Assembly: GCA_030607575.1 (NCBI GenBank)
Contig: JAUWJS010000004.1
Span: 1-55,328, forward strand
Direction of reading: 5' to 3'
DNA length: 55,328 nucleotides
Source of the DNA: Candidatus Heimdallarchaeota archaeon
GTDB lineage: Archaea; Asgardarchaeota; Heimdallarchaeia; Heimdallarchaeales; Heimdallarchaeaceae
Of this stretch, positions 1 to 55,328 are shown in pieces; within the stretch, counting starts at the first letter, position 1; each line of letters starts with the position of its first letter. The position numbers and the translations under genes were made by a program. The notes under the pieces were generated by a model. It was not told the DNA's origin and made no database searches. It was given only the letters and a program-made list of their open reading frames with translations.

Positions 1-959
1 CACCAGAACTCCACCTTCTCCGCCACTCTCGGATACACTTTCAAATCCTTCTCCTTGAATATCGCTTGAGTAGATCTCTTAGCATCAATGATTCTTTTCG
101 TATTATTTTCGTAGTATACAACCATTTCAGGTTGAATCCATGCCTGTTCTGCAATATCAGGAGTATCAATCTTAGGTTTCCACTCCCAATCTAAACCTTC
201 TAACAAAACCTCAGCAATCTCTTTACACAATTCCTCCCATTTGTAAGCAGTAGTCCTAGTAAACCAACATGCTTCAGCTTCTTTGTGTCTATACAAATGA
301 CTGGGGTCAGCAAATCCTCTTCCGCAGTCCTCACAAGCAAAAGGTTTCTCATCAGTATGCACAGCTATGATATGTAATTTAAGACCTCGAGCATGAGGAA
401 ACGATGAATCGCATTCTTCACAAGCATAAGGACGATGATTCCGATGAACAACTTTAACATGATCATTTAGATGACTACGAAGCTTAAAGGTAAAACCACA
501 TTCTTCACAAACATATTTACGTTGGTTTGTGTGAATAGCAATAATATGCTCCTTCAAGTGTTGTGGTAGCTTAAAAGTATCTCCACATTCTTTACAAACG
601 TGGGGACGGAGATTTTGATGAACTGATTTAATATGTCGTTCTAGATTATCTTTTCGTGGAAACTCATCATCACAGAGAGAGCATTTGAAAGTTCTATCTT
701 TATTATGAACAGAATTAATATGACGTTTCAGTGAGGCAAGTTGAGTAAAAGATTCCTTACAAATCTCACAATTATACTTAATACCAAGATGTTTTTCTTG
801 TATGTGTCTACCAAAAATATCTTTGCGTTTAGTAGAAAAAGAACAATGAGGACACTCAAAAGGTTTTGTTGAAGAATGAACAGAATCTTGATGACGTTTA
901 AGATTAGATCTACGAGTAAATGTTTTTCCACATTGATTACACTCAAACTTTGTGCTCAT
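1..959 (-). CDS. C2H2 zinc-finger protein with C-terminal PD-(D/E)XK-like nuclease domain, truncated by window edge
   Basis: Translation from ATG at 957-959 stays open to the window edge, giving 319 residues without a stop, so the C-terminus is missing. Eight C2H2 fingers fill roughly residues 7-240 (C-x2-C, then H-x4-H; for example CNQCGKTF and CEECGFTF); the last ends H...C rather than H...H. After the fingers comes a non-finger domain with PE at 277-278, a short hydrophobic stretch, and DAK at 292-294 (RIIDAKRS). This matches the spacing and chemistry of a PD-(D/E)XK nuclease core, though only two motifs are visible. The start lies 3 bases after the TAA of the upstream finger gene and in the same frame, so both are likely co-transcribed. 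Inference: a sequence-specific DNA-binding protein with nuclease or nuclease-derived function. The finger part is certain; the nuclease reading is moderate. No overlapping alternative frame shows protein-like composition. Confidence 0.85.
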   Translation of the reverse strand, partial: MSTKFECNQCGKTFTRRSNLKRHQDSVHSSTKPFECPHCSFSTKRKDIFGRHIQEKHLGIKYNCEICKESFTQLASLKRHINSVHNKDRTFKCSLCDDEFPRKDNLERHIKSVHQNLRPHVCKECGDTFKLPQHLKEHIIAIHTNQRKYVCEECGFTFKLRSHLNDHVKVVHRNHRPYACEECDSSFPHARGLKLHIIAVHTDEKPFACEDCGRGFADPSHLYRHKEAEACWFTRTTAYKWEELCKEIAEVLLEGLDWEWKPKIDTPDIAEQAWIQPEMVVYYENNTKRIIDAKRSTQAIFKEKDLKVYPRVAEKVEFW

Positions 960-962
960 CTT

Positions 963-1412
963 TTAGTCTTCCTTTGCAAAGTGTATTAGTTTCATGTGAT
1001 CCTTCAGATGGTGAGGTAGTTTGAAAGCTTCTTTACAAATTTCGCAGATATGGGGTCTAATATTCTGATGAACACCTCTAATATGTCTTTGTAGGCTATC
1101 CTTTCTCTTGAATGAAGCATCACATTGTGGACATTCAAAACTCGAAGATTGGTTATGTATTGTTACTCGATGCCTATTTAGATGAGACTGTTGCTGAAAT
1201 TCTTCCCCACAATAATTACAACTAAACATTCTTTGATGTTCATGAACTTGTTTAATATGACGATTGAGATTGTCTTTTCGGGAGGTTGTAAAATCACACA
1301 ATTCACATGAACGAACGTTTTTTGATTTGTGTACGGAACTAATGTGTCTATTCAATGAATCTTTTCTTGTAAAAGTTTTATTACATTTATCACAAGAAAA
1401 CATGTCACTCAT
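963..1412 (-). CDS. five-finger C2H2 zinc-finger protein
   Basis: A 149-residue protein consisting almost only of five C2H2 fingers (CDKCNKTF, CELCDFTT, CNYCGEEF, CPQCDASF, CEICKEAF), each closed by H-x4-H. It starts MSDMFSCDKC, closely parallel to the MSTKFECNQC start of the downstream gene, which suggests duplication of a finger gene. It ends in TAA at 963-965; the next gene begins two codons later in the same frame, so the pair could be read as one long finger protein with an in-frame stop. A TATA-like element at 1441-1449 lies about 30-37 bases before the ATG, which would give a nearly leaderless transcript. Predicted DNA or RNA binding; the target is unknown. Confidence 0.88.
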   Translation of the reverse strand: MSDMFSCDKCNKTFTRKDSLNRHISSVHKSKNVRSCELCDFTTSRKDNLNRHIKQVHEHQRMFSCNYCGEEFQQQSHLNRHRVTIHNQSSSFECPQCDASFKRKDSLQRHIRGVHQNIRPHICEICKEAFKLPHHLKDHMKLIHFAKED

Positions 1413-1439
1413 TTAGTATCAAAAATAGATCAAGAAAAC

Positions 1440-1452
1440 AGAATATAAACCC
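1440..1452 (-). promoter_or_regulatory. TATA-like promoter for the zinc-finger genes
   Basis: On the minus strand the stretch reads GGGTTTATATTC, an archaeal TATA-like box. Its distance to the ATG at 1412 would place transcription start within about 10 bases of the start codon. It separates the finger genes from the uS11 operon. Confidence 0.45.
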
Positions 1453-1470
1453 AAATAATACCAAATTGAA

Positions 1471-1487
1471 AGTAAAATAAAAAAAGG
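1471..1487 (-). terminator. T-tract after the uS13-uS4-uS11 operon
   Basis: Minus-strand reading is CCTTTTTTTATTTTAC directly after the uS11 stop at 1505. Archaeal RNA polymerase commonly terminates on such U-rich runs. No stable hairpin precedes it. Confidence 0.45.
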
Positions 1488-1504
1488 ATTGAAGTGTAGA
1501 ATTC

Positions 1505-2248
1505 TTACATTCTACGACCGCGTCTGCCTCCCTTCCTCCTACATCCATCGTGTGGGAGAGGTGTCACATCTTCTAGTCTTAATATTCTCATCCCTGACCT
1601 CTTTAGCGCTCTTAATGCTGCTTGTGTTCCTGGTCCAGGTGTTCTGTTCTTATGTCCTCCTGGTGCCCTATAACGTACATACAGCTGATATATTCCTTTA
1701 CTTTGCGCCTCTTGTGCTGCTGAGTTTGCTGCTTTCATTGCTGCATATGGACTTGATTCATTTCTGTCTGCTTTAACAAACATTCCTCCACTTTTACGGC
1801 TGAATGTTTCAGCACCTGAAATGTCGGTGATATGAACGATGGTATCATTGTAACTGGAAAAGATATGAGCAACACCGTATTTAGAATCTCTTCTTCTGGT
1901 TCTAGATCTAGCTTCAGTTTCAGATTTCTCTTCAGATTTCTCTTCAGATTTAGCCTTTTCTTCAGGTTTAGCTTCTTCTTTGGTTTTAGATTTTTCTTTT
2001 TTAGGAGCTTCAGGTTCTTCTTTCTTGGGTTTAGCTTCATCCTTGGCTTTTTTATCTTTAGTCTCTTTAGGTTTCTTTGGTTCGGCTTTCTTTTCTTCTT
2101 TAGGAGGTTCTGTTTTTTCTTGTTTCTTAGTAGTGGAGGTTTTCTTCTCTTTCTTTGGAGCTTCAACTTTCTCTTCTACTTTAGGAGTTTCAACGTCTCC
2201 CTTAGTTTTCTTAGCCGATTCTTTCTTTTCTTTTTTATCTTCACTCAT
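1505..2248 (-). CDS. rps11: 30S ribosomal protein uS11 with long charged N-terminal extension
   Basis: Residues about 121-247 are a full-length uS11 ([47 protein letters not shown]), the platform protein of the small subunit that contacts the 3' region of 16S rRNA. The first ~120 residues are an added low-complexity region made of Lys, Glu, Pro and Ala, about doubling the usual length of ~130 residues. The ATG at 2248 has GGTGAT a few bases upstream, and the frame is open throughout, so the extension appears genuinely encoded. It is the last gene of the uS13-uS4-uS11 group, 8 bases after uS4; rpoD, which often follows in archaea, is not here. Confidence 0.97.
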
Positions 2249-2256
2249 AAAATCAC

Positions 2257-3243
2257 CTACTTATCTTCCTCCTTACTTTTGGCTAACAAATTCTTAGCCT
2301 CTTTGTTCATAGCTTCAGCAGTGGCAGGACCAATACCTGGGACCTTGGAAAGATCTTCAACTGTAGCTTTAGCAATTTTATCGACTGTGTTGAAACCATT
2401 TTCTTTGAGAAGCATTGCTGTTTTAGTACCAATACCCTTAATCGATGAAATGTCATCTTTTGGTGTAATTGGCTTTTTCTCTGCAGGTTTCTTAACAGGA
2501 AGTTTTTCCGTTGGTGCAGCTTCGGGTGCTGCTTTAGGTACTTCCTTGACTTCAGCTTTAGGTACACCCTTGACTTCAGCTTTAGGTACATCCTTGACTT
2601 CAGCTTTAGGTACATCCTTGACTTCAGGTTTAACTTCAGGTTTAACTTCAGGTTTAACTTCAGGTTTAGGCTTTCCTCTACCCTTTGGACTTTCTTTCTT
2701 TTCAGGAGGTTCTTCAACTTGAGTTGGTGGTGCTTGTGGTCTTGAAGGATGATCTTGTTTAACTAAAGGAGAACTTGGTGCATAAGCAATATGTTCTTCA
2801 TCATCTATCTTCACTAGCATTCCAGGAGAAGTAACTACTGCACTATTTAGAGCGATATGTCTATGTGCAATAAATTGTCTTGCTTGATAGGGAGAAGATG
2901 CTAAACCTTTCCTAAAGACAACTGTTTGTAATCTGCGGTTTAGTACTGTTTTAACATTCAAAGCTAGAACAGAATCGAGATCCCCACCTTGGGGAAGCAT
3001 ACCCAAACGAGTTAAACGGGATAACAATTCAGTTGCCCTTTGTTCTCTAATTTCAGGTGTTAGTGCTAGAAGAGCACGAGCTTGTTGTCGAGCTTTTGAT
3101 AATAAAGTTCTAGCTTTCCATAATTCTTTCTTGTTTCGTAATCCATACTCACCAACTAATGGTAACTCTCGTTCAATTCGATCTTTGTCATAAGGATGAC
3201 CTGGTGTTAGAATTTTCTTTTTATATCTTCGTATTCCACCCAT
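2257..3243 (-). CDS. rps4: 30S ribosomal protein uS4 with C-terminal helix-hairpin-helix extension
   Basis: Residues 1-~165 are archaeal uS4 ([19 protein letters not shown], then the S4 RNA-binding domain around [18 protein letters not shown]), a primary 16S rRNA binder and assembly initiator. The protein is 328 residues, against roughly 160-180 for the family. The extra part is a Lys/Pro/Glu/Val linker with PEVK and DVPKAEVK repeats (about residues 170-250) followed by a terminal helix-hairpin-helix unit ([12 protein letters not shown] and [12 protein letters not shown]). Such HhH tails bind nucleic acid non-specifically and occur on some archaeal ribosomal proteins, but not normally on uS4. 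Second gene of its operon. Confidence 0.96.
2532..2670 (-). repeat. in-frame tandem repeats in the uS4 linker
   Basis: Two nested repeat types are visible. A 24-base unit encoding (D/G/E)VPKAEVK occurs about four times, and a 12-base unit encoding PEVK occurs four times. Both are multiples of three, so they change linker length without breaking the frame. They arise by slippage within coding sequence and are not a CRISPR array. Confidence 0.85.
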
Positions 3244-3253
3244 TCATTTCACC

Positions 3254-3697
3254 TTACCTTCTCCTCTTAGAAACACCCACAGTTGTACCTTTGCTACCAT
3301 GGGTTCGGGTCTTTTGCCCTCTGACTTTAAGCTTAAATTGGTGTCTGATTCCTCTACGACTTCGTATACGAATGTATCTTTCAATATCTTGTTTGGTTTG
3401 CAAAATGAGTTGAGCTTCAGTGATATGAATATTACCACCGGTTTGACGATCTTTCCTGCGATTAACCAACCATTCTGGTATGCCAGCAGCGACGGGATCA
3501 CTGATGACAGTTTCTATTTCCTTTATTTTAACATCAGTAAGAAAACCAATACGTTCTGATGCAGGAATATTCAATGTTTTTGCAATTGCTTGAGCTAATC
3601 GACTACTAACTCCAGTTATTCTTGAAAGACCCATAGAAACAGGAAGATGTCCTTCAAGATCTGTAGACTTTACCCTAACTAAATGGCGAAATGACAT
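3254..3697 (-). CDS. rps13: 30S ribosomal protein uS13
   Basis: A 147-residue uS13 of normal length, located at the head of the small subunit and contacting 5S/23S rRNA and P-site tRNA. Recognisable segments are the helix-two-turn-helix region (GLSRITGVSSRLAQAIAKTL), ASERIGFLTDVKIKEIE, and the basic C-terminus (RGIRHQFKLKVRGQKTRTHG...SKRRR). It is the first gene of a uS13-uS4-uS11 operon, in canonical archaeal order, with uS4 starting 10 bases after its stop. A 140-base leader with several possible hairpins lies upstream. Confidence 0.98.
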   Translation of the reverse strand: MSFRHLVRVKSTDLEGHLPVSMGLSRITGVSSRLAQAIAKTLNIPASERIGFLTDVKIKEIETVISDPVAAGIPEWLVNRRKDRQTGGNIHITEAQLILQTKQDIERYIRIRSRRGIRHQFKLKVRGQKTRTHGSKGTTVGVSKRRR

Positions 3698-3838
3698 ATT
3701 TTCACTCTTTGTGTTTTTTTATTCCACAACCCGAAGTTGTGGTGCTCTTCATCTCTGAATGTTCAGAATCAGGATTTTATCCTTCGAGCTTCGCCTTGTG
3801 CTTTCCAACATTTTTCTAAGTTGCACAAATGACCTTAG
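3698..3838 (-). promoter_or_regulatory. hairpin-rich 5' leader of the uS13 operon
   Basis: Between the predicted transcription start near 3838 and the uS13 ATG there are about 140 non-coding bases with several inverted repeats: CCACAAC/GTTGTGG (3724-3730 with 3736-3742, loop TTCGG on the transcript), TCTGA/TCAGA (3754-3758 with 3763-3767), GGAT/ATCC (3772-3775 with 3779-3782), and TTGTGC/GCACAA (3796-3801 with 3823-3828). A further CTAAG/CTTAG pair (3816-3820 with 3834-3838) would cross the last one, so the two are either alternatives or a pseudoknot. Most archaeal ribosomal transcripts have short leaders, so regulation, for example by a ribosomal protein of the operon, is plausible but unproven. 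Confidence 0.5.
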
Positions 3839-3852
3839 CTTGAGAGCGTAAG

Positions 3853-3871
3853 TTATTTTTTTAAGTATTTG
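3853..3871 (-). promoter_or_regulatory. TATA-box promoter of the uS13 operon
   Basis: Minus-strand reading GCAAATACTTAAAAAAATAA gives a purine-rich BRE-like part followed by a TATA-like box. It lies about 25 bases upstream of the position from which the hairpin-rich leader would begin. Confidence 0.5.
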
Positions 3872-3915
3872 CTTCAAAGACAAAAATGATTAAAAGACAT
3901 CAAAGATAGATATGG

Positions 3916-3995
3916 AGCCAGGACGGGGATTTGAACCCCGGAACCTACTGGCACTAGATTTCCAATCTAGCCTCATACCGCTTGAGTATCCTGGC
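3916..3995 (-). tRNA. tRNA-Ser(GGA)
   Basis: The minus strand folds as a class II tRNA. Acceptor GCCAGGA (3995-3989) pairs with TCCTGGC (3923-3917); the D arm is CTCAAGCGGTATGAG; the anticodon arm is CTAGA-TTGGAAA-TCTAG with anticodon GGA; a short variable arm with GCC/GGT pairing follows; the T arm is CGGGG-TTCAAAT-CCCCG. The genome continues CCA after the discriminator position (3915-3913), so CCA appears encoded. The discriminator reads T, where serine tRNAs usually have G. No intron is present. It reads codons UCC and UCU. Confidence 0.93.
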
Positions 3996-4265
3996 ATTTC
4001 AAATAGACTTTGAATGTCTTACGTTCAATCTTCATTTATTTTGTTTTAAAATGTTTCTTTTTCATCTTATTACTATTTTAAGAGATTTCGAAACCAATAA
4101 ATTATCATTTTGATCAAAACAAATCCTAATTAGTGCTGAAACTAACAAATGCAAAGTGTGAGATTCCCCCATTCCCATTTTTTATCTCTTCTTTCCAATA
4201 CACATACATAAAAAAACTCATAAATGAAACATCTTCTTTGAGTTAGAAATCAAACCGGTGGTTTC

Positions 4266-5729
4266 ATGGCATCAAAGTTTCTACTACTATTCAAACCGTT
4301 TCAACGCTTTACCTTAGAGGTAAAAAAACCTGCAAGGAAACCTTCCTTCAAGAGGAAGATAGCCTGGACTTTCGGAATACTGTCCCTTTACTTAGTGATG
4401 TTAAACATTCCTCTAGTTGGAGTACCTTCTGACGAAGGAACAGATCCATTCTTTGCGATGAGGGCGATTCTAGCTTCCCAAAGAGGAAGTCTAGCTGAAC
4501 TTGGAATAGGTCCCATAGTTACAGCTGGTTTGATTATGCAACTACTTGTGGGTTCACAAATCATTAAAGTTGATTTCTCGAATCCTGAGGAAAGAGCATT
4601 ATACACTGGAACACAAAAGATTCTAGCTGTATTAATGACAATCTTTGAAGCTCTCGCATATATCTTAGGTGGAGCTTATGGAGAAGATATCGGATTTGAA
4701 GCTTCAATGCTTATATTGGTTCAATTACTGGTAGCTGGGTTTATTATTTTATTAATGGATGAAATAATCCAAAAGGGCTATGGACTTGGAAGCGGTATCA
4801 GTCTTTTTATTGCAGCAAGTGTTTCTTTCAATATCTTTGATGGAATGTTTAGTCTTAGTCCTGAACCATCTGGAGGATTTAACTGGTTTAGAGGATGTGT
4901 TCTAGCATTCTTCCAAGCGATATTCAGTGATGATCCAAATGCTACTATGTCAACACCTTTCAGTCGAGTGGGTAGAACGCCAGATTTGATTGGACTATTA
5001 GCTACGATCGTTGTATTTGCGGTGGTAATTTATGTTGATTCCATAAAGATAGAAATCCCGGTACAACACAGTCAATATAAAATGCCAGCTCGTTACCCAA
5101 TAAAATTCCTTTATACTTCAAACATCCCAGTAATTCTAGTTAGTGCATTATTTGCAAACATTTATTTCATTTCTAATTTGATGTGGAATAATTGGAAAAG
5201 TGCAGCATCTGGACTAAAATATTTTCTTGTAAGATTCTTTGGTACGTGGGAAGACATATCAGGTGGTACGGGTAGTCAACAATTAGCACCTGTGACGGGT
5301 TTAGCGTCATATACGACGGCCCCATATGGTCCTGAGCAGATAGCGAAGTATCCAGTAAATGCTATAATTTACCTAGTGTTGATGGTTGCGCTTTGTGGCA
5401 TATTCTCACGGATCTGGATAGATACAGCGGGTATGAGTTCAAAAAATGTTGCGAAGCAATTACTTGATGCGAATATGCAAATACCTGGATTCAGAAGAAA
5501 TCCAAGGATAGTAGAAAAATACCTAGAAAGATATATTCCAACCGCAGCATGGTTAGGAGGGTTCTTCATAGGTGTACTAGCAGCCTTTGCGGATTTCCTA
5601 GGTGCATTAGGTACGGGAACAGGTATTCTGCTAACAACGGGTATTCTCCGTCAATACTATGAGATATTTGCTAGCGAACAAGTAAGTGAAACTGTTCCAG
5701 CATTAGCGGGATTCTTAGGCTTAAAATAA
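4266..5729 (+). CDS. secY: preprotein translocase subunit SecY (Sec61-alpha)
   Basis: A 487-residue polytopic membrane protein matching archaeal SecY/Sec61-alpha: N-terminal amphipathic helix (FLLLFKPF), TM1 near residues 36-50, the plug and TM2 region (IGPIVTAGLIMQLL), the cytosolic segment NPEERALYTGTQKI, and about ten membrane segments ending GILLTTGILRQYYEIFASEQ. It forms the protein-conducting channel in the plasma membrane and works with SRP54 (encoded at 38743). The start is preceded by GGTGG; AAACC/GGTTT at 4252-4264 could fold a small hairpin over this site. In most archaea secY follows uL15; here it stands alone after an inversion. Bases 3996-4265 upstream hold only promoter-like AT-rich sequence. 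Confidence 0.97.
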   Translation: MASKFLLLFKPFQRFTLEVKKPARKPSFKRKIAWTFGILSLYLVMLNIPLVGVPSDEGTDPFFAMRAILASQRGSLAELGIGPIVTAGLIMQLLVGSQIIKVDFSNPEERALYTGTQKILAVLMTIFEALAYILGGAYGEDIGFEASMLILVQLLVAGFIILLMDEIIQKGYGLGSGISLFIAASVSFNIFDGMFSLSPEPSGGFNWFRGCVLAFFQAIFSDDPNATMSTPFSRVGRTPDLIGLLATIVVFAVVIYVDSIKIEIPVQHSQYKMPARYPIKFLYTSNIPVILVSALFANIYFISNLMWNNWKSAASGLKYFLVRFFGTWEDISGGTGSQQLAPVTGLASYTTAPYGPEQIAKYPVNAIIYLVLMVALCGIFSRIWIDTAGMSSKNVAKQLLDANMQIPGFRRNPRIVEKYLERYIPTAAWLGGFFIGVLAAFADFLGALGTGTGILLTTGILRQYYEIFASEQVSETVPALAGFLGLK

Positions 5730-5739
5730 AACCTAAATC

Positions 5740-5765
5740 TCCTTCCCTTTTTATTATTTTTTTAA
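5740..5765. terminator. bidirectional T/A-rich terminator between secY and the oxidoreductase gene
   Basis: The short convergent spacer reads CCCTTTTTATTATTTTTTT on the plus strand, a T-tract serving secY, followed by A-rich sequence. The converging gene stops at 5773. This suits archaeal U-tract termination. Confidence 0.45.
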
Positions 5766-5772
5766 AAGTATA

Positions 5773-6723
5773 TTAAAAGTTTAAGTCAACTATTTGATGT
5801 GTTTCAATACTTTTAATTGAAGCTATAGCAATTTTCAAAGCCTTTAATCCATCTATTGATGTTACAACAGGTGGGGCATTTCCTAAACAAGATTCTGCAA
5901 ATGCGTGCATCTCTGCACTTAGAGGTTCCTTCCATTGAAACTTCTTATTACGCAACCATTCCTCGTCCTCAATTAAATAATCCTGTGATATATAATCTGC
6001 TTCAACAACACCCTTTTCGCAAGTTAAGTTTAACTTTCTTAGTTTATGAGGAGTAAGATAGTTCGATTCTATAAAGCCAGTTACTCCGTTACCAAAATCT
6101 AACAAAATTTCAGCATAATCAAAATAAGTATGCCTTAGCTTTCCTCCTCTTGCATAAACTGATTTGGGTTCTTTATCAGTAATATATCTAAAAGCATCTA
6201 TATCATGAATACTTACATCTCGAATAACATCTACATCTTTCAACCTATCTGGCCAGTATGGACCTAATCGTCTTGCGCTGATTAGAACAAGTTCTCCTAA
6301 TTCTTCTTTTTCAACTAGTTTTCTTGATCTAAATACTATAGGATTAAATCGTTCAATGAAGCCTACTGAAACTACAACATTTGAGCTTTTTTCCAAATCA
6401 ACTATCTTTTCTGCTTCTTCAACGGTGCTAGTCATTGGTTTTTCTATTAAGATATGCTTTCCTTTTTCTATAGCTTGCATCGCAATCTTAGAATGTGTTG
6501 AAGTTGGTGATGCTATTGTTATTGCATGAACATTTTCATCCTCAACCATCTCATCAATGCTAGAATAGAGTTTAGTATCGTATAATTTAGCTATTTCATT
6601 TGCCCTTTTTTGATTTAAATCAAAAAGTCCAACAAGGGCTGTATTGTCCATTTCAGTGAAGACACGAGCATGATTTTTCCCCCAACTACCAGTGCCTATT
6701 ACAGCTACATTTAGTTTTTTCAT
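5773..6723 (-). CDS. Gfo/Idh/MocA-family NAD(P)-dependent oxidoreductase
   Basis: A protein of about 316 residues with an N-terminal Rossmann fold (VAVIGTGSWGKNHARVF), the family EKP motif (HILIEKPMTSTVEEAE, where Lys is the conserved catalytic residue) and a C-terminal alpha/beta domain with DVSIHDIDAFRYI. The family oxidises or reduces sugars and sugar nucleotides; sequence flavour is close to the UDP-N-acetyl-hexosamine 3-dehydrogenase group, but the substrate cannot be fixed from sequence alone. A GTG nine bases upstream is in frame; GGTGA placed before the ATG at 6723 favours the ATG. Divergent from the Trm9-like methyltransferase gene. Confidence 0.88.
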   Translation of the reverse strand: MKKLNVAVIGTGSWGKNHARVFTEMDNTALVGLFDLNQKRANEIAKLYDTKLYSSIDEMVEDENVHAITIASPTSTHSKIAMQAIEKGKHILIEKPMTSTVEEAEKIVDLEKSSNVVVSVGFIERFNPIVFRSRKLVEKEELGELVLISARRLGPYWPDRLKDVDVIRDVSIHDIDAFRYITDKEPKSVYARGGKLRHTYFDYAEILLDFGNGVTGFIESNYLTPHKLRKLNLTCEKGVVEADYISQDYLIEDEEWLRNKKFQWKEPLSAEMHAFAESCLGNAPPVVTSIDGLKALKIAIASIKSIETHQIVDLNF

Positions 6724-6774
6724 TTTTTTCACCAGGAGACGAATTAATTATTCCCTCATTTTGAGTAAAGATAA

Positions 6775-6791
6775 GTAAATATATAAAATTT
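6775..6791. promoter_or_regulatory. shared AT-rich divergent promoter
   Basis: GTAAATATATAAAATTT is near-palindromic and gives a TATA-like box on both strands, between the oxidoreductase (minus) and methyltransferase (plus) genes. Confidence 0.4.
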
Positions 6792-6858
6792 CTCATTTGG
6801 TTGAATGGAGTGAAGAAAAAAGAAAATTGATAAAGCACCGCACCTTATTATTCATACA

Positions 6859-7578
6859 TTGTCAGATTTGGATTTCGAATTGATAGAAGCATATAAAAAA
6901 ATCTCTCCAAGGTACAGTAGTCTAAAGAAAAAACCATGGAAAGATTTTCAGAGATATTTAGAATCCATAAAAAAACGATTTTCACTACCTACAGAGGGAA
7001 TATTACTTGATATTGGAAGTGGAAATGCAAGAAATCTCTTGCTTTTTGAATCTCAAAGCTGGCAACACATAGCATCAGATATATCGTTTGAGCTATTAAA
7101 CTCAAGAGTTATTCTAGAAAACAACACTGTCTATCCTCTTAATAACAATGCAAACTCAATTCCTTTGAAGGAAAGGTCGGTTGATCTATCATTGTGTATC
7201 GCTACAATACATCATTTTAGGAATGAAGAGGAGGTGCTGCTTGTACTTAGAAATATCTCTAAAATTCTGAAACACGAAGGTTTTCTAATATTATCCTGTT
7301 GGAAAAAATGGAAGAAAGGAACCCGAAAGAAAATAATCTCTGATTTTCTTTTATATTTCTTTAAGAAAAGTAAAAATCGACTGTGGCGTTATGGGGACAT
7401 TTATCTTCCATGGTATAATGAGAAAAAGGAGCTAATAGCTGAAAGATACTATCATCTATTCGGTAAGAAAGAATTACTAAAAATTGTTTCAAGAGCAAAC
7501 TACAAAGTTATTGATTTTGCCAAACTGGGAGGAAGAGGTGGAAAAGATAATTTCTTTCTTCTATTAAAAAATGGTTAA
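6859..7578 (+). CDS. class I SAM-dependent methyltransferase, Trm9/ALKBH8-like
   Basis: A 239-residue Rossmann-fold methyltransferase: motif I ILLDIGSGNARNLLLF, then SVDLSLCIATIHHFRNEEE and the conserved LILSCWKKWKKG stretch. The IHHF segment and the W-rich strand after motif IV resemble the Trm9 family, which methylates carboxymethyl side chains on wobble uridine of tRNA; in archaea the exact substrate is not settled. The only in-frame start before the conserved region is TTG at 6859. The gene sits between SecY and the EMC3 group, where many archaea carry adenylate kinase. Confidence 0.72.
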   Translation: MSDLDFELIEAYKKISPRYSSLKKKPWKDFQRYLESIKKRFSLPTEGILLDIGSGNARNLLLFESQSWQHIASDISFELLNSRVILENNTVYPLNNNANSIPLKERSVDLSLCIATIHHFRNEEEVLLVLRNISKILKHEGFLILSCWKKWKKGTRKKIISDFLLYFFKKSKNRLWRYGDIYLPWYNEKKELIAERYYHLFGKKELLKIVSRANYKVIDFAKLGGRGGKDNFFLLLKNG

Positions 7579-7615
7579 TTTTGATAAAATTGCATAGTTT
7601 TAGTATACTCCAATT

Positions 7616-7634
7616 ACAAAAGCTTTTAAAAAGA
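7616..7634 (+). promoter_or_regulatory. BRE/TATA promoter for the EMC3-eL34-Cmk operon
   Basis: CAAAAGCTTTTAAAAAGAC combines a purine-rich BRE-like part and a TATA-like box, about 50 bases before the ATG at 7678. Confidence 0.5.
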
Positions 7635-7677
7635 CAATTATTTTTTGTGTAAGTAAGTACAGAATGTGGTTTTAATT

Positions 7678-8376
7678 ATGGCTTTCTGGGATAATTGGTT
7701 TAAAGGATTAACAAATTGGATGATAGAACATGGGCTTAATCAAAGGCCTACTTCAGCGTGGATCATTGCTCTAACTTCTGTTCTACTTGCTATTATATCA
7801 ACAACAATAACCAGAGTAGTTTCAGATGTTGATGCGTTAAAGGAAAGTATGCAAAAAGTCAATGAATGGAACCAAAGGAGAAAGAAAGCTATGCAAACTG
7901 CAGATAAGAAATTATGGTTAAGCGTAAAAAGGGATGAGGAAAGAATCAAGAAAATGCAATCCTCTATGATGTTTAAACGAATGAAACCAATGCTTTTTAC
8001 AACTATTCCTTTCTTGCTAATATTTGCAATTTTACGAGGTGCCTTTCCAAGTGGTGCTGTCACTGAAGCAAATCCAGTAACACATTATTATGCTTGGTTA
8101 CCTTTCAATATTGGAAATTTTCCATGGATAGGAAACAACCCTTGGTTTGGACTTGAAGAGTACAATGGGCACTTCTTCTCAAAGGTTCCCTTTTCAACTT
8201 GGTATTTCATAACTGCCTTTGCTTTTGGTTCAATAATCTCCAGAATATTTGGAGTCACTCCATCAGGAGCAGCTAAATCCAGATCAACAACTGTTAAGGA
8301 AAAACAAGTTAAAACACCAATTTCATCTGCCAAAGAACAATTAGCTAGAAAGAAAACTACCACCAAAAAAGAATAA
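7678..8376 (+). CDS. DUF106/EMC3-family membrane insertase (YidC/Oxa1 superfamily)
   Basis: About 232 residues with a first membrane helix near 25-45 (AWIIALTSVLLAIISTTIT), a cytosolic helical coiled-coil segment (about 50-95, ending in the Met-rich KKMQSSMMFKRMKPM), then two more hydrophobic helices (PMLFTTIPFLLIFAILRG and STWYFITAFAFGSIISRIFG) and a basic tail. This topology and the Met-rich cytosolic arm define archaeal DUF106 proteins, relatives of EMC3 and TMCO1 that insert membrane proteins. ATG at 7678 is preferred over an in-frame GTG at 7666. It heads the usual archaeal cluster EMC3-eL34-cmk-eL14-cbf5. Confidence 0.88.
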   Translation: MAFWDNWFKGLTNWMIEHGLNQRPTSAWIIALTSVLLAIISTTITRVVSDVDALKESMQKVNEWNQRRKKAMQTADKKLWLSVKRDEERIKKMQSSMMFKRMKPMLFTTIPFLLIFAILRGAFPSGAVTEANPVTHYYAWLPFNIGNFPWIGNNPWFGLEEYNGHFFSKVPFSTWYFITAFAFGSIISRIFGVTPSGAAKSRSTTVKEKQVKTPISSAKEQLARKKTTTKKE

Positions 8377-8397
8377 AAAATACTATGGGGAATTAAA

Positions 8398-8655
8398 ATG
8401 GTTAAACCTTCATTACGTGTCGCAAAAACAAGAAAGCGAAGAACACCCTCTGGGACTAAGTTAAGAAGAGTAGAAAAAAGAACAAAAAAGCCACATTGCG
8501 CTAATTGTGGAGCTATCGTTCATGGAGTAGCTTTTGGCAGTCAGAATAGAGTAAGAAAAATGTCTCGTTCTGAACGTTTGCCAACAAGACAACATGCAGG
8601 ACATTTATGCTCAAATTGTTTAAAGAGTGCAATTAAGGCAGAAGTTCGCAGTTAA
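8398..8655 (+). CDS. rpl34e: 50S ribosomal protein eL34
   Basis: An 85-residue protein with the eL34 signature: basic N-terminus (KTRKRRTPSGTKLRRVEK), one zinc-binding pair CANCGAIVHGV and a second pair CSNCLK near the C-terminus. It is a eukaryotic/archaeal-specific large-subunit protein, absent from many Euryarchaeota. It starts 21 bases after the DUF106 gene and is followed by cmk, the canonical order. Confidence 0.96.
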   Translation: MVKPSLRVAKTRKRRTPSGTKLRRVEKRTKKPHCANCGAIVHGVAFGSQNRVRKMSRSERLPTRQHAGHLCSNCLKSAIKAEVRS

Positions 8656-8673
8656 TTCTGAGGATGTGGCAAA

Positions 8674-9219
8674 TTGCCAATTATCGCAGTTTCAGGTCCG
8701 CACGGTTCTGGAAAAAGCACTGCTGCTAGGAAAGTTGCGGAGAGTTTAGGATATGAGTATGTATCAGCTGGTGAACTGTTTAGAGATATGGCAAAAAAAG
8801 AAAATATGAGTCTTGAAGAGTTCAGTAAACAAGCTGAACTAAAAGAAGAGATTGACAAATATATTGACGATAAAACATTAGAATTGGGTCAAACAAGAGA
8901 CAATATAGTTATTGACGCACAATTAGGAGGATGGATGCTTAAAAACGAAGCAGACATACTCATTTATATTACAGCTCCGTTTGATTTAAGAATTCAAAGA
9001 ATATCTAAAAGAGAAAACAAAACAGTTGAAATTATTATTCAAGAAACAAAGGCTAGAGAAGAATCTGAAAAAAACAGATATCAAAAACTGTATAAAATCG
9101 ATATCACTGATTTAAGTATCTATGATCTGATAATTAATTCACAGAAATTCAATGCCTTTGAATGTGTTGAAATAATTTTGACTGCGTTTAATAAAAAATT
9201 AAAAGGTGAAAAAGAATGA
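8674..9219 (+). CDS. cmk: cytidylate kinase
   Basis: A 181-residue P-loop kinase (SGPHGSGKSTAARKVAESLG) with the archaeal short-form CMP kinase features: AGELFRDMAKKENMSLEEF and the lid region with RISKRENK. It phosphorylates CMP and dCMP to the diphosphates. No ATG lies in frame near the P-loop; TTG at 8674 is the only suitable start. It overlaps eL14 by four bases (ATGA at 9216-9219), which indicates translational coupling, and ends in TGA. Confidence 0.93.
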   Translation: MPIIAVSGPHGSGKSTAARKVAESLGYEYVSAGELFRDMAKKENMSLEEFSKQAELKEEIDKYIDDKTLELGQTRDNIVIDAQLGGWMLKNEADILIYITAPFDLRIQRISKRENKTVEIIIQETKAREESEKNRYQKLYKIDITDLSIYDLIINSQKFNAFECVEIILTAFNKKLKGEKE

Positions 9220-9491
9220 CAGCAATTCAAGTAGGAAGAGTTATTGTTAAGACAAATGGAAGAGAAGCAGGAAAGAAAGGAATAATAGTCGATATTATTA
9301 ACGAAAACTATGTTCTCCTTACTGGACCAAAAATAGTAACATCAGTTCGTCGTCGCAAATGCAATATAAGACATTTAGAACCAACAGATAAAGTTGTTGC
9401 AATCAAAAGAGATGCAACAGATGAAGAAATCGCTGCAGCTATTGAAACTGCAAAATTGAAGAAATTTATGGAAGAAGTTATAATTCTTTAA
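9216..9491 (+). CDS. rpl14e: 50S ribosomal protein eL14
   Basis: A 91-residue KOW-type protein typical of eL14 (IQVGRVIVKTNGREAGKKGIIV, then VTSVRRRKCNIRHLEPTDK). It binds 23S rRNA and is patchily distributed among archaea. Coupled to cmk through the ATGA overlap. Confidence 0.95.
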   Translation: MTAIQVGRVIVKTNGREAGKKGIIVDIINENYVLLTGPKIVTSVRRRKCNIRHLEPTDKVVAIKRDATDEEIAAAIETAKLKKFMEEVIIL

Positions 9492-9544
9492 GTTTACTTT
9501 TTCTTCAAACTTAATATCTTCCTTTTTTCAATAGTTGGTGAAAC

Positions 9545-10555
9545 ATGACAATCGTTTTTACTCCTTCAAAGATTGTTTTAGGCAATGAAAATGACAAGAT
9601 ATTAGAATTGTCAAGTGATACAACTAATTTCAGATGGGGTAAAATCCCAACAGATCGATCTATTGAAGAACTATTACAATACGGTATAATAAATTTAGAT
9701 AAACCGCCTAAACCAACAAGCCACGAGGTTGTTAGTTATGTTAAGAAAATACTTGATATACACCGGGCTGGTCATTCAGGTACTTTGGATCCCCACGTTA
9801 CAGGTATTTTGCCAGTTGCACTTAGCAAAGCCACAAGAATTCTAGATACTTTATTACTTGCAGGTAAAGAATATATCTGCAATATGAAATTGCACAAAGA
9901 TGTTGAAGAAGAGAAAATAAAGAACATAATGAAGGAATATTTAGGTGAGCTTTACCAACGCCCTCCTTTAAGATCTAGTGTAAAAAGAGTTTTGAGAATT
10001 AGAACAATTTACGAAAATGAGATAATTCAGATAAAGGAAAGGGAGGTATTATTTAGAGTAAGTTGTCAAGCGGGAACTTACATTAGAAAGTATTGTCACG
10101 ATATCGGTCAAAGTCTCTCTTGTGGCGCCCACATGAAGGAATTACGTAGAATTAGATCTGGACCCTTTACTGAAGATGATCACTTATCAACACTTCAAGA
10201 CCTCTATGATGCGTACAATTGGTATCTTGAAGAGAAGGATGAAGTGCCACTTCGAAATATCATACTTCCTATGGAATATGGAGTCAAACATATACCAAAA
10301 CTCTTTGTGAAAGACAGTACGGTAGATTCCCTTTGTCATGGAGCACCACTTGCTATGCCTGGATTGTCCAAATATACTGACAAGTTTGGTAAAGGTGATT
10401 TAGTGGGCATTTTTACACTTAAACATGAATTAATAGCATTAGGAGAGATGCAGCTTACATCTGATAGCATAGAGGAGTCGGATCATGGTATTTTAGCAAG
10501 TGTAAAAAGAGTTCTTATGACCATAGGAACCTACCCAAGTTTAAAAGCAAAATAA
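9545..10555 (+). CDS. cbf5: tRNA/rRNA pseudouridine synthase Cbf5 (dyskerin homologue)
   Basis: A 336-residue TruB-family enzyme. The catalytic region is HSGTLDPHVTGILPVAL with the Asp of LDP, preceded by LDKPPKPTSHEV; RVSCQAGTYIRKYCHDIG lies in the catalytic fold; the C-terminal ~80 residues form the PUA domain (PMEYGVKHIPKLFVKD... HGAPLAMPG...). Cbf5 is the pseudouridine synthase of archaeal H/ACA RNPs together with Nop10 (encoded at 46397), Gar1 and L7Ae. A C-rich/T-rich spacer of 53 bases separates it from eL14, otherwise the canonical order. Confidence 0.97.
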   Translation: MTIVFTPSKIVLGNENDKILELSSDTTNFRWGKIPTDRSIEELLQYGIINLDKPPKPTSHEVVSYVKKILDIHRAGHSGTLDPHVTGILPVALSKATRILDTLLLAGKEYICNMKLHKDVEEEKIKNIMKEYLGELYQRPPLRSSVKRVLRIRTIYENEIIQIKEREVLFRVSCQAGTYIRKYCHDIGQSLSCGAHMKELRRIRSGPFTEDDHLSTLQDLYDAYNWYLEEKDEVPLRNIILPMEYGVKHIPKLFVKDSTVDSLCHGAPLAMPGLSKYTDKFGKGDLVGIFTLKHELIALGEMQLTSDSIEESDHGILASVKRVLMTIGTYPSLKAK

Positions 10556-10574
10556 TTGGTTAAAATTTATTTAT

Positions 10575-11189
10575 CTAAACGTTTAATTTTGCTAGAACAT
10601 AGTTTTTAAAATTTTTATAAGAGGTTTCGAAGGTATAATAAGGCCAATTTATATCTTCAGTAACAATAATGTGGTTAGCAGTTGCTATTGCATTACCTAT
10701 ACCTAAACCGATTTCACGCACATCCCTGCTTTTGAAATTCTCCCATTTTGCTAAATCTTGATCTTCTTGAGTTTTTTCAAGATACCTTCCAGACACTGCA
10801 AAACGATCGGAGTTTGTTACTCTATTGAACCTGGTTAGCTGACCTGCATGAAAACCTAATACATAGACGTTATTTTCCCCAAATTTATCTTTTGTATAAT
10901 TAATTTCTGCAGAAGATTTAACACCATTAAGAATCAAGACAGAAGAGTCTTCATATTTCTCTTTTTCAAATTCCAGAATGGTTTGAGTAAAAGCCGTTGG
11001 ATCTTTTGAAAGAAGTTCTAAAATAACTTGAGATGTATTTTTGTGGTTTACCTCAAGGTTCTGCCTTTTCAACTCATGGTAAACTGCATGACCTGTTTCT
11101 ATCATGGGAATATTTTCTTCTTCTCTCAATTTGTGACCATGAGATGATTTCCCGCTCAGTTGCAGACCAACCAGAATAAAAACTCTCAT
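10575..11189 (-). CDS. UPF0200-like P-loop nucleotide kinase
   Basis: About 204 residues beginning MRVFILVGLQLSGKSSHG, a Walker A motif in the style of UPF0200/dephospho-CoA-kinase-like archaeal proteins (GLxxSGKS), followed by a helical lid region with TRFNRVTNSDRFA and the conserved ending region with IIVTEDINW. Substrate unknown. Upstream in-frame TTG at 11198 exists, but ATG at 11189 begins right at the beta-1 strand as usual for the family. It lies 121 bases downstream of uL15 on the same strand, where secY and adenylate kinase often sit in archaea; it may therefore be read through from the ribosomal operon. Confidence 0.72.
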   Translation of the reverse strand: MRVFILVGLQLSGKSSHGHKLREEENIPMIETGHAVYHELKRQNLEVNHKNTSQVILELLSKDPTAFTQTILEFEKEKYEDSSVLILNGVKSSAEINYTKDKFGENNVYVLGFHAGQLTRFNRVTNSDRFAVSGRYLEKTQEDQDLAKWENFKSRDVREIGLGIGNAIATANHIIVTEDINWPYYTFETSYKNFKNYVLAKLNV

Positions 11190-11310
11190 GCTATTCAACC
11201 CAGATTAGAACACTTAAACAAAAGGTTTTCGTATAGTGAAGGAATAGAATATCATTAGAACAGGTTAAAATCTTAAAATGAATGAAAAATAAGGAATAGA
11301 GGTAAAAAAT

Positions 11311-11763
11311 CTATTCTATTAGGTTTACTTTACCGCCAGCTTTTTTGATTTTGGCAATTGCTTTCTCAGATGCTTTATTAACTGTTATAGTCATTGGGAG
11401 CGTTATATTACCTTGAGCAAGTAATTTAGTATAACCAAGTTCTTCCAGTTTTATCTCAAATTTTTCTCCTTTCTTAACTGCTAATCCTTCATTTATCAAT
11501 GAGGGGATCATAGCTTCAAGATGAGAAATGTTAATTTGATGGGTTTTCTCAGTTACAGCAGGAGGACGAACAAAACCTCTTTTTCCAACAGGAGGACGAA
11601 GTCCCTTAACTGTTTGAATCCAATGATGTGACATAGGGGCTGCTTTACCAACTCCACCACGCATACCACTCCCTCTGTGAGGTCTAGTTATTCCCCAGCC
11701 ATGAGTACGGTACCCACGTTCTCTTCTAACTTTTTTTCTTTTTCTTACTGTCATTATCATCAC
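11311..11763 (-). CDS. rpl15: 50S ribosomal protein uL15
   Basis: A uL15 of ~147-150 residues (RKRKKVRRERGYRTHGWG, HRGSGMRGGVGKA, then the C-terminal GNITLPMTITVNKASEKA). It binds 23S rRNA near the peptidyl transferase region. The frame opens with ATGATAATG; the internal ATG at 11754 (MTVRKRKK) is the more usual beginning. Overlaps the end of uL30 by four bases. Last ribosomal gene of the long minus-strand operon. Confidence 0.95.
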   Translation of the reverse strand: MMIMTVRKRKKVRRERGYRTHGWGITRPHRGSGMRGGVGKAAPMSHHWIQTVKGLRPPVGKRGFVRPPAVTEKTHQINISHLEAMIPSLINEGLAVKKGEKFEIKLEELGYTKLLAQGNITLPMTITVNKASEKAIAKIKKAGGKVNLIE

Positions 11764-12248
11764 GACATCCTTATTATTAGCTCGTTGATTGTATTTCCTC
11801 TATACCCCAAATCTCCGCCTTCTGCGAAACCGCGTTTCATGGATTTATATCCTTTCGATGCAGGATGGAGTCTGAAGAATTTTTTCAACCCAGTTATATC
11901 ACCTAAGCTTGTTTCTCCATTAACTAATGCTTTGGAAAGTGCTTTGATTGTTGGGTAGGAGGAATTTTCTTTCAGATATTTGTTAGAAATTTTAGTTCTA
12001 CCAGGTAATTCTCCTCTCTTAGTAAGAACATATTCCAATGCCTCTTGACTAACTTCGCCCCATGTTAAGTAATCTTTAGCTTTTTTGAGCATACCCACAT
12101 ATGAAGAAGTGTTAGGAACAAGAGTCATATAGTTGCTTCGTCTAACATTCAAATTCTTCAGTGTTTCACGAATATTATAATGAACATTGATTGTCCCTCT
12201 TAATCGAATAACTGCTAATAATTCTGGTTTATCTTTAGTTTGACTCAT
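11760..12248 (-). CDS. rpl30: 50S ribosomal protein uL30
   Basis: About 162 residues: LLAVIRLRGTINVHYNIRET, LKNLNVRRSNYMTLVP and the archaeal C-terminal extension (GRTKISNKYLK ... GLKKFFRLHPASKGY). It is a large-subunit protein of the archaeal/eukaryal long form. The frame extends ten codons further upstream into uS5, but MSQTKD at 12248 fits the family start better. Translationally coupled to uS5 upstream and uL15 downstream. Confidence 0.94.
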   Translation of the reverse strand: MSQTKDKPELLAVIRLRGTINVHYNIRETLKNLNVRRSNYMTLVPNTSSYVGMLKKAKDYLTWGEVSQEALEYVLTKRGELPGRTKISNKYLKENSSYPTIKALSKALVNGETSLGDITGLKKFFRLHPASKGYKSMKRGFAEGGDLGYRGNTINELIIRMS

Positions 12249-12261
12249 TTCTCTCACTTTC

Positions 12262-12900
12262 CTATCTTGTCCAATCATATGGAGCCATAATGGAATAACT
12301 ATTTTTTAATGCCTCAAAAGTTGATTTAGCAAAGTTTGAGGTAGTACGAGTTTCACCAAATGTCTTACTCCACACATCGGATATTCCAGCTAATTCTAGA
12401 ACTGTTTTAGCAGTATTTCCAACTACTAGACCTAAACCTCGTGGTGCAGGATAAAGTATAACTTTAGTTGATCCTACTTTTCCAGAAACCTTGAAAGGTA
12501 CTGTATGTTGAGTTCCGCATGAGCATTCCCATGATCCACATCCTCTTCTTACAGGTCTAATATTTAATTTAGCGTTAACAATGGCCTTTTTGATAGCAGG
12601 ACCGATTTCTTTTAGCTTAGCTTCTCCAACGCCAACGTAACCATTACGATTTCCCACAACAACAGTTGCACGGAATTTTCGTTTTCTACCAGCGTCTGTT
12701 TGTCTCTGAACAAGACTAATATCAACTACATCATCCTCAAGAGTATCACCGAACAACATATCAATGATTTCAGGTTCCACCAAAGGCAATCCTTGTTGGA
12801 ATATTTCGTCGATGCTTGAAATTCTACCTTCTTTAACTAATCTCCCTACTCTTGTTCGAGGTTCCCATGCATCTAAATCTAAAAACATATCTCTACTCAT
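12262..12900 (-). CDS. rps5: 30S ribosomal protein uS5
   Basis: A 212-residue archaeal uS5 with the dsRNA-binding domain ([21 protein letters not shown]), the following S5 fold ([21 protein letters not shown]) and archaeal-specific N-terminal [16 protein letters not shown]. It includes [12 protein letters not shown], a Cys-rich insertion seen in archaeal/eukaryal uS5. It takes part in decoding accuracy and mRNA entry. Third from the end of the operon. Confidence 0.97.
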
Positions 12901-12914
12901 TTTTATCTACCTCA

Positions 12915-13556
12915 CTATAATGTATCAATTTTAGCTTTTACCTCATCGAAAAGCGAGGGTAAATTCTCAGGCTTTTTATTAACTTCTAGATATTTAGAAA
13001 AGAGTTTATTGTACTTTTCCTTATCTTCTTTAGCTAATAATTTGGCATAAGATTTGATGTGTTCTCCTCTGATTCTATCTTCAGAAGGCATCATTTTATC
13101 ATTGTATGGAATTGCTATCCCTGCATCCACTACTCCCTTGAGAGTAGCAAACATTCTTGTTCCAGGATTTACAGCAAATGTACCAACATCTAAAATTGCT
13201 GCTTTGATTTTAGATTTTAGAGCTTTTTTACCAGCTAGATAGCCAGTAAGATAAGCTGCAGGTAGATTTGAAGTAGCTATATCCCATCCATGATTCTTCA
13301 ATTCATTTGATCTTACTTGAACAAAAGTTTGATCACCACCTATTTTTGATTCAACGAACTGAACCAAAACTTGCTTATTTGAAGGTCTTGCTACAAATCG
13401 AATTTTACCAGATTTTAAGAGCCTTTTTCTTTGTCTATAATCCGTTTTCATTTCTCGGCGTCTTCTAAATGGAACTCTATAGAGTGGTCCATATCTTTGA
13501 CGCTTTGGCTGCAGTTTCCTTTTCTTTTTATAACCCTTTTTGCTACTTCTTGACAT
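12915..13556 (-). CDS. rpl18: 50S ribosomal protein uL18
   Basis: A 213-residue archaeal uL18 (PLYRVPFRRRREMKTDYRQR, LAGKKALKSKI, FATLKGVVDAGIAIPYNDKM) that binds 5S rRNA together with uL5. Length is typical of archaea. The preceding gene, eL19, stops 14 bases before it. Confidence 0.96.
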   Translation of the reverse strand: MSRSSKKGYKKKRKLQPKRQRYGPLYRVPFRRRREMKTDYRQRKRLLKSGKIRFVARPSNKQVLVQFVESKIGGDQTFVQVRSNELKNHGWDIATSNLPAAYLTGYLAGKKALKSKIKAAILDVGTFAVNPGTRMFATLKGVVDAGIAIPYNDKMMPSEDRIRGEHIKSYAKLLAKEDKEKYNKLFSKYLEVNKKPENLPSLFDEVKAKIDTL

Positions 13557-13570
13557 CTTTGATCACCTTA

Positions 13571-14035
13571 TTATAATTCAGGAAGACGTTTCTTTGCTAA
13601 ACCATGTTCAACAATATAATTTCGAAGATAGCGTACAGAGCGGAAAAGACTACCTTTAGCTTGGAGATATAATTTTCTGTAATTTAAAGTATCAATATAT
13701 CCTTCATCTCTAAGGTTTTTAAGGTATTTTCGTTGAGCTCGTATTTTTGCAACCCATCTGTCTTTACTAGGAAGACGAGAGTATTTAGGACCTTTACGAC
13801 TACCAGGGCCTATTCTTTGACCCTTTCTCTTCTTAGCCGCAACAGCTCTTACTCTCCCTCTACTAACTCCTTTAACCTTTCTTTTTCTGATATCACCGTC
13901 ATCTATATGACGCCTGATATCCTCTCTAGTAATCGCTAAAGCAACATCTTGTAAACTATCAGGTTCGATTATAACTCTGTTAACACCGACCTTTAATACT
14001 TTAGCAGCTATTTTTCTTTGAGTTTTTACGTCCAT
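13571..14035 (-). CDS. rpl19e: 50S ribosomal protein eL19
   Basis: A 154-residue eL19 (QRKIAAKVLKVGVNRVIIEP, KRKVKGVSRGRVRAVAAKKRKGQRIG trimmed here to its core RGRVRAVAAKKRKG, and GYIDTLNYRKLYLQAKGSLF). It has the long basic helix typical of the family and sits between eL32 and uL18 in standard archaeal order. Confidence 0.97.
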   Translation of the reverse strand: MDVKTQRKIAAKVLKVGVNRVIIEPDSLQDVALAITREDIRRHIDDGDIRKRKVKGVSRGRVRAVAAKKRKGQRIGPGSRKGPKYSRLPSKDRWVAKIRAQRKYLKNLRDEGYIDTLNYRKLYLQAKGSLFRSVRYLRNYIVEHGLAKKRLPEL

Positions 14036-14061
14036 AAACTTAACCTCATGTTAGTTTTGTT

Positions 14062-14571
14062 CTATGAAGAATCATCTTTTGACTCTTCATCTTTTTCAAG
14101 GTCTTCGTCCAATTCGAAATCTTCATCCAATAGTTCATACTCTTCCTCGAGCATGGTATCTTCGAGTACTTCCCCAAACTCTTCAATTCGAGCTGGTGGA
14201 TTCAGTACTTTCAAACCCAAATCTGCTGCTGTGTCGAGAATTGTTTGCCTTTTTCGAGACCCCACAGTGTGTTTAATTATTATTGCTTCAGTCTCTTTAT
14301 CTACTTTATCAAGTTCGTAGATATTAGCAACATGAACTACCAAATAACCCGAAGGATGCAGACCTCTGACAGCTTTTGGTCCTCTATAACCAACGCTGAC
14401 CATTGCAGGAACACCTTTGCGTTTTTCTTTCATTTTATTATCAATGCCCTTGGGCTTTCGCCAGCTTTTCTTGACTCTATTGTAGCGCCAACTTTCTTGA
14501 CGTACAAAGTTAGGTCTACGAGCATTGATTTTTTTTCGTTTTTCCAACAATCGTTTTTTATTGACTGTCAT
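14062..14571 (-). CDS. rpl32e: 50S ribosomal protein eL32 with acidic C-terminal tail
   Basis: The core (INARRPNFVRQESWRYNRVK, WRKPKGIDNKMKEKRKG, VGYRGPKAVRGLHPSGY, IIIKHTVGSRKRQTIL) is a standard eL32. After about residue 128 the chain turns into a strongly acidic low-complexity tail of about 40 residues, Glu/Asp/Leu rich, absent from most homologues. ATG at 14571 is preceded by an in-frame GTG at 14577. A promoter-like TATTAAAAA lies upstream in the 195-base gap to uL6. Confidence 0.95.
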   Translation of the reverse strand: MTVNKKRLLEKRKKINARRPNFVRQESWRYNRVKKSWRKPKGIDNKMKEKRKGVPAMVSVGYRGPKAVRGLHPSGYLVVHVANIYELDKVDKETEAIIIKHTVGSRKRQTILDTAADLGLKVLNPPARIEEFGEVLEDTMLEEEYELLDEDFELDEDLEKDEESKDDSS

Positions 14572-14617
14572 AGGCACTCACGGTAGAATGTTACATTTGT
14601 AATTATGCTACCTACTT

Positions 14618-14645
14618 TCTGGTGTTTTTAATACTTTTTATCGTT
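14618..14645 (-). promoter_or_regulatory. internal promoter before eL32
   Basis: The gap 14572-14766 between uL6 and eL32 is the longest inside the operon. Its minus strand contains GATAAAAAGTATTAAAAAC, a TATA-like box about 50-75 bases before the eL32 start, so eL32 and downstream genes can probably be transcribed separately. The rest of the gap is AT-rich with no gene seen. Confidence 0.4.
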
Positions 14646-14766
14646 AAGAAATTCGGAACAGAATCTCAAAGGTCTCTAAAAAATGATAATAATAAAATTC
14701 GCATCTAAATTTAGAAGCATTAGAAACTAAATAAAATATTAAAATTGAAAAATAAAAAAGAAGGGA

Positions 14767-15318
14767 TTATGCTTTATCCCACAGCCAAATGCCATCCATG
14801 AAGGTTTCTGGATCTTTCTTTCTTTTACCCCTTAACCTACATGCTTCTTGCATATTAGCTGTTGTTTGACCAACTGCCTCTTTATCAATACCTTCGATGA
14901 TGACATCATCTTTGTCAACTTTGACTGTAGTTTCAGGACCGACTATAGGAACAATTATGTTTTTACGACCACCATACAAATTCTTGATGGTTATAATTTT
15001 CTTTTTATTATCTGGTTCAACTGTCAAAGGAAAGTGACTAAAAACAATCTTAGATTTGTATGTATAACCCTGCATTACGCCCTTGACCATGTTGTTTATG
15101 TACCCAACTACTGCAAGGGTTGCTGCTTTTCGTTTTTTGTTTATATAGAAAGCCTTGATATCAACTTTTTTGCCTTTCTTTGTAATCTCAACATCAGTTG
15201 GATCAAAGTTTCTTGTCAAAGTACCTTTAGGTCCTTCAATAGTTACATGTCGATCTTTGACGGTTATCTTGAGATCTTCAGGAAGTTCGATACTTCTTTC
15301 GATGTATAACTGTTTCAT
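14767..15318 (-). CDS. rpl6: 50S ribosomal protein uL6
   Basis: About 183 residues beginning MKQLYIERSIELPEDLKITV, with the two uL6 repeats (VTIEGPKGTLTRNF and VTVEPDNKKKI... YGGRKNIIVPIVGPETTVKV) and the ending DPETFMDGIWLWDKA. It binds helix 97 and the sarcin-ricin region of 23S rRNA. AAGGTGATTAAA stands directly before the ATG at 15318; an open frame reaches 20 codons further into uS8 but has no better start. Confidence 0.95.
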   Translation of the reverse strand: MKQLYIERSIELPEDLKITVKDRHVTIEGPKGTLTRNFDPTDVEITKKGKKVDIKAFYINKKRKAATLAVVGYINNMVKGVMQGYTYKSKIVFSHFPLTVEPDNKKKIITIKNLYGGRKNIIVPIVGPETTVKVDKDDVIIEGIDKEAVGQTTANMQEACRLRGKRKKDPETFMDGIWLWDKA

Positions 15319-15328
15319 TTTAATCACC

Positions 15329-15718
15329 TTAGTATATGTAAGCCAATAAACGACCACCGATGCTTTTCTCTTTTGCATCCTCGTGTGTCATAACGCCTTC
15401 TGAGGTAGTGACTACAAGTATACCGAATCCTCTTGCGGGGAGATAAGCACGTTCTTCATCCTCAAATTCATCTTTCTGAATTGGGAAACGAGGTTTGATA
15501 ACACCGCACTTGTTTATACGACCTAAAAGTTGAATGTCGAACATTCCCCCTCTGTTATTCTCGATATATTCTAGTTCTCCTAGATATCCTGCTCTTTGAA
15601 TTGTTCGTAAAACATTAGCAATTATTTTACTTGCTGGTTTGACCGTGACGGTTTTCTTTCCAGTTTTTTCAGCATTCAGAATTGATGTTAAGGCATCTGC
15701 TAGTGTATCCATTTGCAT
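15329..15718 (-). CDS. rps8: 30S ribosomal protein uS8
   Basis: A 129-residue uS8 of standard archaeal size (DTLADALTSILNAEKTGKK, GVIKPRFPIQKDEFEDEE, PARGFGILVVTTSEGVMTHE, GGRLLAYIY). It binds the central domain of 16S rRNA. It starts 15 bases after the uS14 stop, with GGAGG before the ATG. Confidence 0.97.
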   Translation of the reverse strand: MQMDTLADALTSILNAEKTGKKTVTVKPASKIIANVLRTIQRAGYLGELEYIENNRGGMFDIQLLGRINKCGVIKPRFPIQKDEFEDEERAYLPARGFGILVVTTSEGVMTHEDAKEKSIGGRLLAYIY

Positions 15719-15733
15719 TTTTATATTACCTCC

Positions 15734-15901
15734 TTATCCTCCTCTACCGCCAGTTTTCTTGAAACCTATTTTAGCGTATATTTCTCTAATGCATCGTCTA
15801 CAAACATATAGTCCTCCTCGTCTTATAATAGCTTGATGAGTACCACAACGTCTGCATCGTCTTGAGCCTTTACCATATTTAATTTCTCTTTTCTCTTGCA
15901 T
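15734..15901 (-). CDS. rps14: 30S ribosomal protein uS14 (zinc-binding)
   Basis: A 55-residue ORF from ATG at 15899-15901 to TAA at 15734-15736. The product contains MQEKREIKYGKGS, a zinc-binding CRRCG and CRRCI pair, and ends KKTGGRGG, matching the short zinc-type archaeal uS14. It fills the gap between uL5 and uS8 exactly where uS14 is expected. It assists assembly of the small-subunit head. Confidence 0.95.
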   Translation of the reverse strand: MQEKREIKYGKGSRRCRRCGTHQAIIRRGGLYVCRRCIREIYAKIGFKKTGGRGG

Positions 15902-15910
15902 TTCCGTCAC

Positions 15911-16477
15911 CTAAATTACCTTCATCCCAAATTCTGTCACTAGAAATTCCATGGCTTCTTCAGGACTTATCAAGTGTTTTTTTGGGATACTTTGTCTTTT
16001 TCTTTGGCGATATTTGAGTCTATATCCAGCTCTTTCAATTTTAACAACTACATTAAAACCAATAGTTCCTAACATAGGATCAAATGGTGCATCCTCAATA
16101 TCAACATGTTCTGTTATACCAAAAGCAAAATTACCTTGTTCATCAAAAGATGAATACTTGATTTCGTAATCATATGCATATAGAAACCGTTTCAAGGCTT
16201 TACCAGCTTCATCTCCTCTTAGGGTTACAAGTGAAGCAATTGGTTCTCCTTTTGTGATGCTAAAACCTCTGATAGATTCTTTTGCTTGCCTATCAACAGG
16301 CTCTCTTTTAGTTATCTGTCTTAGAATTTCCTTTGAACGTTCATACCTTGGACCTGATTCACCGACACATGTATTGACGATAAGAGCTTTTAACTTTGGC
16401 TTTTTCATTGGATTCTTCTTCCATTCTTCAGCAAATTTAGGTTCAAATTGTGTTTGTTCCATTATTTCTTCTGTCAT
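15911..16477 (-). CDS. rpl5: 50S ribosomal protein uL5
   Basis: About 188 residues with KLKALIVNTCVGESGPRYER, TKGEPIASLVTLRGDEA and AFGITEHVDIEDAPFDPMLG, the archaeal uL5 pattern. It binds 5S rRNA and contacts the P-site tRNA. ATG at 16477 follows GGTGATGA; an in-frame TTG lies one codon upstream. It sits between eS4 and uS14. Confidence 0.97.
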   Translation of the reverse strand: MTEEIMEQTQFEPKFAEEWKKNPMKKPKLKALIVNTCVGESGPRYERSKEILRQITKREPVDRQAKESIRGFSITKGEPIASLVTLRGDEAGKALKRFLYAYDYEIKYSSFDEQGNFAFGITEHVDIEDAPFDPMLGTIGFNVVVKIERAGYRLKYRQRKRQSIPKKHLISPEEAMEFLVTEFGMKVI

Positions 16478-16487
16478 CAATCATCAC

Positions 16488-17234
16488 CTATTTCTTACCT
16501 TCAATTGTCACACTTGGAGATTTATCTCCTACAACGAAAATATATCTGTAAAGTGTAACTATTTTTTCACCATCAGGAGTACTTAGGGTAACAGTTTTTG
16601 TTTTCTTAGTTCCATGTGCACTAATTTCTTCAATAGCACCATGCCTACCCATCCATCTTCCACTAGTAACAAATCCATATGTTCCTACTTTAAGCTCGAA
16701 TTTCTCTAGAATCTTTTGTTCAGGTAGAGAAATTTTTAGGGTATCATGAGTAGCATAAGTTGAATTATTAGTTTCTTCTTTGCTAAGAACTATATTTCTT
16801 CCGTCATGTAAATTTAGTTGTATTAAACCATCTTTAATTGTGGTTTTGTCCCTTATTTGACACAGTTTTTCAGTTGTTTCGTTTTCATCTATTGGGATAG
16901 CTCTTAATCCTTTCTTAATTGTGTAAACCATCCTATAGTGCTTTTGCATTTTGGGAAAAGATAAAACATCCATAAACCCTAGAGGGTATTTTCTGTTTGT
17001 TTTAACTCTTCCATCAACGATAACATTTCTTTCATAGAGAATACGTTTAACTTCGCTCATGTTTCGTGCAAAATGGAACATATCTCTTAGTAGAATAGCT
17101 ACAGGAATACAATCATAAGCTGCATGAGGACCAGGGGAAGGTCTGACTGTGTATTTATCGGTTTTTTTACTGATGGGGACATGTTTTGATACAACATATC
17201 TCTTCAGATGTCTTTTTCCACCGCCCTTGGTCAT
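16488..17234 (-). CDS. rps4e: 30S ribosomal protein eS4
   Basis: A 248-residue eS4 (GGGKRHLKRYVVSKHVPISK, PSPGPHAAYDCIPVAILLRD, RNVIVDGRVKTNRKYPLGFM), containing an S4-type RNA-binding domain, a central eS4 domain and a KOW-like C-terminal region (KVGTYGFVTSGRWMGRHGAI). Overlaps uL24 by four bases, so the two are coupled. Confidence 0.97.
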   Translation of the reverse strand: MTKGGGKRHLKRYVVSKHVPISKKTDKYTVRPSPGPHAAYDCIPVAILLRDMFHFARNMSEVKRILYERNVIVDGRVKTNRKYPLGFMDVLSFPKMQKHYRMVYTIKKGLRAIPIDENETTEKLCQIRDKTTIKDGLIQLNLHDGRNIVLSKEETNNSTYATHDTLKISLPEQKILEKFELKVGTYGFVTSGRWMGRHGAIEEISAHGTKKTKTVTLSTPDGEKIVTLYRYIFVVGDKSPSVTIEGKK

Positions 17235-17803
17235 TCTGATTCCTCCTTGGTTTCAGTATCAGGAGTTTCTTCTCCTTCATCTAATTCATCTAATTCATCT
17301 ATATCAAGATCTTCGAAATCTTCTTCGAGGATATTTTCATCTTCTAGCATATCAAGATCGTCTAGTTCTTCAGCTAACTCTTCATCTTCGTCAAAAATAT
17401 CTTCAGCTAATTCTTCATCAGTTATTCCTTTTTCAGACCTTCGCTGAATAATAGCTCGTCTCTTTTTATCTCTTAAATTTAGTGAGGTTATCACAACGTT
17501 ACTTGGATGAACTGGAAAGCTGACAATGGTTCCATCTGCTTTCTCTTTACTGTGTCCTTCAATATGAACCGCATATCTTTGTGGTAAAACCCTAATGACT
17601 TTTCCTTTAATTTCTGCGTCTTGTGATTTGTTTTTAAAGACAGTTACCTTATCGTTTTTGTGTATAGGTAAACGGCGGATACCATATTTTTCTCTTAATG
17701 CATGAGATAATAAAGCTGTCATTTTACGATTTCGGATATGATATTCAGCTTTGAAATGACTCTTCCTCTGTTTACGTGGTTGTATTGACTTTGTTTGTTT
17801 CAT
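17231..17803 (-). CDS. rpl24: 50S ribosomal protein uL24 with acidic C-terminal tail
   Basis: The first ~120 residues are archaeal uL24 with the KOW motif (KNDKVTVFKNKSQDAEIKGK, VIRVLPQRYAVHIEGHSKEK). The following ~65 residues are almost entirely Glu, Asp and Leu, an acidic tail not found in standard uL24. ATG at 17803 is chosen because AGGTGATTAAA directly precedes it; an in-frame GTG at 17812 forms part of that site. uL24 is an early assembly protein near the exit tunnel. Confidence 0.95.
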   Translation of the reverse strand: MKQTKSIQPRKQRKSHFKAEYHIRNRKMTALLSHALREKYGIRRLPIHKNDKVTVFKNKSQDAEIKGKVIRVLPQRYAVHIEGHSKEKADGTIVSFPVHPSNVVITSLNLRDKKRRAIIQRRSEKGITDEELAEDIFDEDEELAEELDDLDMLEDENILEEDFEDLDIDELDELDEGEETPDTETKEESE

Positions 17804-17812
17804 TTTAATCAC

Positions 17813-18229
17813 CTATACAATTATGGAAGCTTGATGAGCTATTCTTGGCCATTTTTCTGCTGCTTCCTTAGCAACCGGACCTCTAATCTCGCTTCCAAGT
17901 GGGTCTCCTACTTCATTTGTAAGAACCACAGCATTTTCCTCAAATTGTATCCAATCTCCCGATCTTCTACGATAAGGGGAACGTTGTCTTACAATCACTG
18001 CAGGGAAAATTTGTTTTCTTCTTTGAGGAGTTCCTTGCTTCACCGATACTATAACCATATTTGCAACAGAAGCTTTGGGAATTCTGTTTAATCTTCCTCT
18101 ATAATTTTTTACTGCAATAATTTGCACAATTCTTGCACCAGAATTATCTGCGCAGCGTAACCTAGAACCAACCATCAATCCTTTAGTGATATGAACTTGA
18201 GTCCTTCCGACTGTTTTTCTTTTTGCCAT
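17813..18229 (-). CDS. rpl14: 50S ribosomal protein uL14
   Basis: A 138-residue uL14 (ITKGLMVGSRLRCADNSGAR, IVQIIAVKNYRGRLNRIPKA, GDPLGSEIRGPVAKEAAEKW). It forms part of the interface that contacts the small subunit. Ends in TAG at 17813-17815, nine bases after the uS17 stop at its other end. Confidence 0.98.
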   Translation of the reverse strand: MAKRKTVGRTQVHITKGLMVGSRLRCADNSGARIVQIIAVKNYRGRLNRIPKASVANMVIVSVKQGTPQRRKQIFPAVIVRQRSPYRRRSGDWIQFEENAVVLTNEVGDPLGSEIRGPVAKEAAEKWPRIAHQASIIV

Positions 18230-18238
18230 TTTATCACC

Positions 18239-18571
18239 TTAGTTTAGTTTTTGTATAACAACAAAACTCACAGTTTTTGCGAGTGGTCGGCATTCTGCTG
18301 CTAAAACCATATCACCTTCTTTAACATTTAAACAAGGAGGGTTATGGGCAGAAATCTTTCCATGAGCACGTTCATATCTTCTGTATTTTTTTACATACTG
18401 AAGATAATCTCTCCTAATAACGACAGTTCGTCTCATTTTGTCAGAAACCACTTTTCCTGTGAAAATCCTCCCTCTAACTGGAAGTTTACCATGAAAAGGA
18501 CAACGTGGGTCTTCACATTCTGTGGAAGGTGGTTCCACTCCGGGAACACCTATATTCTTTACTTCACTCAT
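18239..18571 (-). CDS. rps17: 30S ribosomal protein uS17
   Basis: About 110 residues from MSEVKNIGVPGVEPPSTECE, followed by DPRCPFHGKLPVRGRIFTGK and the OB-fold (RRTVVIRRDYLQYVKKYRRY). Archaeal uS17 normally begins just before the NIG motif, so the ATG at 18571, preceded by GAGGTGACAAAAAA, is taken as start. An open frame continues 35 codons upstream (ATG at 18676), but that stretch folds as RNA and does not match uS17. First gene of the minus-strand operon. Confidence 0.95.
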   Translation of the reverse strand: MSEVKNIGVPGVEPPSTECEDPRCPFHGKLPVRGRIFTGKVVSDKMRRTVVIRRDYLQYVKKYRRYERAHGKISAHNPPCLNVKEGDMVLAAECRPLAKTVSFVVIQKLN

Positions 18572-18592
18572 TTTTTTGTCACCTCGGTAAAG

Positions 18593-18670
18593 CGTCTTAT
18601 ACCCATATTTTCCCATGTTAAAAACACAGGAAAACAATTTCGGCTCCAAAATTTCTTTTGGAGTAAGACG
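18593..18670 (-). ncRNA. structured leader with predicted three-way junction upstream of uS17
   Basis: On the transcript strand three helices nest perfectly. P1 is CGTCTTA (18670-18664) with TAAGACG (18599-18593). P2 is CTCCAAAA (18663-18656) with TTTTGGAG (18651-18644), closing a GAAA tetraloop. P3 is TTTTCCTGTG (18634-18625) with CATGGGAAAA (18617-18608), two G-T pairs, loop TTTTTAA. P1 and P2 stack directly; the other joins are 9 and 8 bases. The element ends about 22 bases before the uS17 ATG, close to the ribosome-binding site. It looks like a cis-regulatory leader, possibly bound by a protein of the operon; no known leader family is recognised. Confidence 0.6.
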
Positions 18671-18730
18671 TCGCATACCTGTTTTTAGTTTTCACCTAAT
18701 TCTAAACTATATCGACAGATTTCTTCCATC

Positions 18731-18747
18731 ATTTATCTTTTTAATAG
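18731..18747 (-). promoter_or_regulatory. TATA-box promoter of the uS17 operon
   Basis: Minus-strand ACTATTAAAAAGATAAAT is a TATA-like box. Starting about 25 bases downstream, the transcript would begin near 18712 and carry the structured leader. The divergent region 18572-18984 otherwise holds this leader, the promoters, and a small GGTAA/TTACC hairpin at 18883-18895; no gene is seen in it. Confidence 0.5.
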
Positions 18748-18914
18748 TTGTTATTGTTAAGTTTTTCAAAAATTTAAGTTAAATGCTGAAAAACCTTTCA
18801 GAATATAATTAAATTGTTCTTTCTTCTATTTGCTCATTAAAGAAAACCATTTTAAATAACTAATAGCCGATTTTACTTGCTGGGTAATAGTTACCACAAT
18901 AGGTATCCGTTAAT

Positions 18915-18931
18915 AAACCTTAAAAATTGTA
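18915..18931 (+). promoter_or_regulatory. TATA-like promoter of the uL22-uS3-uL29-Rpp29 operon
   Basis: AATAAACCTTAAAAATT lies about 60 bases before the uL22 start and would give a leader of about 35 bases including AGGAGA at 18972-18977. A second AT-rich candidate, TTTTAAATAAC, is at 18850-18860. Confidence 0.4.
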
Positions 18932-18984
18932 CTCTTACTCGCTAACGTAGTCAATAGTAACAAGAATATACAGGAGATATAAGA

Positions 18985-19449
18985 TTGCCAAAATACAAAT
19001 ATTCAATTCAAACAGATCCTGATAGATCAGCCAAAGCCTCTGCTAGAGGTATAGATGTTAGTAGAAAAGCAGCTCGTGAAGTTTGTAACACAATTAAGGG
19101 TATGACAATTCATAAAACTATTGAGTTTCTTGAGGCTGTAATTGATAAAAAACTTGCAGTCCCGTATAGACGATTCAAAAATAATGTAGGACACAAAAGT
19201 AGCGTGGTTGGTTGGGCAAGTGGCAGATATCCTGTAAAAGCTGCAACAGAGATTCTTAAAGTTGTAAGAAATCTAGAAAACAATGCGGAAAATAATCAAT
19301 TACAATTAGATAAATGTAGGATTACTCATGCTGTAACTCTACAAGGAACAAGACAACAAGGTATGTTTTACCGAGCTCATGGAAGTTCTTCGCCTAAAAT
19401 GAGACAATTTATCCATATAGAATTAGTAGCAGAAGTAGCTGAGATGTGA
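18985..19449 (+). CDS. rpl22: 50S ribosomal protein uL22
   Basis: A 154-residue archaeal uL22 (ASARGIDVSRKAAREVCNTI, AVPYRRFKNNVGHK, YRAHGSSSPKMRQFIHIELV). It lines the exit tunnel. Starts with TTG at 18985 after a clear AGGAGAT site. In most archaea uS19 precedes it; here it heads the operon. Ends in TGA and overlaps the next open frame. Confidence 0.96.
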   Translation: MPKYKYSIQTDPDRSAKASARGIDVSRKAAREVCNTIKGMTIHKTIEFLEAVIDKKLAVPYRRFKNNVGHKSSVVGWASGRYPVKAATEILKVVRNLENNAENNQLQLDKCRITHAVTLQGTRQQGMFYRAHGSSSPKMRQFIHIELVAEVAEM

Positions 19450-19454
19450 TAATT

Positions 19455-20399
19455 ATGCCTACAACAAAAGACTATCTATTAAAAAAATACCAAAAAAATG
19501 CAATCGATGAATATTTAGCTGAAGAATTAAAAAATGCTGAATATGGGGGAGTTGAACTTAGAAGAACACCTTTGGGAGATCGTGTTATTCTTAAAGTGGG
19601 GAGAGTAGGATTAGCGATTGGGGGAAGAGGAAGAAACATCCACAGGATCACTGAAGCATTACGCGAGCAATATGAGTTAGATAATCCACAAATTGAGGTA
19701 ACCGAGGTAGAAAATCCAGAGCTTGATGCCCGTATTATGGCATTTCGTTTAGCATCTTCTTTAGAGAGGGGACGTCATTTTCGTAGAAGTGCTCATGGTA
19801 TAATTAGACGTATATTATCAATTGGAGCCAAAGGTATTGAAATAAAGATTAGTGGAAAGATCACTAGTCAAAGAGCAAGAGTTGAAACATTCAGAGCTGG
19901 TTTTGTTGCAAAGGCAGGAGATCCTGCAGAGCGCTATGTCGATATAGGAAAGGCAACAGCTCTTATACGACGAGGATTAATAGGTATTCAAGTTCGAATC
20001 ATGAGGGGAGATGCAATTTTACCCGATGACATTGCTATTGAAGCTGAACCAACTTCAACATCCATGATAGTGGATATTGGTATAGAAGAAGAGCCCGAGA
20101 TTATCGAAGAAGTTAGCGAAGAAGTTATTGAAGAATTAGAAGAGTTTCCAGATATTGATGAAGAACTCGAAAAAATAACAGAAGAAGAGAGTAAGAAGAA
20201 AAAGAAGAAACCCAAAGACGAGTTTGAAGAACTGGAAGAAGTTGATAAAGTTTCAAAATCGAAGAAAGATGTAAAAGCTTCCAAATCAAAAAAAGAAGAT
20301 AAGGAAGAAGAAAAACCAAAGAAGGACGTAAAAGCTTCTAAATCAAAAAAAGAAGATGAGGTAGAAGAAAAACCAAAAGATAAGTCCAAGAAGAAATGA
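19455..20399 (+). CDS. rps3: 30S ribosomal protein uS3 with lysine/glutamate-rich C-terminal tail
   Basis: Residues 1-~200 are archaeal uS3 with the KH domain (VILKVGRVGLAIGGRGRNIH) and the C-terminal S3 domain (GIKGIEIKISGKITSQRARV region; RRGLIGIQVRIM). The chain then continues ~110 residues as an acidic stretch (EEEPEIIEEVSEEVIEELEE) and a Lys/Glu repeat tail including two 19-residue copies of the unit starting DVKASKSKKED. ATG at 19455 is favoured over an upstream GTG at 19446 within the uL22 end. uS3 lines the mRNA entry channel. Confidence 0.96.
   Translation: MPTTKDYLLKKYQKNAIDEYLAEELKNAEYGGVELRRTPLGDRVILKVGRVGLAIGGRGRNIHRITEALREQYELDNPQIEVTEVENPELDARIMAFRLASSLERGRHFRRSAHGIIRRILSIGAKGIEIKISGKITSQRARVETFRAGFVAKAGDPAERYVDIGKATALIRRGLIGIQVRIMRGDAILPDDIAIEAEPTSTSMIVDIGIEEEPEIIEEVSEEVIEELEEFPDIDEELEKITEEESKKKKKKPKDEFEELEEVDKVSKSKKDVKASKSKKEDKEEEKPKKDVKASKSKKEDEVEEKPKDKSKKK
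20268..20381 (+). repeat. 57-base tandem repeat in the uS3 tail
   Basis: Two copies with a period of 57 bases (starting at 20268 and 20325), each encoding DVKASKSKKED followed by a Lys/Glu/Pro run. Divisible by three, so the frame is kept. Confidence 0.85.
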
Positions 20400-20413
20400 A
20401 GGAGTGAAATGAT

Positions 20414-20617
20414 GTGGCACTAATAAGATCAAGTGAAATTAGAAAGTTGAATAAGAATCAAAGACTCAAGAAACTGGACGAATTTAAGAAGAAGCTATTT
20501 ACAATTCAATCCGAATTATCATCTGGTGGATCAATCGAAAATCCAGGTCAAATTCAAGAATATAAGAAAGCAATTGCAAGAATTATAACTATTATGACTG
20601 AACTAGATGAGATTTAA
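20414..20617 (+). CDS. rpl29: 50S ribosomal protein uL29
   Basis: A 67-residue uL29 (ALIRSSEIRKLNKNQRLKKL, GGSIENPGQIQEYKKAIARI), a two-helix protein near the tunnel exit where SRP docks. Starts with GTG at 20414 after a GGAGTG-like site. Its TAA overlaps the ATG of the Rpp29 gene. Confidence 0.94.
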   Translation: MALIRSSEIRKLNKNQRLKKLDEFKKKLFTIQSELSSGGSIENPGQIQEYKKAIARIITIMTELDEI

Positions 20618-20922
20618 TGTCAAAAGAAGATCGTAATAAAAGAAAATCTAGAGTTTGGCGAGATCTTTCTTCGTCACTAGTAGGTTTAGAAATAGAAGTA
20701 AAACATAGTTCCTCTGAAGATTTAATTGGTGTAAAAGGTATTATTGAAGAGGAAACTTCCAATCTTCTAAGAGTTTCAACTGAAAAGAAGGTTTTGTGGA
20801 TTCCAAAGTCAAATCAGGTTTTTCAAATCAAAATTACAGATGGAACAATAATCTTAGTTGAAGGACACATGATTAAAGGAACTCCAGAAACAAGAGTAAA
20901 GAAGAAAATTCCCAGTTGGTAA
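20617..20922 (+). CDS. rnp1: RNase P protein component Rpp29 (Rnp1)
   Basis: A 101-residue protein with the Sm-like Rpp29/Pop4 core (LSSSLVGLEIEVKHSSSEDL, GVKGIIEEETSNLLRV, VLWIPKSNQVFQIKI). It pairs with Rpp21 to support the specificity domain of RNase P RNA in tRNA 5' maturation. Position after uL29 is the canonical archaeal one; uS17, which normally follows, has been inverted away. Stop-start overlap TAATG with uL29. Confidence 0.9.
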   Translation: MSKEDRNKRKSRVWRDLSSSLVGLEIEVKHSSSEDLIGVKGIIEEETSNLLRVSTEKKVLWIPKSNQVFQIKITDGTIILVEGHMIKGTPETRVKKKIPSW

Positions 20923-20948
20923 ATTCCAGATTACTAGTTCATAATAAC

Positions 20949-23423
20949 CTATAATTTCAGGTTTATGGTGGTTTCTTCTAAAAGACTTATTATCTCTCCT
21001 TCCTTTATGCTATCTATATTTTCTACCATACTTTCAATTCCATGCATCGATTGAAGGTCTCCTATCAAAGGAGATAGTTCTTTGGGAAAGAATGCTTGTT
21101 TTATCGGAGTGTTCAATGGCAGTTTCCTATCTTTCTTAAACTTCCAAATTGCAGAATTTATTTCTAATATTAATGATGTTAAATTTGTGAACACGGATTT
21201 TTTAATAATTTCTTCAGGTTTTGGAAACGCTTGTGTGTGAACGCTTGAATCATAAACCCCTCTATAGATTAAATCTGTAACAAATGGAATGATTGGAGCT
21301 AAAGCTTTGGTTAGTTCTTTTATAATTTTATGAAGGGTGAACCAAGCGGCTTTTTGTTCTTTGCTGTTGTATGTGTCATTTCTGTTGTAAGCTCTCCCTT
21401 TTACAAGTTCCACATAATGTGAAGCGAATGTTTCCCGAGCAAAATTTCGAAGAGTTTTAGCAGGTATTTGAAAGTCATATATCTCATAACCTTTATGAGA
21501 TTCTTCTATAGTCTTAGCTAATTCAGATAGTATCCATTCATCAGCTGGTTGTAAAGAAATTTCTGATTCATCTTCGATTATAGGAAATCTACTAACAAAT
21601 TTGGCAATATTGTAAAATTTGTTTATGAATTTGGATATACCTTGTAATCTTTGTTGATTGAATCTGATATCAGAGCCATGACTTGCTTCAGCTGCTCCAT
21701 AGAATCTCACAGCATCACCGCCATATTTTTCAATCATTTTCTCAGGTAGTACAACAATTCCTTTGCTTTTTGACATCTTTTCGCCCTTACTATTTACCAC
21801 ATGTCCTGAAATCCAAGCATGATTAAATGCGGGTTTATTATGAAGTTGAAGACCCCTTAGCATAGTATAATGTAACCATGTTCGTACTATATCCTTACCT
21901 TGAGGTCTTATATCACATATAAAGGGTCTGCTGTTCAATTCCTTAAAAAGCTCTTCATCTTTCTTGTTGTGAGGATGTTTACTGATGTATATTTCACTAA
22001 TTGAAGAATCCATCCAAGTGTCAAAAGTACGTGAATCACCTTCAAAACCCTCGGAGCTATTGCATTTTTCACATGTACCAAATGGAGGGTCATTTTTCCA
22101 AGGCTGATAATAAGGTCCTGGTTCAGGTACACTGGGATGATTACATTTTTTACAATACCAAATAGGTACTTCTGTTCCATAGTATCGTCTTCTGCTTATT
22201 GGCCAGTCAATCGAAACAACGTTCAACCAATCTACCCAAACCTGTCTCATAAAAGGTGGGAAAAATTCCATCTCTTGTGCATACTCATGTAACTTTGGAA
22301 CATATTCTACTTGTCTTAAGTAATATTCAGGCATCGCTAGAAACTCTACTTCGTTCTTGCATCTAGAACATATTGGGAAATTATGAGATGCATCTGTTTT
22401 CTCAAGAATGAATCCTTGTTCTTCAAGATCAATAGCAATTTGCTTTTTTGCTTCTTTCACTGTTAAACCTGCATAAGATGGTACTTGTTCTGTTATCTTA
22501 CCATCTGTATCTATCACAGTAGTGGGATTTAATTGAAGTTCTCTAAATATCTGAACATCTCCTGAATCTCCATAAGCACATACCATCATTATACCAGTTC
22601 CAAATTCAGCTTTTGCATAATGATGAGGCATAATCAGCACTTCATCTTCAAATATAGGAGATATAGCAGTCTTCCCCTCTAAATGCAAATACCTTTCATC
22701 TTTTGGATTGAAGATTACTACACCTATAGCGGGTATCAATTCAGGTCTAGATGTTGAAATAATTAACTCCTCACCTGTTTCTTTTACTTTGAACCTAATA
22801 TCATAAAGTAAATGCGAACCTGCTTTATAATCAATTTCATTATCTGCTATTGTTGTTTTACACCGAGTACAATAATTATTTGGGCGATTATCTTCGTAAA
22901 TTTGGTTTTCATTGAACAATTTAATGAAAGTTGCTTGAGTTAATGCTCTATACTGCTCTTCATCAGTTTTGTAAACTTCGTCCCATTCAAAGGAATTATT
23001 ACTGAATCCTAAAATTCTGCATACGTGTAGTATTTGGTCACCTACACGGTCTAAGATTCTTTTGCACATTTTCAGAAATTCTTCTCTTGGAACATCATGC
23101 ATGGATACCCTGAATTCCTTTTCAGCTTGAACTTCAATTGGTAAGCCATTGCGATCCAAACACATTGGAAATAAGATTTCATTTCCAGACATACGTTTAT
23201 ATCTAGCAATCATATCTATTCCACTATAATGGATAGCACCACCCATGTGCCAAGGAGCATTTGCATAAGGCGGAGGGGTATCTATACTATAGATTGGCTT
23301 TCCTGAGTTTTTGTTAAATGCAAACAGTTTTTCCTTTTGCCAAATATTGAAAAGTTCTATATCCTTTGTTTGGGGGTCATATGTTTTTTCTGTTAGTCTA
23401 GGAACGAATTCACTCACAGTCAT
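20949..23423 (-). CDS. valS: valyl-tRNA synthetase
   Basis: About 824 residues of a class Ia synthetase. HIGH-like motif HMGG in PPPYANAPWHMGG; KMSKS motif in SKGEKMSKSKG; editing-domain TSRPELIPAIGVV; zinc-binding Cys pairs (YCTRCKTTI, CSRCKNE, YCKKCNH, CEKCNSS). The DRNGLPIEVQAEKEF segment and FGTGIMMVCAYGDSGDV are ValRS-type rather than IleRS-type. ATG at 23423 follows an in-frame TTG. The C-terminus is short, as usual in archaeal ValRS. Convergent with Rpp29; 26 bases separate the stops. Confidence 0.93.
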   Translation of the reverse strand: MTVSEFVPRLTEKTYDPQTKDIELFNIWQKEKLFAFNKNSGKPIYSIDTPPPYANAPWHMGGAIHYSGIDMIARYKRMSGNEILFPMCLDRNGLPIEVQAEKEFRVSMHDVPREEFLKMCKRILDRVGDQILHVCRILGFSNNSFEWDEVYKTDEEQYRALTQATFIKLFNENQIYEDNRPNNYCTRCKTTIADNEIDYKAGSHLLYDIRFKVKETGEELIISTSRPELIPAIGVVIFNPKDERYLHLEGKTAISPIFEDEVLIMPHHYAKAEFGTGIMMVCAYGDSGDVQIFRELQLNPTTVIDTDGKITEQVPSYAGLTVKEAKKQIAIDLEEQGFILEKTDASHNFPICSRCKNEVEFLAMPEYYLRQVEYVPKLHEYAQEMEFFPPFMRQVWVDWLNVVSIDWPISRRRYYGTEVPIWYCKKCNHPSVPEPGPYYQPWKNDPPFGTCEKCNSSEGFEGDSRTFDTWMDSSISEIYISKHPHNKKDEELFKELNSRPFICDIRPQGKDIVRTWLHYTMLRGLQLHNKPAFNHAWISGHVVNSKGEKMSKSKGIVVLPEKMIEKYGGDAVRFYGAAEASHGSDIRFNQQRLQGISKFINKFYNIAKFVSRFPIIEDESEISLQPADEWILSELAKTIEESHKGYEIYDFQIPAKTLRNFARETFASHYVELVKGRAYNRNDTYNSKEQKAAWFTLHKIIKELTKALAPIIPFVTDLIYRGVYDSSVHTQAFPKPEEIIKKSVFTNLTSLILEINSAIWKFKKDRKLPLNTPIKQAFFPKELSPLIGDLQSMHGIESMVENIDSIKEGEIISLLEETTINLKL

Positions 23424-23569
23424 CAACCTTTAATATTGCTGTTTTTCGTTGCTTTAAAAATGGAGTGATTACTCACCCAATTAATATAAAGCCTCTATGT
23501 TTGTATGAAGATAAGAACCATTTTAAAAACTTCGTCAATTTTTCTTAGCTAGAAAGAAAGAATGAAAAC

Positions 23570-25069
23570 TTAATGTGTTTTCATTACTTTTTCTATAGGT
23601 TCATCAGCACTTCTATCTTCTGGTCCTCTGAAATAGGATAGAATTGCCCCCAAAAAGGTTACTACTGCATATACTCCAAATACCCATTTGAGTCCAATCG
23701 CGTAATTTACTTCTCCATAAATAGGTAGGCCATTTTTACTTGAAGCAAGACCCGCTACCAAAGCAAGAATAGCTGTAGAAAGAGCTGTTCCCAAACTTAT
23801 CCCTACACTAGTTGTTAAACCGTGTAAAGCGCTTGCAATCCCAAGTTTTTCCTTTGGTGCTGCACTCATAATACTATTACCATTGGGAGATTGAAACATT
23901 CCTATACAGATACCTATCACAATTGCTGAGACAATATATATCGACAGATGAGCATTAACATCAATTAATGCTGAAAGAACTGCAAGCATTATGGCAACAC
24001 CTATCATTGCTCCAGTACATAAATATCTTGCATCAACTGTGTTCGATAATTTTCCTGAAATTGCTGCAAAAAGTGCCATACCAATAGCTACTCCTGCAAG
24101 TACCAAACCAAGTTCTATTGGAGTGTGCGTTATACCAAATCTCGGTAAAAACAAGCTAAATTGATAGATAATAACTATATACCCTTGATGTTTTAATACA
24201 GCGGTAACTAAACCTATTGAAATCTTCCTGTTCTTTAACATCTTGAAATCAATCAGAGGACTAGACGTTTTTCTTTCCCACCATATGAAAACTGGAAGAA
24301 TAAGAAGACTGAAACCTAAAGCTAATCCCGCCCACATTCTTGCTTTAGAAATAGTTTCAGTTTCGGGAAAGATGGTGAAGCTTAAAACTAAAATCATTAG
24401 AAATATTGCAAATAATAAGGATCCTAGATGATCTGTTGTTCTCCTTTCTTTTAATGGTGGAGTTTTGGGAATATTAAAATGTACTAGCGCTAATCCAATA
24501 ACAGCAATTGGAAGATTAATCAAAAACACACCACCAATATTCCAATATTGACTCATAACAGTTCCAAAAACAGGTCCTAAAATTACTGCTATAGAAATAA
24601 CAACATTGTTTATACCTACCGCTGTTCCTCTATTCTTCTTTGTTGTGAATCTTGTTACTAATGCCATCCCGTTTGCCATCATTCCAGTGGCCCCAACTGC
24701 CTGTATTACTCTGCTTAAGACTAAATACCATATTGACCTAAGAAGAAACTCAATTGATAGATAACAGAAAAGGGATCCTATCGCAAAAAGAACCATCCCA
24801 TATTGGAAAATTCTTTTGTTGCTATATCTATCTCCTAAATCTCCTGCAATTACAGTAAAAGCCATCATGGTTAGTAGATAGGAAAGTATTACCCATTGTA
24901 CTATAGGTGGAGTAACTCCATAATCTGCTTGAAATTGTTCTAGAAGTACTACTACTATGGAAGCATCCATAGAGGACATAAAAACTCCTACACCTACAGC
25001 ACTCACCAACGTTATGATTTTTAGTTGGGGTCCCGAAAGCTTTTCAGTATTACTGTTATTAGAACTCAT
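23570..25069 (-). CDS. MFS transporter, DHA2 (14-TM drug:H+ antiporter) type
   Basis: A 499-residue membrane protein with about 14 hydrophobic segments. TM1 carries the DHA2 acidic motif (MDASIVVVLLEQF, Asp35), and motif A is GDLGDRYSNKR (residues 76-86) in the TM2-TM3 loop. GVFLINLPIAVIGLAL and the C-terminal motifs fit the QacA/EmrB family. It likely exports lipophilic or cationic compounds using the proton gradient; the substrate is unknown. It stands alone, divergent from hef; 144 bases separate it from ValRS. Confidence 0.88.
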   Translation of the reverse strand: MSSNNSNTEKLSGPQLKIITLVSAVGVGVFMSSMDASIVVVLLEQFQADYGVTPPIVQWVILSYLLTMMAFTVIAGDLGDRYSNKRIFQYGMVLFAIGSLFCYLSIEFLLRSIWYLVLSRVIQAVGATGMMANGMALVTRFTTKKNRGTAVGINNVVISIAVILGPVFGTVMSQYWNIGGVFLINLPIAVIGLALVHFNIPKTPPLKERRTTDHLGSLLFAIFLMILVLSFTIFPETETISKARMWAGLALGFSLLILPVFIWWERKTSSPLIDFKMLKNRKISIGLVTAVLKHQGYIVIIYQFSLFLPRFGITHTPIELGLVLAGVAIGMALFAAISGKLSNTVDARYLCTGAMIGVAIMLAVLSALIDVNAHLSIYIVSAIVIGICIGMFQSPNGNSIMSAAPKEKLGIASALHGLTTSVGISLGTALSTAILALVAGLASSKNGLPIYGEVNYAIGLKWVFGVYAVVTFLGAILSYFRGPEDRSADEPIEKVMKTH

Positions 25070-25157
25070 ATTGAATGTCTTTCTCTTTTTAGTTCTTCAT
25101 TAAAAGATTTTTGCATTGAAAATACTTTAATCGGATTAATGGATAAGAAAGAACCAT

Positions 25158-25172
25158 TATTTATATATTCAA
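25158..25172 (+). promoter_or_regulatory. TATA-like promoter of hef
   Basis: TATTTATATATTCAA lies about 40-50 bases before the ATG at 25212. Its predicted start point near 25190 would leave a short leader. Confidence 0.4.
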
Positions 25173-25211
25173 ATATAAAACATCATATGCAAATTGTTAT
25201 TGTGGTCTAAA

Positions 25212-27683
25212 ATGAACCAGACTGAATACCTAAATCATCCTTTGATTAAGCAAAATTCAATTGAAGCAAGATTATACCAACAGACTCTTTTTGCTTCTTG
25301 TATAAAGGAAAATTCCCTTGTTATTTTACCAACAGGGTTAGGTAAAACAGTTCTTTATCTGATGATTACTGCACAGAGATTGGAGAAATTTCCAGAAGGA
25401 AAAATCGTTTTTTGTGCTCCAACAAAACCCTTACTTGATCAGCACGAGCGTACAACCCGTAAGTCACTAAATATTGATCAAGATAAAATTGTTCAAGTTT
25501 CTGGGCAAATTGATCCAAAGAAACGCAAGGAGATCTGGAATAATGGCCAAGTATTCATTACTACACCTCAAACTATACAAAATGACATAATTCAAAGAAG
25601 AGTCAAATTGGAAGAAATTATTTTTCTGTGTTTAGATGAAGCACATAAAGCTGTTGGAGACCATAGCTATGTCTTTATCGCGGAACAATATCTTAAAAGA
25701 GCAACTAATCCTTTATTGCTTGGTATAACCGCTAGTCCTGGTTCAAAAATTGAAAGAATTAATGAAGTTCAATCAAATCTTGGAATCACTAACTTCGAAA
25801 TGCGTGATGAAACTTCAGATGATGTTAGGCAATATATACATGAAATTGATGAAAGCTGGGAAATTATTCCTCTATCAGACGAATTTAAAACAATTATTGA
25901 TACACTAAATGATCTCTTCAAGGTTATCCTAGAGGGATTAAAAGAACTTAAGATTATTAAATCCGTCTCCCCAAAAAATAATCCTAGGAGGGAATTATTA
26001 CAGTTAAGAGCAAGGGTATATGAAATCTACAGTAATTCAGACCAAGAGGATAGAACAGAATTCTTCAGAGCCATGTCTTTAGTAGGTAATTCAATTCGAT
26101 TATCTCATGCCATAGAACTAATTGAAACACAAGGAATACCTTCATTAAGTAAATATTTAGAAAAACAAATTAGTGAGATTAAGTTTGGGAAAGGAAGTAG
26201 AGCACTAAAAGAACTGATGTTCTCAGATGAAATGCGACAAGTTGTAGAATCTGTTCAAACTCTTCAAGAAAAGAAAATTATTCACCCTAAAATTGAAAGG
26301 TTAAAGGAGATTGTAACTGAGGAATTATCTAATAATCCAAACAACAGAATACTTATTTTTGCACATTTCAGAGTAGCTGCCAAAATAATTAGTGAAGAAC
26401 TAAACAAAATAGATGGAATAAATTCCCACTGGTTTGTGGGACAATCTTCTGCAAGAGGAGATAAAGGTCTTTCCCAGAAAGAACAAATTGAAATTATGCA
26501 ATCTTTTCGAGATGGAACTTACAACTCATTAGTTTCAACTAGTGTTGCAGAAGAAGGGTTAGACATTGGTGAGTGTGAGTTAGTAATTTTCTATGATGCT
26601 GTCCCAAGTGCTATTAGATTAATTCAGAGAAAGGGAAGAACAGGAAGAAGAAAGGAAGGAAAAGTAATTATGCTCATCGCTGAGGGAACCAGAGATGAAG
26701 CATACATGTGGGCATCTAAGAGACAAGCTCAAAAAATGAAAAAACTTGTGAAAAGGCTTGAAAAACCCTTAAAAAGGAAAGAAATAGCAACTAAAGATCA
26801 ACAAAAAGGCATTATGGATTTTCTCAAAGAAGCAGAAAAAGTTTCAACCAAAACAAAAGAATATCAAGAAGAAAAACTAGAAGACATAGAAAAACTCGAA
26901 AAGGAAACCAAAGATATTGAATTCACCCAAGAAGAGGGGAAAATCAAAGTAATTTGTGATAGTAGAGAAAGAAATTCAGTCGTTATTAAAGAACTGATGA
27001 ACAAAGATGTAGAACTAGGATTTGAAAGGTTGGATATCGGTGACTACATTTGCTCAGACCAAGTTGTAGTTGAGAGAAAAACAGGGGATGATTTCATCAA
27101 ATCAATTCTAGATAAGAGATTATTCTCGCAAGCAAAAGTGTTAGTTGAGAGTTGTGCAAAACCAGTAATGATTTTAGAAGGAGACTTCAATTTATTCAGT
27201 TCTTCACTTCACCCACATGCACTTGCTGGAGCTTTAACTTCTTTAGCTACAGATTTCAGACTCCCAATTATTCACACTCAAAATCAAAAAGAGACAGCAG
27301 AAATTCTATTTGCTTTGGCAAGAAGAGAACAAGAAGAGAGAAAAAGAAGCATTTCAATTGGTAAGAGAAAAGGGATAGGTCTTAAGTCGCAGCTAGAAGA
27401 GGCCATTGCTTCGTTACCACATGTCGACCACAAGATATCTAGTAGAATGCTGAAGCATTTTGGATCAGTTAAAGAGATTATGAATGCGAAATTAGAGGAC
27501 TTCTTTGAAGTACGTGGCGTTGGTGAGAAGATAGCTTCTGACATAGTTGATTTTATTTATACAAACTATAATGAAATTGAGACGGGAGAAGAGATAAAAG
27601 GGATGAAGGATGAATTAGAGTTCTTAAAAAGAGAGAAAGTAAAAAAAGAACCTAAGAAGTCAGAGAACGGAGAGAATCAATAA
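25212..27683 (+). CDS. hef: Hef helicase-nuclease (FANCM/XPF family)
   Basis: About 823 residues. N-terminal SF2 helicase: Walker A LPTGLGKT near 40-46, DEAH box (CLDEAHKAVGDHS), TASPG and the QRKGRTGRR motif VI; the helical thumb insertion lies between. C-terminal XPF-type nuclease: VICDSRERNSV and VERKTGDDFIKS, followed by tandem HhH (FGSVKEIMNAKLEDF, VRGVGEKIASDIV). Both modules look intact, as in euryarchaeal Hef, which processes stalled or branched forks; many other archaea have only short XPF. The 3' end overlaps the convergent ZNRD2-like gene by 32 bases. ATG at 25212 is preferred to a TTG at 25194. Confidence 0.95.
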   Translation: MNQTEYLNHPLIKQNSIEARLYQQTLFASCIKENSLVILPTGLGKTVLYLMITAQRLEKFPEGKIVFCAPTKPLLDQHERTTRKSLNIDQDKIVQVSGQIDPKKRKEIWNNGQVFITTPQTIQNDIIQRRVKLEEIIFLCLDEAHKAVGDHSYVFIAEQYLKRATNPLLLGITASPGSKIERINEVQSNLGITNFEMRDETSDDVRQYIHEIDESWEIIPLSDEFKTIIDTLNDLFKVILEGLKELKIIKSVSPKNNPRRELLQLRARVYEIYSNSDQEDRTEFFRAMSLVGNSIRLSHAIELIETQGIPSLSKYLEKQISEIKFGKGSRALKELMFSDEMRQVVESVQTLQEKKIIHPKIERLKEIVTEELSNNPNNRILIFAHFRVAAKIISEELNKIDGINSHWFVGQSSARGDKGLSQKEQIEIMQSFRDGTYNSLVSTSVAEEGLDIGECELVIFYDAVPSAIRLIQRKGRTGRRKEGKVIMLIAEGTRDEAYMWASKRQAQKMKKLVKRLEKPLKRKEIATKDQQKGIMDFLKEAEKVSTKTKEYQEEKLEDIEKLEKETKDIEFTQEEGKIKVICDSRERNSVVIKELMNKDVELGFERLDIGDYICSDQVVVERKTGDDFIKSILDKRLFSQAKVLVESCAKPVMILEGDFNLFSSSLHPHALAGALTSLATDFRLPIIHTQNQKETAEILFALARREQEERKRSISIGKRKGIGLKSQLEEAIASLPHVDHKISSRMLKHFGSVKEIMNAKLEDFFEVRGVGEKIASDIVDFIYTNYNEIETGEEIKGMKDELEFLKREKVKKEPKKSENGENQ

Positions 27684-28071
27684 GAGAACGAATTGAAGAA
27701 GAAATTTCTGCTATCTCTTTTGGGTCTGATGATTCTTTTAGTTTAGCATTTAGATCGGTTATTTTTACTAGTATTATTTCAGCAGTATCTGCTAGAGCAG
27801 GAGGTAAAGAGCTGAAATCATATGAACTAAAATTGTTTGGTGAAGAACTTGTTGCTTGTTGTTGAGCCACTGCAGTTTTAGTTGGGGGCATCTCAGATTT
27901 TGAATCCACCATCACATATTCTTTTTTACATTTTACACAAACGACTTTTCCATCTTTTTCATAAAAAGGTTCTACACAAACAGGGCATGCCTTATTGATC
28001 ATCTTCCAACCCTTTAGAAGTAAGTCAGCTCCTGCAGCGACAGAAGCATCTGATTCTTTTGATGGAGACAT
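27652..28071 (-). CDS. ZNRD2/UPF0148-like zinc-ribbon protein
   Basis: A 139-residue protein with the domain named after Sjogren's syndrome/scleroderma autoantigen 1: AGADLLLKGWKMINKACPVC, then YEKDGKVVCVKCKKEY, giving a four-Cys zinc ribbon near residues 29-50. A Ser/Gln/Pro-rich linker and a C-terminal helix pair follow. The cellular function in archaea is not established. Its first ~20 codons have a degenerate second copy 420 bases away (28384-28494). Convergent overlap with hef. Confidence 0.85.
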   Translation of the reverse strand: MSPSKESDASVAAGADLLLKGWKMINKACPVCVEPFYEKDGKVVCVKCKKEYVMVDSKSEMPPTKTAVAQQQATSSSPNNFSSYDFSSLPPALADTAEIILVKITDLNAKLKESSDPKEIAEISSSIRSLIDSLRSLTS

Positions 28072-28204
28072 ATGAAAACAGAAAAAAGTTACTATAAAAC
28101 ATTAATTGTCTTTCACAAGTAAATAATGAATATCCCAGTAATACATTCTATCAAAAGAAAATAGTAAAATTCTAAGACTAAGAAATCAAGTATTGTGATT
28201 CTGA

Positions 28205-28414
28205 ATGGTTAAAGAAATAGAACGAACAATTGAATCTATTCCTAAGTTGTCTGCAAAACCAGATAAAGGGAGAGTTATTCTTAAAATAGAAGACTTAATT
28301 ACAGAAAAACCTCGAGCTAGTGTAAAAGAGATAGACGACACCTACAAATTGATAAAAATGCTACAAAACGCTGCAAAATTCTCTTATAAACCTCCAAAAG
28401 GTACTGGAAAGTAA
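28205..28414 (+). CDS. small protein, copy 1 of a tandem duplication
   Basis: A 69-residue, mostly helical, lysine-rich protein of unrecognised family. It aligns with the 28610 product over about 50 residues: ER(T/S)IES-PK, then EDLITEKPRASVKEID against QDLLQEKPRVSVEEIE, and YKLIKMLQN against DRLIRMLKN. Conservation at the protein level while the third positions differ suggests selection. Divergent from the ZNRD2-like gene. Confidence 0.65.
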   Translation: MVKEIERTIESIPKLSAKPDKGRVILKIEDLITEKPRASVKEIDDTYKLIKMLQNAAKFSYKPPKGTGK

Positions 28415-28494
28415 TCGCAACGTTTTCTGCCCAAGAAAAGATAAAAATCAGCACCAACTTTAATGGAATCATCAAAATCATTTGATGGACTCAT
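28384..28494 (-). pseudogene. decayed 5' fragment of the ZNRD2-like gene
   Basis: Reading from ATG at 28492-28494 gives MSPSNDFDDSIKVGAD, which matches MSPSKESDASVAAGAD of the intact ZNRD2-like gene at 9 of 16 positions and keeps its position relative to the divergent small gene. The similarity fades after about 20 codons, the zinc ribbon is absent, and the frame stops after 36 codons, overlapping the end of the first small gene. It marks the edge of a tandem duplication. Confidence 0.6.
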
Positions 28495-28609
28495 ATAGTA
28501 ACAAAAGAAACACAGTATAAATTTTAAATGTCTTTTATATTCATCTGGCAAATACGTAAGTAATACATCCTATCATTATGCAAAATGGGGTTGGGAACTA
28601 AAGTAACAG

Positions 28610-28831
28610 ATGGTTATGCAAATGACAGAAGAATCTGAAAGATCAATAGAATCACACCCTAAGATAGAAATTAATGTAGACAGTAGAAATAAGATTTTAA
28701 GATTTCAAGATTTATTACAGGAAAAACCAAGAGTAAGTGTAGAAGAAATTGAAGGGATGGATAGATTGATTCGAATGTTGAAAAACGAAAAAAAATCTCC
28801 ATTTTACACCTCAAAAGATCATAGCGAATAG
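28610..28831 (+). CDS. small protein, copy 2 of a tandem duplication
   Basis: A 73-residue paralogue of the 28205 product (see the shared EKPR-SV-EI core). The start may be GTG at 28610 or ATG at 28616 (MQMTEESERS) or later; SER-SIES aligns with the paralogue start. The 100 bases before it also resemble the region before copy 1, including the stretch TAATACAT-CTATCA in both, so promoter and gene were copied together. Function unknown. Confidence 0.62.
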   Translation: MVMQMTEESERSIESHPKIEINVDSRNKILRFQDLLQEKPRVSVEEIEGMDRLIRMLKNEKKSPFYTSKDHSE

Positions 28832-28980
28832 AACTCCTCTTAAGAGAGATTAGTTGAAAAAAAAGGTCTTACTATAGATTAACCTAATTCCTCCTTTCTT
28901 TAGCATGTAACGTGAAAGTATGAACACTTTATTTTATTACTATGCATTTCCTCTTTCTTTTTTAGAATTATAAGAAAACA

Positions 28981-28991
28981 TTTTTAAAAGT
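28981..28991 (+). promoter_or_regulatory. TATA box of tRNA-Ile
   Basis: TTTTTAAAAG stands 30-39 bases before the first base of the tRNA, the expected archaeal spacing. The region 28832-28980 upstream shows no gene; it has a CTCTTAAGAG palindrome near 28837. Confidence 0.5.
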
Positions 28992-29019
28992 AATAAATTA
29001 GGAAGAATGCAGTAAGAAC

Positions 29020-29129
29020 GGGGCATTAGCTCAGCTTGGTTAGAGCACTCGGCTGATATGTTATCTGTTTGTGAAACATTTAACTCAAAAACCGGGGGGT
29101 CGGCAGTTCAAATCTGCTATGCCCCACCA
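29020..29129 (+). tRNA. tRNA-Ile(GAU) with a 32-base intron
   Basis: Acceptor GGGGCAT (29020-29026) pairs with ATGCCCC; the D arm contains AGCTCAGCTTGGTTAGAGC; the anticodon arm is CTCGG-CTGATA|A-CCGGG with anticodon GAT. A 32-base insert (29059-29090) sits between positions 37 and 38, the usual archaeal intron site. The T arm is GGCAG-TTCAAAT-CTGCT, and CCA is encoded at 29127-29129. The intron must be removed by the splicing endonuclease EndA, whose gene lies at 54773. It reads AUC and AUU. Confidence 0.93.
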
Positions 29130-29270
29130 CTTCTTGTTTTCTAGTCGCATTCTACTATATTTTTTTACACTTCTCTTTTAGTTGTTTTGTTCTTTCCTTA
29201 CTTCTACATCTTTTGTTCTCTATTTGTATAAGTATTATAAGTGTATAAACGCCCAATCCATTTGATAATT

Positions 29271-29753
29271 ATGGTTTCAATGCAACAACTCTATAATATT
29301 GTTGAAGAAGATAGGAAGAAGCATTTGGGTTTTTTTTCTAAAGTTCCAAGGAAACACTTTCATTATAATCAAACTGAAAAAACATGGAGCCCAGAGCAAA
29401 TTTTTAGACATCTCTTAATGAACATTCAATGGATGTTCGACAAACTCCCCATCGAATCACAAAAACCATCTCAACTTGCAATTGATCTTGAGGAAGAAGT
29501 AAATGAACAAGTAACTTTAGCTGATTTAATTGATGAATTTGATCGAATATCACCATTACTGAGTAAATCCCTATCCTCCTTAACATCTGAGCAAGAAGAA
29601 GAATATATTGATACATATAAAGGTAAAATGCAACGACGAGTTTACTTAATTAGACTAATTAATCATGAACATAGACATATAGGACAAATACAATGGCTAT
29701 TAAAACGTTCAACAGGTTGGACTGACAAAGAAATCTATGAAATAGATGATTAA
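29271..29753 (+). CDS. DinB-like four-helix bundle protein
   Basis: About 160 residues, helical, with a DinB-family layout: TWSPEQIFRHLLMNIQWMFD carries the first metal-ligand His, and the C-terminal helix NHEHRHIGQIQWLLKR carries His residues typical of DinB/YfiT metal sites. The family includes thiol-dependent transferases and proteins of unknown role. The open frame begins at a GTG 30 bases earlier; the ATG at 29271 (MVSMQQLYNI) is the likelier start. No operon partner. Confidence 0.7.
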   Translation: MVSMQQLYNIVEEDRKKHLGFFSKVPRKHFHYNQTEKTWSPEQIFRHLLMNIQWMFDKLPIESQKPSQLAIDLEEEVNEQVTLADLIDEFDRISPLLSKSLSSLTSEQEEEYIDTYKGKMQRRVYLIRLINHEHRHIGQIQWLLKRSTGWTDKEIYEIDD

Positions 29754-29763
29754 AAGAATTAAT

Positions 29764-30531
29764 TTAAATTACATAGTCAGCAGGATCTGGTTCTAATAAA
29801 GGTGCAAATATACTTGGCTTGTAAACATATATACTATAAATCGGAATGCCCCTCTTCAAAGACCTCCACTTGTTTTGAGGTGGTTCTAACCTCAGATTAG
29901 GTATTTCATGGTAATTTTCATTATAATTCCATCTACCTTCTTCTCCTCGAGTATAGCACTCTCCTTTTGTCTTTTCATAATCATTGTTAATTTCCTTAGT
30001 ATCATCTGCTCGAATTCTTACAAGAACAGTTTTTTGATTACTTGGATTAATTACTGTAACTCCATATGAAGGGGGCACAACCACAACATCAAATTTCTGT
30101 GCTCTTATCATTACAGCATCTTTTATTTTCTCATGTGTTTCCCCGAACTGCTGGAGCAAAAATTCCGAATATCCTTCAGCAACTTGATAGATTTCTGGAA
30201 ATCGGTACCCTGTACCAGCAAAGGACCTATAATAGCCAAAAGTTTTGTAATATTCTTCTCCTAATTTTCCAGCTTGGATAATTAAGAAATCAAACCTCAT
30301 TACATCCCAAAGGTGTTTATCTTCTACTTTCTTTAATCCTCTATAGATTCTAAAAACTTCTTCTTCCTCATCTTTTCCTTCCCATTCTTTTTTCAACAAG
30401 AAGTTAGAAATGTCCTTGATTTTGTGAATTACTACATCTTTTACACTAATTTCACTATCGCTGTACTTTAGTGCAGTTTCTTCACTAACAATGGATAATC
30501 CTGTACTTTCCCTTAATTCCATTCTACTCAC
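29764..30531 (-). CDS. cupin glucose-6-phosphate isomerase-like protein lacking metal ligands
   Basis: A 255-residue protein whose middle resembles archaeal cupin phosphoglucose isomerase: GKLGEEYYKTFGYYR, then EIYQVAEGYSEFLLQ, and VVVVPPSYGVTVINPSNQ. In the active enzyme the metal is held by GHYH, an E in E-x-Y and a His after PP-Y-W-A. Here those positions read Tyr100, Arg102, Glu113 and Val158, so three of four ligands are gone and metal-dependent isomerase activity is unlikely. N- and C-terminal additions make it longer than the usual ~190 residues. GTG at 30531 or ATG at 30522 may start it. Two bases separate it from the upstream small gene. Confidence 0.68.
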   Translation of the reverse strand: MSRMELRESTGLSIVSEETALKYSDSEISVKDVVIHKIKDISNFLLKKEWEGKDEEEEVFRIYRGLKKVEDKHLWDVMRFDFLIIQAGKLGEEYYKTFGYYRSFAGTGYRFPEIYQVAEGYSEFLLQQFGETHEKIKDAVMIRAQKFDVVVVPPSYGVTVINPSNQKTVLVRIRADDTKEINNDYEKTKGECYTRGEEGRWNYNENYHEIPNLRLEPPQNKWRSLKRGIPIYSIYVYKPSIFAPLLEPDPADYVI

Positions 30532-30533
30532 AA

Positions 30534-30788
30534 TTAGAGACTATAGAAATAATCTTCTCCTTCTTCAGTGATTTTCCAACTATCCAATGCCCCTACTTTA
30601 AAATTCTTCAAATAATCCTTTTCTGTCAACGAAGATAAAACTTCTATGAGCACTTCTTGCTCTACACTTTCTCCTCTGGGAGCATAAAGATTAGTTAGCT
30701 GAAACATCACATCCGAGAGATTTAAACCCCTGTTTAGCGAAACAAAAATATCTAATAAATCAATTTCTATCTGTTGTTTCTCCACCAT
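30534..30788 (-). CDS. small protein, possible winged-helix, partner of the cupin gene
   Basis: An 84-residue protein ending DSWKITEEGEDYFYSL, a pattern frequent at the wing of small winged-helix regulators, preceded by helices (LLDIFVSLNRGLNLSDVMF, VLIEVLSSLTEKDYLKNF). It is located two bases upstream of the cupin gene in a clear two-gene operon. The family is not recognised with certainty; a DNA-binding or adaptor role is only a guess. Confidence 0.6.
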   Translation of the reverse strand: MVEKQQIEIDLLDIFVSLNRGLNLSDVMFQLTNLYAPRGESVEQEVLIEVLSSLTEKDYLKNFKVGALDSWKITEEGEDYFYSL

Positions 30789-30953
30789 TATAATCAGATG
30801 TTAACTATTTGCTCTTTCTAAAAATATTTCTCTACTATTTTTATTATTTCTAAAGACTCATAACCAAAAAGATAATAATAAATCTTGAAATTTTGTCTAA
30901 AGTGCTATACTGAAGCATAATTCTTTAGTTTACCCTTATCCAGAGGAGATACT

Positions 30954-32225
30954 ATGACAAAGCAACAGGAAGAAAAGAAAAGATCGTCAGTAGAACGCTA
31001 TATGTTAAAACATGAGATAGAAAAGCTAGAAGCTAAGAAAAGTTTTAACATGTCTACAAGTTTGGTTACATTGTACATTCCCCCCAACACTAGGTTATCT
31101 GATATTAACTCCCAGTTGCGTGATGAATATGGAACTGCAACAAATATCAAAGACAAAAGCACTGGAAAGGCTGTCCAATCTGCCCTTTCCTCTATCATGT
31201 CTAGGATAAAAACTATTCCTAGTTCTGGAGAGAATGGTCTTGTTATCTTCTGTGGAATTACTCAAAACAATAAGGTGGAATTTTTCCTAATTAGCCCTCC
31301 AGATCCCGTAGGAATTAAGCTTTATATCTGTGATTATGTATTTCATATTAATCATCTTAAAGAGATGTTAGAAAGCAAACAAAGGTATGGGTTAGCATTA
31401 ATTGCTCGAGGAGGAGCAACACTAGCAACTGTTCAAGGCTCCAGATTAGATATAATTCGTGAAGAAGAATCTAATGTTCCTGGTAAACATAAAATGGGTG
31501 GTCAGTCTCAAGCTCGTTTTCAAAGATTAACTGAAGAAGCGGCTCAAAGATGGTATGGCAAAATTGCAGATATCATGAATACTGTTTATCTTGAAGATTA
31601 TCCTGTTGAAGCAATAGTTGTTGGTGGTCCTGCTTTATCAAAAGCAGAATTTTTGGAAAGTAAGGAAATTGATTATCGATTGCTTGAAAAAGTCATAGGA
31701 ATCTATGATATAGGATATTTGGGCTCAGTTGGGATTCGAGAACTTCTAGATAAAGCTGCAGATAAATTGTCTGATTTTGAGTTAATTAAGGAGCGCCAAC
31801 TCACACAAAAATTCATGGAACATTTGGGAAAGGACACAGGACTAGTTACTTATGGAGAAAAGGAAGTTTTGGAAGCATTAGAAAAAGCAGCTGTTGATAT
31901 TGTTTTAGTAAGTGAGGATGTAGATAGAATTAATATGGAAATTAAATGTGATGGGTGTGATTACTCAACCATTGAGTCGGTAAAAAGCAAAGATTACAAT
32001 GATTTCGTAAAAAAATTATCTGATAAAAAATGTCCTGATTGCGGAAATTCCAAATTGTATATTGAAAGTGAAAGTGATTTAATAACTGAATTGAATGAAA
32101 AAGCCGAGAATACTGGTGCCACTCTAGAGGTCATTTCATCTGATCATGAGGATGGGGCTATGTTATACAATGCATTTGGTGGGATAGCAGCAATTCTCCG
32201 ATACAAAACATATGATAGTTATTAG
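30954..32225 (+). CDS. prf1: peptide chain release factor aRF1
   Basis: A 423-residue class I release factor homologous to eRF1. Domain 1 contains TATNIKDKST (residues 61-70) at the NIKS position and YICDYVF (124-130) for the YxCxxxF motif. Domain 2 has KMGGQSQARFQR with GGQ at 182-184. Domain 3 includes two CxxC pairs (CDGCDYS and CPDCGNS). It recognises stop codons and triggers peptide release. The last residue of NIKS is Asp here. ATG at 30954 follows GAGGAGA. The Gln of GGQ is the expected substrate of the HemK2-like methyltransferase at 44418. Confidence 0.95.
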   Translation: MTKQQEEKKRSSVERYMLKHEIEKLEAKKSFNMSTSLVTLYIPPNTRLSDINSQLRDEYGTATNIKDKSTGKAVQSALSSIMSRIKTIPSSGENGLVIFCGITQNNKVEFFLISPPDPVGIKLYICDYVFHINHLKEMLESKQRYGLALIARGGATLATVQGSRLDIIREEESNVPGKHKMGGQSQARFQRLTEEAAQRWYGKIADIMNTVYLEDYPVEAIVVGGPALSKAEFLESKEIDYRLLEKVIGIYDIGYLGSVGIRELLDKAADKLSDFELIKERQLTQKFMEHLGKDTGLVTYGEKEVLEALEKAAVDIVLVSEDVDRINMEIKCDGCDYSTIESVKSKDYNDFVKKLSDKKCPDCGNSKLYIESESDLITELNEKAENTGATLEVISSDHEDGAMLYNAFGGIAAILRYKTYDSY

Positions 32226-32243
32226 AAAGAAAAAAAGAAAGAC

Positions 32244-32933
32244 TTATCTATTAACCACAGTTCCAATATTTTCTCCATCAACAATTCTCAAAATGTTCTT
32301 AGGCTCAGAACCATTTGTAAATATTAGTCTTATATTGGATCTTTTCACTATTTCACATCCTACTCTGTCAAAGAGGGCATATTTACCTGGTTCTTCATCT
32401 TGTTTTGATATAATCTTCAACAGTTCATCAGCTGAAAGCTCATCTAAAGGTTTTGCATCTTCATACTGGTTGGGATCTTTATCATAGACCTTATCTACAT
32501 TTGTTAAATTTATCAGTAAATCAGCACCCCAATATTCTGCTACAAGAGCTGCAACTGCATTTGTAGATTGCCCTGGTTGAAGACCTCCAGTAACAACAAT
32601 CTTTCCAGTCGAGAGTGCTTTGCCAATTTCTTCGAATGAACGAGGAACAAGCAAATATGCTTTATTTTGGAGTGAAGCAATTACTAGTAAAGCATGAATT
32701 CGAGTTGATTCTACCGCAAGAAGGTCTTTGAAAGTAGACACATGCCCAAGGACATCGCTTGCTTGAATGATAACTCTAGCTAATTTTCCTCCTCCAACAA
32801 CTACAGCAACTTTATGCCCAGCATCATGAAGTGTGTTAATAGTATCAACAATTTCCTTTATTCTTTCAACATTTAGAACCATTTCTTCTTTGTATAAAAC
32901 AGAACCGCCAAACTTTAGTACAATCTTCTTCAT
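32244..32933 (-). CDS. pyrH: uridylate kinase (UMP kinase), archaeal type
   Basis: A 229-residue amino-acid-kinase-fold enzyme: KKIVLKFGGSVLYKEEM, VAVVVGGGKLARVII, VVTGGLQPGQSTNAVAALVA and the nucleotide-binding LINLTNVDKVYDKDPN. It converts UMP to UDP. Archaeal enzymes lack the long bacterial N-terminus, as here. Convergent with aRF1, 18 bases between stops. Confidence 0.94.
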   Translation of the reverse strand: MKKIVLKFGGSVLYKEEMVLNVERIKEIVDTINTLHDAGHKVAVVVGGGKLARVIIQASDVLGHVSTFKDLLAVESTRIHALLVIASLQNKAYLLVPRSFEEIGKALSTGKIVVTGGLQPGQSTNAVAALVAEYWGADLLINLTNVDKVYDKDPNQYEDAKPLDELSADELLKIISKQDEEPGKYALFDRVGCEIVKRSNIRLIFTNGSEPKNILRIVDGENIGTVVNR

Positions 32934-33078
32934 TAGTATCGCTACAAAGTTATTAGGATGATAGCTAAATAATGTTTTTTCTCAGAAAGTCATTTTTCTC
33001 CCATTTTTATACAACAAAGAAGAGAATCTTTTTTAATAAACTTTCAAAGGTGCAAACAAATAAACTGAGGACTGTAAC

Positions 33079-34392
33079 ATGGACTTTAGTCAAAGAAATC
33101 CTATTGAGAAGGTTTTTTCTACTACAGATGAAAAGATATCAATCGCAGGATGGGTTCAACAAGTTCGCAATCTTGGAGGATTACGATTTATTCAATTACA
33201 AGATAGAACAGGGATTGTTCAAATAGTTTTACCCAAAAAGAAAGTATCTGAAGAGATATTTGCTTTAGATTTTCAAGAAGGAGATATAATTGCAGTTACT
33301 GGAAATATCGTAACTAATGAAAGTGCCCCAAATGGAAAAGAAGTCCTTCCGTCTGAGATTGAAATTATAAATAAAAGAGCTCAAGAATATCCAATTTCAG
33401 TTGGCGATAAGATTGAAACAAATCCAGATAAGAGATATGATTATAGGTTTTTAGATTTAAGAGACAGAAAGATTGCTCACATTTTCGAAATTGAGAGTAC
33501 TGCTGCTTATGCAATTCAACAATATTTTAGAGATAACGACTTCTTACAGTTCTTTTCAGCTAAAATTGTTGGTTCAGCAACAGAAAGTGGTGCCAGTGTT
33601 TTTGAAATAAATTATTTTGATAAAAAAGCATACTTAGCACAATCCCCTCAATTCTATAAACAAATGATGTTAATGGCGGGATTTGAAAGAGTTTTTGAAA
33701 TAGGCCCTGTTTTTCGAGCTGAGAAACACCACACTAATCGTCATTTATGTGAATATACTTCTATAGATTTTGAGATTTCATACATTAATGATCAAAAAGA
33801 TGTCATGAAAGTTATACAAGGCGCAATTGGTTTTGCTCTAGATACAATAAAAACATCTAGAGCTGATTCTCTTGAAGTATTGGGAGTTCAAATTGATGAT
33901 CAACCCAAAGAATGGCCAATAATCACAATTCCTGAATGTAATGATATTTTAGCAGATGAAGGTAAAGAACTAGACCTCTATGAAGATTTAGACGCTGAAG
34001 CAGAGAAAATCATTGGTAGGCATGCAAAAGAGAAATGGAATTCAGACTTTGTATTCGTAGACCAATATCCTTGGAAGATTAGACCATTCTATACTATGAA
34101 AGATGATGAAGATCCAAGATTGACAAAATCTTTTGATCTCTTATTCAAAGGACAAGAATTAACCACTGGAGGACAAAGAGAACACAGAGTAGATATTTTA
34201 GCCAAGCAAGCTGTTGAAAAGGATTTCAAGCTTGAAGAGGTTGATAGTTATCTGCAGTTCTTTAGAAATGGAGCACCTCCACATGGGGGAAGTGGAACAG
34301 GAATTGAAAGATTTGTGCAAAAGATCCTTGAATTACCGAATATTAGAGAAGCAAGATTACTTCCAAGAGACCCAACAAGACTCCATCCATAA
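33079..34392 (+). CDS. aspS: aspartyl-tRNA synthetase, archaeal type (possibly non-discriminating)
   Basis: A 437-residue class IIb synthetase: N-terminal OB anticodon-binding domain (SIAGWVQQVRNLGGLRFI), motif 2 FRAEKHHTNRHLCEY, and motif 3 GGSGTGIERFVQKIL. In discriminating archaeal enzymes Trp26 and Lys85 read the anticodon; here the equivalent of the first is Gln27 and the loop reads SAPNGKEVLP with Pro84, as in non-discriminating enzymes that also charge tRNA-Asn. This is an inference. ATG follows GAGG. The gene ends about 85 bases before tRNA-Leu. Confidence 0.95.
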   Translation: MDFSQRNPIEKVFSTTDEKISIAGWVQQVRNLGGLRFIQLQDRTGIVQIVLPKKKVSEEIFALDFQEGDIIAVTGNIVTNESAPNGKEVLPSEIEIINKRAQEYPISVGDKIETNPDKRYDYRFLDLRDRKIAHIFEIESTAAYAIQQYFRDNDFLQFFSAKIVGSATESGASVFEINYFDKKAYLAQSPQFYKQMMLMAGFERVFEIGPVFRAEKHHTNRHLCEYTSIDFEISYINDQKDVMKVIQGAIGFALDTIKTSRADSLEVLGVQIDDQPKEWPIITIPECNDILADEGKELDLYEDLDAEAEKIIGRHAKEKWNSDFVFVDQYPWKIRPFYTMKDDEDPRLTKSFDLLFKGQELTTGGQREHRVDILAKQAVEKDFKLEEVDSYLQFFRNGAPPHGGSGTGIERFVQKILELPNIREARLLPRDPTRLHP

Positions 34393-34476
34393 TCTTCAAT
34401 CAATTTCAAATCAAGATGAAAAATCTTAAAAAACGAATGAAATTCATTATAGTAGCCAAACATTATGACTTTGTTG

Positions 34477-34605
34477 GCGGGGATAGCCAAGCGGCCAACG
34501 GCGGCGGACTTAAGATCTTGGTTTATGCCTAAGATAAGGGTTAGAAGTCAGATGAGCCATCCGTTCTTTAGTAGTTCGGGAGTTCGAATCTCCCTCCCCG
34601 CACCA
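34477..34605 (+). tRNA. tRNA-Leu(UAA) with a 44-base intron
   Basis: Acceptor GCGGGGA (34477-34483) pairs with TCCCCGC; the D arm contains AGCCAAGCGGCCAACGGC; the anticodon arm is GCGGA-CTTAAG|A-TCCGT with anticodon TAA. A 44-base insert (34515-34558) lies at the 37/38 site. A class II variable arm follows, then T arm GGGAG-TTCGAAT-CTCCC; CCA is encoded at 34603-34605. Its last 42 bases recur at 36626-36667. It decodes UUA and UUG. Confidence 0.92.
34564..34605 (+). repeat. direct repeat copy 1 (within tRNA-Leu 3' end), possible attachment site
   Basis: These 42 bases form the 3' part of tRNA-Leu, from the end of the anticodon arm to CCA. They match 36626-36667 at 40 of 42 positions in the same orientation, enclosing 2 kb with one gene. 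Integrases of archaeal elements typically use the 3' half of tRNA genes as attachment sites and leave such a repeat at the far end. Confidence 0.65.
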
Positions 34606-34618
34606 ATTTCTTTTATTC

Positions 34619-36568
34619 TCATTCTTCGCCAGCTTTTTTCTTTATTCTCAACAAGACGACTAATACAACAGCAATTGCAGCAAAAGTTAGAGAACTACTC
34701 GTTTTGAAAACTTCTGGTTTTTCATATCCAGCATATTCCATCCACTCCCAAGCTTTTTCTAAATTGTAATCGTATTTAACTCGGAATTCATTGTACCAAT
34801 AAGGATTCCAAATATATGTTGTTGGTCGATGGTTTATTTTATATTCTCCTTCATAGTTAATCTGATTTATCTCCCCTCTATCTATTGCATAACATATTGC
34901 TTTTCTCACTGCTAACGCTTTTGTATATACTTGATTTGGAGCAGTAAAATTCAGCCAGACTTGATTATCATCTCCACCTATAAAGGGTCTATTTAGGTTA
35001 AATGCTATAAAAATCATTGCTGATGTGAAATAGGGATGCATCTGATATCTCGGATCATCTATCATCTCTTTCCTTTCTGAATGAGATAGTAGGGGTACGT
35101 CACACAAATCCAGTTCTCCCATCATGAAATACATAAGTTCAAGAGAGGAATCAGGAATAACATTAATGATAACTGTGTTTACAAATGGTTCCACCCCTGT
35201 GGTTCCGTCTATTGCTCCCACACCAAACCAATGAGGACTCTTTCGGAGAACTGTAAGAGAATTTCTTCTTTGATAATCTAACATGAACTTCCCACAGCCA
35301 AAAGCTGATTTACTAAAGGTAATCCATTGAGGAGTATTGATGATTTCTGGATAAAGACCAATACATTCAATCCCTCCTTCTGTTTGAAACACCTCTGTAT
35401 TAGTGGAATTTAAGAAAAATTCTGGAAGTAATTGCATATCTAAATATCGCCACATATCCATTTCAGATTCTATGGGGATAGCATACTCCGCATATTTACT
35501 ACTTATTTTTAGATGAAATGCATTTGTGTTATTTGCATCCACATAACAATCTCCTAACCATCCAAATTCGCTTGCTGAATCTGATATATTTTGATTTGCA
35601 TGAGCTAAAAGTGTAAATACCACATCTTTAGCTGTAACTTTTTGATTTGTCCCATTACTATGTTCTCCTTTAAGACCAACCATTATTTGTTCAGTATTCG
35701 ATGAATCCAAAGGAGCTGAATTTTCATCTCTTTCTGTAATATTAAATGAAGGATTCCAATAGATATTGTCTCTCAAATAGTATTTCATGTGATATGTATT
35801 GATATATTCCCAGTCTTCAATTATCCCTGTTTTAATTGGAAAATATTCAATAGGATCTTTCTTAAGAATGGGTTCTGATATGAGTTGAATAACTAACTCA
35901 CTAGACTTATCATCTGAGTATATCTGATTTAATTCTCTCCAATTACCATCTGCTATTCTAAATTCATCTAAATTTACTTGTCCTTCATGTAACCCATCAT
36001 AGCTCATGTAAGGTAAAGATTCAGAGATACCCCAACTAGATTCATATCCATTTATATTACTCCATAAACTCACATAGTTACGAGGGCTAAACATCGGTAA
36101 AAGAGGGAGAATATTGTCCATAATTATGCTTTGCAGTTCTTCAAAATACGTAAATTCATCAAACGAATATGGTAGAAAATGCAATATTATCTCCTGTATT
36201 ATCTCACTCCTATTTTGATAAGGAATTCCTGGATTCAAACCAAAAACATTATCTGAACCATTTGAAGAATAAAAACTCCGAAGATCAATGGAATTCATTT
36301 GCGAGCTAAAAAGTGTAATCATATCCCAATTTCTATAAAACATTGGATCAGGTGCTTGAGGTGGCGCCCATATCTCGTCTCCAAGCTCAACTTTGATATT
36401 AATGTCTGCTAAGTAATCTTTTACTTGGAGAGCATAATCCCCTAAAAAACCAACACCAAACTTTAGTGTAAAAAATGGTGCAGTTTCCTTTAAACCATTT
36501 ACTTGAATAGTACCACTAACAAAAAAAATTATCAGTAAACTTGTTTTAAAAACTGATCTTCGTTTCAT
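34619..36568 (-). CDS. family 5 extracellular solute-binding protein (peptide/oligosaccharide ABC type), membrane anchored
   Basis: A 649-residue secreted protein: N-terminal signal peptide (KTSLLIIFFVSGTIQ), an SBP_bac_5-type body (KVTAKDVVFTLLAHANQN, YFMMGELDLCDVPLL, SAMIFIAFNLNRPFIGG, VRKAICYAIDRGEINQINY) and a C-terminal hydrophobic anchor near residues 625-642 (TFAAIAVVLVVLLRIKKK). It would capture oligopeptides or similar ligands at the cell surface for an ABC importer, but no permease or ATPase gene is nearby. It is the only gene between the two tRNA-Leu 3'-end repeats. Family certain, ligand unknown. Confidence 0.85.
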   Translation of the reverse strand: MKRRSVFKTSLLIIFFVSGTIQVNGLKETAPFFTLKFGVGFLGDYALQVKDYLADINIKVELGDEIWAPPQAPDPMFYRNWDMITLFSSQMNSIDLRSFYSSNGSDNVFGLNPGIPYQNRSEIIQEIILHFLPYSFDEFTYFEELQSIIMDNILPLLPMFSPRNYVSLWSNINGYESSWGISESLPYMSYDGLHEGQVNLDEFRIADGNWRELNQIYSDDKSSELVIQLISEPILKKDPIEYFPIKTGIIEDWEYINTYHMKYYLRDNIYWNPSFNITERDENSAPLDSSNTEQIMVGLKGEHSNGTNQKVTAKDVVFTLLAHANQNISDSASEFGWLGDCYVDANNTNAFHLKISSKYAEYAIPIESEMDMWRYLDMQLLPEFFLNSTNTEVFQTEGGIECIGLYPEIINTPQWITFSKSAFGCGKFMLDYQRRNSLTVLRKSPHWFGVGAIDGTTGVEPFVNTVIINVIPDSSLELMYFMMGELDLCDVPLLSHSERKEMIDDPRYQMHPYFTSAMIFIAFNLNRPFIGGDDNQVWLNFTAPNQVYTKALAVRKAICYAIDRGEINQINYEGEYKINHRPTTYIWNPYWYNEFRVKYDYNLEKAWEWMEYAGYEKPEVFKTSSSLTFAAIAVVLVVLLRIKKKAGEE

Positions 36569-36625
36569 CTAACTTTCCAACTAGCAAACCAGTTACTACG
36601 TGACACATATATGCACTTATAAATA

Positions 36626-36667
36626 TTCTTTAGTGGTTCGGGAGTTCGAATCTCCCTCCCTGCACCA
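36626..36667 (+). repeat. direct repeat copy 2 (orphan tRNA-Leu 3' end), possible attachment site
   Basis: TTCTTTAGT, one mismatch, then the T arm and acceptor end of tRNA-Leu through CCA; two mismatches to the intact gene, one of them in the acceptor strand (TCCCTGC for TCCCCGC). No 5' half lies upstream, so this is not a tRNA gene. It fits the far attachment site left by an integrated element. Confidence 0.65.
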
Positions 36668-36697
36668 TTATTTTTCTTTTAATTTCTTCTTTCACGC

Positions 36698-36790
36698 ATT
36701 GGTTAAACCTTAAGCTATATGGTTTATCCTCTTTACCTTGATATTAAAATCGTTTAACCAATCAATTAAGCGCTTGTTCTAACCAATTAA
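36698..36790 (+). promoter_or_regulatory. TTAACCAAT repeats upstream of the bactofilin genes
   Basis: ATTGGTTAAAC at 36698-36708 and GTTTAACCAAT at 36752-36762 form an 11-base inverted repeat, and AACCAATTAA recurs at 36781-36790. The last lies next to AT-rich TATA-like sequence about 40-70 bases before the gene start. Repeated sites of this kind suggest a regulator-binding region. Confidence 0.45.
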
Positions 36791-36827
36791 AAAAACGATT
36801 AAATAAAGCGATGTTACTGGTATCATA

Positions 36828-37733
36828 GTGATACAATTGTCTAAAAACGAAGTTAAAATGTATGAAGAATTATTAGAACTCTTGGAAAAGAGGTTTGACA
36901 AAGGAGAAATTGATAAACAAAATTATGTCGAATTAAAAGAACGTTATCTCCAAAAGCTTGATGATGCTAAAGAAAATTTTGAACAGCACAAAGAAGCTTC
37001 TCAGATTTATACTTCAGGAGTTAAGGTATCAACTGATAAATCTCTATCAGTTGCTGGATCAACTAAAATCTCAGGAGGGCATGTTGGAAAGGATATTCGC
37101 ATAGCAGGTTCTGGAAAAATTGATAGTGATGTTGAATGTAACAACTTGAAATCTGCAGGTTCCCTGAAGAGTAATGGTAACATTACTGCCCATGGAGACA
37201 TCAATGCTGCAGGATCTTTTAAGTGCGCTGGCTTCTTACATGGTGATCAAGATGCAAAATTCGCAGGTTCAGCAAAAGTAGGCTTAGAAACTATTCTCAA
37301 AGGCAGAATTGTAGCAGCTGGTAGTTTTACTACTGGAGGACTTTTACAAGCTGAAAGCGGTGCAAAATTTTCAGGTTCTGCTAGAATTGAAGGTAACTTA
37401 TTATCTCAAAGAATTGTTGAAGTAGCTGGACGAATTATAGTTGAAGGTGATTTAGTAGGCGATGATATTCTTATCAATAAAGGAAGGGATTTCCTTGGTC
37501 TTAGATTTCGATCTCTTAAGAAATCAAAAATTGAAGGGCATGTTTTAGGTACTGGGGAAGTTTATTTGGCTAACACTGATGTAGACGGCGATGTTAAAGG
37601 TCTCAAAGTCGAGATTGGACCATTTACTAATGTAGAAGGTACTGTTTTTTATGTCGATTACATAGATGTTGACAAGAGAGCAAATTTAGCTAATGAACCA
37701 TTAAAAATAAGCCATGAAAAACTAAGATTGTAA
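36828..37733 (+). CDS. bactofilin-like beta-helix protein with N-terminal helical (SHOCT-like) domain
   Basis: A 301-residue protein. The first ~55 residues are helical (LLELLEKRFDKGEIDKQNYV resembles a SHOCT motif). The rest is a run of short repeats with Gly-Ser turns (SVAGSTKISGG, RIAGSGKIDSD, KSAGSLKSNGN, KFAGSAKVGLE, KFSGSARIEGN), the beta-helix pattern of the polymer-forming cytoskeletal (bactofilin/DUF583) family. A possible filament-forming or scaffold protein. GTG at 36828 or ATG at 36858 may start it. A paralogue follows 32 bases later. Confidence 0.75.
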   Translation: MIQLSKNEVKMYEELLELLEKRFDKGEIDKQNYVELKERYLQKLDDAKENFEQHKEASQIYTSGVKVSTDKSLSVAGSTKISGGHVGKDIRIAGSGKIDSDVECNNLKSAGSLKSNGNITAHGDINAAGSFKCAGFLHGDQDAKFAGSAKVGLETILKGRIVAAGSFTTGGLLQAESGAKFSGSARIEGNLLSQRIVEVAGRIIVEGDLVGDDILINKGRDFLGLRFRSLKKSKIEGHVLGTGEVYLANTDVDGDVKGLKVEIGPFTNVEGTVFYVDYIDVDKRANLANEPLKISHEKLRL

Positions 37734-37765
37734 ATTAAGTTTATGAAATAAGAAAGGTGAAATAA

Positions 37766-38665
37766 ATGGAAAAAACAATAAAAGAAACATACGAAAATGT
37801 TGAAGAGAGAGCAACAATCAGCTCTGCTGGGAGTTTAAAGGAATCAGAAGATTTAGTCAAAATCTCCGGATCATCAAATATATCTGGTGGAGTTATTCCT
37901 AAATTTGTTAAAATTTCAGGTTCAGGAAGACTTGCTGGAGACTTCAAATGTAACGGAATAAGGTCCTCAGGATCATTAAAGGGTGAAGGAAATTTAACTT
38001 CTTTGGGTACAGTTAGAAGTTCTGGATCCTTTGATATATCTGGTGGACTTGCGAGCGAATCTTCTGCTAAATTTAGTGGCTCCGCAAAAATTGGTCAAGA
38101 TGCTAACATTTTAGGTCCCATTAAAACTTCTGGATCTTTCAGAGTTGGTGGAGATTTGATTGGTAGCGGTGATGCTAAATTTTCTGGATCAGCAAAGATT
38201 GAAGGAGAAACTACTGTACAAGGTTTCACAAAATCCTCTGGTTCTTTCAAAGTAGGTGGAAATCTACAAACAAACAATGGTATAAAATCTTCAGGCTCCA
38301 TAGGAGTAGGTGGAAACCTCCTATCACAACAAGATGTTACAGTAGAGGGTGCAGCTAATGTTAAAGGAAACTTAGTAGGAGAAAATGTAACTCTAGGTTT
38401 GAAAGGATGGAAAAGATGGTTAAGTCTAAGAATCGGTAGCATTGTCAAACATCCATACAAAGTTGGTGGAAACTTATTTGCTAAGAATATTGTAGACATT
38501 AGAGCCACCTCAGTTGCTGGAGATGTTAAGGGATACGATGTTGTTATTGGTCGTCGTTCAGAAGTTGGTGGAAAGGTTTACTTTGTTAATTCTCTCAAAG
38601 TTAAACGTAGTGTAAAATTATCTGAAGAACCCATTCGAATTAAACCTGAAGAACTAAAACTTTAG
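37766..38665 (+). CDS. bactofilin-like beta-helix protein, paralogue 2
   Basis: A 299-residue protein built almost entirely of beta-helix repeats (SSAGSLKESED, KISGSSNISGG, RSSGSLKGEGN, KFSGSAKIGQD, KSSGSFKVGGN) and ending like its neighbour (PIRIKPEELKL beside PLKISHEKLRL). The N-terminal helical domain of the first paralogue is absent. AAAGGTGA precedes the ATG. The pair probably co-assemble; the polymer model is inference from the family. Confidence 0.75.
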   Translation: MEKTIKETYENVEERATISSAGSLKESEDLVKISGSSNISGGVIPKFVKISGSGRLAGDFKCNGIRSSGSLKGEGNLTSLGTVRSSGSFDISGGLASESSAKFSGSAKIGQDANILGPIKTSGSFRVGGDLIGSGDAKFSGSAKIEGETTVQGFTKSSGSFKVGGNLQTNNGIKSSGSIGVGGNLLSQQDVTVEGAANVKGNLVGENVTLGLKGWKRWLSLRIGSIVKHPYKVGGNLFAKNIVDIRATSVAGDVKGYDVVIGRRSEVGGKVYFVNSLKVKRSVKLSEEPIRIKPEELKL

Positions 38666-38675
38666 TTCCCTCAGT

Positions 38676-38690
38676 TCCTTTTTTCTTTTC
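38676..38690 (+). terminator. T-tract after the bactofilin pair
   Basis: CCTTTTTTCTTTTC follows the stop at 38665 and precedes the srp54 gene; typical archaeal U-tract termination signal. Confidence 0.4.
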
Positions 38691-38742
38691 CCTCAAAACA
38701 AAATATTCTTTAATCTCTTTTGCATTCTTCAAATGATAATCT

Positions 38743-40086
38743 ATGTTAGGTAAACTAGGGTCTGCTCTTAACACCGCAATTTCTAAGATACTTAGAGGTG
38801 GTCCTCCAGATAAAGAACAAATTCGTGAATTAAAGAATGCAATGTTAAAAGCTTTATTAGAAGCTGATGTTCAATTTGATTTAGCTGCAGAGGTAGTTAA
38901 TGAAGTTGAACGTAAATCGATGGATAAGGGACTTCCGGATGGTTTATCTCGTAAAAAAAGTGTTTTGTCAATCATACATGATGAGCTTTCTAAGTTTCTA
39001 GGAACAAAGGTTTACCCCCTTACATTACATCCAGACAGACCAACACTAATAATGTTGGTAGGGATCCAAGGATCAGGAAAAACAACCACAGCAGCAAAAC
39101 TTGCAAAATACATTCAAAAAAGAGGTAAAAAGGTTGCAGTTGTAACTGTCGATAATTTTAGACCCGGTGCCTATGAACAATTGCAACAACTTTGTTCTAG
39201 TATTAAAGTACCTGTTTATGGTGATCCTGAAAACAAAAACGCTATCAAAATTGCAGCAGATGGTGTTAAGAAGTTTTTGGATGAAAAATATAACACTATA
39301 ATTATTGATACAGCTGGACGTCACAAAGAGGAAAAAGCTCTTCTTAAAGAAATGAAAGAACTTACTGACAAAATAAAACCAGATGAAATTATACTTGTTG
39401 TAGATGGAAATCTCGGACAAGCAGCTCACGATCAAGCTTCTGCCTTTGCAAAAGTAACCAAAGTTGGTTCAGTTATTGTAACTAAGATGGATGGTTCAGC
39501 TAAGGGTGGGGGAAGTCTCTCTGCAGCAGTAGCGGCCAATGTTCCAATTAAATTCCTTGCGGATGGTGAAGATATTGATTCTTTAGAGGAATTCAACCCA
39601 ACATCGTTTGTAGGAAGGCTTATTGGAGTAGGGGATTTAGAAGGTCTTTTGAAAGAAGTACGAGAAATGGAGGCTCTTCCCTCAAAAGAAGAAGCAATGA
39701 GTATGCTAAGTGGTAAAATCTCCTATAGACAAATGATGGAATTGTTAGACACTTTCAGCTCCTCTGGTTCGATGAAGAGAATGCTTTCAATGATTCCAGG
39801 ATTAGGAATGACTATAGATGAAGATATGCTCGATGTTTCAAAGGACAATATGAAAAGATTCAAAGTCATTATGACCTCTATGACAGATGAAGAACTAGAT
39901 GGAAAAACCAAATTAGGGAGTTCTAGAGTTCAACGAATTGCTAAAGGTAGTGGGAGACCCGTTTCAGAAGTGAGAGAACTAATGGCTCAACACAAGATGA
40001 TGACCAATCTGGTAAAACGCATGCGTAAAGGAAGACGCGGAGGAATGCAAATACCAGGAATCCCACCTGGGTTATTAGGACAATAG
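38743..40086 (+). CDS. srp54: signal recognition particle 54 kDa protein
   Basis: A 447-residue SRP GTPase. N domain helices (LGSALNTAISKILRGG), G domain with GIQGSGKTTTAAKLAKY, DNFRPGAYEQLQQL, DTAGRHKEEKAL, TKMDGSAKGGGSLSA, and the Met-rich M domain (MKRMLSMIPGLGM, KGSGRPVSEVRELM) that binds SRP RNA and signal peptides. It delivers nascent membrane proteins to SecY. The SRP RNA itself is not in this window. Ends in TAG. Confidence 0.97.
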   Translation: MLGKLGSALNTAISKILRGGPPDKEQIRELKNAMLKALLEADVQFDLAAEVVNEVERKSMDKGLPDGLSRKKSVLSIIHDELSKFLGTKVYPLTLHPDRPTLIMLVGIQGSGKTTTAAKLAKYIQKRGKKVAVVTVDNFRPGAYEQLQQLCSSIKVPVYGDPENKNAIKIAADGVKKFLDEKYNTIIIDTAGRHKEEKALLKEMKELTDKIKPDEIILVVDGNLGQAAHDQASAFAKVTKVGSVIVTKMDGSAKGGGSLSAAVAANVPIKFLADGEDIDSLEEFNPTSFVGRLIGVGDLEGLLKEVREMEALPSKEEAMSMLSGKISYRQMMELLDTFSSSGSMKRMLSMIPGLGMTIDEDMLDVSKDNMKRFKVIMTSMTDEELDGKTKLGSSRVQRIAKGSGRPVSEVRELMAQHKMMTNLVKRMRKGRRGGMQIPGIPPGLLGQ

Positions 40087-40109
40087 ACAATCACAAAATG
40101 TGAAATCGT

Positions 40110-40679
40110 ATGTCTCAACTTTTTTTTATCTTAAACGCTCCTCCTTTATCTTTTACTAAGTCCAATCTATATGAAAAAAGTACAGAATTGAAAGAATCCG
40201 CACCCTACATAAAATCAATTGCAGATTCCTTTTTTCTGTCAAACCAATTTAGAAAGAATCTGCTTATTTATTACTGTACAAGTTACCAAGGAATACCATA
40301 TGTAATTACTTTCGAAGGTAGCAAGTTAAAGTATCTTGGTCCTAGCTTCTTTTCATCAGCACACCTAATTCTACGAGCAAAAAATCACATACTAGATTCT
40401 AATTCTCGAGATGGAAAACTCACACCAGGTATTTCAGTTCTAGAGCAAAGCAGCGATTGGATCTTTGAAAAGCACAAGGAGGACAAGATAGTTCAAGTTA
40501 TTTCAATATGTGAAAAAGAGTCAGAATTTTCACAAGATATTGCTAAACATAGCAACGTCTTTGCTTATGGTTTCGAAAAACTACCTTTATCAATCAAATC
40601 AAAGAAAATGCTCTTAAAGCATCTGGTAGTTGATGAACAAGTAATTATTACCAATTATCTTTTGGAGAGTGTTAGATAG
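40110..40679 (+). CDS. TrmY-like tRNA pseudouridine-54 N1-methyltransferase
   Basis: A 189-residue protein resembling the archaeal TrmY family (COG1901, SPOUT fold): ADSFFLSNQFRKNLLIYYC, then IPYVITFEGSKLKYLGP and a C-terminal FAYGFEKLPLSIKSKKMLL in the place of the SPOUT knot. TrmY converts pseudouridine 54 of tRNA to N1-methylpseudouridine. The next gene, 1 base away, is Pus10, which makes pseudouridine 54, strongly supporting the call. Similarity in the cofactor loop is modest. Confidence 0.7.
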   Translation: MSQLFFILNAPPLSFTKSNLYEKSTELKESAPYIKSIADSFFLSNQFRKNLLIYYCTSYQGIPYVITFEGSKLKYLGPSFFSSAHLILRAKNHILDSNSRDGKLTPGISVLEQSSDWIFEKHKEDKIVQVISICEKESEFSQDIAKHSNVFAYGFEKLPLSIKSKKMLLKHLVVDEQVIITNYLLESVR

Positions 40680-40680
40680 G

Positions 40681-42009
40681 ATGACTCTGCATAATAAAGC
40701 TATAGACATACTAAAATCATATTCTTTGTGTGATTATTGTTTAGGGAGACAATTCTCTAATTTGTCAACAGGAACTACAAACAAGAATAGAGGTTCAACA
40801 ATTAAGGACTTTCTAACTCTATTTCATTCAACTGATATTACAGACAATAATGTCTTAATGCTTCAAGCTTTGTCAAGAGCAGACAATAAATTGGCAAAAA
40901 ACACTCTAAGAAGAAATAATTTTGAAACTGAGAATTCAGAAGAGTGTTATATCTGCCAGAATACTCTGACTGAAAATTCGGAAAAAATTATTCAAGGGAT
41001 TTTACCAGAAGTTAGAGACTATGAATTTCAAACTTTCTTGATTGGTACTTCACTACCTAAGGAGTTTTTTGAAAGAGAGAAAAATCTGAAAGAAGAATTC
41101 AACGTTGTGCAAACTGAATATTTAAAGCAAGAATTCAATCGTTTGATAGGAGGAAAAATTGGGGAGTTTCTTTCAAAAGAAACCGATTTTCAGTCACCAG
41201 AAATTGTAATCGAAATAAGTCCTTTAACCTACTCTATAGTTCTCAAGTTAAAACCTTTGTATATTTATGGTCGATATCGAAAATATATTCGAACTCTACC
41301 TCAGACACGTTGGCCTTGTAGAAAATGTAAGGGAAGAGGATGTGTAGAGTGCAATCATACTGGTAAAAAGTATCAGGAATCTGTTGAGGAGCTTGCAGAA
41401 TATGAAGCACTTAAACTAACACATGGATACAAAGGTGTGTTACATGGTGCGGGAAGAGAGGATATTGATGCCTTGATGTTGGGTACAGGGAGACCTTTTG
41501 TTCTTGAAATAGTGGAACCAAAGATACGAATCATAGATTTGCGTGAGCTTGAAAAAAACACAAACCAATATGGTAAAGGAAAAATCGATGTTTCTGAATA
41601 CAGATGGTCTTCAAAAAATGAGGTGAGAGATTTAAAAAGCAGTGCAGAGAGAACTGTAAAGAAGTACAAAGCTCTTATTACTTTTGAAGAACCAATTTCT
41701 GAAAAGAAAATCAAAGAAATTGAAAAATTCTTTCAAAACCGATCTATAGATCAACGAACACCTCAGAGAGTTTCTCATAGAAGAGCAGATCTTATAAGAA
41801 AAAAAACAGCATTTTCTGTTCAATGCTCAAGAATTAATGAGACTCATATTGAAGCTATTATAACCTGCGATGGTGGTTGTTATGTTAAAGAACTAATTTC
41901 AGGAGATAATAGTCGAACAAAACCCAGCATAGCAGAGATTATAGGCATAGAAGCTAAGTGCAAGGAATTGGATGTCATTGAAATTCAAGATGGGTCCACT
42001 AAAGCGTGA
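40681..42009 (+). CDS. pus10: tRNA pseudouridine synthase Pus10
   Basis: About 442 residues. N-terminal THUMP-containing region with zinc-binding Cys (LCDYCLGRQF, CYICQNT), a central Cys cluster (PCRKCKGRGCVECNHTGKK) and the catalytic domain with GREDIDALMLGTGRPFVLE carrying the catalytic Asp. It makes pseudouridine 54 and 55 in archaeal tRNAs. GTG at 40669 (overlapping the upstream gene) is an alternative start; ATG at 40681 is preferred. Tightly linked with the TrmY-like gene. Confidence 0.93.
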   Translation: MTLHNKAIDILKSYSLCDYCLGRQFSNLSTGTTNKNRGSTIKDFLTLFHSTDITDNNVLMLQALSRADNKLAKNTLRRNNFETENSEECYICQNTLTENSEKIIQGILPEVRDYEFQTFLIGTSLPKEFFEREKNLKEEFNVVQTEYLKQEFNRLIGGKIGEFLSKETDFQSPEIVIEISPLTYSIVLKLKPLYIYGRYRKYIRTLPQTRWPCRKCKGRGCVECNHTGKKYQESVEELAEYEALKLTHGYKGVLHGAGREDIDALMLGTGRPFVLEIVEPKIRIIDLRELEKNTNQYGKGKIDVSEYRWSSKNEVRDLKSSAERTVKKYKALITFEEPISEKKIKEIEKFFQNRSIDQRTPQRVSHRRADLIRKKTAFSVQCSRINETHIEAIITCDGGCYVKELISGDNSRTKPSIAEIIGIEAKCKELDVIEIQDGSTKA

Positions 42010-42106
42010 AATAGAAGTAGTGGTTTTGAAGGATGGTTTTACAATCACCAGAACAGATAACGAAAAGATTAAAAGTTACATCGAGGGACTTTGCTCACTT
42101 GTATAA
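41990..42106 (+). CDS. putative small protein between Pus10 and eL21
   Basis: A 38-codon ORF from ATG at 41990, overlapping the end of pus10 by 20 bases and ending TAA 22 bases before eL21. The product (MGPLKREIEVVVLKDGFTIT...) has a beta-strand-like start and a C-terminal helix (EKIKSYIEGLCSLV). No family recognised. The overlap could provide translational coupling, but length is short enough to be chance. Confidence 0.4.
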   Translation: MGPLKREIEVVVLKDGFTITRTDNEKIKSYIEGLCSLV

Positions 42107-42128
42107 ATTAAACATAAAGGTGTAAAGT

Positions 42129-42440
42129 ATGCGTAAATCCAAAGGTTATCGTGCTAGAACAAGACATCTCATGAAGAAGCATACAAGAGATAAAGGTATT
42201 AGACCTTTAGATTATCTATTGCGTGATTTCAACGAAGGTGATATAGTGGACATTATTATTGATTCAAGTGAACATAGAGGAATGCCTCACAGAAGGTATC
42301 ATGGTAAAACAGGAGAAATCACAAAGAAGCAAGGCAAAGCTTTCATTGTTTCAATAAGACAAGGAAAAGCTACAAAGCAGATTATTGCCGTAAAGGAACA
42401 TTTACGTTTAAGTCGTTCTGTTATTCAAGTAGAAAATTAG
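42129..42440 (+). CDS. rpl21e: 50S ribosomal protein eL21
   Basis: A 103-residue eL21 (KSKGYRARTRHLMKKHTRDK, then GDIVDIIIDSSEHRGMPHRR, YHGKTGEITKKQGKAFIVSI). A KOW-like large-subunit protein contacting 5S rRNA. First of the canonical archaeal group eL21-rpoF-DUF655-ksgA-hemK. Confidence 0.97.
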   Translation: MRKSKGYRARTRHLMKKHTRDKGIRPLDYLLRDFNEGDIVDIIIDSSEHRGMPHRRYHGKTGEITKKQGKAFIVSIRQGKATKQIIAVKEHLRLSRSVIQVEN

Positions 42441-42452
42441 TGAAGTGAGTCT

Positions 42453-42806
42453 ATGCCTAGAGAGGGTCTCGAGAAAAAACCATTAACAATTTCTGAAGCT
42501 ATGCGTATTTTACAGGAAAGAAGTGAAGAATCAGAACTTTCCTACTGGCAAAGAGTTGCATTTGAACATGCTATGCAAAATGCTAGAATTGAACCTGAAG
42601 AATCTAGAGAAATAGTTGAGAAATTAATTAAAAAATATAAATTATCTGAACTCTCTGCATATACTATTGCTAATATACTGCCTCCATCTATAGAAGAACT
42701 GAAAGATTTGCTCTCAAAAGAACCACAAATGCTAACAGATACTGATATCAAAGAAATCTTTAACATTATTAAACCATTTATCGATAGAGAGCCCAAATCC
42801 GCATAA
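42453..42806 (+). CDS. rpoF: RNA polymerase subunit F (Rpb4 homologue)
   Basis: A 117-residue helical protein (LEKKPLTISEAMRILQERS, HRDC-like C-terminal ILPPSIEELKDLL, FNIIKPFIDREP). With RpoE it forms the stalk of archaeal RNA polymerase, involved in initiation and RNA exit. Position between eL21 and DUF655 supports the call, 12 bases after eL21. Confidence 0.9.
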   Translation: MPREGLEKKPLTISEAMRILQERSEESELSYWQRVAFEHAMQNARIEPEESREIVEKLIKKYKLSELSAYTIANILPPSIEELKDLLSKEPQMLTDTDIKEIFNIIKPFIDREPKSA

Positions 42807-42880
42807 GGCTTTAATATAGGATTAATACCAAGAAAGCAAAAACTTTTTTTGTATTTGTACTTAGTTATGGTGAGAGTATC

Positions 42881-43546
42881 ATGGTAAACAATCAAAATTC
42901 CAGATTAAACAAACGTCCTGAGAAATCAACAGAAAGTGATGATTTCATTATTGGACCCGTTACTCGTGTAAAATATACAAAGAAAGATGAATCACGAATT
43001 CTAGTTCTAGACTATTTACCAGATGGTAAGGGTTTTGGACAAACCAAACAAAGGGAACCTACAATTCAGGGTATTGGTACAACATGGTTTAGTTTACTCG
43101 ATATTGTTGTTGAAAAAAGGAGTAGTTATCCTCAATTCACAGAGCTACCTCTACCAAAAATCAGTGAAAAAACTCCAATTAGACAAATCAAACGAAGAAT
43201 TACTGTAAATGATTTAACAAACACAGGACATAGTTCTTTGGAAGAAGCTGTTGTTAATATAATAAACAAAAACGAAAAGAGATTTGTTTCATTTTTCAAT
43301 AAAGCTCAACCTATAAACAACCGTATTCACTCTCTACAATTAATACCTGGCATTGGAAAGAAACTAATGTGGGAGATATTACAATCAAGAAAAAGCATGC
43401 CTTTCGTCTCCTTTAGCGATATAGAAGAGAGAGTAAAGATCTCTGATATAAGAAAAATGATTCTCAATAGAATTATGCAAGAATTAGAAGAAGATGAGAA
43501 ACATAGGTTATTTACAGCAACCCCAAATTCTGGACAAAGAAGGTAA
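42881..43546 (+). CDS. DUF655 protein (OB-fold plus helix-hairpin-helix)
   Basis: A 221-residue member of DUF655, conserved next to rpoF and ksgA in archaea. N-terminal strand-rich part (ILVLDYLPDGKGF, PTIQGIGTTWFSLLDI) and a C-terminal HhH segment (LQLIPGIGKKLMWEILQSRK). Nucleic-acid binding is likely; the biochemical role is unknown. The 74-base gap before it may contain its own promoter. Confidence 0.88.
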   Translation: MVNNQNSRLNKRPEKSTESDDFIIGPVTRVKYTKKDESRILVLDYLPDGKGFGQTKQREPTIQGIGTTWFSLLDIVVEKRSSYPQFTELPLPKISEKTPIRQIKRRITVNDLTNTGHSSLEEAVVNIINKNEKRFVSFFNKAQPINNRIHSLQLIPGIGKKLMWEILQSRKSMPFVSFSDIEERVKISDIRKMILNRIMQELEEDEKHRLFTATPNSGQRR

Positions 43547-43566
43547 TACCAAAAATGGTTTGAATA

Positions 43567-44451
43567 ATGGATTGCTGGACTTCCTCTTTTGAATTAAGAA
43601 AACATGTTTTAAATAGTTTAGAAGAGCTGAAAATCACCCCTTCCAGACAAAGGGGGCAGAATTTTTTAATTGATGCTAACATTATCAACTACCAAATAAA
43701 GCAAGCAAGCATACAACCTAAGGATGTTGTTCTTGAAATTGGAGGAGGGATAGGAAACCTATCAAAGTGTATTGCTAGCAAAGCTAGAAAACTGATAATT
43801 ATAGAACATGATAAACGAATGATCTCATTTTTAACTAATTTTTTACAAGATTTTTCAAATGTAGAAATAATTCAAGGGGATGCTGTTAAAACAGAATTCC
43901 CAAGATTTACAAAATGTGTCTCCAATCTCCCTTATCAAATATCGTCTCCCATAACATTTAAGCTTCTAGAATATTCTTTTGATTTAGCAATTCTCATGTA
44001 TCAAAGGGAGTTTGCACAAAGGTTTTTTGCTAAACCCGGAACCAAGAATTATTCAAGACTGTCAGTGATGATTAATTTAAAGGCTATTTGTAGGAATCTT
44101 AAGACTGTTAAGCCAACTTCATTCTATCCACAACCTAAGATATATTCTTCAATAGTAGCTATTACAAAAAAAGATGAAGTTCATTCAGAGGATAACAAAG
44201 ATTTTTCTGCATTTGTAAGAATGCTTTTTACAAACAAAAAAAAGACAATTAGAAGTATTTTGTTCAATATAATGAAGAGAAAGGAAAAGCAAAGCATATT
44301 GGTTGACAGGAAAGTTTTAGAAACGCTTCAATTTATGGATAGACGGGTTTTTACAATGTCAACTGAAGAGCTTCTACAACTATATAATCACATGAAAGAA
44401 AGGATAGGCGAGGAACTTTGGTTAAATATGATTTCCCCAAATATGAAATAG
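43567..44451 (+). CDS. ksgA: 16S rRNA adenine dimethyltransferase KsgA/Dim1
   Basis: A 294-residue class I methyltransferase of the KsgA/Dim1 family: PSRQRGQNFLIDANII, motif I VVLEIGGGIGNLSKCI, motif IV VSNLPYQISSPITFKLLE and AQRFFAKPGTKNYSRLSVM. It dimethylates two adjacent adenosines near the 3' end of 16S rRNA and acts late in small-subunit assembly. Overlaps the next gene by 34 bases. Confidence 0.96.
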   Translation: MDCWTSSFELRKHVLNSLEELKITPSRQRGQNFLIDANIINYQIKQASIQPKDVVLEIGGGIGNLSKCIASKARKLIIIEHDKRMISFLTNFLQDFSNVEIIQGDAVKTEFPRFTKCVSNLPYQISSPITFKLLEYSFDLAILMYQREFAQRFFAKPGTKNYSRLSVMINLKAICRNLKTVKPTSFYPQPKIYSSIVAITKKDEVHSEDNKDFSAFVRMLFTNKKKTIRSILFNIMKRKEKQSILVDRKVLETLQFMDRRVFTMSTEELLQLYNHMKERIGEELWLNMISPNMK

Positions 44452-45044
44452 AACTAGAATTAGATGATGACGTCTATTTTCCCGCAGAAGATACTTTTTT
44501 TCTAATAGATGCAATACAAATATCAAACAACATAGAGAAAATTGTGGAAATAGGTGGCGGTTCAGGGATTATATCTATTGTTCTTGCCAAAAGAAATCCC
44601 CATATTCAGTTTCTAATATCAGATATTTCCTTTAGTGCCACTAAAGCAATTAAGTACAATTTACAGCTAAACAGCATTCAGAATCAAGTTGACATTGTTT
44701 GTATGGATAAGCTTGAGGCAGTTCATTATCTCGACTCTGAAATCATTATCTGGAATCCACCCTATCTACCAGATAATGAGGAAAGTGGAACCCTTTCTTC
44801 ATTAAACAGACTTATGTTAGTGGGAGGGAAAAAAGGCTATGAAAAGACGTATGATATGTTGGATTCTTTACGAAAAAGCAAGGTTAATGCCAGTTTTTAT
44901 ACTATATTCTCATCTCTAAGCTGGCATGAAGATAATATTCAAGAATTAAAGAAAGATGGAATAGAATTAGAGGTTATGAGTGAATTAAGCTTATTTTTTG
45001 AAAAACTATATTTAGTAAAAATCAATTTTTGTGAAAAAAAATGA
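44418..45044 (+). CDS. HemK2-like protein N5-glutamine methyltransferase
   Basis: A 208-residue methyltransferase with EIGGGSGIISIVLAKRNP as motif I and the hallmark IIWNPPYLPDNEE (NPPY). Short, without the bacterial PrmC N-terminal helical domain, as in archaeal/eukaryal Mtq2-type enzymes that methylate the Gln of the GGQ motif in aRF1/eRF1. The partner aRF1 is encoded at 30954. The only suitable start is TTG at 44418 after GCGAGG. Confidence 0.88.
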   Translation: MVKYDFPKYEIELELDDDVYFPAEDTFFLIDAIQISNNIEKIVEIGGGSGIISIVLAKRNPHIQFLISDISFSATKAIKYNLQLNSIQNQVDIVCMDKLEAVHYLDSEIIIWNPPYLPDNEESGTLSSLNRLMLVGGKKGYEKTYDMLDSLRKSKVNASFYTIFSSLSWHEDNIQELKKDGIELEVMSELSLFFEKLYLVKINFCEKK

Positions 45045-45787
45045 CAGATTATGAAACAAACATTAAACAAGATGTTATTCTAGTAGAACCCAAAATTGAA
45101 GGGAATATTGGTGCAATTGCTAGATTATGTAATAACTTTGCAATTAATAGATTAGTTTTAGTTGCACCTCAAGTTAATCATCTTGATGGGAAAGCCAGAA
45201 AGAGGGCTAAACACTCAATAAAATATTTAGAGGAAGCTGAAGTGGTCAATTCTATAGAAGAAATAAAGGAAAATTATTCACTTCTAATAGGAACTTCAGC
45301 AAAAGCAGGATTGAACTACAATGTATATAGACAGCCTTCTTTTCCTTGGAATTTAAGTGAGATTCAAAACGTATCTCAAGGAAATATGGGTATAATTTTT
45401 GGAAGAGAAGATAGGGGTTTGTCAAACGAGGAATTACGATTATGTGATATTTTAGTAAATATTCCTATACCTGGAGATCATAGGGTTTTGAATATTTCCC
45501 AAGCTGTTGCAATTATACTATATGAAATATGGAAGGAATTATCACAAACTGAAAAAAGGATCTCAGAAGAGAGGATTTCAACTAGTATTGAAAGAAAAAT
45601 CTTATTTGACTTAGTTGAAGATTTAGTTGCTTTCCTACCGTACGAAGAGTACAGAAAACCTATTGCTTTTCACAGCTTTACAACTGTTGTTAATAGAAGC
45701 TTCCCGACAAGTTTAGAGATTCATTCATTAATTGGAATTTTCAAAACCATTCTTCGTCAATTGAAGAAATCAGAGGGGGGAGAGTAG
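45041..45787 (+). CDS. trmJ: SPOUT-class tRNA methyltransferase, TrmJ-like
   Basis: A 248-residue SPOUT enzyme: VEPKIEGNIGAIARLCNNFA at the start, GIIFGREDRGLSNEEL, and the knot IPIPGDHRVLNISQAVAIIL. The C-terminal helical extension is typical of TrmJ, which 2'-O-methylates position 32 of tRNA; in archaea the usual product is Cm32. ATGA overlap with the preceding gene. TrmH-family relatives with other targets cannot be excluded. Confidence 0.85.
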   Translation: MTDYETNIKQDVILVEPKIEGNIGAIARLCNNFAINRLVLVAPQVNHLDGKARKRAKHSIKYLEEAEVVNSIEEIKENYSLLIGTSAKAGLNYNVYRQPSFPWNLSEIQNVSQGNMGIIFGREDRGLSNEELRLCDILVNIPIPGDHRVLNISQAVAIILYEIWKELSQTEKRISEERISTSIERKILFDLVEDLVAFLPYEEYRKPIAFHSFTTVVNRSFPTSLEIHSLIGIFKTILRQLKKSEGGE

Positions 45788-45789
45788 AA

Positions 45790-46389
45790 GTGAGACAAAG
45801 GGACATTGAAATGCTACTCTCACAAGTTCAAACATTTCAGAAACCTAATGTAAAACTAGAGCAATATCAAACTCCACCGCGTATAGCAGCAATGATTCTC
45901 TGGAGAGCTTATCAACTAGGACATATTGAAAATAAAGTTATAGGAGACTTTTGTTGTGGAACAGGAATGTTTGGAATAGGTGCTAAACAACTAGGTGCAA
46001 AAAAGGTTATTGGATTAGAAATTGATAAAGAAGCTTTAGAAATTGCAAAACAAAATGCAGTTAAATTGGAAGTAGAGTTAGAATTCATAGAAGAAGATGT
46101 AAAAACTACTGAGAGAAAGTTTGATACAGTTTTTATGAATAGTCCCTTTGGTGTTCAAGGAGAAATTAAAGATCAAGAGTTTCTACTTTCAGCTTTAAAA
46201 GCTTCTATGATATCTTATTCTATTCATCTTCATCAAGAAAGAAACATTATTTTTCTGAAGAGTTTCGTGAAAAATCACAATAAAGAAGTAAAAGAAATAA
46301 TAAAAGCAGAGTTTGAAATACCTAAAATTTACAGTTTTCATACAAAAAGACAGCACATTATAGAGGTTGCAATATTACAATGCAAATAA
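45790..46389 (+). CDS. METTL5-like rRNA adenine N6-methyltransferase
   Basis: A 199-residue methyltransferase: VIGDFCCGTGMFGIGAKQLG as motif I and TVFMNSPFGVQGEIKDQEFL as motif IV. The region after it (KIYSFHTKRQHIIEVAIL) matches METTL5 and its archaeal homologues, which methylate one 16S/18S rRNA adenosine. The expected NPPF reads NSPF. Start is GTG at 45790. It ends the plus-strand translation cluster two bases after trmJ. Confidence 0.85.
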   Translation: MRQRDIEMLLSQVQTFQKPNVKLEQYQTPPRIAAMILWRAYQLGHIENKVIGDFCCGTGMFGIGAKQLGAKKVIGLEIDKEALEIAKQNAVKLEVELEFIEEDVKTTERKFDTVFMNSPFGVQGEIKDQEFLLSALKASMISYSIHLHQERNIIFLKSFVKNHNKEVKEIIKAEFEIPKIYSFHTKRQHIIEVAILQCK

Positions 46390-46396
46390 CAAAAAA

Positions 46397-46573
46397 CTAA
46401 TTTTTTATTTCTTCCTTTAGTAATTTTCTTCTATAAATTGAATACTTCTTTTCTTTCTCTATAGAAAAACGAGCGGGTTGAGGAGAAACAACTCTACTCT
46501 CACAATTTGGACATGTTTTATCATTCAGGGTATAGGCTTTGCATTTAGCACAGAAAAAGATAGATTTGGTCAT
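46397..46573 (-). CDS. nop10: H/ACA RNP protein Nop10
   Basis: A 58-residue ORF from ATG at 46571-46573 to TAG at 46397-46399. The product has FFCAKCKAYTLNDKTCPNCE, a four-Cys zinc ribbon, and RFSIEKEKKYSIYRRKLLKE, matching archaeal Nop10, the small partner of Cbf5 (encoded at 9545). It follows aIF2-alpha by 11 bases, the canonical arrangement. Confidence 0.95.
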   Translation of the reverse strand: MTKSIFFCAKCKAYTLNDKTCPNCESRVVSPQPARFSIEKEKKYSIYRRKLLKEEIKN

Positions 46574-46584
46574 TAAAATCCCCC

Positions 46585-47391
46585 TTACTTTGATTCAACA
46601 ACCCTAACAGAAGCATTGACTGTAGCCAAGGAATCCTCAATTGTAGAGACTACTTTAGACATTAACTCTTCTGCTAACTCGTAATCTCTTGCTGAGATAA
46701 CGAATCTATACATAGGTGCACCTCTTACATATATGTTCATATTCAGCTCTTCTTCTCCTGCGTCAATCTCTTCTCTAGATTTACTTGCTTTTTTAAGAGC
46801 ATCTCTAATCGAATTAACTCCATCACCTTCCCAACAGATTATCTCAATATCTCTGGAAATCTCTACTTTGGGTATGGTTAAATTCGTTTTTGCAATATCA
46901 GTTAGCACTTGAGCCCACTCCTCAGATACACTTGCATCAGTAAAAATACTCTCTCCACTGAATAATGATTCTTCAAAGGCTTGGTAGAAACTTCCATAAT
47001 ATTCAGTGCATAAATCTTCAACTTCAGCTCGAGCTGTTTCGAAGCTTATTTTCCTTATTTTAGCACTCATTTCCAGAAGTGTTAGAGCGGTTTTATATCT
47101 TTTAGTTTCTTCAACTTTCTTTCTTTTTAATCCATCAGAAACTCTTTTTATGCTGATGTCAATCTGATTTTCTTTGACTCGCATAACCCTTCCTACAACC
47201 TTCTTGCCCAACCTCATAACATTTCGAATGTTCCTCACCCAAGTGGAACTAACTTCAGAAACATGACAATATGCTTGTAAATCATCGTACTCGTCAAGAT
47301 TAACATATACGCCATGATCAAAAATGCTCTTAACTGTACCAATTACTAAATCACCATATTCTGGAAGGTTTCTTCTACTCATACAAACCAT
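46585..47391 (-). CDS. eif2a: translation initiation factor 2 subunit alpha
   Basis: A 268-residue aIF2-alpha: N-terminal S1 domain (GDLVIGTVKSIFDHGVYVNL, LQAYCHVSEVSSTWVRNIRN), helical middle domain, and C-terminal alpha/beta domain that binds aIF2-gamma (NMNIYVRGAPMYRFVISARD). Ser51, the eukaryal phosphorylation site, is not evidently conserved. The first ATG is at 47391; MSRRNL at 47382 is an equally likely start. Operon with nop10. Confidence 0.95.
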   Translation of the reverse strand: MVCMSRRNLPEYGDLVIGTVKSIFDHGVYVNLDEYDDLQAYCHVSEVSSTWVRNIRNVMRLGKKVVGRVMRVKENQIDISIKRVSDGLKRKKVEETKRYKTALTLLEMSAKIRKISFETARAEVEDLCTEYYGSFYQAFEESLFSGESIFTDASVSEEWAQVLTDIAKTNLTIPKVEISRDIEIICWEGDGVNSIRDALKKASKSREEIDAGEEELNMNIYVRGAPMYRFVISARDYELAEELMSKVVSTIEDSLATVNASVRVVESK

Positions 47392-47480
47392 TAATCTCTC
47401 TATACTCTTTGTTTAAAAAGTTACTTTCTTATCACAAAAATTAGATAGTTACTTAAATAAATAACACTAGAAGGTAAGCT

Positions 47481-48062
47481 GTGAAGAAGAATATTAGAAC
47501 AATAGGTATTGATGATGCAGCTTTTAGTAGAGAAAAGTCCTTGAAATGCTTTATTTTTGGTGTTGTAGTAAGAGGAAATAATCTAGTTGAGGGTGTTTTA
47601 AGAACAGAAATAACGGTTGATGGTTTGGATGCGACAGAAAGAATAGTCACTATGATAAAGGAAAGCAAGTTCCTAAATCAGGTAAAAGCTATAGTTTTAG
47701 GAAGTGCAACAATTGCTGCTTTCAACGTTATTAACATGGAAAATATTTTCCAAAAAACAACCATTCCAACCATATCAATATTACACAACCCTCCTAATGA
47801 TGCAGAAGTTAAGAAAGCACTATCTCATCTCCCTGATTGGGAAAAACGTCTAGAAATTCTAATGTCTAACCCAAATCTAGAGAAGGTTGAATTCATAAAT
47901 CAAAGTGGAAGAGAGTGCAAAATATATGTACAATATCTAGGATTCAGAAATATTGATGAAGTGAAAAATCTGCTTCAAATCACAACCTACTCAAGTTGTG
48001 TTCCTGAATGCCTCAGATTAGCAGATATAATAGGGCAGAGTTTCAAAGATTATCTTTTATGA
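47481..48062 (+). CDS. DUF99 protein (endonuclease V-like fold)
   Basis: A 193-residue DUF99 member: RTIGIDDAAFSREKSLKCF, GVLRTEITVDGLDATERIV, VLGSATIAAFNVINMENIF and IPTISILHNPP. The family shares the RNase H-like fold of endonuclease V but its activity is not established in archaea. The start is GTG at 47481. Stands alone between two minus-strand operons. Confidence 0.88.
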   Translation: MKKNIRTIGIDDAAFSREKSLKCFIFGVVVRGNNLVEGVLRTEITVDGLDATERIVTMIKESKFLNQVKAIVLGSATIAAFNVINMENIFQKTTIPTISILHNPPNDAEVKKALSHLPDWEKRLEILMSNPNLEKVEFINQSGRECKIYVQYLGFRNIDEVKNLLQITTYSSCVPECLRLADIIGQSFKDYLL

Positions 48063-48072
48063 AAACAGCAAA

Positions 48073-48492
48073 TTACTTACTTATTTCAAGATTTTTACAT
48101 AATTCATCAAGTAAAACTGTAAAAACTTTGGAACATAATTCTCTTTCATTAAGTTCTAATAAATGCTTGTTTATTGTGATGCTTTTTGTTAAAATTGAAA
48201 TCATTTCAGTAATGTTGATTGGATTTCTTAAATAGACAAAGGCAATAAATGCTTCAACAGCATCACCTAAATCTCCTGCATTTTTCCTTGAGCCCACATG
48301 CTTTCTTAAAGGAGAATCTCTGCATGCTTTTGCAAGACATTGATCCCAAACCTTTACCCCTTCCAATTCTTTAGTAGCATTGTATACTGCTGCATTGTAA
48401 ATGAAATTCACAATAGAATCTCCGAATTTAGCTAGTTTTTTATTCAAAAGAAGTTCATTTAAATCTGGAGTAAATTCGAAGGGTGAGTCCAA
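48073..48492 (-). CDS. archaeal RNase III-like domain protein (Ribonuclease_3_2)
   Basis: A 139-residue helical protein with the RNase III core: NKKLAKFGDSIVNFIYNAAV (equivalent of the signature motif with its Asp), and NAGDLGDAVEAFIAFVYLRN with the second acidic cluster. It lacks a dsRNA-binding domain, like Mini-III enzymes. Likely an RNA processing nuclease; substrate unknown. Twelve bases after rpoL. Confidence 0.75.
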   Translation of the reverse strand: MDSPFEFTPDLNELLLNKKLAKFGDSIVNFIYNAAVYNATKELEGVKVWDQCLAKACRDSPLRKHVGSRKNAGDLGDAVEAFIAFVYLRNPINITEMISILTKSITINKHLLELNERELCSKVFTVLLDELCKNLEISK

Positions 48493-48504
48493 AAGACTAC
48501 CTCC

Positions 48505-48789
48505 TTACTCAATTTTTGCTTTGCATAAATCGACAAATTCCTTCGATTGTTTTTCCAATCTGTCTAATGCAGAATTTATAGAAACAACAGGATCCGCAGA
48601 TTTCTTCTTCATTTTTACTTGAAAAATGACTGATTCATAGAAAGATTCATCGCGCCAGTAACCAGCAAAATCCACTTCTTTATCTTTTAGTAGTTCTTCA
48701 CGTAAGATATTGAATAAAGTGTGGGGGTCTGTAGCTTTGATACTAAATTTTAAGTACCCCTGTTCTTTTTTTAGAATGTTAATCAGCAT
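48505..48789 (-). CDS. rpoL: RNA polymerase subunit L (Rpb11 homologue)
   Basis: A 94-residue RpoL: LKFSIKATDPHTLFNILREE, LLKDKEVDFAGYWRDESFYE and ADPVVSINSALDRL. It dimerises with RpoD to start RNA polymerase assembly. Archaeal neighbours DUF2067 and Csl4 precede it as expected. Confidence 0.93.
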   Translation of the reverse strand: MLINILKKEQGYLKFSIKATDPHTLFNILREELLKDKEVDFAGYWRDESFYESVIFQVKMKKKSADPVVSINSALDRLEKQSKEFVDLCKAKIE

Positions 48790-48851
48790 TTCATTTCCTC
48801 TGATGTTTGTTTTAATACTTGATTTAAATATCTTACCAGTCTAGACTGTTT

Positions 48852-49553
48852 TTATTCTCTAAATAAAATCTTCTCAATCTCCGCATCTTTATCTCTAGAT
48901 TTCAGATACTCAGTTTGTGCGGAATCTCCAGACAATTTTTCTATTAGTTCTGTGATACATTTTTCAGGATTATAGTTTATTGAGATAGTGTTTTTCTGCT
49001 TCTTGAAATATTTCATTTCTAATCCTTTATCAAGGATATAAGAGGGTGAAAGTTCTGTACAGTAACTAACTGTAGCCAAAATTCTTTTCATTATCTGTGT
49101 TCTAACATTTAAAGGGGTTTCTTGAATTAATTCATGCATAGACGATAAAATCTTCTGTACTTCTTGCATAGTTGCTTTTGTAATCAAATTTTGATCTTTT
49201 ACTGATGAAGGGATTTCCAAATGAGTTAAGACTGTACTTATACTTTGTAAAGAGATGATTTTTGATCCAATTTGTTGTATAAGTTTCAGATTATGAACAT
49301 AATAACCATCAGTATTGAGAACTGCAGATTGATTAAACATTTTCGCAAGAATTTTAACTTTAATAGCAGACTGATTTACAACCACCCTTTCTCCAAACAA
49401 AGAAATTTTTGATTTTCCTTTTTTATGTGTAAAAACAAACTCCACATAACGTAAGGAATCCGAGAGCAATTCCAGGAAATATTCTAACAAATCTTTTCTT
49501 ACAATATTAACATATATCTCTTTCTTGGTTGTTCTTGCCAAACTAATCACCAA
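48852..49553 (-). CDS. DUF2067-like archaeal protein
   Basis: A protein of ~230 residues. An N-terminal alpha/beta part (VNIVRKDLLEYFLELLSDSL, FTHKKGKSKISLFGE) is followed by a helical domain (SSVKDQNLITKATMQEVQKI). Composition and position between csl4 and rpoL fit DUF2067, a conserved archaeal family of unknown function. Starts with GTG at 49553 or TTG at 49544; GGTGAT before the TTG favours the latter. Confidence 0.62.
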   Translation of the reverse strand: MVISLARTTKKEIYVNIVRKDLLEYFLELLSDSLRYVEFVFTHKKGKSKISLFGERVVVNQSAIKVKILAKMFNQSAVLNTDGYYVHNLKLIQQIGSKIISLQSISTVLTHLEIPSSVKDQNLITKATMQEVQKILSSMHELIQETPLNVRTQIMKRILATVSYCTELSPSYILDKGLEMKYFKKQKNTISINYNPEKCITELIEKLSGDSAQTEYLKSRDKDAEIEKILFRE

Positions 49554-49572
49554 CCCAGTAATGAAAGTTAGT

Positions 49573-50175
49573 TTATGTTTTGAATGCTAATTTTCCACTT
49601 CCATAATCAATGGTGGTGGTTCTTTTTTCAAAATAAGCGCATTCAGAACATTTCAATTTGTCTCTCCCTATTTTATCCAATTTCCTCCCACATCTTGAAC
49701 AACTGGCTAATATAACTCCAAGTTGTGAACCTATTAAAGATCCTTGCAAGGGAATGGTCTTATCATCAATTACTTTGGCTCTAACAATATCAGCCAAACG
49801 CACTGCTTCATCTACTGTATCCAAATACTCTCTTGAGATTTGAGAAACATGGATAACCATTGTATAAGTTGGATAAACTTCCTTGTTATTGACATAATTC
49901 ACAGATACAGTTATCATTTGACGGGAAGCATTTACAACTCCACCAATTACTGTGTCACCGTTTTTAGGAACAATCGCAATTTTTGCTTTAGGCATAACTG
50001 ATATTTCATGTTTTTCAATATTTATGTTAACTTTTCCTGCTACAGCTGCATAGATCTGGTTACCTTCTGAATAAGTACCTTCCCCAGCTATAAATTCCTC
50101 TGTAACTGCTAAACGGGTTCCCGGAAAAACTAGCTCATTTGTATCCTTTATTCTATCGTAGATGTCTAATGTCAT
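49573..50175 (-). CDS. csl4: exosome RNA-binding subunit Csl4
   Basis: A 200-residue Csl4: N-terminal domain (VFPGTRLAVTEEFIAGEGTY), S1 domain (IVPKNGDTVIGGVVNASRQM, THVSQISREYLD-like region IHVSQISREYL), and C-terminal zinc ribbon (CSRCGRKLDKIGRDKLKCSE). It caps the archaeal exosome and recruits DnaG. First gene of csl4-DUF2067-rpoL-RNase III-like group. Confidence 0.95.
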   Translation of the reverse strand: MTLDIYDRIKDTNELVFPGTRLAVTEEFIAGEGTYSEGNQIYAAVAGKVNINIEKHEISVMPKAKIAIVPKNGDTVIGGVVNASRQMITVSVNYVNNKEVYPTYTMVIHVSQISREYLDTVDEAVRLADIVRAKVIDDKTIPLQGSLIGSQLGVILASCSRCGRKLDKIGRDKLKCSECAYFEKRTTTIDYGSGKLAFKT

Positions 50176-50336
50176 TCAGTGTCACTTCTGTCTTTTAATA
50201 ATGGAAATAGTATCGAGTAAAATATCTTTCCATTATTAACATAGTTATGATTATGCTAATAACTGCACTTGCAGGCAAATCTAGAGCCCGTCTACAGAAC
50301 AAAAACTATTTAACTTAACTGGTATTCTTTCCGTTG

Positions 50337-50984
50337 ATGGCAACACCAGAATTTGGAACAATTAGTGCAACAAGAATGGAGCTTCTTAATACAAAATCTC
50401 GAATTAGGCTTGCTCAAAAAGGACATGATCTTCTCAAGGAGAAGATGGATGCACTAGTTATTGAATTATATGCCATCAAAGATGAAGTGAGAGAAGCAAG
50501 AAAACAAGTAGAAAAGGAACTAAGGGTTGCGTATCAATCTCTTGCTAAAGCTGAGATGATTGTAGGTCCAGACAAAATTAGAGATCTTGCTCAATATGCT
50601 CCCGCTGTTTTAGAAATCACTACCCAAACTGTTAGTATCATGGGCGTTAGATCTCCTAGGTTTATTGTTAATGAGATTCAGAAGGAAGGAGAAGATGTGT
50701 TTTATGGTCTAACTAGTTCAAGTGCACAACTAGATAGGTCAATAGTTTATTTTCGCAAGTCATTGAAAACACTGATGGTTATAGCCGAGAAGATGACTTT
50801 ACTTGAAAAACTAGCTGTTGAGATTAATAAAACTAAGAGAAGAGTTAATGCTCTGAACTATATTTTAATTCCAAAACTACGTGCAACGGCAAAATTCATT
50901 GCAAGTACTCTTGAAGAACAAGAAAGAGAAACATTTTCAAGATTAAAGCGAGTCAAAGCAATATTAGAAGCTAAGAAACAGTGA
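50337..50984 (+). CDS. atpD: A/V-type ATP synthase subunit D
   Basis: About 215 residues, largely coiled coil: GTISATRMELLNTKSRIRLA, KGHDLLKEKMDALVIELY and C-terminal INKTKRRVNALNYILIPKLR, the subunit D signature. It forms the central rotor stalk. The rest of the ATPase operon is not here. ATG at 50337 directly follows an in-frame TTG. Confidence 0.96.
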   Translation: MATPEFGTISATRMELLNTKSRIRLAQKGHDLLKEKMDALVIELYAIKDEVREARKQVEKELRVAYQSLAKAEMIVGPDKIRDLAQYAPAVLEITTQTVSIMGVRSPRFIVNEIQKEGEDVFYGLTSSSAQLDRSIVYFRKSLKTLMVIAEKMTLLEKLAVEINKTKRRVNALNYILIPKLRATAKFIASTLEEQERETFSRLKRVKAILEAKKQ

Positions 50985-51161
50985 AACGGTTGTCCATGGA
51001 AAAAAGTGCGTTATTGTTCACATAAAAGGATTATATTTTCGAGATATTATCTTCCTTTCTAATTGGACACTTTGATAGAGTTTATTAACTATAATCTAAT
51101 AACTAAATAAACAGAGAAACAAATAAAAGGATTATAATAACATTAATTCAGAGGTAAGTAT

Positions 51162-52070
51162 ATGTCGCTTATAGATTGGTTTGAGAATTTACCACCAGCA
51201 AGTTTAACTGATCCAGGAGTGAAGATGCTAATTTACCTTTTAGTTATTTTCACATTTTTAAGTGCTCTTGTTGTATTCATTACAACTAGAGTATACCGAA
51301 AGAAAGAAGGTCCTTCTCTCCTTGATTTAGATATGGATTCAGATCTACCCACACCTTCTGATATTCCTCCTTCAGAACGTATTGCTATTCTTAAAATTGA
51401 AAAAGCAAAGTTCGAGGCAGCACAACAAGCATTGTCTAATACTCATAGAAAGAAGGAAATCAGCGAATCGGTATTCGGTAGACTATCAGTAAGATACGCA
51501 TCAGATGTTAAGAAAGTTGAAGATGAGATCGAAAAGACAGCAAGAGAAGCTGAAGTTTCCCAACTAGAAGAGGAACTAAAGAAGATGCAAGGAGATTATC
51601 TGAGCAAAATAAAGGGTGAAGAGAAAATAGATATTCCTTCAGCAACCCCAACAACTGCTCCTCCAGCTCCTCCAGTAACCGCTAAACCCGTTAAACCTCC
51701 AAAAAAGAAGAGAAGGGGAAAAGCTGTTGCAACACCTCCAGCACCACCCTCACCGGCTGCACCTCCAGTAACTGGCAAAGCAGCTCCACCACCACCTCCA
51801 GGTGTGGGTAAGACACCACCACCTACAGCAATTCCAAGCCCACCAATGCCAACACCAATACCACCAGGTGCGCCTGCCACAACACCTTCAATTCCAGCAC
51901 CAACTGTTCCAACTCCAAAACCACCAGGTGTAGTAGTACCTCCAGCAGCTCCAGCAGGAGGAGAAGGAGAAGGGGATTTGTTTGCTAAGAGTACATCAAT
52001 AGCAGCTCTTCGAAAAGAGATGTTAAAGGAATTAGACAGATTAAAGAAATTCATGAGTGAGCAGCAATAA
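51162..52070 (+). CDS. single-pass membrane protein with coiled coil and long proline-rich tail
   Basis: A 302-residue protein of unrecognised family. One N-terminal membrane helix (residues ~20-42, MLIYLLVIFTFLSALVVFI) is followed by basic residues (RVYRKKEG), so the rest should face the cytoplasm. Residues ~70-150 are charged helices/coiled coil (ERIAILKIEKAKFEAAQQAL). Residues ~155-270 are a Pro/Ala/Thr/Gly tail with polyproline tracts (KAAPPPPPGVGKTPPP) and basic patches (PPKKKRRGK). A short helix ends the chain (ALRKEMLKELDRLKKFM). The tracts resemble profilin or SH3 ligands in eukaryotes; this parallel is inference. No operon partners. Confidence 0.75.
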   Translation: MSLIDWFENLPPASLTDPGVKMLIYLLVIFTFLSALVVFITTRVYRKKEGPSLLDLDMDSDLPTPSDIPPSERIAILKIEKAKFEAAQQALSNTHRKKEISESVFGRLSVRYASDVKKVEDEIEKTAREAEVSQLEEELKKMQGDYLSKIKGEEKIDIPSATPTTAPPAPPVTAKPVKPPKKKRRGKAVATPPAPPSPAAPPVTGKAAPPPPPGVGKTPPPTAIPSPPMPTPIPPGAPATTPSIPAPTVPTPKPPGVVVPPAAPAGGEGEGDLFAKSTSIAALRKEMLKELDRLKKFMSEQQ

Positions 52071-52230
52071 AATTTGCTTCACGATGGTAAAATTCTCGTC
52101 TCCAAAGGAATGAAAATAGAAAATATTTTCTACTCCTCTTATTTTTATTTTACAAAATTAATGGTAGTAAAAAAGTTTTAATTTGTTCTAACTAAATTGT
52201 CTTTAGTTCTGATTAACTTGAAGTGACTTA

Positions 52231-52950
52231 ATGATGAATTCAAAAGATTCAAAGTTCTCTGATCAAGAAAAATCTAAATTTCTTGCTGCTCAAAAAGCAG
52301 CGAAAGAATTCATTTATGATGGATTTGTTGTGGGAGTAGGAACCGGTTCAACAGTGAAGTACTTCATTCAACAATTAGGAGAGCTTGTTGATAAAAACGA
52401 ATTGGAAATAATCACTATCCCCTCTTCTTCAGAAACTCATCTTGAATTGGTTAAAGCAGGATTACCTGTTTCAACATTACTTGAATATCCTGAGATAAAC
52501 ATCTATGTAGATAGTGCAGATATTATTACTAAAGATTATGTCATGATTAAGGGGGGTGGAGGGGCTTTAACAATAGAAAAAATAATAGCAAGAGCTTCTC
52601 AAGAATTCTTAGTAATTGCAGATAACTCAAAATATCCAAGAGATCTATTAAGTTATCCTGTTCCTGTAGAAATCATAAAACAAGCAATCATAACAGTTCT
52701 TCAACCCATATTCAATCTTGGAGGAGAACTCCAACTTCGATATGGTTCAGGAAAGAAGGGACCTGTTATAACAGACAATGGCAACATAATAGGGGACATA
52801 ACCTTCAAACAAGAATATAATCCGTTTAACATGGAGATGAACCTGAATAACATTGCTGGAATCGTTGAAAATGGGTTATTTCCTTCTGATGCAGATAAAA
52901 TCATTATTGGTAAAAAAAATAGTGCAAAGTTGATAAAGAGGGATTCATAG
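52231..52950 (+). CDS. rpiA: ribose-5-phosphate isomerase A
   Basis: A 239-residue RpiA: FVVGVGTGSTVKYFIQQLGE, VDSADIITKDYVMIKGGGGA (catalytic region), FLVIADNSKYPRDLLSYPVP and ITDNGNIIGDITF. It interconverts ribose and ribulose 5-phosphate, feeding nucleotide and tRNA-related synthesis. Typical length. Convergent with the PIN-ATPase gene; the stops are one base apart. Confidence 0.95.
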   Translation: MMNSKDSKFSDQEKSKFLAAQKAAKEFIYDGFVVGVGTGSTVKYFIQQLGELVDKNELEIITIPSSSETHLELVKAGLPVSTLLEYPEINIYVDSADIITKDYVMIKGGGGALTIEKIIARASQEFLVIADNSKYPRDLLSYPVPVEIIKQAIITVLQPIFNLGGELQLRYGSGKKGPVITDNGNIIGDITFKQEYNPFNMEMNLNNIAGIVENGLFPSDADKIIIGKKNSAKLIKRDS

Positions 52951-52951
52951 C

Positions 52952-54763
52952 TTACATTAAAGCTGTAATAGTATCTCCCTTGTGATGAGCTTCCATGAGC
53001 ATTTTACCAATTTCAGTATTTTTTGCGACACTTATTTCACTAGTTTTACCCACAGTCAATTGAGTCAAGGGCGATCCATTTACTGCTAGAATAACATCCT
53101 TACCTATACACACACTAGGAAACACAAGATTAAGTTTACCCTTAGACGGATGCAAATCAATGACAAACTCCATTTCTTCTTGTTCGTTAAATGATTTTAC
53201 GGTTATTGATAAGCCCAATTTCTGTTCTATTTCATCGATGTTACGTCCATCCTTACCAATTACACGGGGTTTATCTTTATTTGAAACAAATAGGGTAAGA
53301 GAATTAGGCGGGTCAAAGTCATAGGTAAAATCATAAACAGAATGTTGCTTGAGAACCTTTTGTATTTGAGCTGAATTAACTGTGATTGTTTTACCTGTTT
53401 TAGAATGTTTCATACTTAGGTTCTTGAGAGGTGAAACAACAATTTGTTCTCCAAATGTATAAATTTCATATTCATCCTTATTTGTGTGGAAATCTTTAAC
53501 TTTAATTACAGGACGACTTAAATCACGTTCAGTCATTCCTTTTGGCATTGTTACTGTAAGCTCAAGCGTATAAACTTTCGATATTTTCCCTTCAGAAATG
53601 AAGATAATTGTGTCAACAATCGATGGGATAATACCTAAATCAACTCTCTTAATAAATCTTTGAAGACCATCTATAGCTTGAGTAGCATGAACAACCCCAA
53701 GCAACCCTACTCCTGCTAAACGTAAATCAGAGTAAGTTTCGAAATCCTTAGTTCTTCGCAATTCATCATAAATCACATAGTCAGGTCTCATTAAAAGAAC
53801 CAAATCTGCAGATGCAGAAATATCTCCTTCAAAACCGGACATTTGTGTTATTCTGTTGTCCACTTGGAGATCTCTTGGGTTTTCAAAAGTTTTAACAATT
53901 TTATCTTTATCAGCATAGAATTCAGCCATTGCTGTAGCAAAGGTACTTTTTCCAGCACCAGGGGGACCTGCAATAATTATTCCTTCAGCTTGTGTTTCTA
54001 TCCTTTCAAGGAGCTTTGAATCAATTTTATAGTCCCCTAAGGTTAGTTTTACAATTGGTCTAACAGCAGTAATTTCCATTGCATCACTGAAGGGTGGTCT
54101 AAGTATGACAATTCTAGTGTTTTTCAACTGGATTACAGTTGTTCCATGTCGGTCAGATTCTATGAAACTATCTTTTTCTCTAGACGCTCTTTCAATTACG
54201 TCTTTTGATAGTTCATCTAATGTCTCGCGAGTTAGAATGGGTTCTTCTTCAAGAGGTATTAATTGAAAATTACCAGGAAGTCCTTTTTTTGCTAGAGGTA
54301 AGTTGTTTTCTCTTAGATGTATAGACATAGTTTGTTCATCAAAATAGTCTTCAACTTTCTTTCCCAAACTTTTTGTTTCCTCTTTCATGAAAACAACTGC
54401 TAATCCTTCAGCTTTTCCTATCTCTGCCATTACACGGTCAGAAGTAATTAGAATGGCATCATATTCAGCTGCTAGGTCTCTAATTTGAGCATCCAACTCA
54501 CCTATTGATGCGCCTCTAATTTGGTTGTATGTTGGTCTTTGACCATCAATAATTATGTTTGTACCTCGTTTTGCACAAAAATCTCGCATATGTTGTAATT
54601 CTTCTAAAGCTGTCATTCCTGCTGTTTTAGCCTGATTTGCCATATTTTCAATTTCAGCTATTACAACACGAGAAAGAACGATTGATTCAATATCTTCTTT
54701 TTCAGCAAGATATTTTAGAAACTGACCATTGATTATTGTTGAAGTATCTGGGACGTAATGCAT
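52952..54763 (-). CDS. PIN-domain/PilT-like ATPase with KH domain
   Basis: A 603-residue archaeal COG1855-type protein. PIN nuclease-like domain at 1-~125 (YVPDTSTIINGQ, with Asp6, Glu37, Asp91 and Asp109 as candidate metal ligands), a RecA-like secretion/PilT-type ATPase with Walker A IIIAGPPGAGKSTFATAM (266-274) and DYVIYDELRRTKDF, then a C-terminal KH domain (DKPRVIGKDGRNIDEIEQKL). Probably an RNA-related nuclease-ATPase; the exact role is unknown. Downstream of the EndA gene with 9 bases between. Confidence 0.93.
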   Translation of the reverse strand: MHYVPDTSTIINGQFLKYLAEKEDIESIVLSRVVIAEIENMANQAKTAGMTALEELQHMRDFCAKRGTNIIIDGQRPTYNQIRGASIGELDAQIRDLAAEYDAILITSDRVMAEIGKAEGLAVVFMKEETKSLGKKVEDYFDEQTMSIHLRENNLPLAKKGLPGNFQLIPLEEEPILTRETLDELSKDVIERASREKDSFIESDRHGTTVIQLKNTRIVILRPPFSDAMEITAVRPIVKLTLGDYKIDSKLLERIETQAEGIIIAGPPGAGKSTFATAMAEFYADKDKIVKTFENPRDLQVDNRITQMSGFEGDISASADLVLLMRPDYVIYDELRRTKDFETYSDLRLAGVGLLGVVHATQAIDGLQRFIKRVDLGIIPSIVDTIIFISEGKISKVYTLELTVTMPKGMTERDLSRPVIKVKDFHTNKDEYEIYTFGEQIVVSPLKNLSMKHSKTGKTITVNSAQIQKVLKQHSVYDFTYDFDPPNSLTLFVSNKDKPRVIGKDGRNIDEIEQKLGLSITVKSFNEQEEMEFVIDLHPSKGKLNLVFPSVCIGKDVILAVNGSPLTQLTVGKTSEISVAKNTEIGKMLMEAHHKGDTITALM

Positions 54764-54772
54764 AATAAAACC

Positions 54773-55315
54773 TTAACCATCTATATCTATTTTTGTGAAT
54801 TCTAATTCACTTACACTATAGTAAGAAACATCTCCTAAACTATCTATAACGGCGAAAATTAACTGTTTACTGATTTCTTTTGCTTGAGAAACAATTTGAT
54901 CAATATCATCAATATCAAACAGCACGCCTTCTACCATTGTAACAACTAATGCCAAATGTTTGGCTTTGTTTGGTGTTGCTCCTCTCTCATATAACTCAAA
55001 GTATTTTCCAGTTTCTGAGTGTTCTTTTACTACATAACCTCTGTTCCTTAGGTCTTTGTATAACAAAAAACGAACCAAGAAATCTGGAATTTTGTTTGAA
55101 AAATGTGCTACTACATCTGATAAAGGTAAAGAAGATTCGTTTTCGTCTATTATATCAACTTTTTTCCTTTCTAACAATAGAACAGTCTCATATGGACTGA
55201 GCTTAATATTACCAGATTTAGTATGTTTTCCAAACCAACCTTGACTATAGATAGAATTACCTTCTTTATCATTTATCAAGGCGTATTCATCATGGAGTTT
55301 AGCAACGATAACCAT
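54773..55315 (-). CDS. endA: tRNA-splicing endonuclease EndA
   Basis: A 180-residue single-unit EndA. The C-terminal catalytic domain has YKDLRNRGYVVKEHSETGKY, FELYERGATPNKAKHLALVV and SKQLIFAVIDSLGDVSYYSV. Candidate catalytic residues are Tyr109, His120 and Lys150; the gaps of 11 and 30 match those of characterised archaeal enzymes (Tyr246, His257, Lys287 in Archaeoglobus). It removes introns bounded by bulge-helix-bulge motifs, such as those in tRNA-Ile and tRNA-Leu here. ATG at 55315 follows an AGGA site 13 bases from the window end. Confidence 0.9.
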   Translation of the reverse strand: MVIVAKLHDEYALINDKEGNSIYSQGWFGKHTKSGNIKLSPYETVLLLERKKVDIIDENESSLPLSDVVAHFSNKIPDFLVRFLLYKDLRNRGYVVKEHSETGKYFELYERGATPNKAKHLALVVTMVEGVLFDIDDIDQIVSQAKEISKQLIFAVIDSLGDVSYYSVSELEFTKIDIDG

Positions 55316-55328
55316 TTTCCTAGTAATA

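Follow-up and report, generated by a model that had tools for sequence, protein, structure and literature searches.

A zinc-finger nuclease-like gene beside ribosomal protein uS11 in Heimdallarchaeota: a probable free-standing homing element with a finger-only partner

Zinc-finger nucleases are familiar as products of human design. A gene at the edge of an archaeal contig that joins an array of zinc fingers to a domain with nuclease motifs raises the question of which DNA such a natural protein would read and to what end. The earlier note on this locus had proposed defence, mobile-element control or recombination; the evidence from the window (the whole stretch of 55,328 nucleotides that was analysed) and from relatives taken from records named Candidatus Heimdallarchaeota favours a narrower role, that of a homing element acting on the adjoining gene for ribosomal protein uS11 and accompanied by a zinc-finger self-protection partner. 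The coordinates of the features discussed are collected in Table 1.

Table 1. Features of the locus, in window coordinates
Feature	Position	Strand	Basis or remark
Zinc-finger nuclease gene	3..959	-	319 aa, ATG start, frame open at contig edge
PD-(D/E)XK-like nuclease domain	3..281	-	E242, P277-E278, D292-A-K294; motif conservation
Eight-finger array of the nuclease gene	282..959	-	Pfam matches and contact residues
Paralogue with five C2H2 fingers and no nuclease domain (finger-only; proposed shield/immunity protein)	963..1412	-	Fingers and self match
Ribosomal protein uS11 gene, proposed target	1505..2248	-	Conserved sequence and synteny
Inferred cut/insertion boundary	1534..1535	.	5-6 nt beyond the F8 triplet; homology with L026, L027, L030, L032
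24-bp sequence predicted to be read by the nuclease array (5'-F8...F1-3')	1540..1563	+	Antisense to uS11 codons TPLPHDGC(R)
15-bp site predicted for the finger-only protein, within the nuclease site	1549..1563	+	Rank 1 of 110,628
uS4 gene	2257..3243	-	

The contig end removes the last part of the nuclease frame, and the missing C-terminus, the recovery of which had been recommended, was read in relatives and adds just ~60 residues. Full-length orthologous frames of ~380-398 aa are present in most genomes of the genus, and dN/dS lies between 0.02 and 0.3 in each part of the gene wherever dS is computable; the ORF is therefore not a chance reading frame. Purifying selection acts on the fingers, the nuclease domain and the finger-only ORF (dN/dS 0.13-0.23 for the last). 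Four relatives (L036, L037, L033, L038) have eight-finger nuclease frames without an ATG ahead of finger 1, where GTG and TTG are the only candidate starts. Pfam matches the window ORF to PF13465 (E 6e-40) and PF00096 (E 2e-38). The number of eight fingers given in the earlier note stands, their description as uniformly C2H2 does not, as seven are C2H2 and the eighth is of the C2HC type (...HKEAEAC). The contact residues at positions -1, +2, +3 and +6 are, from F1 to F8, RSNR, RDIR, QASR, RDNR, LQHE, LSHD, HRGL and DSHR.

The C-terminal domain carries PE at residues 277-278 and DAK at 292-294, just where these had been noticed before, and in addition a conserved E at residue 242. The motifs E, P[DE] and [DE]xK are retained in 8/8 diverse relatives, down to ~21% identity; in the alignment of the eight members E16, P51 and K68 are invariant and columns 52 and 66 hold D or E, so that the motif I Glu, the P(D/E) and the (D/E)xK of the PD-(D/E)XK superfamily occur in their proper order. 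Weak Pfam matches over the motif region include RmuC, LlaJI, VRR_NUC and DUF790, which we take to be members of the PD-(D/E)XK clan, along with further, unrelated sub-threshold families. The structure prediction suggested earlier was performed twice with AF2, using two alignments, and gave models with pLDDT values of 50 and 56, too low for use, in which the order of elements is helix-strand-strand-helix-strand (the superfamily core is αβββαβ). Foldseek returned only meaningless matches for the better model, PDB sequence profile searches with the domain gave no match, and hhalign produced no alignment with the Heimdallarchaeal Hjc, a real PD-(D/E)XK family, probably because both profiles are thin. 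The nuclease reading thus rests on the motifs, since structure prediction and profile searches gave no confirmation of the fold: of the PD-(D/E)XK-like domain proposed in the earlier note, the motifs hold in all eight relatives and the fold is unconfirmed. The conservation of these motifs supports the proposal of a natural zinc-finger-nuclease-like architecture. The FokI cleavage domain had no match in the Pfam or PDB sequence searches.

Most genomes of the genus carry the domain, and a search of 228 genomes of the phylum brought three convincing cases beyond the genus, all within its class; two further weak matches outside the genus were lost when a more diverse profile was used. It is joined to arrays of several kinds, namely TGEKP-linked C2H2 fingers (L021, L020), DUF4379/PF14311 treble-clef repeats (L022, L023, L025, L068) and homing-endonuclease-associated repeats PF18780 (L070). 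The first two of these loci show archaeal C2H2 arrays with eukaryote-style HTGEKP linkers. The loci L074, L075, L076 and L077 carry DUF4379 treble-clef arrays of five or more repeats on the same domain, and at L070 / L078:2130-3845 (G011:C64) the domain stands behind a PF18780-like repeat array. A 484-aa frame (L062, G043:C5) has an N-terminal region, the nuclease motifs as PDF...VEAK and no zinc fingers.

In the orthologous neighbourhoods examined, uS11 is followed immediately, on its 3' side and in the same orientation, by the nuclease gene; uS4 and uS13 precede uS11 on that strand where the contig extends far enough. The uS11 of the window has a Lys/Glu-rich N-terminal extension of ~120 aa and uS4 a long repetitive C-terminal extension, and the lengths of both vary widely among relatives. 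Read by a Zif268-type code, F1-F4 specify GNG GNA GNG GNG, in antisense ACN CCN CTN CCN C, the codons for T-P-L-P-H of uS11; F5 and F6 agree with CRT CRT at the His and Asp/Asn codons, F7 with ANC at Gly and F8 with NRC at Cys/Arg. In all eight fingers the middle base sits on a wobble position of uS11. The +3 residue is variable in F1, F2, F3, F4 and F7, which face the Thr, Pro, Leu, Pro and Gly codons with fourfold wobble, and is His in F5, F6 and F8, which face the His, Asp/Asn and Cys codons with a Y wobble. The variability at +3 thus follows fourfold versus twofold wobble, the wobble tolerance expected of a homing endonuclease. Among the orthologues the -1 contacts are near-invariant and +6 is more conserved than the surrounding positions. 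A rapidly diversifying, PRDM9-like specificity was considered and rejected on these grounds, as only the +3 residues at fourfold wobble vary freely.

When each array was scanned with its own textbook matrix, the uS11 site was the top 24-mer in 12/16 loci and ranked 3 of 110,610 in the window, where 64/40,320 permutations of the finger order score equally or better on the site; with a genus-consensus matrix it ranked 1 in 16/16 related loci and 2 in the window. The 16 loci are mostly orthologous, the species are related and the recognition code is approximate, and the uS11 scan was not blind because the match of F1-F4 had been noticed beforehand. The predicted, code-based recognition site is long and lies in a conserved gene adjoining the endonuclease gene, as is characteristic of homing. 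A genome-wide count of GNGGNAGNGGNG gave no enrichment over the reversed control, so there is no repeat family of sites; the count revealed copies at the uS11 end.

A paralogous array offers a blind case. In a scan of 19.5 kb, the top match of the L021 array (G011) fell within the adjoining gene for a fixX-type ferredoxin, with a score of 17.7 against 12.7 for the next. At this site the wobble bases fall under +6 contacts. The fixX site scores 17.2 in the carrier and 20.3-22.6 in the non-carriers G000, G012, G005 and G008; the carrier has CLECATC where most relatives have CLECGTC, with the Ala codon GCC in place of a Gly codon GGN, which changes the base under the Arg of F4. A decayed, stop-containing nuclease remnant lies beside fixX in G013. 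No target was found for the G055 array, one gene flank of which lies off the contig, and the fingers of the G063 array give no clear target match.

Comparison of alleles with and without the elements suggests how they may be inserted. Relative to G012, G011 has a complete fixX, the nuclease gene, another ORF and then a displaced second fixX 3' end that runs colinearly into the next gene; the duplication is 86% identical over 88 bp. At uS11, G017 has no element and an intact gene, and its alignment with G012 reveals an insertion of ~2.3 kb together with a duplicated uS11 3' end. Element-less alleles with contiguous flanks are therefore at hand for both targets (G017 for uS11, G012 for fixX). 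In L026, L027, L030 and L032 the displaced uS11 3' ends start at offset +30/31, and in the fixX and uS11 cases alike the duplication begins within ~6 bp of the F8/nuclease edge, though the site orientations are opposite. A treble-clef nuclease in G008, the copy of which has an in-frame stop, is flanked by a 96-bp duplication of the 5' end of a PIG-L deacetylase gene. The complete hybrid target and displaced native end that mark gene-end-replacing mobile ORFs are thus found at fixX, at uS11 and at the PIG-L 5' end. No flanking duplication was seen at the treble-clef loci L074 and L075 or at the HNH-repeat locus L078. Variable genes separate the nuclease gene from the displaced uS11 end or flank the two (L026:2525-3445, L032:6518-8995, L027:2914-3411, L037:2245-3111), with Pfam matches to YaaC-like, TPR, HIT and PLD-like families; no methyltransferase, the companion expected in restriction-modification, was found among the neighbour proteins tested in Pfam. 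L028 carries two short uS11 3'-end repeats (2621, 3453), which suggests repeated insertions.

The finger-only paralogue appears to read the same site in a different manner. In the window its array scores 24.2 at the uS11 site and 16.3 at the next best, and in 9/9 loci the top rank of such an array goes to the uS11 site of its own genome. The finger-only arrays agree with that site at 19/19 strong +3 contacts, F1-F4 of the nuclease arrays at 0/16. When five representatives that differ in site state are paired in every way, the true pairing of finger-only array and site is the sole best of 120. At degenerate positions, nuclease residues with a strong preference match their own uS11 site in 2/30 cases versus 9.0 expected (P 0.0007, uncorrected for phylogeny), and the Leu codon is TTR in 7/8 genomes without the finger-only ORF and CTN in 8/9 genomes with it (Fisher P 0.003), P values that overstate independence since the species are related. 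TTR breaks the F2 contact; in the exceptional L039, which has TTG, F2 of the finger-only protein carries Lys in place of Arg at +6. The carrier allele would thus be protected from its own enzyme, as judged by predicted affinity only. One carrier falls outside the self-protection model: L035 lacks a finger-only ORF, and its CTN site is intact and scores well with its own array.

Drawing on features read directly from the sequences (the architecture, conservation and position of the gene, the code match and wobble alignment, the duplications, the element-less alleles, the self match of the finger-only protein and the self mismatch of the nuclease), we consider it very probable that the locus is a free-standing homing element with a natural zinc-finger nuclease and a finger-only shield, for which binding, cutting, homing and masking are predicted activities. 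The eight fingers would recognise, in antisense, ~24 bp within the conserved 3' part of the uS11 coding sequence, and the PD-(D/E)XK-like domain would cut just past finger 8. An element-less uS11 allele would be cut and repaired from the carrier allele, the element being copied in. The element would bring or duplicate the end of the target gene, so that uS11 stays whole, and the displaced native end would remain on the far side. As recognition would lie on non-wobble positions and be loose at the wobble, the alleles of related species would remain targets. The carrier could be spared by two routes: the wobble bases of its own uS11 mismatch the fingers of its own nuclease and, in many carriers, the finger-only paralogue, tuned to the self allele, would mask the site. 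The distances of the nuclease correlate with those of the flanking genes (Mantel r 0.70 and 0.53; weaker for fingers 1-4, 0.37 and 0.22), which suggests that inheritance of the uS11 element is at present largely vertical. G017 may represent a loss rather than a never-invaded allele, and retention of the element may reflect harm from losing the shield or recurrent homing. Unlike a selfish gene in pure decay, the elements are long-lived and evolve under purifying selection.

Other functions were weighed against this reading. The self/non-self logic at wobble bases and the long-term retention would also suit anti-element defence or exclusion, in which the nuclease cuts incoming foreign uS11 3' ends, whether borne by rival integrative elements or by segments of a foreign chromosome, while the shield leaves self untouched; the genes adjoining the element include one for a YaaC-like protein, and this and the repeated uS11 3' ends downstream point the same way. 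However, neither viral contigs, queried with the domain and with its alignment, nor phage records, queried by tblastn, yielded a relative, the PHROGs search gave no convincing match, and neither did PADLOC, its two single-member hits being to unrelated models (best E 4.5e-5). Target-end duplication and element-less alleles are, moreover, the mark of homing, and defence as the main role is unlikely, though both roles can coexist. Similarly unlikely is a regulator of the ribosomal operon, with zinc-finger proteins that bind inside uS11 and a nuclease-like domain that is regulatory or dead. The constant position after uS11, the vertical inheritance, the purifying selection and the predicted preference of the finger-only protein for its own site would all accord with regulation, but the catalytic-type residues are invariant in a diverse alignment, the nuclease array mismatches its own site, the paralogues act alike at fixX, leaving displaced gene ends, and the alleles without the element retain an intact uS11.

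The code matches and duplications could also be artefacts of chance or shared ancestry around an ordinary zinc-finger protein of unrelated function, given the approximate code and the largely orthologous loci. The independent top match at fixX, the 19/19 self matches over five site states with the true pairing as sole best of 120, and the empty alleles with duplications at two unrelated genes make this extremely improbable.

The homing element, as preferred here, probably also embodies a two-array self/non-self system, in which the nuclease is tuned away from its own allele and the masker tracks synonymous wobble bases. Such a system would pair a natural zinc-finger nuclease with a code-matched antidote, in a broader Asgard family where one nuclease domain is combined in turn with C2H2, treble-clef or homing-repeat arrays. 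The shield, if true, would give homing elements a novel means of leaving their carrier unharmed, with two zinc-finger arrays that evolve in contrary directions at synonymous bases of an essential gene for a ribosomal protein. The findings place eukaryote-style C2H2 arrays, some of them TGEKP-linked, in a clear functional setting in Asgard archaea and offer a natural nuclease domain and a code-matched blocker to genome-engineering research. Since the target is readable from the protein and can be checked against the adjoining gene, binding, cutting and self-protection are directly testable.

Phrase searches of 5.39 million open papers found no natural or native zinc-finger nuclease or zinc-finger homing endonuclease by name, and no paper that linked Heimdallarchaeota to C2H2 fingers; a published account of mobile elements in Heimdallarchaeum refers to an rRNA-type homing endonuclease and not to zinc fingers (PMC8813620). 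Engineered zinc-finger nucleases, which are FokI fusions, share with the present protein a C2H2 array, a C-terminal nuclease domain and a code-readable target, whereas the latter is natural, could not be related to FokI through the libraries searched, seems to use a single 24-bp site and has an array-only partner. I-Ssp6803I is intron-encoded and is not known to have a zinc-finger array. It represents the PD-(D/E)XK homing endonucleases, one of six families (PMC3943268), and shares the homing-type logic and the class of catalytic motif, while no sequence similarity of the present domain to any PDB chain was detected. The LAGLIDADG enzyme I-AniI recognises its site promiscuously where the host gene has its wobble positions (PMC3943268); the wobble alignment is thus shared, but the fold differs, and the pattern shows there in the tolerance of substitutions and here in a modular finger code.

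We know of no array-type self-protection protein for the free-standing homing endonucleases of T4-like phages. These intronless enzymes (reviewed in PMC2988022) likewise lie outside introns and inteins and adjoin their targets, but belong to other nuclease families and phage hosts. Mobile ORFs with C-terminal replacement are found in fungal mitochondria, in Glomus at atp6, atp9, cox2 and nad3 (Beaudet et al. 2013, PMC3630166, where an Allomyces precedent is cited), and there too an endonuclease gene stands at the end of a conserved gene, a replacement end is brought and the displaced native end lies downstream. Those elements are mitochondrial and encode LAGLIDADG or GIY-YIG enzymes, whereas the present one joins a zinc-finger array to a PD-(D/E)XK-like domain on an archaeal chromosome, has a finger-only partner and has one relative that duplicates a 5' end.
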